Shown here piece by piece: positions 1-41,336 of a stretch of DNA of 41,336 bases. Source of the stretch: a virus. The translations under genes and the position numbers were made by a program. The DNA is taken from positions 1 through 41,336 of the IMG/VR virus record IMGVR_UViG_3300028840_001625, one strand, 5' to 3'. The first letter of the stretch is position 1; each line of letters starts with the position of its first letter. The notes beneath the pieces were generated by a model that worked only from the letters and a program-made list of their open reading frames with translations, did not search any database and had not been told where the DNA came from.

Positions 1-542
1 TTCCATATAGCAGTTTGAACATTTATTGTAAAACCTTCAACCTCTAATGTATATGGAGCTAATCTATCTCCACTTAACAAGACTTCAGTTCCGGTTGGAG
101 ACGTTCCATCTCCATCTCCGTCGCCCGTTCCATCACCATCAGAAACAACTTCCTGAACGATTATGTCGGCTTCAGCTTCTGCAAGAAGTCGTCTCATTCT
201 TTCTATTTCTTCTCTCAATTCATCAGCAGTTTTCGTCTTTGGTGACTTGAATAACTCATTTATCTCCGTATCAAACACCTTTTGTATTTCGCCGTCATTA
301 TAATCTCGTCTCTCAACCATTACTGACATATATTGGTTTACAAGTTGTTTATTACTACCAAGATTATTCGGATCTTCATGTAATAAAATGTTACCCATAT
401 CATCACGTTCAGTAGAAATTAAACCACCTGATACCGTAAGTGCGTTTAAGGTTTTCGCCCTTAACTCTTGTTCAGTTAAAGCTTTCCCCTCAGCACCAAT
501 AGAATCTTGTTGACGTTTTGCTTCTTTTGTTGGTTGTGCCAT
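1..542 (-). CDS. Virion-associated coiled-coil protein, C-terminus beyond window (partial)
   Basis: The reading frame starts at ATG 542 (MAQPTKEAKRQQDS) and stays open to the window edge, giving 180 residues of an incomplete protein. It is rich in Glu, Gln and Lys in the first 110 residues and has a predicted helical stretch (ELREEIERMRRLLAEAEAD). A Gly/Asp linker of repeated GDGDG follows, and then a beta-type segment begins. It lies 6 bases after the DNRLRE-like tail gene and is preceded by AAGGT, so it belongs to the tail/baseplate operon. No family was recognised. A fibre or baseplate-appendage subunit is an inference from position and linker composition only. Confidence 0.75.
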   Translation of the reverse strand, partial: MAQPTKEAKRQQDSIGAEGKALTEQELRAKTLNALTVSGGLISTERDDMGNILLHEDPNNLGSNKQLVNQYMSVMVERRDYNDGEIQKVFDTEINELFKSPKTKTADELREEIERMRRLLAEAEADIIVQEVVSDGDGTGDGDGDGTSPTGTEVLLSGDRLAPYTLEVEGFTINVQTAIW

Positions 543-548
543 ACCTTA

Positions 549-2210
549 TTACCTTATTACTCTAAATGTATAATTTTTGTCATATACAGTTTCTATATTT
601 CCTTTTACTACTTTAAATAATATTCTATACAATCTTTCTGGCTCAAGTCCATTCAAGAATAAATCAAAATAACTTCCAGTCGCATCCACAGAAATTTGAG
701 TATATGTTGACCACGGCATAACTTCGTCCTCACTCCACGCGTCACGTATAGCATAATAAGACGAAGATAAGAAATAAGTGTCTCGTGTGTACGCCCAACT
801 TTGTGTTACAAATGTCTTTCTTGGATAACGTTCTCTAGCATTTACTCTAAACTTTATCTTAGAATCTTGTACATATTCATCTTGTAAATTGTCAAGATAA
901 ATAACGAAATCCTCTCCAGGTACAACATCCATTAGTTGTGTTGTCGTTGTTGATTGTGATATTGAACTCGATAAACTTGAACTTGTCCACGTATATGATG
1001 TCGTTACCGCATCAAAACTTTGACTTGTATAATATCCCGCTACAGGATTATACGTCCACATAGCATCACTGGATGTTAATGAAGCTGAACTAAAATATAC
1101 ACTCGCACTTTCAAACTCCGATCCAAGACTTGCTGTATAAAAATTAACAATAGTAAAACTCGATGTCAAACTACTACTAATCCATGTATTACTTTGACTT
1201 ATACTTTCACTTATACTTGAACTTGTATATGTATCAAATGAAGCGGTTGTAAATGTATAATCTAAACTTGAACTACGATATAAACCAAGGCTGCTCGTGT
1301 AAGAATAAATAGATTGTGTCACCCACGAATAACTTTCACTATACCATGTGTTCGCATCATCACTTTGAGTAAAATATCCACTTCCAGTTCCTACCCCACT
1401 TCCAGTAAAAAAACTTGAAGTATTATAATATATTATAGGATTTGTTGTTTCATTCGTCACCGTTGCAGAACTCGACACACTTTGACTTATACTTGACGTT
1501 GTATATGGCGACCAAGCATAATCTTTCCAAACCACTTCTAATCTTGGACGATAAATTGTGTGTGTTTCTTTTGAAAAGAATTGAAGATTTCCTTGATTCA
1601 AAATACTTTGTTCAGCAGCATTATCTCTCTTTATCAAAAATCCATAATTATCTATTGACCCACTCAACCAACCTTCAACAATATTTGTTACATCAACGTG
1701 TAAATCCGTTGTTTGATAATTAAATGATTGTGATGCTTCATATTTTGTTGGATTTGCTAACGTTCCACTAAAATATGCTCCACCAGGACCACCAGCCGAA
1801 CCGGACGACCACGCACTACCAGTCACACCAGATATAGTTACACCATCACGAAGATTCCAACTTACACCGGTTGTTGTAATCGGGCTATCAGCTCTCTTAC
1901 CATTACCCATTTGCCAGGATTGTGATACCGGATAAACATATACACTATATGTTACAGGAATTTCTACAGCTTCATCAGTGTAAAGATTCAAGTAGTATTT
2001 CATATCACTACCACTTGTTTCGCCGGACGCTAACGAGGCAGAAAAGTCGTCCAAATCAAATTGTACCAAAATACGTGAATTGAATGGAGCGTCACCGAGC
2101 GCGTGTACAAGTTGTTTCTCTAACTCCAATATTTGATCCATTCCAGTATTTTGATGTATACTGTCCTCATAAATCGTGGCGTCTTTCGAAGGAAAGATAA
2201 AATAATGCAT
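549..2210 (-). CDS. Tail/fibre structural protein with DNRLRE-like N-terminal domain and Ser/Thr/Tyr repeats
   Basis: The 553-residue protein begins MHYFIFPSKDATIYED. Residues 1-230 resemble DNRLRE/CBM-type beta-sandwich domains: a start like 'P..DATIYE', a WNLRDGVTISG strand, a conserved DVTNIVEGWLSG and a C-terminal RPRLEVVW strand. Residues about 235-430 are a low-complexity stretch of short units such as SSSISQS, YTSSS and WTSSSLSSS, likely an elongated beta or linker region. The C-terminal 120 residues look like an Ig/fibronectin-type domain (DFVIYLDNL to the end). It overlaps the upstream gene by TAATG and follows the gp6-like wedge gene, so I infer a baseplate-attached fibre or adhesin. 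Receptor binding is possible but not shown. Confidence 0.8.
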   Translation of the reverse strand: MHYFIFPSKDATIYEDSIHQNTGMDQILELEKQLVHALGDAPFNSRILVQFDLDDFSASLASGETSGSDMKYYLNLYTDEAVEIPVTYSVYVYPVSQSWQMGNGKRADSPITTTGVSWNLRDGVTISGVTGSAWSSGSAGGPGGAYFSGTLANPTKYEASQSFNYQTTDLHVDVTNIVEGWLSGSIDNYGFLIKRDNAAEQSILNQGNLQFFSKETHTIYRPRLEVVWKDYAWSPYTTSSISQSVSSSATVTNETTNPIIYYNTSSFFTGSGVGTGSGYFTQSDDANTWYSESYSWVTQSIYSYTSSLGLYRSSSLDYTFTTASFDTYTSSSISESISQSNTWISSSLTSSFTIVNFYTASLGSEFESASVYFSSASLTSSDAMWTYNPVAGYYTSQSFDAVTTSYTWTSSSLSSSISQSTTTTQLMDVVPGEDFVIYLDNLQDEYVQDSKIKFRVNARERYPRKTFVTQSWAYTRDTYFLSSSYYAIRDAWSEDEVMPWSTYTQISVDATGSYFDLFLNGLEPERLYRILFKVVKGNIETVYDKNYTFRVIR

Positions 2211-2710
2211 TATTTATTCTCCAAATATTTTTCAACAGCGTCTTTAACAACCTCTGTCCATTGTTTTAAGCTTGAAGTTCCCAATTTGAGATTCCAACCT
2301 TTATCTTTAGCAAGTTTGTCAATCTCTTTTTTATACCCTTTTTTATCAGTATCACCGTATGTAGAAAGAGCATCCTCTTTAAATTTATCGATTTCTCTTT
2401 TAGCAAAAATAGGATAATCATAGTTTAAATCTTTATATGAACCGGGCACCGCTCCACGATCATCTTTTGAAAGTTGAAACCAAGGCACTCCAGTCGAATA
2501 AATATGTCTAAGCCATACATACCCACCCGGTACTTTGATTGAATATAATTGTCCACGACCATGATATTTAATTGAATCACTACCCAATTCTTTCGCCACT
2601 ATTTTGGCTACGTGTTTACCATATTTTCTCATTATCCAACGGCTAACATGAGTGTCTACATAATCTTTCATTGGTGCCGTACCTTCTACTAAACTTGTTA
2701 ATTTTATCAT
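2210..2710 (-). CDS. Small virion-locus protein with capsid-targeting-like N-terminus
   Basis: The 166-residue protein begins MIKLTSLVEGTAPMKDYV. The first nine residues end in L-V-E, which fits the (L/I)-x-E cleavage rule of T4-type prohead proteases and looks like a capsid-targeting peptide. The remainder is soluble, Lys/Asp-rich and contains aromatic motifs (GGYVWLRHIYSTGVPWFQL). No enzyme motif was recognised. It is sandwiched by TAATG overlaps between the gp6-like gene and the tail gene, and GAGGGGAGAG provides the ribosome site. An internal head or ejected protein is an inference from the N-terminus. Confidence 0.8.
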   Translation of the reverse strand: MIKLTSLVEGTAPMKDYVDTHVSRWIMRKYGKHVAKIVAKELGSDSIKYHGRGQLYSIKVPGGYVWLRHIYSTGVPWFQLSKDDRGAVPGSYKDLNYDYPIFAKREIDKFKEDALSTYGDTDKKGYKKEIDKLAKDKGWNLKLGTSSLKQWTEVVKDAVEKYLENK

Positions 2711-4611
2711 TATAATGCTCTCCCCTCAATGTCCGTATTTGGATATTTTAATTCAAATATACTTGGATCAAGACTTGGATATATGATTCCATCTTTTGTT
2801 GCTTCTTCAATATTATACACATTTCCAGAATATCCTTCAGATGATTTCCATTTATTTTCTACTTCAGCGCTCACAACAGCTTGAACACCTTCAACCTTAA
2901 ATAGTTCAGTTTGAATATCTGCAATAATAATAGGTTGATTAAACTGCCATTTTTCAACATCAAAAAAGGCTTTGATTCTATCAATACACCTTAATAATAC
3001 TTCTCGTTTATTGAAATTTTTAAAGGCGACAATCGAAAATTTTACACCAACATTTATTACAAATCCATCTTTTATATTGATCGCATCAGTTAATATTCTA
3101 TATTGTCCAAGATAAACTTTCAAGTTTTCTTTTATCGCATCATTCAACGATGTAAGTTTTTTATCCTTATCAAATCCTAATAAATACATATTCAATGCTA
3201 ATGGATTCGGTACTCGTGTCCTATCTATTCCCTCTACTTGAGCGGTGTCAGGTGATTCACTTAGTTGATCATCTTGTATTATATAGGCTTTCGCCACTCG
3301 TCCAAATCGGGCGGGCATTGAGTACGCCCGTGTGATGTAATCCTCTTTCGTTACTGCTCTCAACTGAGTTGGAAAATTCGCTAACGCGTTTTGTCGTATT
3401 TCCTCTACACTCTCTCCATCACGACCACCTGTCGCTGCGTCAGGATTGTTACACGCAATCGAGTTTTTAACTTGTGCTAATGTAGATGAATCTAATACAT
3501 CGTCGTCGATTGTAAATGTCGCGTCTTTTATTTCAGTTAAATCGTCTTGATTTACATTTGATGTTATTCCACCACCAACTACATATCTCACGGTTATCGT
3601 CGTGTCCGTTGGAGCTTGACCATACGTTTTCGTGTGTAAAAAGTTTGCTGGATCAATAGGTGTGTCAGTAAATGTTACTGATCCAAATAAAGTTGATCCT
3701 ACATTTGTTGGATTTGGTATAAGTAATTCATCAGGATTATCAGATACACCCGCACCAAATTGTATTTCCGTCTTTTTATCTCCACGTATTCTTGATGTAA
3801 ATCTACGAGCAGATTTCTTGAGTTTCAATAAGTAAGGAGCTGTATCATTATATTGTGCCAAATCTTTATCAAACGCTTCCACGTTACGAAGTTCAGTGTA
3901 AACGGTGTCCTGAGCAAGAAATGGTACGTGATACCATGTATTACCATCCGCGTCAGTAGCATCCAAAATTTGTACCACGTTCGTTTCTGAGACCACTTTT
4001 TTCTCAAATCGTTTTGGATCACTAAAAGAAAAGTCGGCAGTCAAAATTTCTCCGGCAGCGGCTTGAGTTGATTTTTTCAATACAAAAAATGTTGGATTTC
4101 CTTGATCGTCCGTTTCCCAAACTGTAGCAGTTGTTGGATCATCACTTGACGAGTGAGCAAAATTTACATCCTCTAATGTCCTAAATACTACACTTGAATC
4201 CGCTTTACTTGCGATCTGCATTCCTGAATTTACGATTAAGGCGTATCTCCAATCAGGAACTACATTTGCACCACTTCCCAACGCTGGTACAATATGATAC
4301 ACATCAACATTAGTTGTACCAGGTACAGATAATGCAGGTGTATATCCAAGTGTTTGAGCAAGAGCATAAATGTTTTGCTCTTCTTCGGCGTACAATAATA
4401 AACTTTCTTTCAATGAGTTATCGATATAATAACTTAGTGAGTCGCCAACGTAAGACGCCATTTCAATAAACATCATTCCTACACTCGTCTCATTGAAGTT
4501 TTTATACACCGTAGGAAAATACACTTTGGCGAAATTTATTAGATTAGTCCTATAATCATTGAAATCTCGACCAAGATAACGTACTTCCTTTACTATGTTT
4601 TCATTCGCCAT
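2710..4611 (-). CDS. Baseplate wedge protein, gp6 / baseplate J-like
   Basis: This 633-residue protein matches the T4 gp6/baseplate J pattern. Its N-terminus is YLGRDFNDYRTNLINFAKVY followed by FNETSVGMMFIEMASYVGDSL, the typical start of phage wedge proteins. The centre has the GGRDGESVEEIRQNA segment and AVTKEDY, both hallmarks of the baseplate J fold. The C-terminal part (NVGVKFSIVAFKNFNKREVL...VEGVQAV) fits the gp6 dimerisation region. Gp6 forms the inner wedge ring around the tail hub. The gene is preceded by GGAG at normal spacing and is followed by a TAATG overlap. It sits next to the gp25-like gene, as expected for the wedge core. Confidence 0.92.
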   Translation of the reverse strand: MANENIVKEVRYLGRDFNDYRTNLINFAKVYFPTVYKNFNETSVGMMFIEMASYVGDSLSYYIDNSLKESLLLYAEEEQNIYALAQTLGYTPALSVPGTTNVDVYHIVPALGSGANVVPDWRYALIVNSGMQIASKADSSVVFRTLEDVNFAHSSSDDPTTATVWETDDQGNPTFFVLKKSTQAAAGEILTADFSFSDPKRFEKKVVSETNVVQILDATDADGNTWYHVPFLAQDTVYTELRNVEAFDKDLAQYNDTAPYLLKLKKSARRFTSRIRGDKKTEIQFGAGVSDNPDELLIPNPTNVGSTLFGSVTFTDTPIDPANFLHTKTYGQAPTDTTITVRYVVGGGITSNVNQDDLTEIKDATFTIDDDVLDSSTLAQVKNSIACNNPDAATGGRDGESVEEIRQNALANFPTQLRAVTKEDYITRAYSMPARFGRVAKAYIIQDDQLSESPDTAQVEGIDRTRVPNPLALNMYLLGFDKDKKLTSLNDAIKENLKVYLGQYRILTDAINIKDGFVINVGVKFSIVAFKNFNKREVLLRCIDRIKAFFDVEKWQFNQPIIIADIQTELFKVEGVQAVVSAEVENKWKSSEGYSGNVYNIEEATKDGIIYPSLDPSIFELKYPNTDIEGRAL

Positions 4612-4624
4612 CTATTTTCTCCAA

Positions 4625-4897
4625 TTATCCTCGCATTTTTGATAATTTTAATAAAGTTTTCATTTCATCTTTAGTAACATTGACAGGTTTATTTGTATTC
4701 CTTACCATTTCGTTACCAACACATCTATAAATTAATTCTTTCTCTTTATCAGATAATTTATTGAGTAAAGTTTTCTTTATTGTAATACTTTTTCCTGTCG
4801 GGCTTGTAATTTTAACATAAGATGATTCTAAACTTCGCATCCAACTTGAATTATCACACTTTACGGTTACTTCCAAAAGATTTTTTAACTTTACCAT
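4625..4897 (-). CDS. Small protein with capsid-targeting-like N-terminus, between gp25 and gp6 genes
   Basis: The 90-residue protein begins MVKLKNLLEVTVKCDNSSW. The first nine residues end in L-L-E, a possible T4-type prohead protease site, as in four other small genes of this window. The rest is basic (Lys-rich) with a short beta motif (VKITSPTGKSITIKKTLLNKL) and a helical C-terminus. No family was recognised. Its ribosome site GGAGAAAATAG is identical to that of the gp6-like gene. Confidence 0.78.
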   Translation of the reverse strand: MVKLKNLLEVTVKCDNSSWMRSLESSYVKITSPTGKSITIKKTLLNKLSDKEKELIYRCVGNEMVRNTNKPVNVTKDEMKTLLKLSKMRG

Positions 4898-4909
4898 CTA
4901 TTTTCTCCA

Positions 4910-5296
4910 TTACACTACAAAAGTAATTACTATTTCATCATGTTCTTTTATATTCCTCTTTAATCCAAATGCGATCCTAACGTCAATCTTGTTTTGATCC
5001 ATGTTCGTCGGGCCAGCGTCTACGGTGACCTCGGTTAACTCAACATAAGGCAACCACGTCTCTACCGCAGTTGTTATCTCATTTTGTATCTTACTCGATA
5101 AATCACCCGTCATTTGATCAAATAAATAATTGTATATGTTTGTCCCGAGTTCAGGGTGCATCATTCTCTCGCCTTTTCTCGTCAAAAGAAGATTGATCAT
5201 GTTTGACTTCGCTTCCTCTATCGAAGAAAACGTTTGATCAAAAAATCCAGTATTACCCATTCTAATAGGAACTTTTACTCCTATCGGTTCTGCCAT
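4910..5296 (-). CDS. Baseplate wedge protein, gp25/GPW family
   Basis: The 128-residue protein is of normal length for the gp25 family. The signature LLTRKGERMMHPELGTNIYN corresponds to the conserved '(T)..GER...PEFG..L..ll' motif of T4 gp25 and P2 gpW. The C-terminus runs as beta strands (RIAFGLKRN...EIVITFVV). Gp25 sits with gp6 and gp53 in the wedge core and nucleates the sheath. AGGGGAAGATAA precedes the ATG. Adjacency to the gp6-like gene supports the call. Confidence 0.93.
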   Translation of the reverse strand: MAEPIGVKVPIRMGNTGFFDQTFSSIEEAKSNMINLLLTRKGERMMHPELGTNIYNYLFDQMTGDLSSKIQNEITTAVETWLPYVELTEVTVDAGPTNMDQNKIDVRIAFGLKRNIKEHDEIVITFVV

Positions 5297-5307
5297 TTAT
5301 CTTCCCC

Positions 5308-6081
5308 TTATACAGGTCTATTTACTTTTTGTTCCGTCTTTTTCATCAATCCACGATAATCTTTCATCATGTTTTGAACTAAATCCATTGGAACTTTTGA
5401 ATAATTTATTGGTTGTCCATCAGGATTTTGTGTTGGAAGTTCTACTTCAGTTAATGGTTCACTTGAAGCTGGAATCGGGTCTTCCGCAATAATCCTTTTC
5501 GCTGTACTCTTTGGTTTTATTTCCATTCCAGGTATACCCTCTCCACCACCTATTTTTTCCATGTCGCCATATCCCATCTTAGCAGCCATAGCTTCTTTTG
5601 ATGGAGGCGGCTTTGACGATGGTACATAATCTTCCGTTGGTTGTACATTCTCAACGACAGGTTGTCCTGAAGCTAAATTAACCTTCACTTGATCACTACC
5701 ACCGGTGGCAGCCATCTTGTGCGGATTCGAATATATACCCTCTCGATTTGTTACTTCCTTCGCCGTTTGATTCAATACGTTGGCGAAAGGATTCTTTTCG
5801 TCCTCAAATGGTTTCTTCCCAGCAAAAATCTTCTCGTTTACTCCAGCTCTTACTGGATCACTCTCTTTATCTTCGTCAATTAAATTCATTAATGATGTCT
5901 CGGATGAAACTTCCTCAGTCATCATTTTTCTCGGTTTCGCTTCCGTTTTTGGAGCGGATTCCGCTTCACTCAAAATCTTGTGAAACTCTTTTCGTATCGT
6001 TGTCTCAATTAAAGGTTTCATTTCCTTTATCGCAGCTTTCACTGAGACATTGATTAACTTTTGTAAATCTTGTTTTGTCAT
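5308..6081 (-). CDS. Baseplate-locus protein of unknown function, Pro/Lys-rich
   Basis: I start this 257-residue protein at ATG 6081 (MTKQDLQKLINVSVKAAI) because AAGGAG lies at ideal spacing before it. The ATG at 6117 would lie inside the preceding gene without a ribosome site. Residues 1-45 are a predicted helix ending in HKILSEAES. The rest is low-complexity, Pro/Glu/Lys-rich and probably extended, with a final helical motif (YSKVPMDLVQNMMKDYRGLMKK). It lies between gp25 and a structural protein gene, so a tail or baseplate connector role is plausible but unproven. Confidence 0.8.
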   Translation of the reverse strand: MTKQDLQKLINVSVKAAIKEMKPLIETTIRKEFHKILSEAESAPKTEAKPRKMMTEEVSSETSLMNLIDEDKESDPVRAGVNEKIFAGKKPFEDEKNPFANVLNQTAKEVTNREGIYSNPHKMAATGGSDQVKVNLASGQPVVENVQPTEDYVPSSKPPPSKEAMAAKMGYGDMEKIGGGEGIPGMEIKPKSTAKRIIAEDPIPASSEPLTEVELPTQNPDGQPINYSKVPMDLVQNMMKDYRGLMKKTEQKVNRPV

Positions 6082-6098
6082 ATCTAACTCCTTACTTT

Positions 6099-6638
6099 TT
6101 ACCCGTAACCAACCCACGGAAATGGCGTGGGCACAGGACCACTTGGCGTTGTAACCAACGCAGTTGTAACTCCACTCAAACTTTGTAGATGTTGAGTAAA
6201 AAAATCTATCAAATTATCTATAAATTCATCTTCATTCTCTGTCGCACTTACCTCTAATCTTGGAACTGGCGTTCCGGGTACACTAACTACATTCGTCACC
6301 ACCGCAGTTGAACCGGGTGGCGGAATCACTGGAGCTAATGTAGCACCAGACCAAAATCCTATCAACCCTTGTGAAATCGTCGTTCCAAAAAAATTAGGTA
6401 CAACACTTTCATTCATAGCAGGATTGTTCGCTTGTGTGAACGCATTCCCAATCGCTGCGGATAATGTAGGCTTAGTGTAAGTTAATACTACATTATTATA
6501 TGTCAAATCTCCACCGGTCAATATCGCTATTTCATATTGATCAGCGATAAAATTTGCTGCTTGTTGTTCAGTTTTCGCCGTGTAACTGACAAAATAATTT
6601 TTTGTCGTTTGTTTAAATGTCGTCCAATCTATCGGCAT
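6099..6638 (-). CDS. Conserved-type virion structural protein, unknown function
   Basis: The 179-residue protein starts MPIDWTTFKQTTKNYF. It has an N-terminal helical region with an 'A..IAD.YE' element (QAANFIADQYEIAIL). A Gly/Pro-rich middle follows (FFGTTISQGLIGFWSGATLAPVIPPPGS). A segment of hydrophobic strands and a Pro-rich tail ending PWVGYG complete it. Similar short proteins with an N-terminal helix and 'GLIGFWSGA' style middle are found in baseplate operons of T4-related phages, so a virion role is likely. Exact homology is not established here. Confidence 0.8.
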   Translation of the reverse strand: MPIDWTTFKQTTKNYFVSYTAKTEQQAANFIADQYEIAILTGGDLTYNNVVLTYTKPTLSAAIGNAFTQANNPAMNESVVPNFFGTTISQGLIGFWSGATLAPVIPPPGSTAVVTNVVSVPGTPVPRLEVSATENEDEFIDNLIDFFTQHLQSLSGVTTALVTTPSGPVPTPFPWVGYG

Positions 6639-6643
6639 CTTTA

Positions 6644-6970
6644 TTATCCAATATATTCTATTTTATCATCACTCAATGTATAATAGTCGCCATTTTTATC
6701 TAAAACAGAAACTTCATCATAAAACATCCCACCTCTTACGTCTACTCTTTTTATTTTCTCAATAGTATGATATTCCCAATCATGACGACCCGTACCAGCT
6801 TTAGATGCTTTTGCTCTTATAGTTTTTCCCAATAACAATTTATCAAGAAAATCTTCATACATTTTTTGATGTTTATTTAACCAATTATCAATAGTCTTGT
6901 TCAAATCAAATTTTTTTCCTTCATTTAATTTGTTTCCGCGAAATATTTTGTTCCAAAGTTGTTTATCCAT
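6644..6970 (-). CDS. Small protein with capsid-targeting-like N-terminus (KLNE type)
   Basis: This 108-residue protein begins MDKQLWNKIFRGNKLNEGKKF. The first 17 residues end in L-N-E and match closely the start of the 167-residue protein at 24870-25373. Both read M-D-x-x-x-W then G-(N/K)-K-L-N-E. The remaining domain has a helix (WLNKHQKMYEDFLDKLL) and a small beta region (WEYHTIEKIKRVDVRGG...SVLDKNGDYYTLSDDKIEY). No enzyme family was recognised. GGAGATAAAGG precedes the ATG. Confidence 0.8.
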   Translation of the reverse strand: MDKQLWNKIFRGNKLNEGKKFDLNKTIDNWLNKHQKMYEDFLDKLLLGKTIRAKASKAGTGRHDWEYHTIEKIKRVDVRGGMFYDEVSVLDKNGDYYTLSDDKIEYIG

Positions 6971-6982
6971 CCTTTATCTCCA

Positions 6983-8200
6983 TTATAAACTATAATTTCG
7001 TTGTGATAACGCACTCTCTAACTTACTCTTGAGTTGATTTAGTTGTGGATTCTCCGGTGGCATTGGCGGCCCACTTGGACCTGTGCCAGTAGGATGTGTA
7101 TGACTTATCAATAAATCCACTAACTCATTCAATAAATCAACTAATGTATTTCCTAATACAACCGCTTCCTGAGCATCCTCTCCACCTAAATATATCTCAG
7201 GTGAGTTTAGTATCGTTCGTGATGTCGTATTCGTTATTATATCATCTACAGCATCAACAGTAAAAATACCCTCAGTCACAAGATTCATCGCTTTCTTGGA
7301 AAATCCCATAATCTCTTGTGTTTTAGCATTCAATATGAGTCTATCACTATTTATAAATATTTGATTTCCAAGAAATTCATTTGGTTTATCTTCATAAAAT
7401 TGTAAATGTACTTCACTCTCCGCAGTTGAGGCGATAAATGGTACATCTTCATCATTTACAATCCATATCGAACTTGGATCATCATTTATGTTTTCATCTA
7501 TTGGTTGTATCGATGTCTCAGGTACTTCGTCAGGTTGTCCTACCTTTATCTTTATTGTTGGTAATCCATTCTCTTGATTTGACCCAAACCTTATTGAATG
7601 TCCAAACCTACCTTCATATATTATGTCGCCTTCATATGGTTGTAATGGTTTTATGTCTATGTTGTCCTTGAATACCTTTCCCAACTTTATATCGTCTTGA
7701 TCACTCTGGCGATTTGGGGCGCCTGATGTGGACACCGATTCATATGATTGTGCGTCCGCTTTTGACGAAGTTTCTTCCTTCGATGATACGGTCGGTAAAC
7801 TTATACCAGGTACAGCATTTTGATTTGGAGCATTGTAAACATTCATTCGCTGTGTGTAATATAACTCGTTTAAATGTTGCGCGACAATTACTACCTCGTG
7901 AAGTAATGGAAATGACTTTATGTTTGAGTCTAACGGTTTCGCCCAAGATAAAGTCGATCTCTCCTTACCATTTTCACTTATCACCATTCGAACTTTGGCT
8001 TTACCTATATCACTATATTCTACAAACTCAGGATGTGTATCGTCTAATATAATGTCAATAACCTCAGCAGCTTCTAACTCATAAAATTCATAATGAGGCG
8101 AACCGATCCCACGACCCGGACTTGATTCTACAGTCGTCAAACCAAATCGTTGATTTGTAAGTTGAACTGAACCTTTATTTTTATCTCGTTCCCACGCCAT
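6983..8200 (-). CDS. Baseplate hub/spike protein, gp5/gpV-like OB-fold
   Basis: The 405-residue protein has an N-terminal region (residues 40-110) with the strand pattern of the phage spike OB-fold (IDIILDDTHPEF...AKVRMVIS...HEVVIVAQH). A middle region has short repeated strands and the motif GRFGHSIRFGSN, found in gp5/VgrG/gpV-type spikes. The C-terminus contains LVDLLISHTHPTGTGPSGPP, where the HTHPT and Pro-rich end is typical of tail-spike or hub proteins near the membrane-piercing tip. No lysozyme domain is visible, unlike T4 gp5. It starts with a TAATG overlap after the upstream gene. Confidence 0.85.
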   Translation of the reverse strand: MAWERDKNKGSVQLTNQRFGLTTVESSPGRGIGSPHYEFYELEAAEVIDIILDDTHPEFVEYSDIGKAKVRMVISENGKERSTLSWAKPLDSNIKSFPLLHEVVIVAQHLNELYYTQRMNVYNAPNQNAVPGISLPTVSSKEETSSKADAQSYESVSTSGAPNRQSDQDDIKLGKVFKDNIDIKPLQPYEGDIIYEGRFGHSIRFGSNQENGLPTIKIKVGQPDEVPETSIQPIDENINDDPSSIWIVNDEDVPFIASTAESEVHLQFYEDKPNEFLGNQIFINSDRLILNAKTQEIMGFSKKAMNLVTEGIFTVDAVDDIITNTTSRTILNSPEIYLGGEDAQEAVVLGNTLVDLLNELVDLLISHTHPTGTGPSGPPMPPENPQLNQLKSKLESALSQRNYSL

Positions 8201-8628
8201 TACTTTTCTTCCTCACTAAGTTTTTCCTTTATTTCCTCAACTCTTTGATCTAATGATTTTTGGTTTTCTTTTTCCTCTTTTACATATTCCTCATATTCAT
8301 CAACGTCACCTAATAGTTGTTTCTTTTCATCCTCAGATAAAAATCCTGGCCCTTCAGTACTCGCAATCTTACCTTCCTTGATAAGCCGTATCGCTGAGTC
8401 GCTCAACTTGATAAGTTGTTCATCACTTCGTAAAATAATCTCCATGTATTCACGAATTAAAGGTGCTATTATCGTAGCAGATTCCAATGAGTTTACATAC
8501 TTTTTCATTTGATCTATCATACCTTTAGCATTACTTCTCGTATTAGCAGCATTTTTATGTATCTCTTTGAATACATCACTTATTGATTTGTCCTCAAATA
8601 ACTCATAAAATTTTCTATCTTCTGACAT
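8200..8628 (-). CDS. Helical/coiled-coil virion-locus protein
   Basis: The 142-residue protein begins MSEDRKFYELFEDKSISDVF and is almost wholly helical and charged. Its last 45 residues are Glu/Lys-rich with a clear coiled-coil tendency (EYEEYVKEEKENQKSLDQRVEEIKEKL). No signal peptide or enzyme motif is visible. It lies directly upstream of the spike gene and overlaps it by TAATG, so translational coupling and a tail-assembly role are reasonable inferences. No family was recognised. Confidence 0.78.
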   Translation of the reverse strand: MSEDRKFYELFEDKSISDVFKEIHKNAANTRSNAKGMIDQMKKYVNSLESATIIAPLIREYMEIILRSDEQLIKLSDSAIRLIKEGKIASTEGPGFLSEDEKKQLLGDVDEYEEYVKEEKENQKSLDQRVEEIKEKLSEEEK

Positions 8629-8639
8629 ATTAACCTCTC

Positions 8640-9083
8640 TTAAACTATTGTTTCTAATACAAACTTGTATTTTGGATTTTTTGATTTAACTTTTTTAGCA
8701 TACTTTTTCAAATAAGGCATAAGTTCATGTTCATCAAAATACATTGTGTCACTGAAATCGGTTGATTCACTCAACCAAAATTCATCGGTTGACCCTTTCC
8801 TTTGCCAATTTATATACCCATTTTTCATACCATCAACTATTCTTGTTTTTAAATTCATATTAGGTACTTTATATCCATTTTTATTTAACCACTCAGCAAA
8901 TGCAGAATGAATAACATTCCAATTATCATCAATAACAAATAAATCTCCATTTGGAAAACTTATCGCCCTTAATTCTTTCGCCATACGTTTGATTGATTTG
9001 GGATTCTTGTACACTTCGTAACCTTGATGTGTAGTTCCAACAAAATCTTCTTTCAATAAATCCTTCAATTTTATATTCGCCAT
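8640..9083 (-). CDS. Small protein with capsid-targeting-like N-terminus, first gene of virion operon
   Basis: The 147-residue protein begins MANIKLKDLLKEDFVG. The first twelve residues end in L-K-E, a possible prohead protease site. The body has the string EVYKNPKSIKRMAKELRAISF, then DLFVIDDNWNVIHSAFAEWLNKNGY, where a 'FVIDDNWNVIH..FAEWL' segment is common in phage proteins of unknown function that begin with similar leaders. GGAGATAGTCT precedes the ATG. The gene follows a terminator and a TATATTTATA box, so it is probably the first gene of the virion transcript. Confidence 0.8.
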   Translation of the reverse strand: MANIKLKDLLKEDFVGTTHQGYEVYKNPKSIKRMAKELRAISFPNGDLFVIDDNWNVIHSAFAEWLNKNGYKVPNMNLKTRIVDGMKNGYINWQRKGSTDEFWLSESTDFSDTMYFDEHELMPYLKKYAKKVKSKNPKYKFVLETIV

Positions 9084-9113
9084 AGACTATCTCCATAAAA
9101 TACAATATCTCAC

Positions 9114-9124
9114 ATATAAATATA
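9114..9124 (-). promoter_or_regulatory. TATATTTATA box upstream of virion operon
   Basis: Read on the minus strand the site is GTGTATATTTATATG, about 30 bases before ATG 9083. No TTGACA or GGAACTTT box lies 15-17 bases upstream. The same box without a -35 occurs before genes at 29196, 32027 and 35669. A box without a -35 is the layout of T4 late promoters, which gp55 reads, and a gp55-like gene ends 115 bases upstream. Assignment as a late promoter is an inference. Confidence 0.45.
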
Positions 9125-9131
9125 CACAAAC

Positions 9132-9168
9132 AAAAAAAGGTTGATCTAATTAAAGACCAACCTTTAAA
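9132..9168 (-). terminator. Intrinsic terminator after sigma-factor operon
   Basis: On the minus strand AAAGGTTGGTC pairs with GATCAACCTTT (11 pairs including one G-U), with an 8-base loop and a following run of T. It lies 70 bases after the stop of the gp55-like gene and separates that operon from the virion operon. A second perfect 7-pair hairpin (CCAAGTG/CACTTGG) lies just before it at about 9176-9192. Confidence 0.85.
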
Positions 9169-9238
9169 CTTACGCCCAAGTGAACCACTTGGCTGCACTA
9201 CCACTTATTATAACCTTTGGTGTGTTTACTTCCGATTC

Positions 9239-9946
9239 TCAAAGAAAATCATCTAAACACATTTCCGTATCAAAATACCCAATAGCATTGTATTCCTCTA
9301 TAAGAATATTATTATGTTCTCTCATTTTGTTTACGACGGCAGTAATATATTGTGTTCTCAATCCGGTCATTTCACGGATCATTAAGTAGAGTGCTTTTTT
9401 ATTGAAGTTTTCTATATTGATGGAACGTCTGAATAATGTGAGTACGGCGTCCGCAATCATCATTTCTTGACGTTTAGTAAAAATCGTTGTGAGATTGTTT
9501 TCCCAATATTCCACCATCATTTTTATAAACTCAGGTGTATCGTCATTTTGTTTCTTATTTTGAGCTTCATCTATAATATCAAATGCGTATTCTGTCGCAT
9601 TCGTATCTATACGTTGTGAAATTTTCTTGAATTTCCAATGTTCATTGTTACCAAGAATAAGATAGTTTTTCGCCAAGATAGAAAAATAAGAAAAGGCGCG
9701 ACCTTTCTCTTGTTGATACTTGTGCATCTGCATCACAAGAAATGACACCGTATCGGCATGTAAATCTATTGAAGCATCCTGAAAGTGCGGAAACTTAAAT
9801 CTATTTATTATGTTTTCTACCAGTTTGTTTAAAGGTTTTTCTATCTTGTCTCTGTATATCTTCGATTTGAACGTCTGATCGTCGGACTCGTTGTATTCGA
9901 CGATTGCGTTCTCTGTCTCTTTCGTAAAGTAAATCCTCCGCCTCAT
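9239..9946 (-). CDS. Late-transcription sigma factor, T4 gp55-like
   Basis: The 235-residue protein has the conserved start of phage gp55-type sigma factors: FTKETENAIVEYN, then IYRDKIEKPLNKLVENIINRF, followed by a helical region 2-like segment (LVMQMHKYQQEKGRAFSYFSILAKNYLI). In T4, gp55 directs host RNA polymerase to late promoters and contacts the sliding clamp through an acidic/hydrophobic C-terminus. Here the C-terminus ends EMCLDDFL, which could serve the same role (inference). GGAGAGGAAATTA precedes ATG 9946, a strong ribosome site. The start overlaps the upstream membrane-protein gene by 146 bases in another frame. Confidence 0.88.
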   Translation of the reverse strand: MRRRIYFTKETENAIVEYNESDDQTFKSKIYRDKIEKPLNKLVENIINRFKFPHFQDASIDLHADTVSFLVMQMHKYQQEKGRAFSYFSILAKNYLILGNNEHWKFKKISQRIDTNATEYAFDIIDEAQNKKQNDDTPEFIKMMVEYWENNLTTIFTKRQEMMIADAVLTLFRRSINIENFNKKALYLMIREMTGLRTQYITAVVNKMREHNNILIEEYNAIGYFDTEMCLDDFL

Positions 9947-10235
9947 TAATTTCCTCTCCTGGTTCTACAAGTTTAAATTCTTCTAATCGTTTTAGTATTG
10001 AGTACATTCCTTGATAAAAATATCCGACTTCGTCGTCGGCACGAAATGTAGCTTCGGCGTCAAGGTCATTCAAATCAGAATCAATCTTTTCAACAGTTAT
10101 GGCAAAGTTTTCTATCCAACCCTCATATAACGCGAGTGTTTCTTCAAACGCTCCATTTTTACGAGACAAATTCCATACCACATAGCTCATAGTTAATATT
10201 ATCAGTATTAAAATTATTATTATAATTGTTATCAT
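9801..10235 (-). CDS. Membrane-anchored coiled-coil protein overlapping the sigma-factor gene
   Basis: The 144-residue protein has one N-terminal transmembrane helix (MITIIIIILILIILTMSYVVW), then an acidic helical region (GAFEETLALYEGWIENFAITVEKIDSDL). A strongly basic tail follows (ERDRERNRRIQRVRRSD). Its ATG overlaps the stop of the HD gene as ATGA. The last 48 codons overlap the sigma-factor gene in a different frame, so the Arg-rich tail is encoded by the same DNA as the conserved start of gp55. The function is unknown; a short membrane tether is all that can be said. Confidence 0.7.
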   Translation of the reverse strand: MITIIIIILILIILTMSYVVWNLSRKNGAFEETLALYEGWIENFAITVEKIDSDLNDLDAEATFRADDEVGYFYQGMYSILKRLEEFKLVEPGEEINEAEDLLYERDRERNRRIQRVRRSDVQIEDIQRQDRKTFKQTGRKHNK

Positions 10236-11029
10236 TTTTCATTGTCCTTAAATGCGTTACCAAATAAATCTTCAAACTTCTCTATCTTTATATCAGCGTT
10301 TTCTAATTTTTTGGGATTAAATGCTTTTTTAACTGTGGTTTTAGTCTTTTTACTTATAGGTTTACCTGATCCATTTCCTTCTAAATGTGGACGCGCTTCA
10401 GGTGTCTTAGCCCATTCTTCCCACTCCAACTTAGATGCCAACATATCTGCCGTATGTATTACGTGAACAAATCTATCTACTTCTTTTGCGCCCCATTGAA
10501 TGTAATATGGTTTATTCGGGTCTTGATACAATCCATCATGGGCACGAATGGCGATAAACTCTCGTTTACTCATTTTGATTCCATAATGTTGTAACCAAAA
10601 TAAACTACGATCTTCTATTTGCATGTATTCTATTTTTGGATTTGATTCAAATTCCATTCCTCTCTTTTTCTTCCAATCTTCGTCAGTAGGAATGTAATTA
10701 TCATTCTCTATGTCGCCAACCTTTCCTAAATCGTGATTCATGGCGACAAAAAATAATTCTTCGTCCGTCCACGTCTTTTCGCCACCTATCGATTCCCATA
10801 AAGATGAAACCTTTGGTGCTATCTTCATCACATTTAGTACGTGATGGACATAACCACCAACAAACGCTGAGTGAAAATAAACCCTACTCGATGCTGGTGC
10901 TTGAGCGATACGGTTATCATGATCGTTGTATAACTTCAATAACCTTTCTCTCCGTTCGCCATCAAAACCATCTTCAATAAAACGTATTAACTTATTCCAA
11001 TTACTTTCAATCTGTTCTGCCGTTAACAT
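10232..11029 (-). CDS. HD-domain phosphohydrolase-like protein
   Basis: The 265-residue protein carries the ordered metal-binding motifs of the HD superfamily: GGYVHHVLNV at residues 58-67, MNHDLGKVGD at 97-106 (the HD pair), IRAHDGLY around 169, and HTADMLASK around 198. HD proteins hydrolyse phosphoester bonds of nucleotides or nucleic acids. The exact substrate here is unknown. A basic C-terminal tail (SKKTKTTVKKAFNPKK) follows the domain. It is the first gene of the HD / membrane protein / sigma operon behind the promoter at 11072-11104, with AAGGGAG as ribosome site. Confidence 0.85.
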   Translation of the reverse strand: MLTAEQIESNWNKLIRFIEDGFDGERRERLLKLYNDHDNRIAQAPASSRVYFHSAFVGGYVHHVLNVMKIAPKVSSLWESIGGEKTWTDEELFFVAMNHDLGKVGDIENDNYIPTDEDWKKKRGMEFESNPKIEYMQIEDRSLFWLQHYGIKMSKREFIAIRAHDGLYQDPNKPYYIQWGAKEVDRFVHVIHTADMLASKLEWEEWAKTPEARPHLEGNGSGKPISKKTKTTVKKAFNPKKLENADIKIEKFEDLFGNAFKDNEK

Positions 11030-11071
11030 AGTTCTCCCTTAAATATATTCTTTATTTCCTTTAACATACTT

Positions 11072-11104
11072 ATTATACTTACTTTATTTAATAAAGTTCC
11101 ATTT
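11072..11104 (-). promoter_or_regulatory. GGAACTTT-type promoter for HD/sigma operon
   Basis: On the minus strand AAAATGGAACTTT is followed, 15 bases later, by TATAAT. The same block with 15-16 base spacing stands before the initiator tRNA (38261-38293) and before the structured RNA at 38300-38612. Three occurrences, each at the start of a gene or RNA, support a real promoter class. Which factor reads the GGAACTTT box is unknown. Confidence 0.7.
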
Positions 11105-11111
11105 TCGGTAT

Positions 11112-11146
11112 AAAAAAACCCGATTCAATGAATCGGGCTTTATTTT
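11112..11146 (-). terminator. Intrinsic terminator
   Basis: On the minus strand CCCGATTC pairs with GAATCGGG around a 3-base loop, followed by seven T. It starts right after the stop of the zinc-binding-like gene ending at 11147. A run of A on the other side means it could also act in the opposite direction, but no gene faces it there. Confidence 0.88.
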
Positions 11147-11965
11147 TTAGTAAGGAATGTTACTTGTATCAAGTTCTTTCCTTTTAGTAACACTCTCAGC
11201 TTCCTTTTTCTTTTTAGTATAACGAACATGAACTTTATTCAATGCTTCCCTTTGTTTAGGTGAAAGGAAGTTTCTTGTAGTCGCACTTTCAAGAACATCA
11301 GTTACAAAATCATACGCAGACCATTTTGGAATGTCGTAATACGCAGTATCATTAGTAATACCATCAACCTCTTTTACGAGATTCAACAAAGTTTTGATCT
11401 TTGGAATGGTTACATTTCTATGATGATCAAGTTTGTCGCCATATTCCTTGGCAGTGATTTGAATCTTCGCCATCTTGGAACGAATTGCTTTCTCCATCTT
11501 TGGAGTAAACACACGGCGACCCGTTGTCAAAATGGAAAACATATCACTAAGAAATTTGTTTGTCTTGATATACTCAGGATGTAATCCATCAAACCAAGCA
11601 ATCATATCTTTATACTGAGTCGCATATTTTTCAGCCCTTTTCTTCTGGGCTGCTTCTTTTTTCAACTTAGCAATTTCACGTTTCGCTTGACGAAAATATA
11701 CCCATTCTTCACCTAAAACGAGCTGTAAACAATCCAAACCAACATCATATACTTTTGATGTAGTCTTGTGGGCAGTGTTTCCCTCAAGTAAAGAGTCGCC
11801 AGTAATCGTTGCGACATACACAAGTTTATTACCACAAAAATTACACTTTCCACCATTACCATGTACATGATGTAACTTGAAATTATAGTTGTTGACCGTT
11901 TCTTTTATATCAACTTTCCATCTACGAGAAACAAGTGACATTCCTTTAGATTCTTTTGTTGACAT
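11147..11965 (-). CDS. Unknown protein with Cys-rich putative zinc site
   Basis: The 272-residue protein begins MSTKESKGMSLVSRRWKVDI. Residues 35-90 contain CNFCGNKLVYVATITGD and later DVGLDCLQLVLG; two Cys in a CxxCG knuckle plus a downstream Cys suggest an incomplete or unusual zinc site. The middle is a Lys/Ala-rich coiled-coil (QAKREIAKLKKEAAQKKRAEKYA) and the C-terminus is helical and basic. Similar proteins with a CxxCG and a 'DVG.DCL' element occur in phages, without a known role. It is a single-gene unit with its own promoter (11997-12025) and terminator. Confidence 0.8.
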   Translation of the reverse strand: MSTKESKGMSLVSRRWKVDIKETVNNYNFKLHHVHGNGGKCNFCGNKLVYVATITGDSLLEGNTAHKTTSKVYDVGLDCLQLVLGEEWVYFRQAKREIAKLKKEAAQKKRAEKYATQYKDMIAWFDGLHPEYIKTNKFLSDMFSILTTGRRVFTPKMEKAIRSKMAKIQITAKEYGDKLDHHRNVTIPKIKTLLNLVKEVDGITNDTAYYDIPKWSAYDFVTDVLESATTRNFLSPKQREALNKVHVRYTKKKKEAESVTKRKELDTSNIPY

Positions 11966-11996
11966 TATTTTTACCCTTTCTTAATTTGTATACCTA

Positions 11997-12025
11997 AATA
12001 TACAAAATTTCAGGGTATTTGTCAA
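11997..12025 (-). promoter_or_regulatory. Sigma70-type promoter TTGACA-N17-TATATT
   Basis: On the minus strand TTGACA (12025-12020) and TATATT (12002-11997) are separated by exactly 17 bases. The upstream bases ATCAGAAAACAG are shared with the promoter at 25404-25432, giving 18 identical bases with TTGACA included. It drives the gene starting at 11965. I read this class as host-polymerase, probably early, promoters. Confidence 0.85.
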
Positions 12026-12042
12026 CTGTTTTCTGATATTTT

Positions 12043-12786
12043 TTATACTTCCGGTTCAACCATTGCTAAAGGTTGTGGATTTTCCTCAAAGTCGTGATAT
12101 ATTTCATTCAATATACGAACAAACTCAGGATTCTCAACTTTATACATCAATACATTTTTGTAATAAAATGACCTCTCACCAGGAGTCAAAAGAATATCAA
12201 TCCATTGAGTATGACGTTTATTCATCGTATCTCTAACTTGATATATCCCATCTTGTGCTCCATCAGGAGTTCCCTTGATGAAAATGTAGTCGCCAAAGTT
12301 TATGTCGGCGCCACGTCGATTGAAATGTGTAAGTAAATCCCTACTCAATGCTACATATTTGTATTCACCTGCTCTATCAATGTCAAACTTTGTTCCATCT
12401 GCCGTGATGTCGGGTGTTGAGTCCGTTTGCTCAGGGACTGGATGGTATCCGGTCAAACTTGTTCTATAATACCTCTGTGAAAACATTTCCTTGACAAATT
12501 CTTTTACAAGTCGATCCTTTTCTTTGTGAGCAGCAATCAACTCGTCTTTCTTACCATTTTCATATTGTAATTCAGTAACTTGTCCTTTCAAGTTCTCAAT
12601 ATATTTGTTTTGTTTATAAATGTCAATATTTAGAAACGATGCGTGAAACCACATCGCGAAAAACATAACTATTAAAGCTCCAATACTAAACTTCATTATG
12701 TCAACATTTGTCAAGTTCTTGTACCACGTCTCAACCATTGAACAACCTTTTAAGACTGAATACTTAAATTTGGCGATTGTTTTCAT
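12043..12786 (-). CDS. Membrane-anchored 3D-domain protein (double-psi beta-barrel), possible cell-wall enzyme
   Basis: The 247-residue protein has a transmembrane helix at residues 30-52 (FSIGALIVMFFAMWFHASFL), then a coiled-coil (NLKGQVTELQYENGKKDELI). A periplasm-type domain follows with the 3D-domain pattern of MltA/RpfB relatives. It shows TGYHPVPEQTDSTPDITADG at its start and VRDTMNKRHTQWIDILL near its end, where Asp residues form the '3D' signature. Such domains cut or bind peptidoglycan strands. It might act in lysis or superinfection control, but this is an inference. GGGAGATTTAAATT precedes ATG 12786. Confidence 0.82.
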   Translation of the reverse strand: MKTIAKFKYSVLKGCSMVETWYKNLTNVDIMKFSIGALIVMFFAMWFHASFLNIDIYKQNKYIENLKGQVTELQYENGKKDELIAAHKEKDRLVKEFVKEMFSQRYYRTSLTGYHPVPEQTDSTPDITADGTKFDIDRAGEYKYVALSRDLLTHFNRRGADINFGDYIFIKGTPDGAQDGIYQVRDTMNKRHTQWIDILLTPGERSFYYKNVLMYKVENPEFVRILNEIYHDFEENPQPLAMVEPEV

Positions 12787-12835
12787 AATTTAAATCTCCC
12801 ATTCATTTAACTTACCAACTATTATAAATAAAAAG

Positions 12836-12909
12836 AGCGGAATAACGGATTCGAACCGATACTTCCACGTTGGCAACGTGGCGTGCTAACCGTTGAACAC
12901 CAATCCCGC
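12836..12909 (-). tRNA. tRNA-Gly (anticodon GCC)
   Basis: The 74-base gene folds as a normal cloverleaf. The acceptor is GCGGGAT/ATTCCGC and the D-arm GTGT...GCAC. The anticodon stem is CCACG/CGTGG with loop TTGCCAA, and the T-arm has loop TTCGAAT. No CCA is encoded. It lies between the 3D-domain gene and a small Cys-rich gene. GGC codons are expected to be rare in an AT-rich phage, so its role may be linked to the Gly resume codon GGC of the tmRNA nearby or to host codon use; this is inference. Confidence 0.93.
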
Positions 12910-12934
12910 TTTTTATAAACCTACTATGTAAAAC

Positions 12935-13240
12935 TTAATCTAATTCGTTTTGACCTATAATAACTTTCATCAACTCACGTACTTTTTTTCGTTCCTTTAG
13001 ACGTTTACTTTTGTTCTCTTTACGGCGAATAATTGTCCTGTCTCGACACATACCACAACCGCAATTCATTGAATGATGATTTCTTAGATAACCCATTCCA
13101 CCACCATCACTTTCATTACAAGTGTAATCGGTAACATACTCACCACCATCATTACGCTTGTACGCCCAAAACCAACCGAAAATAGACCATAATCTTCTGC
13201 GAGATAACAATTTTTCTTTTTCTTTACGTTTAAATCTCAA
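12935..13240 (-). CDS. Small basic Cys-rich protein
   Basis: The 101-residue protein uses a TTG start at 13240, preceded by GGGAGAAC. Its first 30 residues are basic and aromatic (MRFKRKEKEK...WSIFGWFWAYKR). The centre has LRNHHSMNCGCGMCRDRTI, in which two His and three Cys could bind a metal. A Lys/Arg-rich C-terminus follows. No family was named with confidence. It lies just downstream of the tmRNA on the minus strand and upstream of tRNA-Gly. Confidence 0.65.
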   Translation of the reverse strand: MRFKRKEKEKLLSRRRLWSIFGWFWAYKRNDGGEYVTDYTCNESDGGGMGYLRNHHSMNCGCGMCRDRTIIRRKENKSKRLKERKKVRELMKVIIGQNELD

Positions 13241-13262
13241 GAAATGTTCTCCCTATGTGTTG

Positions 13263-13591
13263 TGGAGTCGGCGGGAATTGAACCCGCGTCCAAAATATTT
13301 CAAAATCCAACTTCTACGATTATAGTTTGATTTTGTTATTTTACGTCACGAAAAAACCAAACAAAAGTTGTGACAACGAGTTTTGATTTACTTTGAGTTG
13401 TCGCCCTCAAAGGTTCTACCGATTATGACATCACTTTACCCAATATCGGTGTCTTGGAGTGACGGCTTAATTCGTTGTGATTAAGCAGCTAATTGTAATT
13501 CGTTGCCAGTTATTTTAGGCTTTTGGATTTCCCACTTCCCAGTGAATCGCTATTAAATCTCTCAGTTATCCTGTCGAATCCGATCGACCCC
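13263..13591 (-). ncRNA. ssrA: tmRNA (SsrA), complete one-piece, tag GNELQLAA
   Basis: The 329-base RNA has the canonical tmRNA ends. The 5' end is GGGGTCGATCGGATTCGACAGG; the 3' end carries GGACGCGGGTTCAATTCCCGC and then CGACTCC, which pairs with GGGGTCG to form the acceptor. The tag frame reads GGC AAC GAA TTA CAA TTA GCT GCT TAA, giving GNELQLAA with a glycine resume codon and the LAA end recognised by ClpXP-type proteases. No CCA is encoded. tmRNA with SmpB frees stalled ribosomes and tags the nascent chain; no smpB is in this window, so host SmpB is assumed. A TATAAT box lies directly upstream (about 13594-13599). Confidence 0.95.
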
Positions 13592-13621
13592 ATATTATAT
13601 CGTGTATAAATATATACAAAT

Positions 13622-13960
13622 TTAGTTTTCATCACCAGAATCATTGTCCGGTGGTACACTTTCATCGTCCTGAATAAACTTATCTATCTTTTTTTCATCA
13701 TGCATCAAGTCAAATATATGTTTTCTTATCTCAATATCATCCTCAAACTTAAAATATGGTGTATCAACAGGACCAAAAGCATCCATTATATTTTCTTCGC
13801 CAAAACCCATGGCTTGAGCCATTCTAATACACATTATTCTATATTCATAAATATTCAAGTCCTTTGGAACATTAAAAACAATCTTTTTGGGCTCCCTTGT
13901 CTTTACCCCTTGATTTTTTAGTTCATTATCGAAATCCCTTTCCAATGTGAATTTGTCCAT
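13622..13960 (-). CDS. Small acidic protein of unknown function
   Basis: I use ATG 13960 (MDKFTLERDFDNELKNQGVK) because AAAGGGG stands 5 bases before it; GTG 13966 is the alternative. The 112-residue protein is soluble with a motif KIVFNVPKDLNIYEYRIMCI and an acidic C-terminus ending DDNDSGDEN-like. A helical segment RIMCIRMAQAMGFGEENIMDAFG is typical of small phage proteins in T4 relatives. It follows the 133-residue gene directly and precedes the tmRNA promoter. Confidence 0.75.
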   Translation of the reverse strand: MDKFTLERDFDNELKNQGVKTREPKKIVFNVPKDLNIYEYRIMCIRMAQAMGFGEENIMDAFGPVDTPYFKFEDDIEIRKHIFDLMHDEKKIDKFIQDDESVPPDNDSGDEN

Positions 13961-13962
13961 AT

Positions 13963-14364
13963 TCACCCCTTTCCTTCATAATGTTCTAACCTCTTTTTTA
14001 ATCTTTGTATTTCATCATACGATTTTAATGATTCATCTACGTGTAACTTCTTAATGTTTTCATTCCATTCACGTATTGATTTATTTTCTTCTAATATCCT
14101 AATCATTTCTTCTTTGTCTTGGCGAAACCAACCAATATCATTCATTTCTTTTTCACTTACCTTACCAAATCTCATATCTTCAGGTAAAACCATAACACTT
14201 ACATCAATATTCTTGTATATTTTTAGTCGCCGTACAATAACTCTCAATACATCAATCCATTTACGAAATCCTTTATTCGTTCGTAATACAATAACGTCGC
14301 CTTGTTCTAATGATAATTTACTTATCGCCTTTTCTAATCTTTTCTTACCAAACATATCAAACAT
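13963..14364 (-). CDS. Small protein of unknown function
   Basis: The 133-residue protein begins MFDMFGKKRLEKAISKLSLEQGD and contains GDVIVLRTNKGFRKWIDVLRV and ISVMVLPEDM-like strands, then a Lys/Glu-rich helix. 'GDVIVLRTN' recalls small phage proteins without known function. GAGGTACAAA precedes the ATG. It lies directly after the IMP dehydrogenase gene, so co-expression is likely, but no functional link is visible. Confidence 0.75.
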   Translation of the reverse strand: MFDMFGKKRLEKAISKLSLEQGDVIVLRTNKGFRKWIDVLRVIVRRLKIYKNIDVSVMVLPEDMRFGKVSEKEMNDIGWFRQDKEEMIRILEENKSIREWNENIKKLHVDESLKSYDEIQRLKKRLEHYEGKG

Positions 14365-14373
14365 TTTGTACCT

Positions 14374-15540
14374 CTATTTTTTTAATAAATGTGGTTGAGC
14401 TTCAAGTTGTCCTGCTCTTGTTACTCTCACAAATTCAGCATTCTTTCTAAATTCTTCTATATTTTCAGCACCTACATAACTCATAGATGATTTTATTCCA
14501 TCAGTTATAGATTCTATTATTCGTTTTACTTTCCCTTTATACGGGATAAGTTTTGAGTTACCCTCTATGTTATTATCGTTTTCGCCACGATCTAACTTAC
14601 TCGATTGACTGGCCGACCCGCGATATTGTTTGAATAATTGTTCGTCAGGAAAATTTCCTACTCGTATCAATCTACCTGGCGTTTCCTTAGTTCCGGCAAA
14701 AAGTGATCCCATCATAACCATGTCTGCTCCAAGAGCAATCGCTTTTGCAGCGTCACCGGGTGTCCGTATACCACCATCTGCTATGATAGAAATTCCACTT
14801 CCCTTGAGCACTCGATATACCTCAGCTATCGCTGATGCTTGTGGAATACCTACTCCGGTTCTTATTCTTGTCTCACATAATGACCCATTTCCTATACCAA
14901 CTCTAACACTATCTAATCTCCATTTAACTAAATCTTTAGCTGCATCAGCAGTAGCAATACTCCCACCTATAAGTGTTACGTTGTCGCCGTACTTCTTTCG
15001 TATCTTCGTGACGGCCCTCTTGAGTAAAATGTGATGTCCATGAGCTACATCAAATAAAAATGTCTTGACACCTCTGTTGTGTAACTCTAAAAATCTTTCA
15101 TAATAATCACCGGTTACTCCAATCGCACAAGCAATCATTTGTTGAAAAGCAAACCCGTCTGCAGGTTCAAGTTGAGTTGTCGCAAATCCTGTATTTGATT
15201 CTACATAATTATTATTTTCATACATACAACGATTATGCGGTTGATATTTATACCATTCCCTAAACTTTTCTCTCAAATACATTACTTGTTCGGCTTGTTC
15301 CTCTATCGTCATAAAACGATGTATGAAACCAACTCCGCCGAGCTCCCATAACTGGTACGCCATTTCATGTTCCGTTACAGTATCCATTGGTGAAGATACT
15401 ATTGGAATACGAATCTTGAACATCCCATTATGAGAAAATCCGGTTGTAAGATCACAATCAACCCTTGATAAAACTTTACTATATTTCGGGCGTAATTGTA
15501 AATCATCAAATGTATATGTATCTGGAACAATATGCGTCAT
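14374..15540 (-). CDS. guaB: IMP dehydrogenase-family protein lacking CBS domains
   Basis: The 388-residue protein is a full TIM-barrel of the IMPDH/GMP reductase family. Its catalytic-Cys loop is GIGNGSLCETRIRTGVGIPQ. The phosphate-binding part is IADGGIRTPGDAAKAIALGA, followed by DMVMMGSLFAGTKETPG, and the flap-region segment is NIEGNSKLIPYKGKVKRII. The C-terminus (FVRVTRAGQLEAQPHLL) matches IMPDH more than GMP reductase. Typical bacterial IMPDH is about 490 residues because two CBS domains are inserted; here they are absent. IMPDH converts IMP to XMP with NAD+, the committed step to GTP. NAD+ use connects it to the NadR/PnuC cassette. GGGGAAAGGTT precedes the ATG. Confidence 0.87.
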   Translation of the reverse strand: MTHIVPDTYTFDDLQLRPKYSKVLSRVDCDLTTGFSHNGMFKIRIPIVSSPMDTVTEHEMAYQLWELGGVGFIHRFMTIEEQAEQVMYLREKFREWYKYQPHNRCMYENNNYVESNTGFATTQLEPADGFAFQQMIACAIGVTGDYYERFLELHNRGVKTFLFDVAHGHHILLKRAVTKIRKKYGDNVTLIGGSIATADAAKDLVKWRLDSVRVGIGNGSLCETRIRTGVGIPQASAIAEVYRVLKGSGISIIADGGIRTPGDAAKAIALGADMVMMGSLFAGTKETPGRLIRVGNFPDEQLFKQYRGSASQSSKLDRGENDNNIEGNSKLIPYKGKVKRIIESITDGIKSSMSYVGAENIEEFRKNAEFVRVTRAGQLEAQPHLLKK

Positions 15541-15602
15541 AACCTTTCCCCTATTTATAAAACCTCTTTTCTCTTATACTACCGAAAACCTATTTTTGTT
15601 CC

Positions 15603-16247
15603 CTAAACCTTTCCACAACACTTCTTATATTTTTTTTGGCTACCACATGGGCAAGGCTCGTTACGACCTACTTTTTTCTCATTCTTGATGGGCTCAAGTT
15701 TCCATTCCCTATCAAACATCAATACACCATTCAAATGATCAACCTCATGTTGAACGGCGACACTCTCTAATAAACTCGTATCATTTTCCATATCATCACG
15801 ATCTTCGGCAGCAAAATATAATGTTTGATCCTTTTCCCATACTATACTTACACCATTATATATTCCTACCCAATCAACCTTGACTACTATATTTTTCTTT
15901 CTTTTCGTCCTTACACTGGCTCCAGGAAATGAAACACAACCCTCTTGATACCACGTTTCGCCATCACTCTCGATGATTGTTGGATTGACTAATACTATTG
16001 GTTCTTTCGCCCGAATTACACAAATCTTCTTTCGAATACCAATCTGGGGCGCTGATAGACCAACATCATTTTCATTACGTGCCGATAAAGTAGCCCATAG
16101 TTGTTCGGCTATATCTCCTGCTTCAGTTGTGTCCTTTACTTTAGAACTACGTTTTCGTAATACCGTTTCGTCCGTTATAATAGGGAGAGCACGAGACTTC
16201 GCGCTCTCCTTGAGTGTTTCTTTTAATTCATCTAATGCTTTGCTCAT
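15603..16247 (-). CDS. def: Peptide deformylase with C-terminal SEC-C motif
   Basis: All three deformylase motifs are present in the 214-residue protein: [10 protein letters not shown] (motif 1), EGCVSFPG (motif 2, metal Cys) and [11 protein letters not shown] (motif 3, HExxH with catalytic Glu). Deformylase removes the N-formyl group from new proteins. The last 25 residues are a SEC-C zinc motif ([18 protein letters not shown]), known from SecA and other proteins that bind ribosomes or SecB. A deformylase with this tail is unusual; a role in positioning on the ribosome is inferred. The gene starts with an ATGA-type overlap after the 151-residue gene. Confidence 0.93.
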
Positions 16248-16699
16248 TTCTTTTTCCTACCACGTTTTTTCTTTTTATCCTTACCATTCTTTTTATTATA
16301 CTTAGCAGCAAGTTTTTGTTGTTTCTTTATACGTTCTTGTTCCTTTTCAAAAGAAGATTTCTTAGCTTTTGGTTCAATTACGGTTGGTTTCTTTGTTCCC
16401 TTGAGTTTAGGTTGTTCCACACCCTTGAAGAAAACATTTCCTTCTGAATCAACAAACTCTTTGTAAAATCTCCAACCACGCGGACGACGAACTTTGTTCT
16501 CGTCGGCTTCGGCTTTCTTTTTCGCCCGTACTAAAGCTTCCGGCGGCCCGGCCATCTTTTGAGTACAACGCCAACATATCCCACCTTTACTGTCACCATC
16601 AATTTCAAGTTCCTCGCCACACCCTTTCATACAAAGTACCCACTTTGTCTCTGCACGTTTAGGTAATGAAAATCTGTTAACTTTTTTTCTGCGAGCCAT
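16244..16699 (-). CDS. Zinc-ribbon-like basic protein coupled to deformylase
   Basis: The 151-residue protein has a four-Cys pattern ([20 protein letters not shown] then WRC), consistent with a small zinc ribbon at residues 20-45. The middle has [22 protein letters not shown] and the C-terminus is a long Lys-rich tail (about 40% Lys). Basic tails and zinc ribbons are common in nucleic-acid or ribosome-binding proteins. Its stop overlaps the deformylase start, so the two are translationally coupled. Function is not recognised. AAAAAGGAG precedes ATG 16699. Confidence 0.75.
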
Positions 16700-16712
16700 T
16701 TTTTACTCCTTT

Positions 16713-16886
16713 TTAAGTATACATTTCGTCTACTTGTTCTGTTTTTCTTTTTATTGGTTCTTTATTAAATACTTCATTGTTTAATATTACAAATCTCAAT
16801 ACAAGATAACCTACTAATATTGACAATAATATTATAATTATTGATTTTCTAATTTTTGTCCACTCGATATTTGTTGTAAATCTCAT
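16713..16886 (-). CDS. Small single-pass membrane protein
   Basis: The 57-residue protein begins MRFTTNIEWTKIRKSIIIIL and has one transmembrane helix (IIIILLSILVGYLVLRFVIL), then a basic/acidic tail (NKEPIKRKTEQVDEMYT). AAAGGA stands 5 bases before the ATG. The first 13 codons overlap the WGR gene, and the gene ends just before the zinc-ribbon gene's ribosome site. Function unknown. Confidence 0.65.
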   Translation of the reverse strand: MRFTTNIEWTKIRKSIIIILLSILVGYLVLRFVILNNEVFNKEPIKRKTEQVDEMYT

Positions 16887-17355
16887 TTAATTCCTTTGCC
16901 TTTTCTTGTGTAAATGTTCCGGGATCGTCACAAAAATTCGCATATATTCCTTGCACTCTCTGTTTATTTACTTGAAAAGCATTTTCTTCAAGTTCCGGAA
17001 TATCTATCTCAGAAAGCAATTCTACAACCATTCTAATCTTGAGTTTTATAGCACTTACTTTCTTCGTGTCGTATTTTGGTTCTACAGGTTGAGGCGATTG
17101 TACCGGTTGTGGTTGATAAGTTGTATTACCAGGATCGTTCCCAAACACATAACCTTTATTCTCTTTTTTTGTTTGAATGTTATACCATTCGCCCATTGAA
17201 TACTCTTTTGTTCCCAATGGATTTTTACCTATACTACCCCACTCAACCAAAAACTTACCATTTCCAAGTTCTATCATACGATAAAACTTACTATGATGTT
17301 TTCCCGTGTTATGGTTTAAAGTTGTATTCTCAAAATAATAAACTCGATTTGACAC
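16849..17355 (-). CDS. WGR-domain protein
   Basis: The 168-residue protein consists of an N-terminal WGR domain (residues 1-75): SKFYRMIELGNGKFLVEWGS, then GTKEYSMGEW and KKENKGYVFG. The Trp-Gly-Arg triplet is Trp-Gly-Ser here. WGR domains in PARPs bind DNA ends or nucleic acid. A Pro/Gln linker follows, then a helical C-terminal domain (KLKIRMVVELLSEIDI...NEIYNKYRVDKN). No PARP catalytic domain is attached. Two tandem TTGACA/TATATT promoters precede it, which suggests strong early expression. Confidence 0.8.
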   Translation of the reverse strand: MSNRVYYFENTTLNHNTGKHHSKFYRMIELGNGKFLVEWGSIGKNPLGTKEYSMGEWYNIQTKKENKGYVFGNDPGNTTYQPQPVQSPQPVEPKYDTKKVSAIKLKIRMVVELLSEIDIPELEENAFQVNKQRVQGIYANFCDDPGTFTQEKAKELNEIYNKYRVDKN

Positions 17356-17386
17356 TTTCTAAAACCTTTCATTTTTTCAGTATACC

Positions 17387-17415
17387 AATATACAAAATAA
17401 AAACATCTTTGTCAA
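17387..17415 (-). promoter_or_regulatory. Sigma70-type promoter for WGR gene (proximal)
   Basis: On the minus strand TTGACA (17415-17410), 17 bases, TATATT (17392-17387). It is the downstream one of a tandem pair and lies 32 bases before the WGR start codon. Confidence 0.82.
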
Positions 17416-17437
17416 ATGTTTTTTTACTTGATATATA

Positions 17438-17466
17438 AATATACGAAAAAATAGCTTCATTGTCAA
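17438..17466 (-). promoter_or_regulatory. Sigma70-type promoter for WGR gene (distal)
   Basis: On the minus strand TTGACA (17466-17461), 17 bases, TATATT followed by TATA (17443-17438). It begins 4 bases after the end of the HNH gene, in phase with the class found at 11997, 25404 and 31059. Confidence 0.82.
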
Positions 17467-17469
17467 CCG

Positions 17470-17739
17470 TTATTTTCGTTTTTTTGTGGCTATTGTTATC
17501 CTTTCTTTCTTTTTATTACTTATCCACTTGACATATTTTTGTATTTTTGGATTCGCCAATAATTTCTCCAATGTGTCATAATTCCTATCTAACTCTTTGT
17601 TTGGTATAAGTTGATGAACCATGTCCTTACACGAAAGGCATACTTTTATCGTGTCGCCCTTTGAGCCTCCTCGTGCTTTTGGCGTCAGGTGATGTCGAGT
17701 AAGTGTTTCTACATCCCTATTACATAAATTACATATCAT
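17470..17739 (-). CDS. HNH-family zinc protein
   Basis: The 89-residue protein shows the short HNH layout: CNLCNRDVETLTRHHLTPKARGGSK-like start, then VCLSCKDMVHQLI, giving two CxxC pairs, the RHHL pair and a final H. It continues with ELDRNYDTLEKLLANPKIQKYVKW, typical of a family of small bacterial HNH proteins of about 90 residues. These may nick DNA, but activity for this family is not established. ATGA overlap links it to the upstream gene. Confidence 0.85.
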   Translation of the reverse strand: MICNLCNRDVETLTRHHLTPKARGGSKGDTIKVCLSCKDMVHQLIPNKELDRNYDTLEKLLANPKIQKYVKWISNKKKERITIATKKRK

Positions 17740-18224
17740 ATCAAATAAGCTTTTTCAAGTTTATATTTCGTTTTCAAATAATTCTTTCTAAACTTTGTTC
17801 GTTCTTTTCTCAAATCTTCAAGTTCAAGTTTCAATTTGATTATCTTAGCATCAAGACCGTCGTTGTGATTCACAGCTTCCAGGAGCGCTGCAGGTTCTAC
17901 ATTTACAAACTTCATTATACCCTTTTTATCAAAATGTATTTCGCCTTCATAATGATGTATGGGAAATGGATAAAGATACATATCTTTTCGATACGCAATA
18001 TTCAAATATTTTTGTGGCTCAAAATATGATCTTTCTTTGTCTTTCCACGTTACTTGAAAAGAAAAATATTTCTTATTCTCTTTGTGTTCCCGTATTTTCT
18101 TTTCAAGATTTGTGATCTTGTGTTCATATTCCCTATCAATCATATCAGGATTTTCTAACGCAGTTTTGTGAGAATACTTTACAATTTCACCATATAACTT
18201 TTCTTTTCTTCTAAATAACTTCAT
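17736..18224 (-). CDS. Unknown protein with terminal coiled coils
   Basis: The 162-residue protein has an N-terminal coiled-coil (DREYEHKITNLEKKIREHKE), a central beta region with aromatic residues (FSFQVTWKDKERSYFEPQKY and DMYLYPFPIHHYEGEIHFDK), and a C-terminal coiled-coil (KLKLELEDLRKERTKFRKNY). The central part is compact and could bind a partner. GAGGAAAGGAAAC precedes the ATG, and ATGA overlaps exist on both sides. No family recognised. Confidence 0.75.
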   Translation of the reverse strand: MKLFRRKEKLYGEIVKYSHKTALENPDMIDREYEHKITNLEKKIREHKENKKYFSFQVTWKDKERSYFEPQKYLNIAYRKDMYLYPFPIHHYEGEIHFDKKGIMKFVNVEPAALLEAVNHNDGLDAKIIKLKLELEDLRKERTKFRKNYLKTKYKLEKAYLI

Positions 18225-18619
18225 TTGATGTTTCCTTTCCTCAAAATTTCACCTAAATGTATTTTATATAATCCTTCGTCACGATCCTTTACAATCCCTA
18301 ACATTTTTACATCCATCCAAGGCTTGTCGGCTCCATAACCATTTACAAAATGTATGTAATCATATTTCTTGTCCTCTAACCTCTTTGACCAATAACCCTT
18401 GATTTCCCTATTCTCTACTTTCTTTTCGCCACATAAAATGGCGTCAAAATACTCTTTCATCAATGTCAAATGTAATACTTTATCCACTTTATTCTCCCTT
18501 TCCTTTTTTCCCTTTAACCAACTCTTATATAATAATGATCCTTTTGGAGCATAACCGGGTGCGGGTAACCCATCTAAACCTCTCTGGTATGCTGATCCCA
18601 TATTTCCTAATGTTTTCAT
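18221..18619 (-). CDS. ASCH/PUA-like domain protein
   Basis: The 132-residue protein carries residues 42-130 of ASCH type: VLHLTLMKEYFDAILCGEKK, then VENREIKGYWSKRL, IHFVNGYGADKP and a final LGEILRKG. ASCH domains are PUA-like beta-barrels linked to RNA or nucleobase recognition. The N-terminal 40 residues are Gly/Lys-rich. It sits in the ATGA-coupled string 18993-17470. Substrate is unknown. Confidence 0.8.
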   Translation of the reverse strand: MKTLGNMGSAYQRGLDGLPAPGYAPKGSLLYKSWLKGKKERENKVDKVLHLTLMKEYFDAILCGEKKVENREIKGYWSKRLEDKKYDYIHFVNGYGADKPWMDVKMLGIVKDRDEGLYKIHLGEILRKGNIK

Positions 18620-18993
18620 CTATTATACCATACTATTGTGTCAAAATCTTTCCTAACCATATTGTGTTTTACATCACTTGGATATATCTCGATGTCGGTT
18701 TCTTGACCATCTTTTACATAATGACCAAATCCGTCATAATCAATAAATCCACCACACTTTACACATTCAACAAAATGTTCTATTGACATAACATCACCGT
18801 AATCCGGAAGCTCACTCAATTTGTAAGATTTTATCAACCTATATTTTCTACTCAACTCATTTAATTTTTTCCGTTCAGGTAATGTATATTCTTGATATAA
18901 TTCAAATGGTTTACTATAATCCCATTCCTGCTCTTTTTTCTCAAGTTCTTTTTCAACTTTTTTTGCTTCTTCTAATAGTTGTTTTTCATCCAT
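18616..18993 (-). CDS. Unknown acidic protein with a single CxxC
   Basis: The 125-residue protein starts with a coiled-coil (MDEKQLLEEAKKVEKELEKK) and has a central segment VECVKCGGFIDYDGFGHYV containing one CxxC knuckle. The C-terminus is YPSDVKHNMVRKDFDTIVWY. It follows NadR by one base and overlaps the ASCH gene by ATGA, so it may be part of the NadR transcript. No function can be assigned. Confidence 0.72.
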   Translation of the reverse strand: MDEKQLLEEAKKVEKELEKKEQEWDYSKPFELYQEYTLPERKKLNELSRKYRLIKSYKLSELPDYGDVMSIEHFVECVKCGGFIDYDGFGHYVKDGQETDIEIYPSDVKHNMVRKDFDTIVWYNR

Positions 18994-18994
18994 C

Positions 18995-19984
18995 TTAATA
19001 CCCCAAAATTTCGCTTATATGTTTTTTAGCTTGTTCTATACGATCATTATAATCGTCGCCATGAATTATCTTATATTCCCAATTACGATTGTCTAACTCT
19101 TTCCTAATCATTCCATAATGTTCAACCCTACGATTTGAAAATGTCCTTGTTCCATCGTCAACCCAAGGCACTTCAGGTGTCAAAAGTAAATGTAAATGAT
19201 ACTTACTATTCCACGACTGTGTCGCTATCCACGCTGGACACGGAACGTTATATAACTCCGCCCACGTCTGTGTCGTCATTAAATCCGTATCACAAATCAA
19301 TAACCGGTTCGCGTGTCTCGCAACTTCATCTTCCCATTGTAATTGACCAGCAGCTATCCGTGAAAAATCCATTGAATTTATCTGAGCGTTCCTTTTCATA
19401 TTGTCAGTATATACCCTACCATATTCAGGTACAAAAGCTGTCTTGTAATGTACGGCTAATTCGTGTGCCATTGTTGTCTTTCCAACAGATTCAGGTCCAA
19501 CTAATACCACTTTCTTGGCGAAAAAATGACGAGCTTCCTTTGGTATCATTTCCCAGTTCGTCATTGGATTTCCACGAATATCCGTCCCTGATATTGGAAA
19601 TGTAACTCTCAACTTGTCCACACATTCATGTTTGATACCAAAAATCTCAGATATTTGATTACCATATTCCTCAGATGTAAATACCACATCTAAATTGCTT
19701 GGTGTATTATCCTTGATTATTTGTGTCCACACTTCCCAAAATTTTACCGGACCTTGATCATAAGTTTCAGGATAATCAGGTACATTTGTCAAGTGAATGA
19801 CATTTGCTTTTGGGAACTTTTCTTTGATCCAATTATAACGAAGATAACCGGGTATAAATTCCGACTCCAAACTACATATTAATATTGTTAAGTTTTTCGC
19901 CCGTTTGAGCCCTTCCTCAATCAAATATGAATGTCCATTGTGTAAAGGATAAAACTTACCTAATATCAACCCATGTTTATACAT
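18995..19984 (-). CDS. nadR: NadR-like bifunctional NMN adenylyltransferase / nicotinamide riboside kinase
   Basis: The protein has two catalytic domains. Residues 5-150 are a nucleotidyltransferase with GKFYPLHNGHSYLIEEGLKR (HxGH-type site GKF.PLHNGH) and ISGTDIRGNP, as in NMN adenylyltransferases. Residues 160-329 are a P-loop kinase with VGPESVGKTTMAHELA and the NadR-type PEYGRVYTDN and ICDTDLMTT. The kinase makes NMN from nicotinamide riboside and the first domain makes NAD+ from NMN. No N-terminal DNA-binding domain is present, unlike enterobacterial NadR. I use ATG 19984 because GAGGG lies 8 bases before it; ATG 19990 is too close. It is the last gene of the receptor-PnuC-helicase-NadR cassette. 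Confidence 0.93.
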   Translation of the reverse strand: MYKHGLILGKFYPLHNGHSYLIEEGLKRAKNLTILICSLESEFIPGYLRYNWIKEKFPKANVIHLTNVPDYPETYDQGPVKFWEVWTQIIKDNTPSNLDVVFTSEEYGNQISEIFGIKHECVDKLRVTFPISGTDIRGNPMTNWEMIPKEARHFFAKKVVLVGPESVGKTTMAHELAVHYKTAFVPEYGRVYTDNMKRNAQINSMDFSRIAAGQLQWEDEVARHANRLLICDTDLMTTQTWAELYNVPCPAWIATQSWNSKYHLHLLLTPEVPWVDDGTRTFSNRRVEHYGMIRKELDNRNWEYKIIHGDDYNDRIEQAKKHISEILGY

Positions 19985-21299
19985 GACCATTTCCCTCTAT
20001 TATTTCTTCCCATGTTATTTTCTTACCACTACTATTGTTTGACATCGTTAAAAATTCGATGGCTCTCGAGGCAGCTGTGTAAAGCCAGCGGGGATTGTCG
20101 CCCCAATAATCGTTGTGAATGTATACATTATCCCACTGTGAGCCTTGTGACTTGTGAGCCGTTATCGCATATCCATATGTTGTTATCAAAACGCTTCTAC
20201 TCAATATAGGTTTCTTGTAAAACTTTCTATCAATCAAATGTTCCAAATCAAAAGGTAATGTGGTTATATCTATCTCAGGATGATAGATTGATGGGCGTAC
20301 CGTATTCGGGAATAAAAACATATCATACTCTCCATCACGACCCATTATTTCTACTTTACAATAATAACAATCTCCAAAACTATCGCCATCTTTGGAATAG
20401 ATTTCTAATGGGCGAATGTCGATTACTTTGTTTACCCGGAATGTCTCCGAATTCTTGTAAGTAGGTGAATTAGCAATCACGATTATTTGATCAGTCTTCC
20501 GGAGCGCACTTGGTTCTTCACCAAACTTGTGTGTTCTGGCCAACTTGTTCAACAATACTCGTGTCTTGTTTTTCGCCACAATGAAAACACTATCATCATA
20601 GTTTTTTAAGCCGTCAAGCCATTTCTTTCCAACTTCCTCAATGTCTAAAACATCCACTTCATCTTTTGACTTTGTTGGAACACAGGACTTCTTTATTTCT
20701 CTCAACTTTGTAACATAGTCAAGGATAACTCCATCATGACGTTGAACATTTTTTAACTCGTAATGTGGATTCCTCAATACTTTTGGATCATCACCGACTG
20801 GCTCAAGTTGAAATCCATCACCTATCTTTATTACTTTCGCCCCATGTTTGGCGATGTGTTTGTTGATGTCGTTGTTTACAAATGTGTCTATCATACTCGA
20901 TTCATCTATGATAACAAGTTGTCCTTGTGTAAAACTACACTTGGCATTCCAGTTTCCATCGTCGTCGGGCTCGCCATAGAGCAAACTGTGTAACGTCCTA
21001 AACTTTTCCTTGTAATCAATTAACCCGGCTAACCAATCTGCTGACTTGTGTCTCAATACCTTGACCGCAGCATTTGTTGGTGCTGATACATAAACATCAT
21101 AATGTAAAATGTCACGAGCATATGAAAATATGTTTTCTATGATTGTGGTTTTACCTGTTCCAGCATATCCTGCTAACTTGAAAGTATTCAAGTTTTGATC
21201 ATACGTTTTTGGTTTCTTTAGAAATTTCTCAACTTCCAGTAACGCTTCCTTTTGATCCTTTGTATAACTAATCTTTTCACTACGTTGTTTGAGTATCAT
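19977..21299 (-). CDS. Dda/RecD-like 5'-3' DNA helicase (SF1B)
   Basis: The 440-residue protein has a Walker A site GYAGTGKTTIIENIF, the motif II IDESSMID, a motif III-like GDGFQLEPVGDD, and the C-terminal UvrD-like strand YAITAHKSQGSQWDNVYIHN followed by YTAASRAI (motif VI). Size and motif order match T4 Dda (about 439 residues), which helps start DNA replication and remove bound proteins. The gene starts 20 bases inside the pnuC end with GGAGAGAG and ends 8 bases into the start of nadR. Its location inside an NAD salvage cassette has no obvious functional reason. Confidence 0.92.
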   Translation of the reverse strand: MILKQRSEKISYTKDQKEALLEVEKFLKKPKTYDQNLNTFKLAGYAGTGKTTIIENIFSYARDILHYDVYVSAPTNAAVKVLRHKSADWLAGLIDYKEKFRTLHSLLYGEPDDDGNWNAKCSFTQGQLVIIDESSMIDTFVNNDINKHIAKHGAKVIKIGDGFQLEPVGDDPKVLRNPHYELKNVQRHDGVILDYVTKLREIKKSCVPTKSKDEVDVLDIEEVGKKWLDGLKNYDDSVFIVAKNKTRVLLNKLARTHKFGEEPSALRKTDQIIVIANSPTYKNSETFRVNKVIDIRPLEIYSKDGDSFGDCYYCKVEIMGRDGEYDMFLFPNTVRPSIYHPEIDITTLPFDLEHLIDRKFYKKPILSRSVLITTYGYAITAHKSQGSQWDNVYIHNDYWGDNPRWLYTAASRAIEFLTMSNNSSGKKITWEEIIEGNGHV

Positions 21300-21879
21300 A
21301 TAACTCTCTCCATTTCCTGTAACCTTGTAACGCCATAAAGAAGAATAAGGCGTATAATCCTGCTGTCATATATAATTCTTTGTAAATAAAAACACCTACA
21401 TAAATAACATCTACTGTGATCCATAAAAACCAATTCTCTATATATCGTTTCGCCAGATAAAAGTTGGCGACCAAACTCAATGATGTGGTAAATGAATCTA
21501 TAATAGGAATATCCGGTTGTCCAATGTAACCACCTTGATACAATCCCATTATTATACTATAAATGAACCACGTTCCTACTAAAACATACATCATAATGGT
21601 TAAAACCATTGTGTCTTTTGGACACGCAGCAAATTGATCCTTATACCTTGTTATTGGTGCTGGTGGCTTGTTACGCAGTTTCGCCCAATTATACCATCCA
21701 TAAAATGATTGACACAAAAATACGATTTGTGTTATGACCTCGGCGTACAGGTTCACAGAGAAAAACAAATGTAAATAAGCACTTACTCCAATAATACCTA
21801 ACGGCCACGCAATAACCTTGTTTTGTATAGTAAAATATACACACGCTAATGTGAATAGAACAGCAATAATTTCTATCAT
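21280..21879 (-). CDS. pnuC: PnuC-family nicotinamide riboside transporter
   Basis: The 199-residue membrane protein has about seven hydrophobic helices and the PnuC hallmarks: NKVIAWPLGIIGVSAYL near the N-terminus, FLCQSFYGWYNWAKLR in the middle, then NFYLAKRYIENWFLWITVDV and KELYMTAGLYALFFFMALQG. PnuC transports unphosphorylated nicotinamide riboside (or thiamine in relatives) by facilitated diffusion and depends on a cytoplasmic kinase for trapping. NadR, encoded two genes away, supplies that kinase, which points to nicotinamide riboside. It starts as ATGA on the stop of the receptor gene. Confidence 0.93.
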   Translation of the reverse strand: MIEIIAVLFTLACVYFTIQNKVIAWPLGIIGVSAYLHLFFSVNLYAEVITQIVFLCQSFYGWYNWAKLRNKPPAPITRYKDQFAACPKDTMVLTIMMYVLVGTWFIYSIIMGLYQGGYIGQPDIPIIDSFTTSLSLVANFYLAKRYIENWFLWITVDVIYVGVFIYKELYMTAGLYALFFFMALQGYRKWRELYDTQTT

Positions 21880-23804
21880 AAGTTTATTGTAACTCCAAGT
21901 GTATAGTTTCTTAAAGCAGCTACATAATAGTTTGCTCCATCATATACATAACCACTATTATAATAATCATTATCAAACACATTGTTTATTGTAAAACTAA
22001 ATATCAACTCTTTGAATGTCGTTTTGAAATATAAATCAGTAACAAAATATGGTTTCATCTTCGTTGTGTTTTCATTATCTAAAAATGATTCTCCCATATA
22101 TCTACAATATACTCCACTCGTAAAATAATGATTTACATTGTAAATCAAGTTCCCGGTGTAAGTCAACTCCGGACTTAACAATGGAGTAACATCTTTGTAG
22201 ACGCCGTACTCTTTTATATTCGATTTATTCACACCTATAAAATTGAACATACTCAAATCTTTTGAAAACTTATATGTTGATTCAATTTCTATTCCTTGTC
22301 TTGTACTCTTTGGTACATTCATTCTCAATGGTAATCCAATGTAACTTAGTTCACCTATGGCGGCGATTTCATTGGTGAAATCCATATGATATAGATTTAC
22401 ATTCAATGTGAAGTCCTTTTCAATATACTTAATTCCCGCCTCAATGTCAAGAACTTTTTCTGGCTCAACTTGATAAGCTTCGTGAATGTTATCTTCATTT
22501 AGATCATCTTCGCCATTGAATAAATCGTTTCGTGTTGGTTCTCTCATGTTTTGACCAATAGAAACATAATACATTCCATACTTTACGCCGACCTTTGGAT
22601 TCACAAATAACCATGAAGTTTTTGGTGGCGAAACACTACCATTGTAAATAAACTCGTTGTATCTTACTTGTACGTCACCAAATAAATCTATGTCTCTCGT
22701 TATGTCATAACTACCTTTTATAAAACCACTCGCCTCATTCTTGATCCCATAATTCTTGTAAACCTCGTCGCCAATTATATCCATTGAATGATTTCGTTTA
22801 TAGGTGTATAAATGAAAACCCGAGTATAGTTTTAACCTTGTAAAATCATAGTTTACATTTAATATGTTACCTAAATAGTATGAATCTAAATTAAAGTTCA
22901 ACATATCCTCTGCCAGAACACCATATGTACCATCTAACTTGATAAAATAGATTGTATTCGTTACGTGTTCACTCATATATGATAATGAATTGAACCAATA
23001 ATGAAAATGATCCTTTTCGTTGGGCGACAAGTAATTCATTTGACGATTGTAACTTAAATCATTTTCGTGTGTCGCCAGGTACGCCATTTCATTCTCTTGA
23101 TTTCCATAAAATGTTATATACTTGAATGCATAGTTTTCCTTGAATACTCCACCACTTAAATAAAATGAATAACCATAATGACCGGAATTGTCACGGTAAC
23201 CTTTCGTATTTACCCTTGAAAATCTTAGATTCAAGCCAATACCATCTTCATTTATACCGAAACTCTGTTCCGCCATGAACTTGTATGTATTGTATGATCC
23301 ATAATTGAAATTCAACCTTGAGTATTCTTCGTCTAAAGTCTTTGATGTGAAATTGAGTGATCCACCATAAGAAGCTGTACCATTACTTGTAGTTCCAACT
23401 CCACGTTGTATTTGTACATCTTGAACGGAACTCAAAAAATCAGGATAGTTGTTGAAATAAACTCCCATATCTTCAGGTTCATTTAGTGGAACACCATCTA
23501 ATGTAGCATTGATCCTTGTTTGATCAATCCCGCGAAGGCGAAAATAAGAATAACCATAAAATGTTCCCATGTCAGAATAAAACTGAATCGCGGGAGTGTA
23601 TGTCAGCATCGCTGGAACATCTTTGTCGTCTAAAGGTATTTGTTGTAAATCATCTTGAGAATATGTTTTCTCTGTAATAGGATTATCTTTTATTCTAAGA
23701 TGTCCTACAACTGAAATTTCTCCATCATATTCATAAACCTTTAGTGTATCTTGTGAAAATACAAATGAAACAAACAACAATAAAATAACCATTATTTTAA
23801 ACAT
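21876..23804 (-). CDS. TonB-dependent outer-membrane receptor
   Basis: I start at ATG 23804 (MFKIMVILLLFVSFVFSQDT) because AAAGGGG precedes it and a clear signal peptide follows; an ATG at 23849 adds 15 residues and no signal logic. The 642-residue protein has a short region after the signal with a TonB-box-like stretch (GEISVVGHLRIK). The plug domain runs over about residues 40-155 (DVPAMLTYTPAIQFY, FRLRGIDQTRINATLDGVPL, VQDVQIQRGVG, ASYGGSLNFTSK). The rest is barrel strands rich in Tyr/Phe. Such receptors import scarce nutrients across the outer membrane. ATGA coupling to pnuC suggests nicotinamide riboside or a related compound as substrate (inference). Confidence 0.93.
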   Translation of the reverse strand: MFKIMVILLLFVSFVFSQDTLKVYEYDGEISVVGHLRIKDNPITEKTYSQDDLQQIPLDDKDVPAMLTYTPAIQFYSDMGTFYGYSYFRLRGIDQTRINATLDGVPLNEPEDMGVYFNNYPDFLSSVQDVQIQRGVGTTSNGTASYGGSLNFTSKTLDEEYSRLNFNYGSYNTYKFMAEQSFGINEDGIGLNLRFSRVNTKGYRDNSGHYGYSFYLSGGVFKENYAFKYITFYGNQENEMAYLATHENDLSYNRQMNYLSPNEKDHFHYWFNSLSYMSEHVTNTIYFIKLDGTYGVLAEDMLNFNLDSYYLGNILNVNYDFTRLKLYSGFHLYTYKRNHSMDIIGDEVYKNYGIKNEASGFIKGSYDITRDIDLFGDVQVRYNEFIYNGSVSPPKTSWLFVNPKVGVKYGMYYVSIGQNMREPTRNDLFNGEDDLNEDNIHEAYQVEPEKVLDIEAGIKYIEKDFTLNVNLYHMDFTNEIAAIGELSYIGLPLRMNVPKSTRQGIEIESTYKFSKDLSMFNFIGVNKSNIKEYGVYKDVTPLLSPELTYTGNLIYNVNHYFTSGVYCRYMGESFLDNENTTKMKPYFVTDLYFKTTFKELIFSFTINNVFDNDYYNSGYVYDGANYYVAALRNYTLGVTINL

Positions 23805-23817
23805 AACTACCCCTTTC

Positions 23818-24042
23818 TTATCTAAATGCGATAAAGTCCAATTCATCAAGTTTAACTGTTTGGCAAAATGGATGTGAATCTTTCGGGTCTTTTGGTTGCA
23901 TAACCACTATTCCCATTTCGTCTTTTGTTTCGCCGTCTGGGCTTACTCTTGTCCATTGATGAACTAATGTTACACGACATTCATTATATGATTCATCCTT
24001 GAACTTTACCCACGGCCCTTCACTCATTTCGATTTTTTTCAT
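23818..24042 (-). CDS. Small soluble protein upstream of receptor gene
   Basis: I choose ATG 24042 (MKKIEMSEGPWVKFKDESY), which overlaps the previous stop as TGATG with GGGGAAG just before it; an upstream start at 24072 would overlap more. The 74-residue protein has a compact beta pattern (ECRVTLVHQWTRVSPDG, MGIVVMQPKDPK) and ends LDELDFIAFR. It is translated just before the receptor gene. No function recognised. Confidence 0.7.
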   Translation of the reverse strand: MKKIEMSEGPWVKFKDESYNECRVTLVHQWTRVSPDGETKDEMGIVVMQPKDPKDSHPFCQTVKLDELDFIAFR

Positions 24043-24230
24043 CACTTCCCCAATATGTTTTTGTCGATCCATAAATCGGCACCACGATATGTATTAAAAT
24101 ATCTTATCGTCCACCATATAATAAATTTACCTTGAACAGCGTAAAGCGTTTCATTCCAATCACCCATCATATTTGGCGAATGAATAGGTTTTACTCTGTA
24201 CTTACTAAACAAGATTGCACTTAATGACAT
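24042..24230 (-). CDS. Small aromatic protein of unknown function
   Basis: The 62-residue protein starts at ATG 24230 (MSLSAILFSKYRVKPIHS), which overlaps the stop of the previous gene as TAATG, with GAAAGGG before it. It is rich in Trp/Tyr (GKFIIWWTIRYFNTYRG). A longer frame from 24332 exists but lacks support. Both neighbours are coupled by stop/start overlaps. Confidence 0.65.
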   Translation of the reverse strand: MSLSAILFSKYRVKPIHSPNMMGDWNETLYAVQGKFIIWWTIRYFNTYRGADLWIDKNILGK

Positions 24231-24388
24231 TACATAACCCTTTCTAATTTGTCCATCGTATATACATTTATATGATTTAATCTGCGATCTAAAATAACCC
24301 GTGGTGACTTTTTCCAAGACGGAGCAATCCATAGAATTATTGCTGTTTCCTTTTCGCCTATGAGGCGAACTTTATCACCACTTTTCAT
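24230..24388 (-). CDS. Small protein beginning at the 3' end of a tRNA-like gene
   Basis: The 52-residue protein begins MKSGDKVRLIGEKETAIILW at ATG 24388, two bases after the tRNA-like gene, whose last bases (CGAGAG) also serve as the ribosome site. It has a small beta-barrel look (GDKVRLIGEKETAIILWI, SPRVILDRRLNHINVYTMDK), similar to short KOW/SH3-like proteins in phages. This is suggestive only. A tRNA 3' cut would remove the ribosome site, so RNA processing and translation might compete (inference). Confidence 0.65.
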   Translation of the reverse strand: MKSGDKVRLIGEKETAIILWIAPSWKKSPRVILDRRLNHINVYTMDKLERVM

Positions 24389-24390
24389 AG

Positions 24391-24470
24391 AACTCTCGGT
24401 GAGATTCGAACTCACGTTTTCAGCTCCGGCTACGGCTAACAGGGTCGAAACCTGCCCCGGCTACGAGAGC
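24391..24470 (-). tRNA. Aberrant tRNA-Arg-like gene (anticodon TCG) without a normal D-arm
   Basis: Acceptor GCTCTCG pairs with CGAGAGT (G1-U72). A regular anticodon arm GCAGG / loop TTTCGAC / CCTGT gives anticodon TCG with T33 and A37. The T-arm GTGAG TTCGAAT CTCAC is normal. Between acceptor and anticodon arm only 8 bases (TAGCCGGG) exist instead of a D-arm, while 23 bases (ending in GGAGCTGAAAAC) lie between the anticodon and T arms. The second gene at 24615 has the same layout base for base. It may be a tRNA with a displaced D-like element, or a tRNA mimic. No CCA is encoded. Confidence 0.6.
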
Positions 24471-24473
24471 ATT

Positions 24474-24593
24474 TTAATGCCATGCGTTATCAAACCAAAT
24501 CCTTAAAGTTAAATACGCAAATGCTAATATACCAATAATGGCTGCTATTAATATACCAACTACCTTAAAAACTATTTTAAATACTTTGGACAT
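24474..24593 (-). CDS. 39-residue single-pass membrane protein between tRNA-like genes
   Basis: The small protein begins MSKVFKIVFKVVGILIAAII and is one transmembrane helix with a basic start and a short polar end (RIWFDNAWH). GGAG stands 8 bases before the ATG. It fills the space between the two tRNA-like genes, so it would lie on the same precursor transcript. Confidence 0.6.
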   Translation of the reverse strand: MSKVFKIVFKVVGILIAAIIGILAFAYLTLRIWFDNAWH

Positions 24594-24614
24594 AATTCAC
24601 TCCAAGTTAATAAG

Positions 24615-24694
24615 AACCGTCGGCGAGATTCGAACTCGCATTTTCAGCTCCAATTACGATTAGTTGCTTAGAAGGCAACCTCGGCTACGACGGC
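24615..24694 (-). tRNA. Aberrant tRNA-Arg-like gene (anticodon TCT) without a normal D-arm
   Basis: Acceptor GCCGTCG pairs with CGACGGT (G1-U72). The anticodon arm is GTTGC / CTTCTAA / GCAAC with anticodon TCT, and the T-arm is GCGAG TTCGAAT CTCGC. As in the gene at 24391, the D-arm position holds only TAGCCGAG, and 23 bases with the end GGAGCTGAAAAT separate the anticodon and T arms. The motif TAATTGGAGCTG in that spacer recalls D-loop bases (GG plus AGCT). The upstream CDS stops on the base just before this RNA. Both anticodons read arginine codons (AGA here, CGA/CGN in the partner). Confidence 0.6.
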
Positions 24695-24889
24695 TTATTT
24701 TCGTTTCAAGTCGGTTACGATTTCCCCACAATCGGGGCAAGTCAACCAATTCCACATTCCACCTTTGGCTAAAGTTTCTTTCAAACTTTTATACCTAAAC
24801 GATTTTACACATTTGTTACAAAAATAGTTGAAACCCTTTTTTGTAACCGTTACTTGTTCATCTAAACCCTTAGATGTATTTCTTGGCAT
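24695..24889 (-). CDS. Zinc-ribbon protein
   Basis: The 64-residue protein has two CxxC knuckles (CNKCVKSF and CPDCGEI) spaced 27 residues apart, which is enough for a four-Cys zinc ribbon. The sequence reads NYFCNKCVKSFRYKSLKET, then WLTCPDCGEIVTDL. Such ribbons bind nucleic acids or ribosomal partners. Its stop codon abuts the 5' end of the tRNA-like gene at 24694, and its start overlaps the preceding gene by 20 bases. Confidence 0.8.
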   Translation of the reverse strand: MPRNTSKGLDEQVTVTKKGFNYFCNKCVKSFRYKSLKETLAKGGMWNWLTCPDCGEIVTDLKRK

Positions 24890-25373
24890 ATTCGTGATCC
24901 TTTGAAAAATTACTTACATTACTTTTTAACGCTTTCTTCAAGTCACCAAAATACTTGTCTATCGATTTTAGGATTTGATCAGGTGATCCAGTTTTCTTAC
25001 GTACAGGAACTTTTACTCTATCATACGCCATATAAGAATCAGGACCCGGTTTAATAACAAAACTTCCTGCTCCACTTGGATCAAATTGAAGTTTATCTTT
25101 CATCTTACCACTTTTTTCAAATCCCCAAATAAACATACGATTACTAACTATATCATTTTCAAAATATCCACCAGACCAATCATTCTTTTGACCTAACGCG
25201 AATACGATATGAATACTCGGTTCAAAACGTCCACCAAATTCAACTTGAGAAAATGACTTTGGAAAATGTTTCTTTATTACACTTTCAATTTGTTTCACAA
25301 AATCATCAGTACTCATTGTTGCTTCGTTGAGTTTACCCTTTTCCAATACTTCTTTCCATTGTTTACTATCCAT
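24870..25373 (-). CDS. Protein with capsid-targeting-like N-terminus (KLNE type)
   Basis: This 167-residue protein begins MDSKQWKEVLEKGKLNEATM. The first 17 residues end in L-N-E and match those of the 108-residue protein at 6644-6970, although this gene is far from the virion block. The body has a FGGRFEPSIHIVFALGQKND strand region and GAGSFVIKPGPDSYMAYDRV, followed by a C-terminal helix pair. No family was recognised. If the leader is a capsid-targeting peptide, the protein would be injected with the DNA. It is driven by the TTGACA promoter at 25404. Confidence 0.78.
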   Translation of the reverse strand: MDSKQWKEVLEKGKLNEATMSTDDFVKQIESVIKKHFPKSFSQVEFGGRFEPSIHIVFALGQKNDWSGGYFENDIVSNRMFIWGFEKSGKMKDKLQFDPSGAGSFVIKPGPDSYMAYDRVKVPVRKKTGSPDQILKSIDKYFGDLKKALKSNVSNFSKDHEYAKKYI

Positions 25374-25403
25374 CTATATTCTCCATAAATGATTACTTAT
25401 ATA

Positions 25404-25432
25404 AATATACGAAAAATAAAAAGAATTGTCAA
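25404..25432 (-). promoter_or_regulatory. Sigma70-type promoter TTGACA-N17-TATATT
   Basis: On the minus strand TTGACA (25432-25427), 17 bases, TATATT followed by TATA (25409-25404). The bases just upstream repeat those of the promoter at 11997. It lies 31 bases before the start of the KLNE-type gene and just after the stop of the 122-residue gene. Confidence 0.83.
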
Positions 25433-25447
25433 CTGTTTTCTGATTTT

Positions 25448-25816
25448 TTATGACAACAATTCAATCTCTATACTCAATACTTCATGAATAAATGTACCGA
25501 TATTTTGTAAGTCTTTTGCCTTTGTCTCGGGCAAATGTATCTCTTTGTTCCTATCATCTAATGCTTGATCTACAACAAGTCTATACGTGTCCATCTTGGA
25601 AAATGGTAAATGATTTCTTATTTGTGTAGTAAATACAAATAAATCCTCTACCCGTATCTTATCCTTTTGGAATACGTGTTTTACTGGAGTATCAACAGAT
25701 GGAATACCTAATGCGGAAACAATCTTGTCGTTTACCCGATATACAGATACTAAAACTTTTACCTTTTGTGATTTTTTAACCGTTGTTTTAGTTGTCTTTT
25801 CTTTCGTTTCTGCCAT
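25448..25816 (-). CDS. Unknown protein, basic N-terminal tail
   Basis: The 122-residue protein starts with a low-complexity Lys/Thr tail (MAETKEKTTKTTVKKSQKVK). An ordered domain follows (VLVSVYRVNDKIVSALGIPS, EDLFVFTTQIRNHLPFSKMD) and ends EVLSIEIELLS. AAAAGGAG precedes the ATG. It follows the HAD gene by one base. No known family. Confidence 0.75.
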   Translation of the reverse strand: MAETKEKTTKTTVKKSQKVKVLVSVYRVNDKIVSALGIPSVDTPVKHVFQKDKIRVEDLFVFTTQIRNHLPFSKMDTYRLVVDQALDDRNKEIHLPETKAKDLQNIGTFIHEVLSIEIELLS

Positions 25817-25817
25817 T

Positions 25818-26351
25818 TTATTCTCCTTTTAATTTATTTATCGCCTCTTGAATCAAATCTTCATGAAACCCTTTTTCCATTGTAGTATGTATAAACTTTC
25901 CCTTATGTAAGGGCTCAATATCAGACAATTCATCATCTATAATTATATAAGAATCAACATTTTTATTCTCACTCAACCATAAATTTATCTCATTTCCACG
26001 TTCATGTTCCCAAAACATTTGTAAATCATTTATAGTTTTGATTCCTATATCCTCTTTATACTCTTTCCAAACTGGCGTCCTTCCTATAACAATCCCACGA
26101 AAGTCGGCGTTCATCAAATACATAATCAACTCATTTATTGGATGTAAATCTCGCCATGACGATGATATAACTACAAATGCTTGCGTTTCATCTATAACCT
26201 TGTTGATGTTTTCTACCAACTTTGGATCAATCATTTTTTGACTATACAAATTACGATCACCATCTTTATTCGCTTTCGCAAATGTACGGGCGTCACTGAT
26301 AGAATCATTGGTACATATTACTCCATCAAAATCTAAAAATATAACTTTCAT
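25818..26351 (-). CDS. HAD-superfamily phosphatase-like protein
   Basis: The 177-residue protein shows HAD motif I (IFLDFDGVICTND, nucleophile Asp), motif II (VISSSWRD) and motif IV (IIIDDELSDI). Its size and the SSSWR element match the HAD domain seen in 'Swiss-army-knife' RNA-repair proteins and stand-alone phage copies. The substrate is not known; RNA 3'-phosphate or nucleotide is possible. ATGA overlaps with the preceding small membrane gene. Confidence 0.87.
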   Translation of the reverse strand: MKVIFLDFDGVICTNDSISDARTFAKANKDGDRNLYSQKMIDPKLVENINKVIDETQAFVVISSSWRDLHPINELIMYLMNADFRGIVIGRTPVWKEYKEDIGIKTINDLQMFWEHERGNEINLWLSENKNVDSYIIIDDELSDIEPLHKGKFIHTTMEKGFHEDLIQEAINKLKGE

Positions 26352-26521
26352 CCTAATAACTCCGGATATTTCATTTCAAAATACTTGAATATCGCCACTA
26401 TTGTAAATGCGATTATTACACCATATCTTTCTATTACAATACCAAATATAATGGCGAATACACAAAATATAATCCATCCAATACATTTTATTTTTTGTTT
26501 TTTCTTCTCTTTTTCATCCAT
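26348..26521 (-). CDS. 57-residue membrane protein nested between SNF2 and HAD genes
   Basis: The protein starts MDEKEKKKQKIKCIGWIIFC and has two hydrophobic helices (IGWIIFCVFAIIFGIVI and GVIIAFTIVAIFKYF). Its first 11 codons overlap the end of the SNF2 gene in another frame, and its stop overlaps the HAD start as ATGA. GAAAAGAGAAG-type bases precede it only weakly, so translation probably depends on coupling. No function known. Confidence 0.6.
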   Translation of the reverse strand: MDEKEKKKQKIKCIGWIIFCVFAIIFGIVIERYGVIIAFTIVAIFKYFEMKYPELLG

Positions 26522-28476
26522 GCAAATAACTTGTTTATGTTTGTCGCCTTATCAAATATTTCTTCCTTACCAACTACCACACCATATACGTGTTCCTCAA
26601 TCGTATCTTCGCCTATCAAATAATATACGTTCACGGCATTCTTTTGTCCTATTCGATGGGCTCTATCCTCGGCTTGTGTTAGCATCGCCGGTGTCCAGGG
26701 TAACTCAAGAAACGCAACCTTGTCACACACATCTTGTAATCCGTCTATACCAACTCCACCAGATTGAACCGAGGCGACAAATAGTTGTATTCTCTTGTCC
26801 TTGATAAACTTGTTTACCAAATCCTCAACTTGATCACTCATTCCACCATATAATAATACAGCCCTATCTTTGTATTTCTCATAAACTTGTTCCGCAGCAT
26901 CCCTGTGATGCGTAAACAAAATCAACTTACTCGATTGTTCTAATGTATCATCTATCCACTCTAACGCCGCTTTCATTTTATACTCAACCGCAGCTTGTCG
27001 TAAATATTCTACCTTTACCATCTTCTCAGCAAACGCACTACGATTTTGTAACTTTTCGTCTACTGCTTCCAAGATTTCATGTTCACTCATTTCATCTTGT
27101 TTTCGTAGTTTCGTCTCATACCAATTTATAGAATCATCCTCAACTTTTTCGTAAGCCGGAACATCAGATAATGGCAAATAAACTACTTGTCTAACTTTAT
27201 CAGGTAACTCAGTTAAAACATCCCTTTTCATACGACGAATCATACAAGATTTTCTCAACTCAACTTGTAGTTCTTCCTCGTTCGCCGAACCATATGTCGT
27301 ACCAAACCCATTCCATTGTGGCGGAGCGTAGCGGTTTATAAATTTCCTCTTTCCACCAAAATGTGTGTCCAAAATTCCTAACAAATCAAGCTGTGGTGCT
27401 AATTCAACAGTTCGATTTAGTATCGGTGTACCGGTCGTCAAAATCTTGAATGGAACATTCTTGAAATTTTTGAGTATGTAATCCGTTCGAGCAGCTTTTG
27501 GATTTTTCAAATAGTGACTTTCGTCACATACAATGACTTTTGGTTTTCTTACCACAAAACGATTTGATACCTTTGACGCCATTGAATAACTTACAATGTA
27601 TAAATCACCAGGTGGAATGATTTTGTTCTTATCAACCGCAACCACACTTTTATGAGGCAACCACGTCTTTATTTCTCGCGCCCAATTTTTCTTCAGCATC
27701 GCTGGTACAACAATCAATGCTGGATATAGTTGATGGTACTCTATAATCGCTAACGCTTGTATTGTCTTTCCTAATCCCATTTCGTCAGCGATAAGGATTG
27801 ACCTTTTATGTTTTGAGTATTCCACCGATACTTTTTGGAATGGATATAGTTTCTCAAACATACCCTTGAATTCTTCCGTTTCTTCCATTTCAGCGGTTAC
27901 GGATAACTCAAATAACTTCTTTTGTTTCTCAATCTCTTTCTTTAGTCTCTGTTTCGCCTTTTTTACTTTTTCTTCGTCAATGTCATATCCTATTACTTTA
28001 ACTAATGGATGATTTGTTAGTTCATCAAATACATTTTCATCACGAATAATTGAAAACCAAACTCCATCTTGATTTTGGCGAAATTCAAATTGAAAATCTA
28101 AATCCTTCTTAAAAAATCCTATTAATATGTCAAACTTGTCTTTCGGTAACCAGGGTAACCTGACCTCTATTACATTATTATCACCTACTATTTTAATGTT
28201 TATTTTATCGTATACCGGTCGTTCCTTGTTAACTTCATCATTTTTTGAACTTAATGTTTCATAATCAATTTCATACTTGTCTAATACACTCTTGTTCTTT
28301 ACTAAACATTCATCTATAAGTTTTACTTTACCATAATCCGTTATCTTTCCTCTCAACAAGTGTTCCAATAATATTCTATCAGCGCCAGAAAATCCCTGTA
28401 TCTTTCCTTGTTTAACAAAATCAAGAAATAGTTTAGCGAATTTTACGGTATAATGTTCATTATAGTTGTTACTCAC
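26488..28476 (-). CDS. SNF2-family (SF2) DNA helicase/translocase
   Basis: The 662-residue protein shows the SNF2 motifs in order: DEMGLGKTIQALAIIEYHQL (I), VPAMLKKNW (Ia), VCDESHYLKNPKAARTD (II, DESH), LTTGTPILNRTVELA (III), then VASVQSGGVGIDGLQ (V) and AEDRAHRIGQKNAVNVYYLI (VI). Residues 1-200 form an N-terminal domain without a named motif (KFAKLFLDFVKQGKIQGFSG). SNF2 proteins move along duplex DNA and displace proteins; phage copies may help replication or counter host proteins. GGAGAGAG precedes ATG 28476. Confidence 0.93.
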   Translation of the reverse strand: MSNNYNEHYTVKFAKLFLDFVKQGKIQGFSGADRILLEHLLRGKITDYGKVKLIDECLVKNKSVLDKYEIDYETLSSKNDEVNKERPVYDKINIKIVGDNNVIEVRLPWLPKDKFDILIGFFKKDLDFQFEFRQNQDGVWFSIIRDENVFDELTNHPLVKVIGYDIDEEKVKKAKQRLKKEIEKQKKLFELSVTAEMEETEEFKGMFEKLYPFQKVSVEYSKHKRSILIADEMGLGKTIQALAIIEYHQLYPALIVVPAMLKKNWAREIKTWLPHKSVVAVDKNKIIPPGDLYIVSYSMASKVSNRFVVRKPKVIVCDESHYLKNPKAARTDYILKNFKNVPFKILTTGTPILNRTVELAPQLDLLGILDTHFGGKRKFINRYAPPQWNGFGTTYGSANEEELQVELRKSCMIRRMKRDVLTELPDKVRQVVYLPLSDVPAYEKVEDDSINWYETKLRKQDEMSEHEILEAVDEKLQNRSAFAEKMVKVEYLRQAAVEYKMKAALEWIDDTLEQSSKLILFTHHRDAAEQVYEKYKDRAVLLYGGMSDQVEDLVNKFIKDKRIQLFVASVQSGGVGIDGLQDVCDKVAFLELPWTPAMLTQAEDRAHRIGQKNAVNVYYLIGEDTIEEHVYGVVVGKEEIFDKATNINKLFAWMKKRRKNKK

Positions 28477-28769
28477 ATACTCTCTCCGATTTGGATTACT
28501 CTACCATAAACGTTCTTTGTCCAACCGTTTATCCGTCCATGATTATTTCCAATCAATAGTCCACGTTTATCATTTTTTCCTTTTACTAAATGTGTATAAA
28601 GATTTCCCTTGACCTTACAATAAACTATGTCGCCTACATTACATTCTTCCCACGTCACCGGTTCCAGTGTAACCGGTTGACGAGATTTGATTAACGGCAT
28701 CATAGAGTTGCCAGGTTCTTTGGAAATTATTGTCTCTCCATTCAATAACTTTTCAACTTTCCAATTCAA
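28473..28769 (-). CDS. S24/S26-like serine peptidase-fold protein, Ser-His variant
   Basis: The core has GNSMMPLIKSRQPVTLEPV (Ser followed by Met, as in LexA, UmuD and signal peptidase I) and VGDIVYCKVKGNLYTHLVKG. A His stands where LexA has the catalytic Lys, as in SipW-type peptidases. The end (LLIGNNHGRINGWTKNVYGR) is typical of the fold. I place the start at TTG 28769 (98 residues) because GGAG lies 7 bases upstream; a TTG at 28850 would add 27 residues and overlap the Nudix gene by 98 bases. No HTH or transmembrane segment is present. Whether it cleaves a protein is unknown. Confidence 0.72.
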   Translation of the reverse strand: MNWKVEKLLNGETIISKEPGNSMMPLIKSRQPVTLEPVTWEECNVGDIVYCKVKGNLYTHLVKGKNDKRGLLIGNNHGRINGWTKNVYGRVIQIGESM

Positions 28770-29196
28770 ATACTTTCTCCAAAATGGGCTCAAATCGTCT
28801 AAAGATACGCCAACGGGCTTCCTCTTTGTCGATAAATCCTGCCCAATCAATCTCTCTTATTTGTAGTAAATCCTTTGGTATTGTTGGATAAATGTGTTTT
28901 ATAAAATGTTTGTCCTTTATCCTAACAACAAACCAAAATACTTTCTTGTATGTCTTACCTTGTTTATTCTTATAGTTTATTACTTTTGGTTCACCACTTT
29001 CTACCATGTCGGGCGAAAACTCAACCCCGAATTCCTCTCTCGTTTCTCTTATCGCTGCGTCTAACTCACTCTCTCCAATCTCTATCTTTCCCTTTGGAAT
29101 GCTGTATGAGCCTTTCCACGGTGCTCCGGTGGGATGTCCTAATAAAATACTATCTTCGTAGATAATAACTAAACCGGCCGATTTCTCTATTCCCAT
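28753..29196 (-). CDS. Nudix hydrolase
   Basis: The 147-residue protein has a full Nudix box, from GKIEIGESELDAAIRE to TREEFGVEF. Upstream is GAPWKGSYSIPKG, and LLGHPTGAPW is typical of the MutT-like/diadenosine group. Nudix enzymes split nucleoside diphosphates linked to another group (NTPs, ApnA, RNA caps, NAD-like). The substrate cannot be told from sequence. The gene follows a TATATTTATA box and GGTGAG ribosome site. Confidence 0.92.
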   Translation of the reverse strand: MGIEKSAGLVIIYEDSILLGHPTGAPWKGSYSIPKGKIEIGESELDAAIRETREEFGVEFSPDMVESGEPKVINYKNKQGKTYKKVFWFVVRIKDKHFIKHIYPTIPKDLLQIREIDWAGFIDKEEARWRIFRRFEPILEKVFELES

Positions 29197-29204
29197 TTCT
29201 CACC

Positions 29205-29218
29205 TATATATAAATATA
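29205..29218 (-). promoter_or_regulatory. TATATTTATA box upstream of Nudix operon
   Basis: On the minus strand the site is TTATATATTTATATATAGG, about 15 bases before ATG 29196. No TTGACA lies at the right spacing upstream. It shares the core of the boxes at 9114, 32133 and 35704. Confidence 0.4.
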
Positions 29219-29223
29219 TAACT

Positions 29224-29601
29224 TTAGTATTTCCAACCATTTTTCTCAACATATATCCATTCACGTAATTCACCACCATATGAATTGTAATCATACATAA
29301 CTTTTATCGTGTCGCCAACTTCAATGTGTCGAATAATAGCTGGGTCGGTAATAACCTTGTTACCAATGTTCGGAACAACCAACACTATACTATTTTCATT
29401 CTTCTCAATAAAACTACCATCAGGTACAATGATTTCCGTTTCAACCGGTAATGCTAATCCTACAAAAAGAAAACCAAAAATTATTGTAAAAAAAGCTAAA
29501 AAGAACCCGAACCCCATCATTCCATCAAGATCAATCATCACTCCAAGAAAGAATATAATAATACCAACTGCTAAAAGTATTCCACTAATTATCAAAACCA
29601 T
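29224..29601 (-). CDS. NfeD-like small membrane protein
   Basis: The 125-residue protein has two or three helices (MVLIISGILLAVGIIIFFLG and MGFGFFLAFFTIIFGFLFVG) followed by a short soluble region (VEVGDTIKVMYDYNSYGGEL-like strands). The two-helix plus beta-domain layout recalls small NfeD/DUF-type proteins, but I do not claim homology. It lies between the Thg1-like gene and the Nudix promoter, with AGGAGATTAAG before the ATG. Confidence 0.75.
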   Translation of the reverse strand: MVLIISGILLAVGIIIFFLGVMIDLDGMMGFGFFLAFFTIIFGFLFVGLALPVETEIIVPDGSFIEKNENSIVLVVPNIGNKVITDPAIIRHIEVGDTIKVMYDYNSYGGELREWIYVEKNGWKY

Positions 29602-29604
29602 AAC

Positions 29605-30375
29605 TTAATCTCCTATATTTCTACTTGTTATCCATTTTTCAATTATATATCTTTTATCCTTTACAAAATATGGTATTCTTGTATCGGCGACCCAGCGTGA
29701 CCTTTCCACCATTCCATCACCAACTACCACATCGTAACTTTCTTTATATACGACAAATCCCCACTTTTGTAAAGGTGTAAGATTATCCCACAAAATACCC
29801 TTTTTATAACACATATCAACCATTTCTTGTTGATTCTTTCCATTACATTCACTGTGACTATATAATGAACGAGCAAGAGCTTGAATGGAATTTCTCTTGG
29901 CATCTTGTTGTCTCCAAATGAAAACATTTTCTATTTCGCCGACAGTTGGCACATTGAAAACTCGGGCATCAAATAATGCTGATGTCCATTGATCAAAATG
30001 ACCCACTCCCTTTAGATTGAAATGTGCGGTGAACGCGGAAGCCATAATGGATGTGATCTTTTGTATCTTTCCACCAAAATACATTTGTGAATCAGGATTC
30101 GCCCATCCATTCAATAAAAATGTGACTTCATCAGATTGCCCGTAAGCCATAAGTATTTGTCCTACATCACGACATAAATCAATAGTCGCTTGTTGAAACA
30201 ATAATGACAAACGATAATCAAATGGTTTCTCGATGTTCATTCGTTTTACCCATGTGTGAAACGCCTTACCATCAAGGCGAACAAACGTAGGCATATTTTG
30301 ATTTACATATCCTAACTCCGGAGAATAAAATTCCTTCTCATACATTTTCATCCGGTCGCCTAATGAATCACTCAT
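29605..30375 (-). CDS. Thg1-like tRNA guanylyltransferase / 3'-5' polymerase
   Basis: The protein has the Thg1 metal-binding motifs: FVRLDGKAFHTW (Asp-Gly of the first site), and AYGQSDEVTFLLNGW (SDE of the second site), placed 50 residues apart as in Thg1. The rest matches Thg1 length and features (GGKIQKITSIMASAFTAHFN, NVFIWRQQDAKRNSI). Eukaryotic Thg1 adds G-1 to tRNA-His; bacterial and phage Thg1-like proteins repair 5'-truncated tRNAs by 3'-5' addition. I start at ATG 30375 because GGAGG lies just before it. It fits the RNA-repair group in this window (HAD, tRNAs). Confidence 0.92.
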   Translation of the reverse strand: MSDSLGDRMKMYEKEFYSPELGYVNQNMPTFVRLDGKAFHTWVKRMNIEKPFDYRLSLLFQQATIDLCRDVGQILMAYGQSDEVTFLLNGWANPDSQMYFGGKIQKITSIMASAFTAHFNLKGVGHFDQWTSALFDARVFNVPTVGEIENVFIWRQQDAKRNSIQALARSLYSHSECNGKNQQEMVDMCYKKGILWDNLTPLQKWGFVVYKESYDVVVGDGMVERSRWVADTRIPYFVKDKRYIIEKWITSRNIGD

Positions 30376-30662
30376 AATTCCTCCGTCCATTGACAATGTT
30401 CATACGCATCGTTTGAGCCTTCTTCATACTTTAGTTGCATAACTTCATCTATTTCATCTAAAAGTTCTTTGCTCAATTTTATACCAAATTCCACACAAGA
30501 TTCTAACTTAGCCATCAATACATTGTAACGATAATTTACTTCAGATAAAGTAACGTGTTGTATAAACTTTCCATCAATCCATAACTCCGCATCATAATAT
30601 GGATATGAACCATCAATCTTTTTTACGTTACGATATTCTTTATCACGATACTTTTTTCCCAT
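30372..30662 (-). CDS. Unknown small protein coupled to Thg1-like gene
   Basis: The 96-residue protein (start at ATG 30662, MGKKYRDKEYRNVKKIDG) has a strand-rich N-terminal half (YDAELWIDGKFIQHVTLSEV). A helical C-terminal half with acidic residues follows (KELLDEIDEVMQLKYEEGSN). Its stop overlaps the Thg1-like start. An ATG at 30674 is the alternative. No known family. Confidence 0.7.
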   Translation of the reverse strand: MGKKYRDKEYRNVKKIDGSYPYYDAELWIDGKFIQHVTLSEVNYRYNVLMAKLESCVEFGIKLSKELLDEIDEVMQLKYEEGSNDAYEHCQWTEEL

Positions 30663-30849
30663 CTTTCTTTCCATAATTTATTTTACTTACATCATACTCA
30701 CTTATTATTTTTGACATTTCATTACATTTTTGGAGCCACAAAGCATCGTCCTTGAGTGTCGTTTTACCATCTTTCTTCTTTTCACGGTACTTCCTACTAT
30801 ACTCAACAAACGACCTTATGACTTCCATTGTCTCTTTGTGTGTCGCCAT
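30643..30849 (-). CDS. Small basic protein of unknown function
   Basis: The 68-residue protein begins MATHKETMEVIRSFVEYSRK and is basic and helical (KYREKKKDGKTTLKDDALWL). AAAGGAG precedes the ATG. Its end overlaps the next gene by about 20 bases. No family recognised. Confidence 0.68.
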   Translation of the reverse strand: MATHKETMEVIRSFVEYSRKYREKKKDGKTTLKDDALWLQKCNEMSKIISEYDVSKINYGKKDGKKVS

Positions 30850-30850
30850 T

Positions 30851-31030
30851 TTACTCCTTTACTTTGACTACATTATGTTTTACATGAACATATAAAAGAA
30901 TGGCCATTACCCCAATCAAATATACACCCGCCCAATCAATAGGTACATTGAATATAGAATACTTTACCATTATTACAAATACCGGTATAGCCATTAACGC
31001 AATTATTATGTTTCTCATACGTTCTTTCAT
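30851..31030 (-). CDS. Small two-helix membrane protein
   Basis: I start at ATG 31030 (MKERMRNIIIALMAIPVFVI) because AAAGGAAG precedes it; 31087 would run through the promoter. The 59-residue protein has two transmembrane helices (NIIIALMAIPVFVIMVKYSIF and WAGVYLIGVMAILLYVHV). It is the first gene after the promoter at 31059. Confidence 0.7.
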   Translation of the reverse strand: MKERMRNIIIALMAIPVFVIMVKYSIFNVPIDWAGVYLIGVMAILLYVHVKHNVVKVKE

Positions 31031-31058
31031 GACACTTCCTTTCATTATAAGTTGATAT

Positions 31059-31087
31059 AATATAATAAATAAAAATGGATTTGTCAA
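31059..31087 (-). promoter_or_regulatory. Sigma70-type promoter TTGACA-N17-TATATT
   Basis: On the minus strand TTGACA (31087-31082), 17 bases, TATATT (31064-31059), with AACAG just upstream, as in two other promoters of this class. It stands between a terminator and the 59-residue membrane-protein gene. Confidence 0.83.
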
Positions 31088-31099
31088 CTGTTTTTTTAG

Positions 31100-31126
31100 A
31101 AAAAAAGGGCGATTCCTCGCCCTTTC
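31100..31126 (-). terminator. Intrinsic terminator after the zinc-ribbon gene
   Basis: On the minus strand AAAGGGCGAG-GAA-TCGCCC pairs around a short loop and is followed by seven T. It lies 32 bases after the stop at 31158. The run of A on the other side makes it partly bidirectional. Confidence 0.88.
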
Positions 31127-31157
31127 GATGTAACCTTATACTTATTATACTAATAAC

Positions 31158-32027
31158 TTAAAACTTTGTTCCACATTTCGGGCAGAATGCAAAATTCTTC
31201 TTTCTTCGTTTACCACACTGAGTACAATATTCTCGTGTCGCTTCTTGAATGTTTACTCGTTTTTTGGATAATGGAAAGATTTGAAATTCTTCAATGTGAG
31301 AAACCCAACTTTCAAAATCAATATTCGTTTTATGGAATTTTTGTTTTGACTTTTTACCTTTCTCAATACGTCCAGTTTCTTCAGTTGGAACAGGTAAACT
31401 ACATTGCATTTCATCCCCAAGAGACACTTCCTTACAAGGATTTACATTACTTGTTGTAAATGAAATGTTATTATCACTACTATTTGAAATCGTTATCGTT
31501 CCACTTAAATTCGGATCAGCAGTATCTCCACCCGTATTACAATACCAATATGGTTCATATGGTGGGCAAGGCGTAATGTCTCGTTTATGGTAATGATGAT
31601 GGTAAATATGAGTAGATACCGGTTGAATCAACCAATTAGGAAATTGTCTTTCCTTATAAAACTCGATCTTGACTTTACCATTTTCGGCGACCAAATGACC
31701 ACGACCTTGTTCAATCTCATACGTCTCAAACTTGAACTTGTGTTTCTTCTTTCCACTCGCTGTTATATCAGGTGTGTCCAAAAATACGTGTTCACCAGGT
31801 TTCAAAACTAATCCACTTTCGGATGTCTTTTCGCCGTTTAAACTGATCATGGCGAGCCATGTGTAGGGCGTACAGTTGTCCAACTCAATTTGGAATTCCG
31901 TTCCGTCAGCCATAAAGACCTGATTGTAAGGATAAGTTTTGATTCTGGATTTGTTAATTGTGATGTGCGCTGATGGATAATCCATAACAGCGACGGATGA
32001 TGTGCTAACGCGTCTGTGTTGTTTCAT
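31158..32027 (-). CDS. Unknown protein with C-terminal zinc ribbon and His cluster
   Basis: The 289-residue protein begins MKQHRRVSTSSVAVMDYPSA. Residues 15-130 look like a beta-sandwich (INKSRIKTYPYNQVFMADGT, FQIELDNCTPYTWLAMISLN), a start also seen in other large-phage proteins of unknown role. A His-rich stretch (THIYHHHYHKRDI) follows near residue 145. The C-terminus is a zinc ribbon (YCTQCGKRRKKNFAFCPKCG). Its gene has AAGGAGAATTGCT before the ATG and a TATATTTATA box about 110 bases upstream. A structural or scaffolding role is possible but unsupported. Confidence 0.75.
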   Translation of the reverse strand: MKQHRRVSTSSVAVMDYPSAHITINKSRIKTYPYNQVFMADGTEFQIELDNCTPYTWLAMISLNGEKTSESGLVLKPGEHVFLDTPDITASGKKKHKFKFETYEIEQGRGHLVAENGKVKIEFYKERQFPNWLIQPVSTHIYHHHYHKRDITPCPPYEPYWYCNTGGDTADPNLSGTITISNSSDNNISFTTSNVNPCKEVSLGDEMQCSLPVPTEETGRIEKGKKSKQKFHKTNIDFESWVSHIEEFQIFPLSKKRVNIQEATREYCTQCGKRRKKNFAFCPKCGTKF

Positions 32028-32132
32028 AGCAATTCTCCTTATTTATTTGATAAATACCTGCAAACCAATTCATGTCCCGTTGGAACATTCTAAAGTCACC
32101 ATTAACTCTTGGCTAACAGATTGATGAATTAC

Positions 32133-32147
32133 ATATATAAATATATA
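32133..32147 (-). promoter_or_regulatory. TATATTTATA box upstream of zinc-ribbon gene
   Basis: On the minus strand the site is TTTATATATTTATATATG, about 110 bases before ATG 32027, with no -35 hexamer. Long untranslated leader (32028-32130) has no clear hairpin. Same core as the sites at 9114, 29205 and 35704. Confidence 0.4.
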
Positions 32148-32159
32148 AAAATTTATTTT

Positions 32160-32792
32160 TTACTTATGTAACACTTTTGATTCTTCTAATTCTTTTGTAT
32201 AAAAACAATAATGTAACATTGGATATTCTGCAATATATCTTACAGGTTCCCTATCTCCAGGTAAAGTAGGTTTCGCACAATATTTATATGGTTTATATCC
32301 TATACCTTCTACCCATTTATACGCTTTACAATGTCTTGGATTTGGATATTTCATTACGTGTCGCCCATCGTCCGTAATCATTTTATACGAAAACATCATT
32401 ATATCATCACTCGATACCATAAACTTTTTTAAGTCAATAAGAAAATCCTCGTGAAATGTTTCATCTTCGTCTGGCGACAAAATGATGTCAGGTTTTTCGT
32501 CGTCTAACTCTCGTAATAATTCCTCTCTCCAATTCCACCGATTCCACTTTATATCACTCGTAAATGTAATGAGCTTTGTTCCACTGGCTGCTTCTATACA
32601 CTGGAGCCAAATGTCGGTGTCGCCATTTACCTCGTCAAATCTCAAAACTAATATGTCTACTAACTTTTTTAGTTCGCGGATCATCCGGGGCGCCATAGGG
32701 AAATCATTTATCGCTACGATTCCTGCTACCTTTTTCTCTATCTCGTTGATTGTAAAACCTTCGTCACTAAAACCTTTTATTTTATATTTCAC
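32160..32792 (-). CDS. Glycosyltransferase-like protein
   Basis: The 210-residue protein has a GT-A-like layout: an N-terminal strand-helix region (VAGIVAINDFPMAPRMIREL, VDILVLRFDEVNGDTDIWL), then NWREELLRELDDEKPDIILS and an acidic motif SPDEDETFHEDF that fits a metal-binding DxD-like site. A late His-containing strand (YPMLHYCFYTKELEESK) follows. It might modify phage DNA or a surface sugar. It starts with GTG at 32792 overlapping the previous stop as GTGA, with GAGGAAAAG before it. Confidence 0.72.
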   Translation of the reverse strand: MKYKIKGFSDEGFTINEIEKKVAGIVAINDFPMAPRMIRELKKLVDILVLRFDEVNGDTDIWLQCIEAASGTKLITFTSDIKWNRWNWREELLRELDDEKPDIILSPDEDETFHEDFLIDLKKFMVSSDDIMMFSYKMITDDGRHVMKYPNPRHCKAYKWVEGIGYKPYKYCAKPTLPGDREPVRYIAEYPMLHYCFYTKELEESKVLHK

Positions 32793-33088
32793 TGTAACTT
32801 TTCCTCGTCAAACTCGTCAAATGTTATGATCGCTGGACAATACTGCATCTTACCATTCTTGAAATGTTTGATCCATACATCGGGTGCTTCAGAGCCTTGT
32901 CCATACAATGTAATTACATAATCTTCATGTTTCTTGGAAAATTCTCTCAAATCCTTTTCATGCTCTAACCAGATTGTCGGATCGCCGCTTAACGCATATT
33001 TGGCTTCCTTATATTCCTCACAAATCGCATCAATAATTTCTTCCGCATATGGCTCTACATCTATCGAATATAAAACAAACTCATTCAT
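32789..33088 (-). CDS. Small acidic protein of unknown function
   Basis: The 99-residue protein (start chosen at ATG 33088, MNEFVLYSIDVEPYAEEIID) has a helix (EEIIDAICEEYKEAKYALSG), then strands (YVITLYGQGSEAPDVWIKHF, PAIITFDEFDEEKLQ). GGGA stands 6 bases before it. It overlaps the end of the 264-residue gene by 8 bases. No known family. Confidence 0.7.
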   Translation of the reverse strand: MNEFVLYSIDVEPYAEEIIDAICEEYKEAKYALSGDPTIWLEHEKDLREFSKKHEDYVITLYGQGSEAPDVWIKHFKNGKMQYCPAIITFDEFDEEKLQ

Positions 33089-33875
33089 CGTCATTCCCAA
33101 AAAGTTTATCAGGATCCCATCTGTATAGGTGTCCGTCTTTCTCAGCTCCCTCTATACCCTTTTCCTTGATAATTTCGTCTAACTCGTCGCCAGTCTTTCG
33201 TATTTCTTCGCCCGTTTCGTCACGACGATCAGGATCACCGTAAAAAGAAATGTCGTCCAAAATTCCACCAACTACATCAAATACAGTCATCTTCTTGTGA
33301 CCTATAACACAATACCAATAATCAGGATCGTCAGGAGTTTTATTCGTTTGGTATCTTTCCCAATCCAACATTCTGTATTCAGTATCTATCTTAAAGGGAT
33401 AGCCTTTCATCTCATTTATTGGTGTAAATGAAAAAGAGATGCCCATATCATCCATCCAATCACCAGTTTCTTCGTCAAGTGTTTCGCCACGACCACCAAA
33501 ACCTACCCATTCCTCAACTTCTCTATATTCACCATTGATACTCTTATCCCACCATTCAGTTGACCAAGCAACTTGTAAATACTTTGTTCGGGTATGACCA
33601 TCGGGCTTATCCACAAATGGTTTCTTCCATTCGTCTACCCACTTACCCAAATCAAAATGACCAAGTTGACTGGCGAAAATCACACTAATAATTTCATGGT
33701 TGTCCATAACATGATTGAAAAAATCCTCAAATGTTATATCGTCCTCTACTCGTATTTCTTCATTGAGATATGGTATAAAACTCTCTACTTTGTTTTCAAG
33801 TTGTTCGCCATCATCCCAATCACGGTAATATATTCCATCCTTTTTGATAAGGATTCCTCTTGTAAATTCACTCAT
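33081..33875 (-). CDS. Large acidic protein of unknown function
   Basis: The 264-residue protein starts at ATG 33875 (MSEFTRGILIKKDGIYYRDW), preceded by GAGAGG. It is very acidic and Trp/Asp-rich, with a patch DDPDYWYCVIGHKKMTVFDV and an end region EGAEKDGHLYRWDPDKLFGN. Its composition resembles DNA-mimic or chaperone-type phage proteins but no motif supports that. The frame could also be an acidic virion-associated protein. Confidence 0.72.
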   Translation of the reverse strand: MSEFTRGILIKKDGIYYRDWDDGEQLENKVESFIPYLNEEIRVEDDITFEDFFNHVMDNHEIISVIFASQLGHFDLGKWVDEWKKPFVDKPDGHTRTKYLQVAWSTEWWDKSINGEYREVEEWVGFGGRGETLDEETGDWMDDMGISFSFTPINEMKGYPFKIDTEYRMLDWERYQTNKTPDDPDYWYCVIGHKKMTVFDVVGGILDDISFYGDPDRRDETGEEIRKTGDELDEIIKEKGIEGAEKDGHLYRWDPDKLFGNDDE

Positions 33876-33885
33876 AATAACCTCT

Positions 33886-35487
33886 CTATTTTTCATTTAC
33901 AGGATCACTTTGTACTGAATAATCAACATCAGGATCATCTTCCATATGACCCACATTTACACTACCACCTGCTTGAAATGGCGACCGTATAATCATTCCT
34001 TGACCCTCTTTCTTTACTTTTCTTACAGCATCCTCAAAATACGCTCGTATCTCGTCATTTGTTACGGGTGATTTCTTTTTTTCCTCTATCTCTTTCTCAA
34101 ACGCTTCTTCGTCCTTTTTCTCAGGTTCCGTCCTCATTTTATCAAAAAACTCGTTTTTGTGTTTTACCTTTTCTACCGCATCTATAATCTTTTCTTTTGG
34201 TATGTCGCCCGATTTCGCAGGCTCTTGAACTATTCGTTCTTTTGTTGGTTCATCTTGTCCTACCTTTTTCGTCGTTTCCTCTAATGCCTCAGAAAAATCT
34301 TCGTCTAAATCCTCTTGACTTTCAATGAAATGTTTAAATAACTCAGTTCCTGCTTTTAACTCTTTCTCTACCTCAACTTCATTTTCCATTTCCTCAATTT
34401 CGTCGTCTACCTCTTGAAGAAAATCCTTTTCCTCTTTTATCTTCTTTTCTATGTTGTCAAATGATTCTTCTATCGGTTTCGCAGATTCTATACCCGGTTT
34501 ATCAAAAATAATTTCATCGTCCTCGTCGTCCTCTTGTGGTATATCATAACCACCAAATTCACCTACCTCTAAACCAATGTGTTCTTGTGGTATAGGATCA
34601 AATGAACTTGTAATAGAAAAATCTCCCGGTAACGCAGGATCAATACCTACACTATATTCTTTCTCTTGTCTACCTTTCATTATCACAGAGTTATAGGCGA
34701 CAATCAAAGCAATAGCTAATGGATCAAACACAAATACAATGACCAATGTAAACCATTTCATTACATTGTCCATCGTCGTATTGAATATACGTGCCATATA
34801 AACCAAAGGCCCAACGTCTACACCGGTGTCTATCATTTCAAGTTTTTTGTCCGAAATGTCCTGTTCTACGGTAGATAATCTCACATTCGTTGTATCAAGT
34901 TGTTCGGTGTAACGTGAAATGTTGTCGTCTATTCTCGTTAATTCTTCGTCATATCTCTTGTGTGCTTGACTATTTCTCCACGCTCTATACTTTACAGAAT
35001 TAGAATCCGTCGCTGTATTGTTAGCAGCTATCTCACTGTTACGATTCTCAATGGTTGATTGTCTCTCCGCTCTCAGTGTCGCTATATCACTTTTCAATCT
35101 TTCTCGTTCATCCACTAAATTTTGTTTTCGTTGATCCAATACTTGAGCTTGACTATTGATTTTATCTAATCCTATCGTCGCCCCTTGATAACTGTTAGTC
35201 AAATAACCATAAATACCACCGGACGTTACTAACATCAATACCAATACTGCTATCGATAAATACGTCTTTAATCCCCAACCTGTTGTTTTCCAATACCTAT
35301 ACAAAAATGACGCGGTGATGATCTTGGCGAATTCCAAGGCACCCATGGCGATTGCCACGTATAACATTTCCCCTGAGTATAACATGGATAAACCCGTTAC
35401 AGAAAAGATCGCTGCAGCAGCAGCTACCAGTAACGCTGAAAATCCCAATAAGGTTGTGAATATTTTTGAGTTAGTTTTTTCGAGCAT
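33886..35487 (-). CDS. Large membrane protein with coiled coil and acidic tail
   Basis: The 533-residue protein has three N-terminal transmembrane helices (TTLLGFSALLVAAAAAIFS, LYVAIAMGALEFAKIITASF, YLSIAVLVLMLVTSGGIYGY). A coiled-coil of about 100 residues follows (QRKQNLVDERERLKSDIATL, DDNISRYTEQLDTTNVRL), then a fourth helix (WFTLVIVFVFDPLAIALIVA). The C-terminal 250 residues are acidic and unstructured, ending in a hydrophilic tail. Similar proteins in large phages are annotated only as membrane coiled-coil proteins. A membrane scaffold or superinfection role is speculative. Confidence 0.78.
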   Translation of the reverse strand: MLEKTNSKIFTTLLGFSALLVAAAAAIFSVTGLSMLYSGEMLYVAIAMGALEFAKIITASFLYRYWKTTGWGLKTYLSIAVLVLMLVTSGGIYGYLTNSYQGATIGLDKINSQAQVLDQRKQNLVDERERLKSDIATLRAERQSTIENRNSEIAANNTATDSNSVKYRAWRNSQAHKRYDEELTRIDDNISRYTEQLDTTNVRLSTVEQDISDKKLEMIDTGVDVGPLVYMARIFNTTMDNVMKWFTLVIVFVFDPLAIALIVAYNSVIMKGRQEKEYSVGIDPALPGDFSITSSFDPIPQEHIGLEVGEFGGYDIPQEDDEDDEIIFDKPGIESAKPIEESFDNIEKKIKEEKDFLQEVDDEIEEMENEVEVEKELKAGTELFKHFIESQEDLDEDFSEALEETTKKVGQDEPTKERIVQEPAKSGDIPKEKIIDAVEKVKHKNEFFDKMRTEPEKKDEEAFEKEIEEKKKSPVTNDEIRAYFEDAVRKVKKEGQGMIIRSPFQAGGSVNVGHMEDDPDVDYSVQSDPVNEK

Positions 35488-35489
35488 TT

Positions 35490-35669
35490 TTAATCTTGAT
35501 TTTCTCTATTGAGTAAAGCCAGGATTTGTCCTAACTCGTGTTGAATTTTACCGTAAGATTCATGAACCTGTTCTTTTGTTAACGCATCCTTTTCAATGGA
35601 ACGTTTTAACCCTTCTACGTTGTCGGTTAATCTTTCAATCTTTTCTACTATAATATCTTTAAATCTCAT
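35490..35669 (-). CDS. Small helical protein upstream of membrane-coil gene
   Basis: The 59-residue protein begins MRFKDIIVEKIERLTDNVEG and is a single amphipathic helix pattern (VEGLKRSIEKDALTKEQVHE). AAAGGATATGTT precedes its ATG at a wide spacing. The stop is followed two bases later by the next start, so the two genes are coupled. It stands behind a TATATTTATA-like box at 35704. Confidence 0.65.
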   Translation of the reverse strand: MRFKDIIVEKIERLTDNVEGLKRSIEKDALTKEQVHESYGKIQHELGQILALLNRENQD

Positions 35670-35703
35670 AACATATCCTTTCCGTTTACGTTTTACACAT
35701 ACT

Positions 35704-35715
35704 TATATAAATATT
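35704..35715 (-). promoter_or_regulatory. TATATTTATA-like box upstream of small helical gene
   Basis: On the minus strand the site is TTTAATATTTATATAAG, 35 bases before ATG 35669. No TTGACA or GGAACTTT is present upstream. It lies 30 bases downstream of the terminator of the Ro gene. Confidence 0.4.
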
Positions 35716-35744
35716 AAACTATTGAAAAATCAAATAGTTCCACA

Positions 35745-35780
35745 AAATAAAAAACCCGCCCTACACAAATGGGGCGGGTC
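35745..35780 (-). terminator. Intrinsic terminator of the Ro operon
   Basis: On the minus strand ACCCGCCC pairs with GGGCGGGT around a 10-base loop, followed by six T. It lies 54 bases after the Ro stop codon. Before it, CCAGA...TCTGG forms a further helix of the 3' untranslated region. Confidence 0.9.
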
Positions 35781-35833
35781 TCGGCTAAGTTCATAGCTCT
35801 CCCAGAGTCCTCCAGTCTCCCGGCTGTTCTGGA

Positions 35834-37477
35834 TTAGAATTTATCCATAATAAAGTCACTCATTATAGATGGCGCGTTTGTGTCGAAACCAACAACGTCG
35901 AGTGAGCTTCTATCCTTTGGATCAGCAATAGTGAAACCATTCGATGCCATACCAACTACAACTAACTTGACATCGTGACCCACTTTATGACGATAACGAT
36001 CCATTGCTTCGCTTGGTTGGATATTTCCTGCCCAAGTTTCATTATCGGTATATACAAAAATCGCGTCAAAATCCTTGTTCATACCAGCGGCCCACAATGC
36101 TGGTAAAGCACAATCAGTTCCACCAAAATCTAACCTGCTAACGTAATTATCCACATCATTCAAACTCATTCTATCGTGTAACTTCAATTCCGTTACATTA
36201 GTTAACGCTTGACCAGAACCATACCAACCACCACCGGTAAATCCAATAATACCCCAGTTCTTTTCAGCTTTCATCGTTACCATAGCCATTGCGGACGATG
36301 CGGAACGACAACTGATAAATGGAGCGTTTTGAATACCACTACCCATAGAACCAGATACATCCAAAGCAATCAAGATTCTCTTACCCGTAGACTCAATGTT
36401 CTTGAATGCTTTGTAAAATCCTGCGTCCAAAGCGGAAACGATTTGTGGTACAACGTTCCAAGTATTAGACCCACGAAAACCACGTCCTGCTTCATAGGTT
36501 TTCAAAGCCATTAATAATTGAATAGGATGTACACGTGCTTTCTTTAACGCTTCATCATTAGTGATCTTGTCAACCACTAAGTTGATTTCGTCAAAGTTAC
36601 CACTTTCCAAGATACCAACTTTGGATAAGTTACCTAAATTACGAATTAACGCAGTCATAGGCATTGTTGGTAACAACGCTTCGTATACTTTCTTTCCTAA
36701 GAATTGTGTAGGAATAGCTTCCCGTGGCAAGTTATATTCCTTAATCAAGTTCACAATTTCCTTTTCATTTTCGGCTTTCTTTGCTAACTCAAAACCATAA
36801 ATCATTGGAATTTTCCTATACTTCTCAATGTCGCCATTGATTCCTTGAGTAATCCAATGGAATACCTTGTTCATATCTTCATTGACGGCTTGTGCATGAG
36901 ACTTACGTAAAATGTCACGGTGACTCCACCCGTCACGAGATTGATACTTGACTACTTGATACGCCAACTTGTTGATGTCCTTGTCGGTGTACCACTTGGC
37001 GAATGCCTTACGTAATCCACGACCCCAACCACGCATCGAGTTTACGAACTCTGTGAAATGGAATAAATGAGTACCAATACGTGCTACTTTACTCAAGTTG
37101 TCCAAAGCGTACTTCTTAGCTTCGTCAGTTCCATAGGAAGCAACCATCGCTAATACGAATAACGCTGGATCATTATTAGGTGCACGACCCTCTAAAGAAA
37201 TCTCAACTACACGATTTACAACTTCAATGCCATCTTCCTTGATTAACTTTTCAATGTTCTTAGCATTCTTCTTAGTTAACTTTTGCGCGGATGCGTAATA
37301 AGTTGGTTGATCGCTACCCAATACTAAGAAACGATTTAACTTATCCCACTTGTCCAACTTAAATGAGACGCCACCGCCATAATTCTTAGCCATATCTTTC
37401 TTACGACCCTTGATTTTTTGGTTTTGTGGAGTTGCTACCTTAGTAGACTTGTTTAAAGTTTTGGTATAATTTTGCAT
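35834..37477 (-). CDS. rsr: Ro60 (TROVE) RNA-binding protein with vWA domain
   Basis: The 547-residue protein has the Ro architecture. A HEAT-like TROVE ring runs from about residue 40 to 360 (FLVLGSDQPTYYASAQKLTK, VVNRVVEISLEGRAPNNDPA, GWSHRDILRKSHA). A C-terminal von Willebrand A domain follows with a MIDAS motif LDVSGSMG, a Thr/Ser site (DFGGTDCALPAL) and FVYTDNETW. Ro binds the ends of misfolded or trimmed RNAs through the ring and binds Y RNAs on its outer surface; bacterial Ro (Rsr) works with nucleases in RNA decay and repair. ATG 37477 has AGGAGGG 7 bases upstream; the ATG at 37531 lies in the terminator and is rejected. It is preceded by non-coding RNA genes. Confidence 0.93.
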   Translation of the reverse strand: MQNYTKTLNKSTKVATPQNQKIKGRKKDMAKNYGGGVSFKLDKWDKLNRFLVLGSDQPTYYASAQKLTKKNAKNIEKLIKEDGIEVVNRVVEISLEGRAPNNDPALFVLAMVASYGTDEAKKYALDNLSKVARIGTHLFHFTEFVNSMRGWGRGLRKAFAKWYTDKDINKLAYQVVKYQSRDGWSHRDILRKSHAQAVNEDMNKVFHWITQGINGDIEKYRKIPMIYGFELAKKAENEKEIVNLIKEYNLPREAIPTQFLGKKVYEALLPTMPMTALIRNLGNLSKVGILESGNFDEINLVVDKITNDEALKKARVHPIQLLMALKTYEAGRGFRGSNTWNVVPQIVSALDAGFYKAFKNIESTGKRILIALDVSGSMGSGIQNAPFISCRSASSAMAMVTMKAEKNWGIIGFTGGGWYGSGQALTNVTELKLHDRMSLNDVDNYVSRLDFGGTDCALPALWAAGMNKDFDAIFVYTDNETWAGNIQPSEAMDRYRHKVGHDVKLVVVGMASNGFTIADPKDRSSLDVVGFDTNAPSIMSDFIMDKF

Positions 37478-37521
37478 GATTCGACCCTCCTGTTTAAAGG
37501 TAAATGTTATATAAACTAAAA

Positions 37522-37546
37522 AACCCGACAAGATATTTGTCGGGTT
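37522..37546 (-). terminator. Terminator (possible attenuator) just before Ro gene
   Basis: On the minus strand ACCCGACAA pairs with TTGTCGGGT around a 5-base loop and is followed by six T, 30 bases before the Ro ribosome site. An upstream segment AAGATATTT (37568-37560) is the exact complement of the loop region AAATATCTT (37538-37530), so an alternative fold exists. The pairing supports conditional termination, which is an inference. Confidence 0.8.
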
Positions 37547-37699
37547 ACTATTGTAAACAAAATATCTTGGATAAAAAGTTGTTGATGTTATTTTTACGTG
37601 TGATCGCGATAATCATCAACTACGACCCAAATTATGTCTGAGATTGTAGGTTTTACAATCTCGTTACTGTTTGTACACATGGTACATCAGCTAAAATAT
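37547..37699 (-). ncRNA. Structured leader of the Ro transcript
   Basis: The stretch has no reading frame but contains strong helices on the minus strand. A perfect 9-pair hairpin GAGATTGTA-AAACC-TACAATCTC lies at 37640-37662. GTTGATG...CATCAAC closes a larger loop. The AAGATATTT segment is complementary to the terminator loop. It could be a regulatory leader or a separate RNA that ends at the terminator. Confidence 0.55.
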
Positions 37700-38040
37700 A
37701 AAAAATTGGCGGGATTCGCATCTACCCGCAAGCGTTCATTCAGACTTGAATTATTCGAGCATGTCGGTTAACAACCGTCGTTATTAACCTTATGACAGGA
37801 AGAACCTATCTATTTATCTTCCAACGTCCACTAGCAGTAGCTCTATTGCCAATTATAATGGGGATTTTAGCAGACGAACCATTGATATGTTTTTTTCAAC
37901 CCCAAGAGTTGATCCCACTCCCATATCGACAGTCTCTTATTCTCACTGAACTCGCAACCGACTCCCAGAACTTTTCAGTCTGGGCTATCGTACCTTACTC
38001 ACCTGCATGAGTTATTCAGTCACAAAATTTTCAAAGATCA
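37700..38040 (-). ncRNA. Structured non-coding RNA next to Ro, Y-RNA candidate
   Basis: There is no coding frame on the minus strand. The RNA shows CCCAGA-CT-GAAA-AG-T-TCTGGG with a GNRA loop (37964-37984), ACTCA/TGAGT near 38003, and GGGAT/ATCCC closing a CAAC/GTTG hairpin (37861-37916). A 10-pair stem GGTTAATAAC-GACG-GTTGTTAACC lies at 37766-37789; its internal pair is G-U on this strand but a mismatch on the other. A T-arm-like hairpin GCGGG...GCGAATCCCGC followed by T6 (37700-37729) ends it. Bacterial Y RNAs are encoded beside rsr and carry a Ro-binding stem plus a tRNA-like module, so this is a candidate, not a proven Y RNA. Confidence 0.6.
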
Positions 38041-38135
38041 AAATAAAATGATGGATAAAGGTGGCTAACGAGATTGACGCGCGTCACGTCCTGCGTTTTT
38101 TTCGATTAAAAGATAACGTTAAACCGACGACCCAT

Positions 38136-38160
38136 CAAGTCCTGTATCAATCAGGACTTG
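38136..38160 (-). repeat. Strong hairpin after initiator tRNA
   Basis: On the minus strand CAAGTCCTG and CAGGACTTG form a perfect 9-pair hairpin with a 7-base loop, 6 bases after the tRNA 3' end. No T run follows, so it is more likely an RNA-processing or stabilising element than a terminator. Confidence 0.7.
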
Positions 38161-38165
38161 TTTAG

Positions 38166-38239
<74 letters not shown>

Positions 38240-38260
38240 ATACAATATGTTATATATACT

Positions 38261-38293
38261 TATATACTATTCAACTAAATAAAAGTTCCATTT
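38261..38293 (-). promoter_or_regulatory. GGAACTTT-type promoter for initiator tRNA and Ro RNA locus
   Basis: On the minus strand AAAAATGGAACTTT, 15 bases, TATATA. The start of transcription would be near 38253, about 14 bases before the tRNA 5' end. Same block as at 11072 and 38620. Confidence 0.7.
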
Positions 38294-38299
38294 TTCTCA

Positions 38300-38612
38300 A
38301 AAAAAAATTTAGGATAAGGAACGACCAGAGAGAGTTGATTTTTCCGTGAAACTATCACGTCTTTTTAACGTTGTTGTTAAAGACTCTCAACGGGGCTTCT
38401 TAAACTTGCTCCCACACAAGAAACTCTAAGACCGCGAAAACTTTCTTCGGTTAAGATTTTACGACGCGGCTAGCAGATCGAGTTTACAATCTACCTTTCA
38501 TCCTTTTAGAATTATCTGTAAGGTAACTCTGCATCAACGACCCTAAAAGTTGAGAAAAATTTTCAAAGAACTATTTGTACTACCATATATAAGTATATAC
38601 AAATTTTCGAAA
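38300..38612 (-). ncRNA. Structured non-coding RNA with long-range closing stem
   Basis: The region has its own GGAACTTT promoter and no reading frame. An 8-pair stem TTTAGGGT/ATCCTAAA (38540-38547 with 38308-38315, one G-U) closes about 225 bases, and a run of nine T follows at the 3' end. Inside are GCAGA/TCTGC, TTTAAC/GTTAAA, GTGA/TCAC and an extended CGAAGAAAGTTTTCG helix. Near its start it carries TCTTTGAAAATTTT, also found at the start of the RNA at 37700-38040. No known RNA family was recognised. Confidence 0.6.
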
Positions 38613-38619
38613 CGTATCT

Positions 38620-38653
38620 ATTATACTACTTTTTGTGAAAAAAAGTTCCATTT
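38620..38653 (-). promoter_or_regulatory. GGAACTTT-type promoter for structured RNA
   Basis: On the minus strand AAAAAATGGAACTTT, 16 bases, TATAAT (38625-38620). It lies directly after the stop of the first GFVSNSS gene and before the structured RNA. A TATA-like box at 38584-38599 may be an additional element. Confidence 0.7.
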
Positions 38654-38676
38654 TTTGAAACTTTTTTTATTTTTTA

Positions 38677-39030
38677 TCATCCGTCTCGCCATGCTTCAGA
38701 ATAAGTAGAAAATTCAAGATCATCACCGAACTTTTCCTTGAGTTTCTTTTCTACTCTCGCCTTAAATTCGGCTCCAGTTTCATCGTCTTTAACTTGATCC
38801 CACGACACACCAATATAACAACCATAATCTCCGTCATAAGGCCATAGACATTCCATATCAAGTTCTTTTCCTAATTCATATCCAATTTCCCATACATCAG
38901 TATCATCGTCGTCGTTTTCAACTTCCATATTTAAAGCCTCACGAAATTCATCTTCCGATTCAAAACAAATTCCATAAATCAAGAATGAAGATGTGGAACT
39001 ATTACTTACAAACCCATTTCTTACTTTCAT
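38677..39030 (-). CDS. GFVSNSS-family protein 1
   Basis: The 117-residue protein begins MKVRNGFVSNSSTSSFLIYG. The first 16 residues are shared with five neighbours, and the rest differs. The body is acidic (Asp/Glu-rich, ENDDDDTDVWEIGYELGKEL) with aromatic residues. A short 'GFVSNSSSSSF' start is found in various phage and bacterial proteins of unknown role. It is the last of the six complete array genes. GAAAGGAAAAC precedes its ATG. Confidence 0.82.
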   Translation of the reverse strand: MKVRNGFVSNSSTSSFLIYGICFESEDEFREALNMEVENDDDDTDVWEIGYELGKELDMECLWPYDGDYGCYIGVSWDQVKDDETGAEFKARVEKKLKEKFGDDLEFSTYSEAWRDG

Positions 39031-39043
39031 ATTGTTTTCCTTT

Positions 39044-39421
39044 CTAACAATCTACTTCTACTTCAGCAACATTTTTAGGAAGTTTATCTTTAGCAGAATA
39101 CCAAAGTTCACCTGGCCAGATTCCATCTACATTATCATATCCATATTTTTCTTCAAATTCTTCCTCAGACAAATCTTCATCTTCAGGTAATAATGTCACA
39201 GAAAAATCTTCATAAAAACACCAATTACCTGTCATTCCACTAAAAATAACTACATCAAAATCACCAATTTTTTCTTCCTTTCGTCCTAAATAACTATTAT
39301 CAATGACTTGTTTCTCATAAACATCTAAATTGTCTCGCCATTCTTTTTCTTGTTCAGGTGTCATTACAATAGTAAAACTTGAACTTGAACTGTTTGATAC
39401 AAAACCACTACGTATTTTCAT
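39044..39421 (-). CDS. GFVSNSS-family protein 2
   Basis: The 125-residue protein begins MKIRSGFVSNSSSSSFTIVM and continues with a Glu-rich region (TPEQEKEWRDNLDVYEKQVI) and an acidic block (LLPEDEDLSEEEFEEKYGYD). Only the N-terminal motif is similar to neighbours. AGGAGG before ATG 39421 is the strongest ribosome site of the array. Function unknown. Confidence 0.82.
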   Translation of the reverse strand: MKIRSGFVSNSSSSSFTIVMTPEQEKEWRDNLDVYEKQVIDNSYLGRKEEKIGDFDVVIFSGMTGNWCFYEDFSVTLLPEDEDLSEEEFEEKYGYDNVDGIWPGELWYSAKDKLPKNVAEVEVDC

Positions 39422-39435
39422 AACCTTTCCTCCTG

Positions 39436-40035
39436 TTAATGTCTACTTACTTTTATATGATATACCCTACGAAACAATGTACCATGTTCCATAGCAGCAA
39501 ATAATGAACTATCGTTATCACTATATTCAAATGTATAGAATACGGCGTCAGGATTCTTTTCCTTGAATCTCTCTAAAATAGCTTTCGCTCGTTTGTCACT
39601 TTCTTCCTCACGAGCTTTCCAACATTTTTCATATAACTCTCTACCCTTGTCCGTTGTATATCCACCATTTTCTAAGGCTTCCCTTTCCATTTCTTTATAT
39701 TTTTCGTCTCGTTTGTCGCCACGATATACATCAACATGACCAGGTAATTCTTCATATCCATCAAACCAACCATCCCTGATACAATCCAACATTTGTTCAT
39801 CAGTCGTCTCACCATCTTGTTCTTCAATGTCGGCCCATACGATTTGAGCTACTTGATCAACAGGCCAAAATGTGTCCTTGTCGTCCATTCCATATACAAA
39901 AGGATTTGGATAATCGTTTTGACCAGGTGAAAACAAAATCTCTTTTACATCGTTAATGTTTTTTGGTTTACGCGGAAACGCTACCAAAAATGAACTTGAA
40001 CTTGAATTACTTACAAAACCATTTCTAATCTTCAT
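39436..40035 (-). CDS. GFVSNSS-family protein 3
   Basis: At 199 residues this is the longest array member. It begins MKIRNGFVSNSSSSSFLVAF, then carries a distinct body with PRKPKNINDVKEILFSPGQN, DCIRDGWFDGYEELPGHVDV and a long helix ERKYKEMEREALENGGY-like segment. The last part FYTFEYSDNDSSLFAAMEHG looks folded. Body does not resemble any other member. Confidence 0.82.
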   Translation of the reverse strand: MKIRNGFVSNSSSSSFLVAFPRKPKNINDVKEILFSPGQNDYPNPFVYGMDDKDTFWPVDQVAQIVWADIEEQDGETTDEQMLDCIRDGWFDGYEELPGHVDVYRGDKRDEKYKEMEREALENGGYTTDKGRELYEKCWKAREEESDKRAKAILERFKEKNPDAVFYTFEYSDNDSSLFAAMEHGTLFRRVYHIKVSRH

Positions 40036-40510
40036 AACGATAACTACCTCTCTCTAAAAATTTATCAATATTGACTTCCCATGAACCTTTTTGATCCTTT
40101 ACTTCGGCTAAATCCTTATACATCATATATTCCATACCAAAATTTCTGGCGATAAAAACATAATCGTTTCCTTTGTCATATTGTATATAATAATGATCGT
40201 AATGACATAACGCCTTAAATGGAATATGATTTTTCAATAAAAACTCTATTACTTCCCACTCATTACATTCAATCGTATATCCATAAGCAGAAACTAACTC
40301 GCCTCTCAATTCCTCAAATTGATCTTGATAACTTACTTGATCTGGGTAATGAGCCATTGTTTTCCAAAATCCAAATCGTTCTAATTGTTCCATTTTCTTT
40401 TTTGATATAAAAGTCTTTTCACATTTACCTTGAAAATCAAATTGATCCCTAAAATGAACTATAAAAGAACTTGAACTACTATTTGATACAAAACCATTTC
40501 TTACTTTCAT
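40025..40510 (-). CDS. GFVSNSS-family protein 4
   Basis: I start at ATG 40510 (MKVRNGFVSNSSSSSFIVHF), the position conserved in the family, although ATG 40522 is in frame. The 161-residue body has FDFQGKCEKTFISKKKMEQL and a beta-rich middle (CHYDHYYIQYDKGNDYVFIA). It overlaps the next gene by 11 bases. Function unknown. Confidence 0.8.
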   Translation of the reverse strand: MKVRNGFVSNSSSSSFIVHFRDQFDFQGKCEKTFISKKKMEQLERFGFWKTMAHYPDQVSYQDQFEELRGELVSAYGYTIECNEWEVIEFLLKNHIPFKALCHYDHYYIQYDKGNDYVFIARNFGMEYMMYKDLAEVKDQKGSWEVNIDKFLERGSYRYED

Positions 40511-40512
40511 TG

Positions 40513-40785
40513 TTATCTCCACTCAACTTTATTCATGTCAATACCAATATATTCTAAAAACTTATACATATCAAAATTATCCATACTACACCAACCATGA
40601 ATGTATTTTTCGCCAACATCTATATCCCATTCATCGTATTTACCAAAATAATCACCAACATTTTTTAATTTACCATACTCCAAATGATTCTTTATTTTGT
40701 ATAGTTGTTTATCAGTTACACCGTCTCGTTCTATAATAAATGAACTTGATGAACTATTTGATACAAAACCTTGTCTTATCTTCAT
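40513..40785 (-). CDS. GFVSNSS-family protein 5
   Basis: The 90-residue protein begins MKIRQGFVSNSSSSSFIIER. A short body contains LYKIKNHLEYGKLKNVGDYF and ends IGIDMNKVEWR. It is the shortest member, so the motif plus a small domain is sufficient for the family. GGTTGTG precedes the ATG weakly. Confidence 0.8.
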   Translation of the reverse strand: MKIRQGFVSNSSSSSFIIERDGVTDKQLYKIKNHLEYGKLKNVGDYFGKYDEWDIDVGEKYIHGWCSMDNFDMYKFLEYIGIDMNKVEWR

Positions 40786-40786
40786 A

Positions 40787-41104
40787 TTAACACAACCTTA
40801 CACCAGAATAAATCCTTACATCTTTTGAATTAGCACCAAACTCTTTTATAAGTTTTTCAGCCATTTGATTTATGTCCTCTAATGTTAAAACGTCACCACC
40901 AAAATCAGTTTCGTCACCCTCAGCAATCTCTATTCCTATAACAGTTTCATCAACTCCGTCCTCTCCGCCTTCATACAAAATTGTATATACATCTTGTAAA
41001 TCATCTAATTGATTCTCGTCATATTTACTATCGTCAAATGGAATGCCTACAATAACAAATGAACTTGTCGAACTATTACTTACAAACCCTACTCTTTTTT
41101 TCAT
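40787..41104 (-). CDS. GFVSNSS-family protein 6
   Basis: The 105-residue protein begins MKKRVGFVSNSSTSSFVIVG and carries an acidic, Asp/Glu-rich body (DDSKYDENQLDDLQDVYTIL, EDGVDETVIGIEIAEGDETD). AGGAGG stands at ideal distance before the ATG. The body differs from the other five. Confidence 0.82.
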   Translation of the reverse strand: MKKRVGFVSNSSTSSFVIVGIPFDDSKYDENQLDDLQDVYTILYEGGEDGVDETVIGIEIAEGDETDFGGDVLTLEDINQMAEKLIKEFGANSKDVRIYSGVRLC

Positions 41105-41116
41105 TGTCGCCTCCTA

Positions 41117-41336
41117 TTAATAATATTCCTCTTTTATGATTATAATTTCATCGGTTTTATAGTCAATACCCATTGGTACTAACATCATTGCTCCCATATC
41201 ATCATAATCTTGATCAGATACAGATCCCTCATACAACTTCCAACCATGATTTTTGACCTTATCATATATCTCAGGATACATATCCTCAAACTCTCCAGGT
41301 TCCCAGCACCTATCATCTATAAATCCATCAAGAGTA
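41117..41336 (-). CDS. Partial protein upstream of the GFVSNSS array, N-terminus outside window
   Basis: The frame enters from the window edge and ends at TAA 41117, giving 72 visible residues ending DEIIIIKEEYY. The segment is acidic with WEPGEFEDMYPEIYDKVKNH and DYDDMGAMMLVPMGIDYKTD. Position and composition fit a seventh array member, but its N-terminus, where the motif would be, is not in the window. Confidence 0.7.
   Translation of the reverse strand, partial: TLDGFIDDRCWEPGEFEDMYPEIYDKVKNHGWKLYEGSVSDQDYDDMGAMMLVPMGIDYKTDEIIIIKEEYY

What the first reader, a model, noticed from the sequence alone, without database searches (positions are those of the whole stretch)
13263..13591. Complete phage-encoded tmRNA with tag GNELQLAA
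Seen: canonical 5' and 3' tmRNA ends, a tag frame with Gly resume codon and LAA end, a promoter box just upstream. Known: tmRNA releases stalled ribosomes; phage copies are uncommon. The tag is shorter than the usual ten residues. Inferred: the phage may rescue ribosomes stalled by host defences or by degraded mRNA. Compare tag and resume codon with host tmRNAs to find the host group.
Basis: partly seen in the sequence, partly recalled or inferred. Interest (0 to 1): 0.76.

Follow-up and report, generated by a model that had tools for sequence, protein, structure and literature searches.

The report
Intact phage tmRNA at conserved locus
This phage carries a complete tmRNA, the RNA that frees stalled bacterial ribosomes. 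It is an ordinary member of a known RNA family, but it sits at a locus inherited across a large group of marine phages, in which the short peptide tag it encodes has ranged from 8 to 43 amino acids.

Summary
The minus strand at 13591-13262 carries a full one-piece tmRNA (RF00023, 137 bits, E 1e-53; also called by ARAGORN). Its tag is GNELQLAA, with alanine identity pair G3-U70, A73, stop hairpin H5 and four compact pseudoknots. The 'promoter box' is not supported: TATAAT ends two bases before the mature 5' end. An 8-residue tag lies within the normal range.

The best explanation is a working tmRNA that uses the host's SmpB and alanyl-tRNA synthetase to recycle stalled ribosomes. It sits beside other translation genes: peptide deformylase, initiator tRNA and over 40 tRNAs. 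SmpB is absent from the 161-kb contig that contains the window. A Bacteroidia host is unlikely, because the phage uses Shine-Dalgarno sites and Bacteroidia do not.

The unexpected part lies in relatives. The gene is orthologous across a large environmental phage clade: deformylase/IMPDH - tmRNA - w12043 - late-sigma-like gene - baseplate genes. In two sister lineages the tag is again 8 residues. In many marine relatives it is 20-43 residues (G[DE]xSLxGLxIDWHLA...QPTYAYAA), in register and under codon-level selection. ARAGORN truncates or misses many of these. I found no report of such tags. The window tmRNA is a new member of a known kind; the long-tag relatives look like a new variant.

The parts
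13262..13591 (-). One-piece tmRNA gene (ssrA), 330 nt; G1 at 13591, discriminator A73 at 13263, C74 at 13262; no encoded CCA
   Evidence: ARAGORN; RF00023 137 bits, E 1e-53, model 1-374; acceptor stem 7/7 with G3-U70
13481..13507 (-). Tag reading frame GGC AAC GAA UUA CAA UUA GCU GCU UAA = GNELQLAA*; resume codon GGC at nt 85
   Evidence: ARAGORN; resume codon at nt 80-100 in the 28 phage tmRNAs read
13525..13544 (-). Minimal PK1: CACU/AGUG plus GGA/UCC (nt 48-67)
   Evidence: Stem positions; much shorter than in Bacteroidia chromosomal tmRNAs
13466..13486 (-). H5 hairpin containing the tag stop codon (nt 106-126)
13331..13462 (-). PK2 (nt 130-174), PK3 (nt 180-216) and PK4 (nt 218-261)
   Evidence: H-type stem order found in the window; PK2-PK4 kept with different sequences in L198 and L071
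12835..12909 (-). tRNA-Gly(GCC) downstream of the tmRNA, conserved in sister phages
   Evidence: also in L006, L032 and L050 and L198
14374..15540 (-). IMPDH/GMP-reductase-like gene upstream of the tmRNA, syntenic in relatives
   Evidence: PF00478 E 8e-103; synteny
15603..16247 (-). Peptide deformylase with SEC-C motif, syntenic in relatives
   Evidence: PF01327 E 9e-26
12043..12786 (-). Conserved downstream phage gene of unknown function (synteny marker)
   Evidence: PHROG unknown function
9239..9946 (-). Putative late-sigma-like gene (inferred; no profile match), used to find relatives
   Evidence: alignment A1; related loci; no PHROG match

Best explanation
The feature is a complete, working phage-encoded tmRNA. 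Host alanyl-tRNA synthetase charges it through G3-U70, after CCA completion. Host SmpB and EF-Tu deliver it to ribosomes stalled on mRNAs without a stop codon. The ribosome switches to GGC and adds (Ala)-GNELQLAA, stops at UAA in H5, and is recycled. The LAA end should send the product to ClpXP-type proteases. The phage keeps it as part of a translation kit (deformylase, initiator tRNA, over 40 tRNAs) that maintains ribosome supply during infection. Shown: the gene, its parts, its conservation, its synteny, and the absence of SmpB from the 161-kb contig. Inferred: expression, charging, tagging, degradation and benefit to the phage.
For: Full-length CM match. All 27 phage tmRNAs with an intact 5' end keep a 7/7 acceptor stem, G3-U70 and A73 despite different stem sequences. 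Pseudoknots are re-formed from different sequences in L198 and L071, at 58% nucleotide identity to L071. The tag frame ends AA in the window and both sister lineages. The locus is syntenic from 84% down to about 45% protein identity. No SmpB in the phage contigs tested. Translation kit: deformylase, initiator-type tRNA and about 44 tRNAs.
Against: No transcript or tagged peptide has been observed. PK1 is reduced to a short hairpin with at most 2-3 pairs in the second stem. Some relatives with the surrounding genes have no detected tmRNA (L237, L252, L255), so it is dispensable in places. The host, and hence the host tag, is unknown. No promoter was identified.
Confidence: 0.82

Rival explanations
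1. A decoy: the phage RNA binds host SmpB and synthetase and blocks host trans-translation, as the tag-less tRNA-like domain of phage DS6A does when expressed in E. coli.
For: DS6A precedent (PMC4131195, PMC11915505). A huge phage related through its baseplate gene carries both a full tmRNA and a 112-nt tag-less version.
Against: A decoy needs no tag frame, H5, stop codon or pseudoknots. All are kept here, and in relatives the tags evolve under codon-level selection.
Confidence: 0.06
2. Passenger or integration scar: an ssrA copy picked up from a host at a prophage attachment site, with no function in the phage.
For: ssrA is a common integration site, and many phage BLAST hits are short ssrA 3' ends.
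Against: The gene is complete and lies inside a colinear virion/translation region in many lineages. It is only 40-49% identical to the sampled Bacteroidia tmRNAs, so it is not a recent copy from one of those.
Confidence: 0.04
3. The main role is proteolysis or sensing rather than ribosome supply: the phage tag redirects truncated proteins to degradation to recycle amino acids, or couples ribosome stalling to lysis timing.
For: Proteolysis role proposed for phage Melnitz (PMC9004378) and sensing for huge phages (PMC7162821). The LAA-type ending is kept.
Against: No direct evidence here. It does not explain why the N-terminal part and length of the tag vary so freely among relatives.
Confidence: 0.08

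Closest known systems
Bacterial one-piece tmRNA (ssrA, Rfam RF00023), chromosomal Bacteroidia examples
   Same: tRNA-like domain with G3-U70 and A73, Gly resume codon, tag ending LAA, H5, pseudoknots, usually no encoded CCA
   Different: 330 nt against roughly 350-410; minimal PK1; Leu-Gln-Leu-Ala-Ala instead of Tyr-Ala-Leu-Ala-Ala; 40-49% identity; carried by a phage that uses Shine-Dalgarno sites
Phage tmRNAs (Bacillus phage G, Streptomyces phages Tomas and Annadreamy, Melnitz-like phages)
   Same: Complete phage-borne tmRNA; in Annadreamy it is next to tRNA genes
   Different: Unrelated phages and different tags (phage G AKLNITNNELQVA; Tomas DNSNVAFALAA); Melnitz has a two-piece form (PMC9004378)
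Orthologous tmRNAs of the same environmental phage clade (L071, L198, L034/L035/L049, L290-L307)
   Same: Same locus and gene order, same identity elements
   Different: Tags of 8-10, 20, 24-25 and 35-43 residues instead of 8

Membership tests
tmRNA (RF00023) | Covariance-model match over the full length above the curated cut-off | tested here: met
   137 bits against 47, model 1-374
tmRNA (RF00023) | tRNA-like domain with alanine identity (G3-U70, A73) and T arm, no anticodon arm | tested here: met
   7/7 acceptor stem, G3-U70, A73; T arm in the alignment
tmRNA (RF00023) | Tag reading frame with resume codon and in-frame stop | tested here: met
   GNELQLAA*; resume codon at nt 85
tmRNA (RF00023) | Pseudoknots PK1-PK4 and helix 5 | tested here: met
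   All five elements written out in H-type order; PK2-PK4 re-formed with other sequences in two sister lineages. PK1 second stem is only 3 bp
tmRNA (RF00023) | Partner protein SmpB available | tested here: inconclusive
   None in the window, the 161-kb contig or three related contigs; presumed supplied by the host, which is unknown
tmRNA (RF00023) | Alanine charging and protein tagging | not testable with these tools
   Needs biochemistry
Bacteroidia-derived tmRNA | Phage matches its presumed host in translation signals | tested here: not met
   SD-like core before 65% of window genes (control 17%) against 7% (control 9%) in Bacteroidia loci
Tag-less inhibitory tmRNA (DS6A type) | tRNA-like domain only, no tag frame | tested here: not met
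   Tag frame and pseudoknots present

The most novel reading that the evidence does not exclude
The window tmRNA belongs to an ancestral phage locus where the encoded tag has become a phage-specific, fast-evolving peptide. It is 8 residues here and 20-43 residues in many relatives, with a conserved acidic G[DE]xSLxGLxIDWHLA head in front of a YAYAA-type degron in the largest group. The tmRNA would then attach a functional peptide, such as a docking site for a phage or host adaptor, and not only a plain degradation signal.
Probability: 0.35. Interest if true: 0.68.

Novelty: new member of a known kind. Interest (0 to 1): 0.45.

Why it matters
It turns an isolated 'phage tmRNA' note into an evolutionary series: one orthologous locus in a widespread environmental phage clade, present in some lineages and not found in others, with tags from 8 to 43 residues. 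That gives a natural experiment on what phages need from trans-translation (ribosome recycling or the tag itself). It also shows that ARAGORN truncates or misses many phage tags, so database tags for such phages should be rechecked.

Tried and rejected
Host from tag: a genome-wide pattern for GNE...LAA tags hit only two Bacteroidales MAGs, but Shine-Dalgarno usage argues against Bacteroidia, so the host is left open. Amber recoding: the suppressor-like tRNA(CUA) suggested a changed code, but TAG still ends about 25 of some 230 predicted ORFs in the 161-kb contig; rejected. Promoter next to the tmRNA: rejected. Thg1 needed for tRNA-His: not required, because the phage tRNA-His gene encodes G-1. 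Origin of the long tags: no Pfam or PDB match; INPHARED gave nothing significant. Megablast of the first 25 kb of the window against annotated phages: none. Mycobacteriophage comparators (Bxz1, Wildcat, Cali, Catera) are not in the collection under the accessions tried.

Full report
OBSERVATION. The feature is real. ARAGORN and Rfam RF00023 (137 bits, E 1e-53, full length) agree on a one-piece tmRNA on the minus strand from 13591 to 13262, tag GNELQLAA*. The acceptor stem GGGGUCG/CGACUCC has the alanine determinant G3-U70 and A73. The gene encodes C74 but not CCA, like nearly all tRNAs of the same phage and most of the Bacteroidia tmRNAs sampled. Writing out the stems gives PK1, H5 with the stop codon, PK2, PK3 and PK4 in correct H-type order. 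PK1 is unusually small compared with chromosomal tmRNAs. The RNA folds better than shuffles (z -2.5). The claimed promoter box is not usable: TATAAT ends two bases before the mature 5' end, and the scan finds no sigma-70-like site on this strand.

CONTEXT. The tmRNA of the window is identical to that of a 161,620-bp phage contig, and by position the window lies inside that contig. It is a contractile-tailed phage, judged by its baseplate wedge genes. Nearby are IMPDH/GMP reductase and peptide deformylase and tRNA-Gly(GCC). The large contig carries about 44 tRNA genes, including an initiator-type tRNA-Met and a CUA tRNA. No SmpB is encoded in the five phage contigs tested, so the host must supply it. 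Shine-Dalgarno-like motifs precede 65% of window genes and 59% of genes in the large contig (controls 17% and 9%), against 7% (control 9%) in Bacteroidia chromosomal loci. So although Gly-Asn tags look like those of Bacteroidia, a Bacteroidia host is unlikely and the host remains unknown.

ORTHOLOGY. The gene is not a random pick-up. In sister contigs L032/L050 (wedge 73% identical) and in L198, the tmRNA lies in the same place: window gene 13622, tmRNA, tRNA-Gly, 12043, 10232, 9239 (tmRNA positions; gene order). Their tags are NNSYQLAA and GNSYALAA. More distant contigs (L034, L035, L049; wedge 45-46%) also have a tmRNA upstream of the same genes. A search with the putative late-sigma gene 9239 (sigma identity inferred by eye; no profile match) found many relatives. 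Of 50 contigs tested, 18 carry a tmRNA above the cut-off. By simple arithmetic on those coordinates, 17 of the 18 tmRNAs lie 2 to 12 kb upstream of that gene in the same orientation; the window value is 3.3 kb. In several the order IMPDH - tmRNA - 12043 - 10232 - 9239 is the same as in the window (with coordinates). Other contigs keep neighbouring genes with no detected tmRNA (L237, L252, L255), so the gene is widespread but dispensable. All 27 phage tmRNAs with an intact 5' end keep G3-U70 and A73 with a perfect seven-pair stem.

TAG EVOLUTION. In the 28 phage tmRNAs read, the resume codon lies at nt 80-100. Tags are 8 residues in the window and its sisters, 9-10 in L290 and L292, 20 in L291/L293/L294, 24-25 in L304/L034/L035/L049, and 36-40 in the L295-L307 group apart from L300 (20) and L304 (24). 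Of the 80 matches examined, 62 could be read as complete tags of 35-43 residues, 48 of them distinct, of the form G[DE]xSLxGLxIDWHLA ... QPTYAYAA. Eleven sampled contigs all pass Rfam's tmRNA cut-off. The long frames are under coding selection. Over six disjoint sequence pairs the differences by codon position are 18/9/40 and pN/pS is 0.22, and in nearly all cases the other two frames contain stops. Over 46 N-terminal sequences the tag frame has pN/pS 0.47, against about 1 in the other frames. ARAGORN reports shortened tags for some of these (11 residues for L222/L298, 21 for L354, 8 for L034) and misses others. The extensions are acidic (net charge -3 to -9) and have no Pfam or PDB relative. 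The tmRNA database paper gives 10 residues as the commonest tag length and reports 2-residue tags as a new extreme; the passages I read do not discuss long tags (PMC11915505). From memory, some mycobacteriophage tmRNAs have tags of about 25 residues; I could not check this here.

MECHANISM. The anatomy supports ordinary trans-translation with host SmpB and alanyl-tRNA synthetase, with products ending in LAA sent to proteolysis. The company of deformylase, initiator tRNA and a large tRNA set supports a role in keeping translation productive. These last steps are inference. A decoy role is disfavoured because the tag frame, H5 and pseudoknots are all maintained. An integration scar is disfavoured by completeness and synteny.

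VERDICT. The window feature is a well-formed new member of a known family, in a known setting: 402 of 18,146 phage genomes carry tmRNAs (PMC9004378). Its tag is not abnormally short. The interest lies in the orthologous series and above all in the long-tag relatives.

Noticed in passing
L295-L307 and L336-L412 (e.g. L298 nt 93 of the tmRNA; L344 6707-7124): tmRNAs of related marine phages encode 35-43-residue tags with a conserved acidic head and a YAYAA-type end; ARAGORN shortens or misses many of them.
   Followed up: yes
L188 (LR756508, 414804-414915) and L182 (92434-92880): A 484-kb huge phage, related through its baseplate gene, carries both a full tmRNA with a possible 36-residue tag and a 112-nt tmRNA-like RNA without a tag domain.
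   Followed up: partly
L092 14362-14433 and L099 12975-13050: tRNA genes with anticodon CUA (amber suppressor-like) in both this phage and its sister; TAG is still used as a stop codon in the 161-kb contig.
   Followed up: partly
161-kb contig, L090-L094 tRNA genes: 43 of 44 tRNA genes lack an encoded CCA, yet all show C directly after the discriminator base, as the tmRNA does.
   Followed up: partly
window 29605-30396: Thg1-like tRNA-His guanylyltransferase, although the phage tRNA-His gene already encodes G-1; perhaps a tRNA 5'-end repair enzyme.
   Followed up: partly
window 35834-37531 and 25818-26351: Ro60/TROVE protein and a HAD domain of the RNA-repair type in the same phage, suggesting an RNA repair or quality-control set.
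   Followed up: no
window 21876-23849, 21280-21879, 18995-19990: TonB-dependent receptor (closest annotated phage matches in huge phages), NMN transporter and a NadR-like AAA-domain gene.
   Followed up: no
window 24390-24470: Odd tRNA-like gene that ARAGORN could not type; the stem could be a tRNA-Arg(UCG) with an abnormal D region.
   Followed up: no
window 38677-41104: Tandem array of six small paralogues that all begin with a GFVSNSS[ST]SSF-type motif.
   Followed up: no

Follow-up and report, generated by a model that had tools for sequence, protein, structure and literature searches.

Why would a phage encode a receptor for the outer membrane next to genes for the uptake of an NAD+ precursor and its conversion to NAD+? 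The question is raised by a 41,336-nucleotide stretch of DNA (here, the window), which is an IMG/VR virus record. The original prediction placed a TonB-dependent receptor (TBDR), PnuC, a Dda-like helicase and NadR between positions 18995 and 23804, and all four are indeed encoded there, on the minus strand (Table 1). We consider it probable that this cassette is a phage-borne copy of a nicotinamide riboside (NR) operon of the Bacteroidota, which would import NR, convert it to NAD+ and keep NAD+ high during infection. The window lies base for base inside a larger record of the same phage, the 161,620-bp IMGVR_UViG_3300017971_000200 (G001; G001 record position = window position + 6322). A baseplate wedge protein is encoded in the window and more genes of phage families are found in the larger record, which rules out a chimeric or bacterial contig; a bacterial origin is also countered by the recurrence of the cassette in genomes of huge phages that carry a terminase.

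Table 1. Positions of the cassette genes and of the receptor's N-terminal elements in the window
Feature	Position	Strand	Remarks
TonB-dependent receptor (TBDR)	21876..23804	minus	642 aa from ATG at 23804
Receptor signal-peptide coding stretch	23751..23804	minus	MFKIMVILLLFVSFVFSQ, read from sequence
Receptor TonB-box-like stretch EISVV	23706..23720	minus	read from sequence, putative assignment
PnuC-family inner-membrane transporter	21280..21879	minus	199 aa
Dda-like SF1 helicase	19977..21299	minus	440 aa, between pnuC and nadR
NadR (NMN adenylyltransferase and ribosylnicotinamide kinase)	18995..19990	minus	331 aa

The four genes follow one another closely. Short overlaps had been predicted and are present, but their exact sizes differ from the 8-20 bases given: the receptor and PnuC genes share 4 nt (ATGA), those of PnuC and the helicase 20 nt, and those of the helicase and NadR 14 nt. 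Because the reading frames overlap, we infer that the four genes share one transcript; a scan of the window for terminators returned about chance level, and a promoter scan (49 sites against 41 expected) was uninformative. Apart from the helicase, the order TBDR-PnuC-helicase-NadR matches that of the NR operons of Bacteroidota. The helicase (phrog_325, E=1.7e-63), which had been taken as a member of the cassette, is so in the window but is missing from the cassette at every other locus compared, and is thus special to the window's phage. Control by a riboswitch is argued against by the lack of any Rfam riboswitch match in the window or near a second NAD cluster of this phage (see below).

The receptor is complete. 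It matches the Pfam families Plug (42 bits) and TonB_dep_Rec_b-barrel (76.3 bits), both over the cut-off; in PHROGs, no family was found for it, while NadR, PnuC and the helicase receive names. A longer, TTG-started frame (21876-23849) reaches 23849, and it is from the ATG at 23804 that the protein opens, judged by eye, with a signal-peptide-like stretch, MFKIMVILLLFVSFVFSQ, followed by DTLK. QDTL, after the putative signal peptide, is invariant in four aligned phage receptors, and EISVV resembles L-x-EVxV, the consensus that family members show close to the N-terminus, so that it may be a TonB box. An AlphaFold model built from 53 sequences, without rows from the phage collection, has a plug and a full barrel (mean pLDDT 89.2, pTM 0.88). 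The full-length model, together with the conservation of the protein and the dN/dS values given below, rules out a truncated receptor or a stray host gene. When the model is compared with the PDB, PqqU with PQQ comes first (TM 0.82/0.80), followed by YncD and FecA, with FhuA also among the fold matches; the nearest solved receptors share less than 20% identity with the window receptor and have PQQ or iron chelates as ligands. As modelled, then, the protein is a TonB-dependent receptor, with a small-cofactor receptor as its nearest match in fold and sequence. A comparison with vitamin receptors, proposed along with the original prediction, brings a cofactor receptor to the top of the list, but the fold does not point to a particular ligand. 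In a library of viral structures, a single full-length receptor matched the model, the 'SusC' of an uncultured marine phage. A SusC carbohydrate receptor is ruled out for the window by the absence of SusD nearby, by PnuC as the next gene and by the absence of an N-terminal extension domain (Pfam), the Plug starting at about residue 38.

More is said about the ligand by the neighbours of the receptor. PnuC matches the Pfam family NMN_transporter (PF04973, 161.4 bits) and the NCBIfam equivalog TIGR01528 (104.4 bits, over the cut-off of 42.45), and aligns with 4qtn, a solved structure of a nicotinamide riboside transporter. NadR (phrog_3462, E=1.9e-75) aligns end to end with the solved NadRs 8x7f (E 5e-41) and 1lw7 (E 2e-39), and the motifs of both of its enzymes are intact (GKFYPLHNGH, ISGTDIR, GPESVGKTT, ICDTD and DGTR). 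Its score against TIGR01526, 247.7 bits, is under the strict cut-off of 341.15, as is that of a Bacteroidota orthologue at locus L036 (268.6 bits); this cut-off is a threshold for annotation and not a biochemical feature. Pfam and the alignment with PDB homologues reveal no N-terminal DNA-binding domain, the protein opening with the adenylyltransferase domain, and NadR is therefore predicted to act here as an enzyme and not as a regulator. Since the partner of PnuC is NadR and no thiamine kinase is found, the transporter most likely carries NR and not thiamine.

The bacterial relatives of the receptor point the same way. The 80 closest bacterial receptors listed, a sample of nearest relatives whose fractions are valid for that neighbourhood only, are mostly from Bacteroidota; at 47 of these loci both PnuC and NadR are encoded no more than 3 kb downstream, at 18 others NadR is, and at 15 neither is nearby. 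The junctions in the bacterial TBDR-PnuC-NadR operons are mostly overlaps of 0 to 12 nt. NrtR is a repressor of NAD genes. In Flammeovirga it is encoded immediately before the receptor, and genes for an NrtR-type repressor, PRPP synthetase or nicotinamide phosphoribosyltransferase (NAMPT) accompany the sister operons nearest to the window cassette (L035-L037). From this gene neighbourhood of NadR, NrtR and NAMPT we predict that the ligand is probably an NAD precursor, nicotinamide riboside being the simplest candidate. Could the receptor instead serve thiamine or another vitamin, with a PnuC-family transporter that is in fact PnuT? In a gut bacterium, a distant relative (L007, 26% identity) is the first gene of a TBDR-PnuT-thiamine pyrophosphokinase operon, and the fold alone does not discriminate. 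However, a thiamine kinase stands beside none of the 80 closest bacterial receptors listed and at no viral locus, which argues against a thiamine receptor, and NadR is present instead, in some loci with NrtR and NAMPT. We therefore regard another substrate as unlikely. Homologues serving other substrates thus do exist, in the form of the distant thiamine operon, but the closest relatives keep company with NadR.

A search of phage genomes for a TBDR next to pnuC, also suggested at the outset, shows that the cassette recurs. Receptors of the window's kind were found in 24 of 50,697 phage records, some of which are short, unverified fecal contigs of bacterial look (L007, for example). In the huge phages LR756502 (642 kb) and LR745206 (635 kb; receptor 38.6% identical to that of the window), TBDR, PnuC and NadR are directly adjacent, with no helicase gene among them. 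The trio of LR756501 (735 kb) fits into 4.6 kb; it is immediately preceded by genes for nicotinate phosphoribosyltransferase and NAD synthetase and followed by a nicotinamidase-like gene. The receptor of the Lak phages is more distant (27%), and their NadR and PnuC genes lie 5-7 kb from it. IMG/VR yielded 25 receptor loci. When each locus is counted once, both PnuC and NadR lie no more than 3 kb downstream of the receptor at 18 viral loci, and NadR does at 6 others; L038, which is discussed below, is counted as bacterial, so that the viral count is slightly understated. NadR itself was found in 768 phage records, and it is therefore the receptor that distinguishes the window's phage group. For the receptor, PnuC and NadR, dN/dS was computed on two well-diverged phage pairs and came to 0.086-0.165 (LR745206 against L011) and 0.038-0.159 (LR756501 against L020). 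Values of 0.04-0.17 indicate that the three genes are retained for function in phages. The outer-membrane receptor as an addition to the PnuC-NadR line, which was the core of the original prediction, is thus backed by the coupling in bacteria, the recurrence in phages and the full-length model, and also by a second NAD+ route in the window's phage and a TonB gene in one relative, both described below.

The energy for transport would come from the host. ExbB was not found in the 28 receptor-bearing viral records, nor TonB in the window's phage, and host ExbBD and host TonB would therefore be needed. LR756501 and a relative, G009, do encode, beside phage genes, a protein in which a membrane helix precedes a TonB C-terminal domain, and which in LR756501 has a proline-rich linker as well. 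This phage TonB bears on another reading of the receptor, as an agent of surface remodelling that masks, replaces or competes with a host receptor and so excludes other phages or bacteriocins, its link with PnuC and NadR being incidental. TBDRs, FhuA among them, often serve phages as receptors, and proteins are known that exclude superinfecting phages by acting on TBDRs (8a60 is in the fold list). A decoy, however, would not need the TonB carried by one phage lineage, and neither the tight and repeated coupling with PnuC and NadR in phages and bacteria nor the purifying selection over the whole cassette agrees with an incidental link. We find this reading very improbable.

How the cassette reached these phages can be followed in part. 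The receptor tree interleaves viral with bacterial rows, with at least 4 forced changes, and the NadR tree has at least 2 forced changes between viral and bacterial rows, which rules against a single viral origin of the receptor. As far as the trees tell, this mixing makes it likely that phages acquired the genes from Bacteroidota several times. Both trees place the window protein near the Bacteroidetes loci L034-L037 (support 90), but the branch of the window receptor is long (1.28 changes per site) and its exact position is therefore unsure. Viral rows surround L038, which is filed as a deltaproteobacterial bin and probably represents a wrongly binned phage contig.

The cassette is not the only set of NAD+ genes in the window's phage. 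A second cluster in G001, 46-51 kb past the right-hand end of the window and on the same strand, encodes NadD (134.8 bits; cut-off 112.45), a radical-SAM protein, PncB (407; 269.55), NadE (244; 63.65) and PncA (219.7; 174). By these matches, PncA-PncB-NadD-NadE is a complete deamidating route from nicotinamide via nicotinate, NaMN and NaAD to NAD+. NAMPT was not found in the 161.6-kb record, which is possibly incomplete; the sole gene of this kind encodes a nicotinate phosphoribosyltransferase (TIGR01514, 407 bits). Such functions accompany the receptor elsewhere too: an NAD synthetase over the cut-off is encoded in 10 of the 28 receptor-bearing viral records, a nicotinamidase-like protein also in 10 of 28 (the strict cut-off being passed only by the window's phage), and a gene of the NAPRT/NAMPT family in 12 of the 19 such records searched. 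A PncB of the kind found in the window's phage is rare in phages (16 of 50,697 records). G001 further encodes an NAD+-dependent DNA ligase, LigA (478 bits; cut-off 444), and a NADAR protein (TIGR02464, 118 bits against 73.7), and a protein of the IMPDH/GMP-reductase family is encoded at 14374-15540 of the window.

Based on these genes, we envisage the following sequence of events. The secretion and BAM machineries of the host would insert the phage receptor into the outer membrane, where, together with TonB/ExbBD, it would take NR, or a relative such as NMN, across that membrane; PnuC would then pass NR across the inner membrane, the kinase of NadR would trap it as NMN, and the adenylyltransferase would convert NMN to NAD+. 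In parallel, PncA-PncB-NadD-NadE would return to NAD+ the nicotinamide released by NAD+-consuming enzymes. The NAD+ pool could in this way stay high while the host's own supply fails. The intact genes, their order, their conservation and the selection on them are observed; we infer that the cassette is expressed, that the receptor is inserted in the membrane, that NAD+ shows a net rise and that the phage benefits.

The benefit could lie in resistance to defences that deplete NAD+, or in a demand such as that of the NAD+-dependent DNA ligase. The first possibility, that NAD+ is refilled from outside after the action of SIR2, TIR and other NADase systems, while the nicotinamide they release is recycled, is a serious one that we hold tentatively, leaning somewhat against it. 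It is favoured by the full recycling route and the NADAR protein of the window's phage and by the sister bacterial operon L037, which adjoins a macrodomain protein and an ADP-ribosylglycohydrolase; moreover, the rebuilding of NAD+ by phages as a means of counter-defence is established for NARP1 (PMC12774641, PMC12846349). Yet the same operon is found in bacteria, presumably for ordinary nutrition, and the secretion and insertion of a receptor seem slow when set against fast abortive NADases. The second possibility, which we judge nearly evenly poised, is that NAD+ is raised for replication or repair, for long infections or in hosts unable to make it, with no role in defence. LigA and the IMPDH/GMP-reductase-family protein suggest such a demand, and huge phages are rich in other metabolic genes; a ligase, however, would seem to need less than two complete routes with import added, and the receptor is absent from most phages that have NadR. 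Beyond these readings, the huge phages of Bacteroidota may carry a portable refuelling line, made up of the receptor (joined by a phage TonB in one lineage), PnuC and NadR and supplemented by the recycling of nicotinamide inside the cell, in which an imported precursor overcomes NAD+-depleting immunity in a way that goes beyond rebuilding NAD+ from its breakdown products; we offer this as a rather doubtful, though not far-fetched, extension of the import of NR.

A nutrient receptor placed by a phage in the outer membrane would alter what the infected cell takes up from its surroundings, and the outcome of infection would thereby be linked to a vitamin in the environment. Megaphage receptors guessed to be carbohydrate receptors would gain a concrete function. 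A clear question is also posed: does added nicotinamide riboside help such phages, and most against defences that deplete NAD+?

The closest known counterparts of the cassette are the TBDR-PnuC-NadR operons of Bacteroidota (Flammeovirga, Chitinophaga, Niastella, Zobellia and others), which have the same genes in the same order with short junctions; their receptors are 33-41% identical to that of the window and their NadR up to 45%. In the open-access literature we found no paper describing this bacterial operon, which is recognised here from genomes. The window copy differs in being in a phage, in the inserted helicase gene and in the lack of NrtR before the cassette, where the upstream ORFs (23818-24072 and 24042-24332) match no family in Pfam or PHROGs. 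By fold, the closest solved receptors are PqqU and YncD (TM about 0.8), also receptors of the small-cofactor kind, but at 19% identity; the ligand of PqqU is PQQ, and PqqU has no known partnership with PnuC and NadR.

As regards the rebuilding of NAD+ by phage genes, the window's phage resembles the NARP1 and NARP2 systems, reportedly described by Osterman et al. in 2024. NARP2-like pathways are defined by NAMPT, whereas the internal route of the window's phage runs via nicotinate (PncB). NARP1 starts from intracellular ADP-ribose and nicotinamide and uses Adps and Namat (PMC12774641); the window cassette, in contrast, would import a precursor and use NadR. PnuC/NadR salvage is described for the Agrobacterium phage Atu_ph07 (PMC6102473), an NAD+ salvage pathway for KVP40 (Lee et al., 2017, as cited in PMC9723777 and PMC6102473), and PnuC-NadR salvage genes also occur in many T5-like and Vibrio phages. 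Salvage of the Atu_ph07 type and that of KVP40, the latter as represented in the two citing papers, likewise place NAD+ salvage genes in a phage, with no outer-membrane receptor reported; the window's phage adds the receptor, plus PncA-PncB-NadD-NadE. The main text of two Lak phage papers names neither TonB nor NAD. It had been held that no phage operon including the receptor is well described. This stands in that we found no open-access paper linking a TBDR with PnuC and NadR in phages, which is not proof of absence; it needs amending in that similar megaphage receptors have been mentioned once, in Mar_Mega_1 and LR745206, under the name 'SusC' and with a proposed role in carbohydrate uptake (PMC9723777). 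The homologous receptor of LR745206, however, has PnuC and NadR directly after it. Thus, while PnuC/NadR salvage in phages was already known, what appears to be new is the outer-membrane step added to it.

In G001, the 161,620-bp record of the same phage, a NADAR protein is encoded that possibly reverses ADP-ribosylation, and the 735-kb phage LR756501 carries a fused pyrophosphohydrolase–adenylyltransferase (Table). The bacterial operon sister to the phage cassette, at locus L037, is flanked by genes for a macrodomain protein and ADP-ribosylglycohydrolases, and this neighborhood hints at an NAD/ADP-ribose conflict around it. Contig JAJFLM010000305.1, binned as a deltaproteobacterium, was placed among viral rows in both the receptor and the NadR tree, and is probably a phage contig.

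Features of the window, G001 and related loci
Feature	Position	Strand	Support
tmRNA, phage-encoded	window 13260-13591	-	Rfam RF00023, 137 bits
tRNA-like gene	window 24390-24470	-	Rfam tRNA, only 33 bits
Ro60/TROVE-domain RNA-binding protein with vWA domain, in phage	window 35834-37531	-	Pfam TROVE 136 bits, vWA_Ro60 190 bits
Three adjacent small paralogous genes	G001 47109-48287 (= L140:7109-8287)	-	common N-terminal motif
NADAR protein	G001 78402-78866 (= L141:18402-18866)	-	above TIGR02464 cut-off
Row of paralogous proteins, 240-250 aa	G001 138863-143252 (L144/L145)	-	common motif DAxNPKSY...W.DLSG
MazG-type pyrophosphohydrolase domain fused to NadD-type adenylyltransferase	L148:2858-3778 (LR756501)		
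Bacterial TBDR-PnuC-NadR operon	L037:3437-5894		
TonB, phage-encoded	LR756501 470220-471020 (= L146:6221-7021)	-	TonB_C 79 bits
TonB, phage-encoded	G009, L147:5273-5782	-	

The tmRNA, which specifies the tag GNELQLAA, lies close to tRNA genes. Immediately upstream of the cassette, the tRNA-like gene, with an unusual four-base anticodon (gtta), overlaps a small ORF. All three genes of the G001 array share the motif GFVSNSS(S/T)SSFV, the first of them starting within the right end of the window. The 240-250-aa paralogues look like surface-binding domains. Lastly, TonB itself is phage-encoded in LR756501 and in its relative G009, the protein of the latter largely lacking the proline-rich linker.
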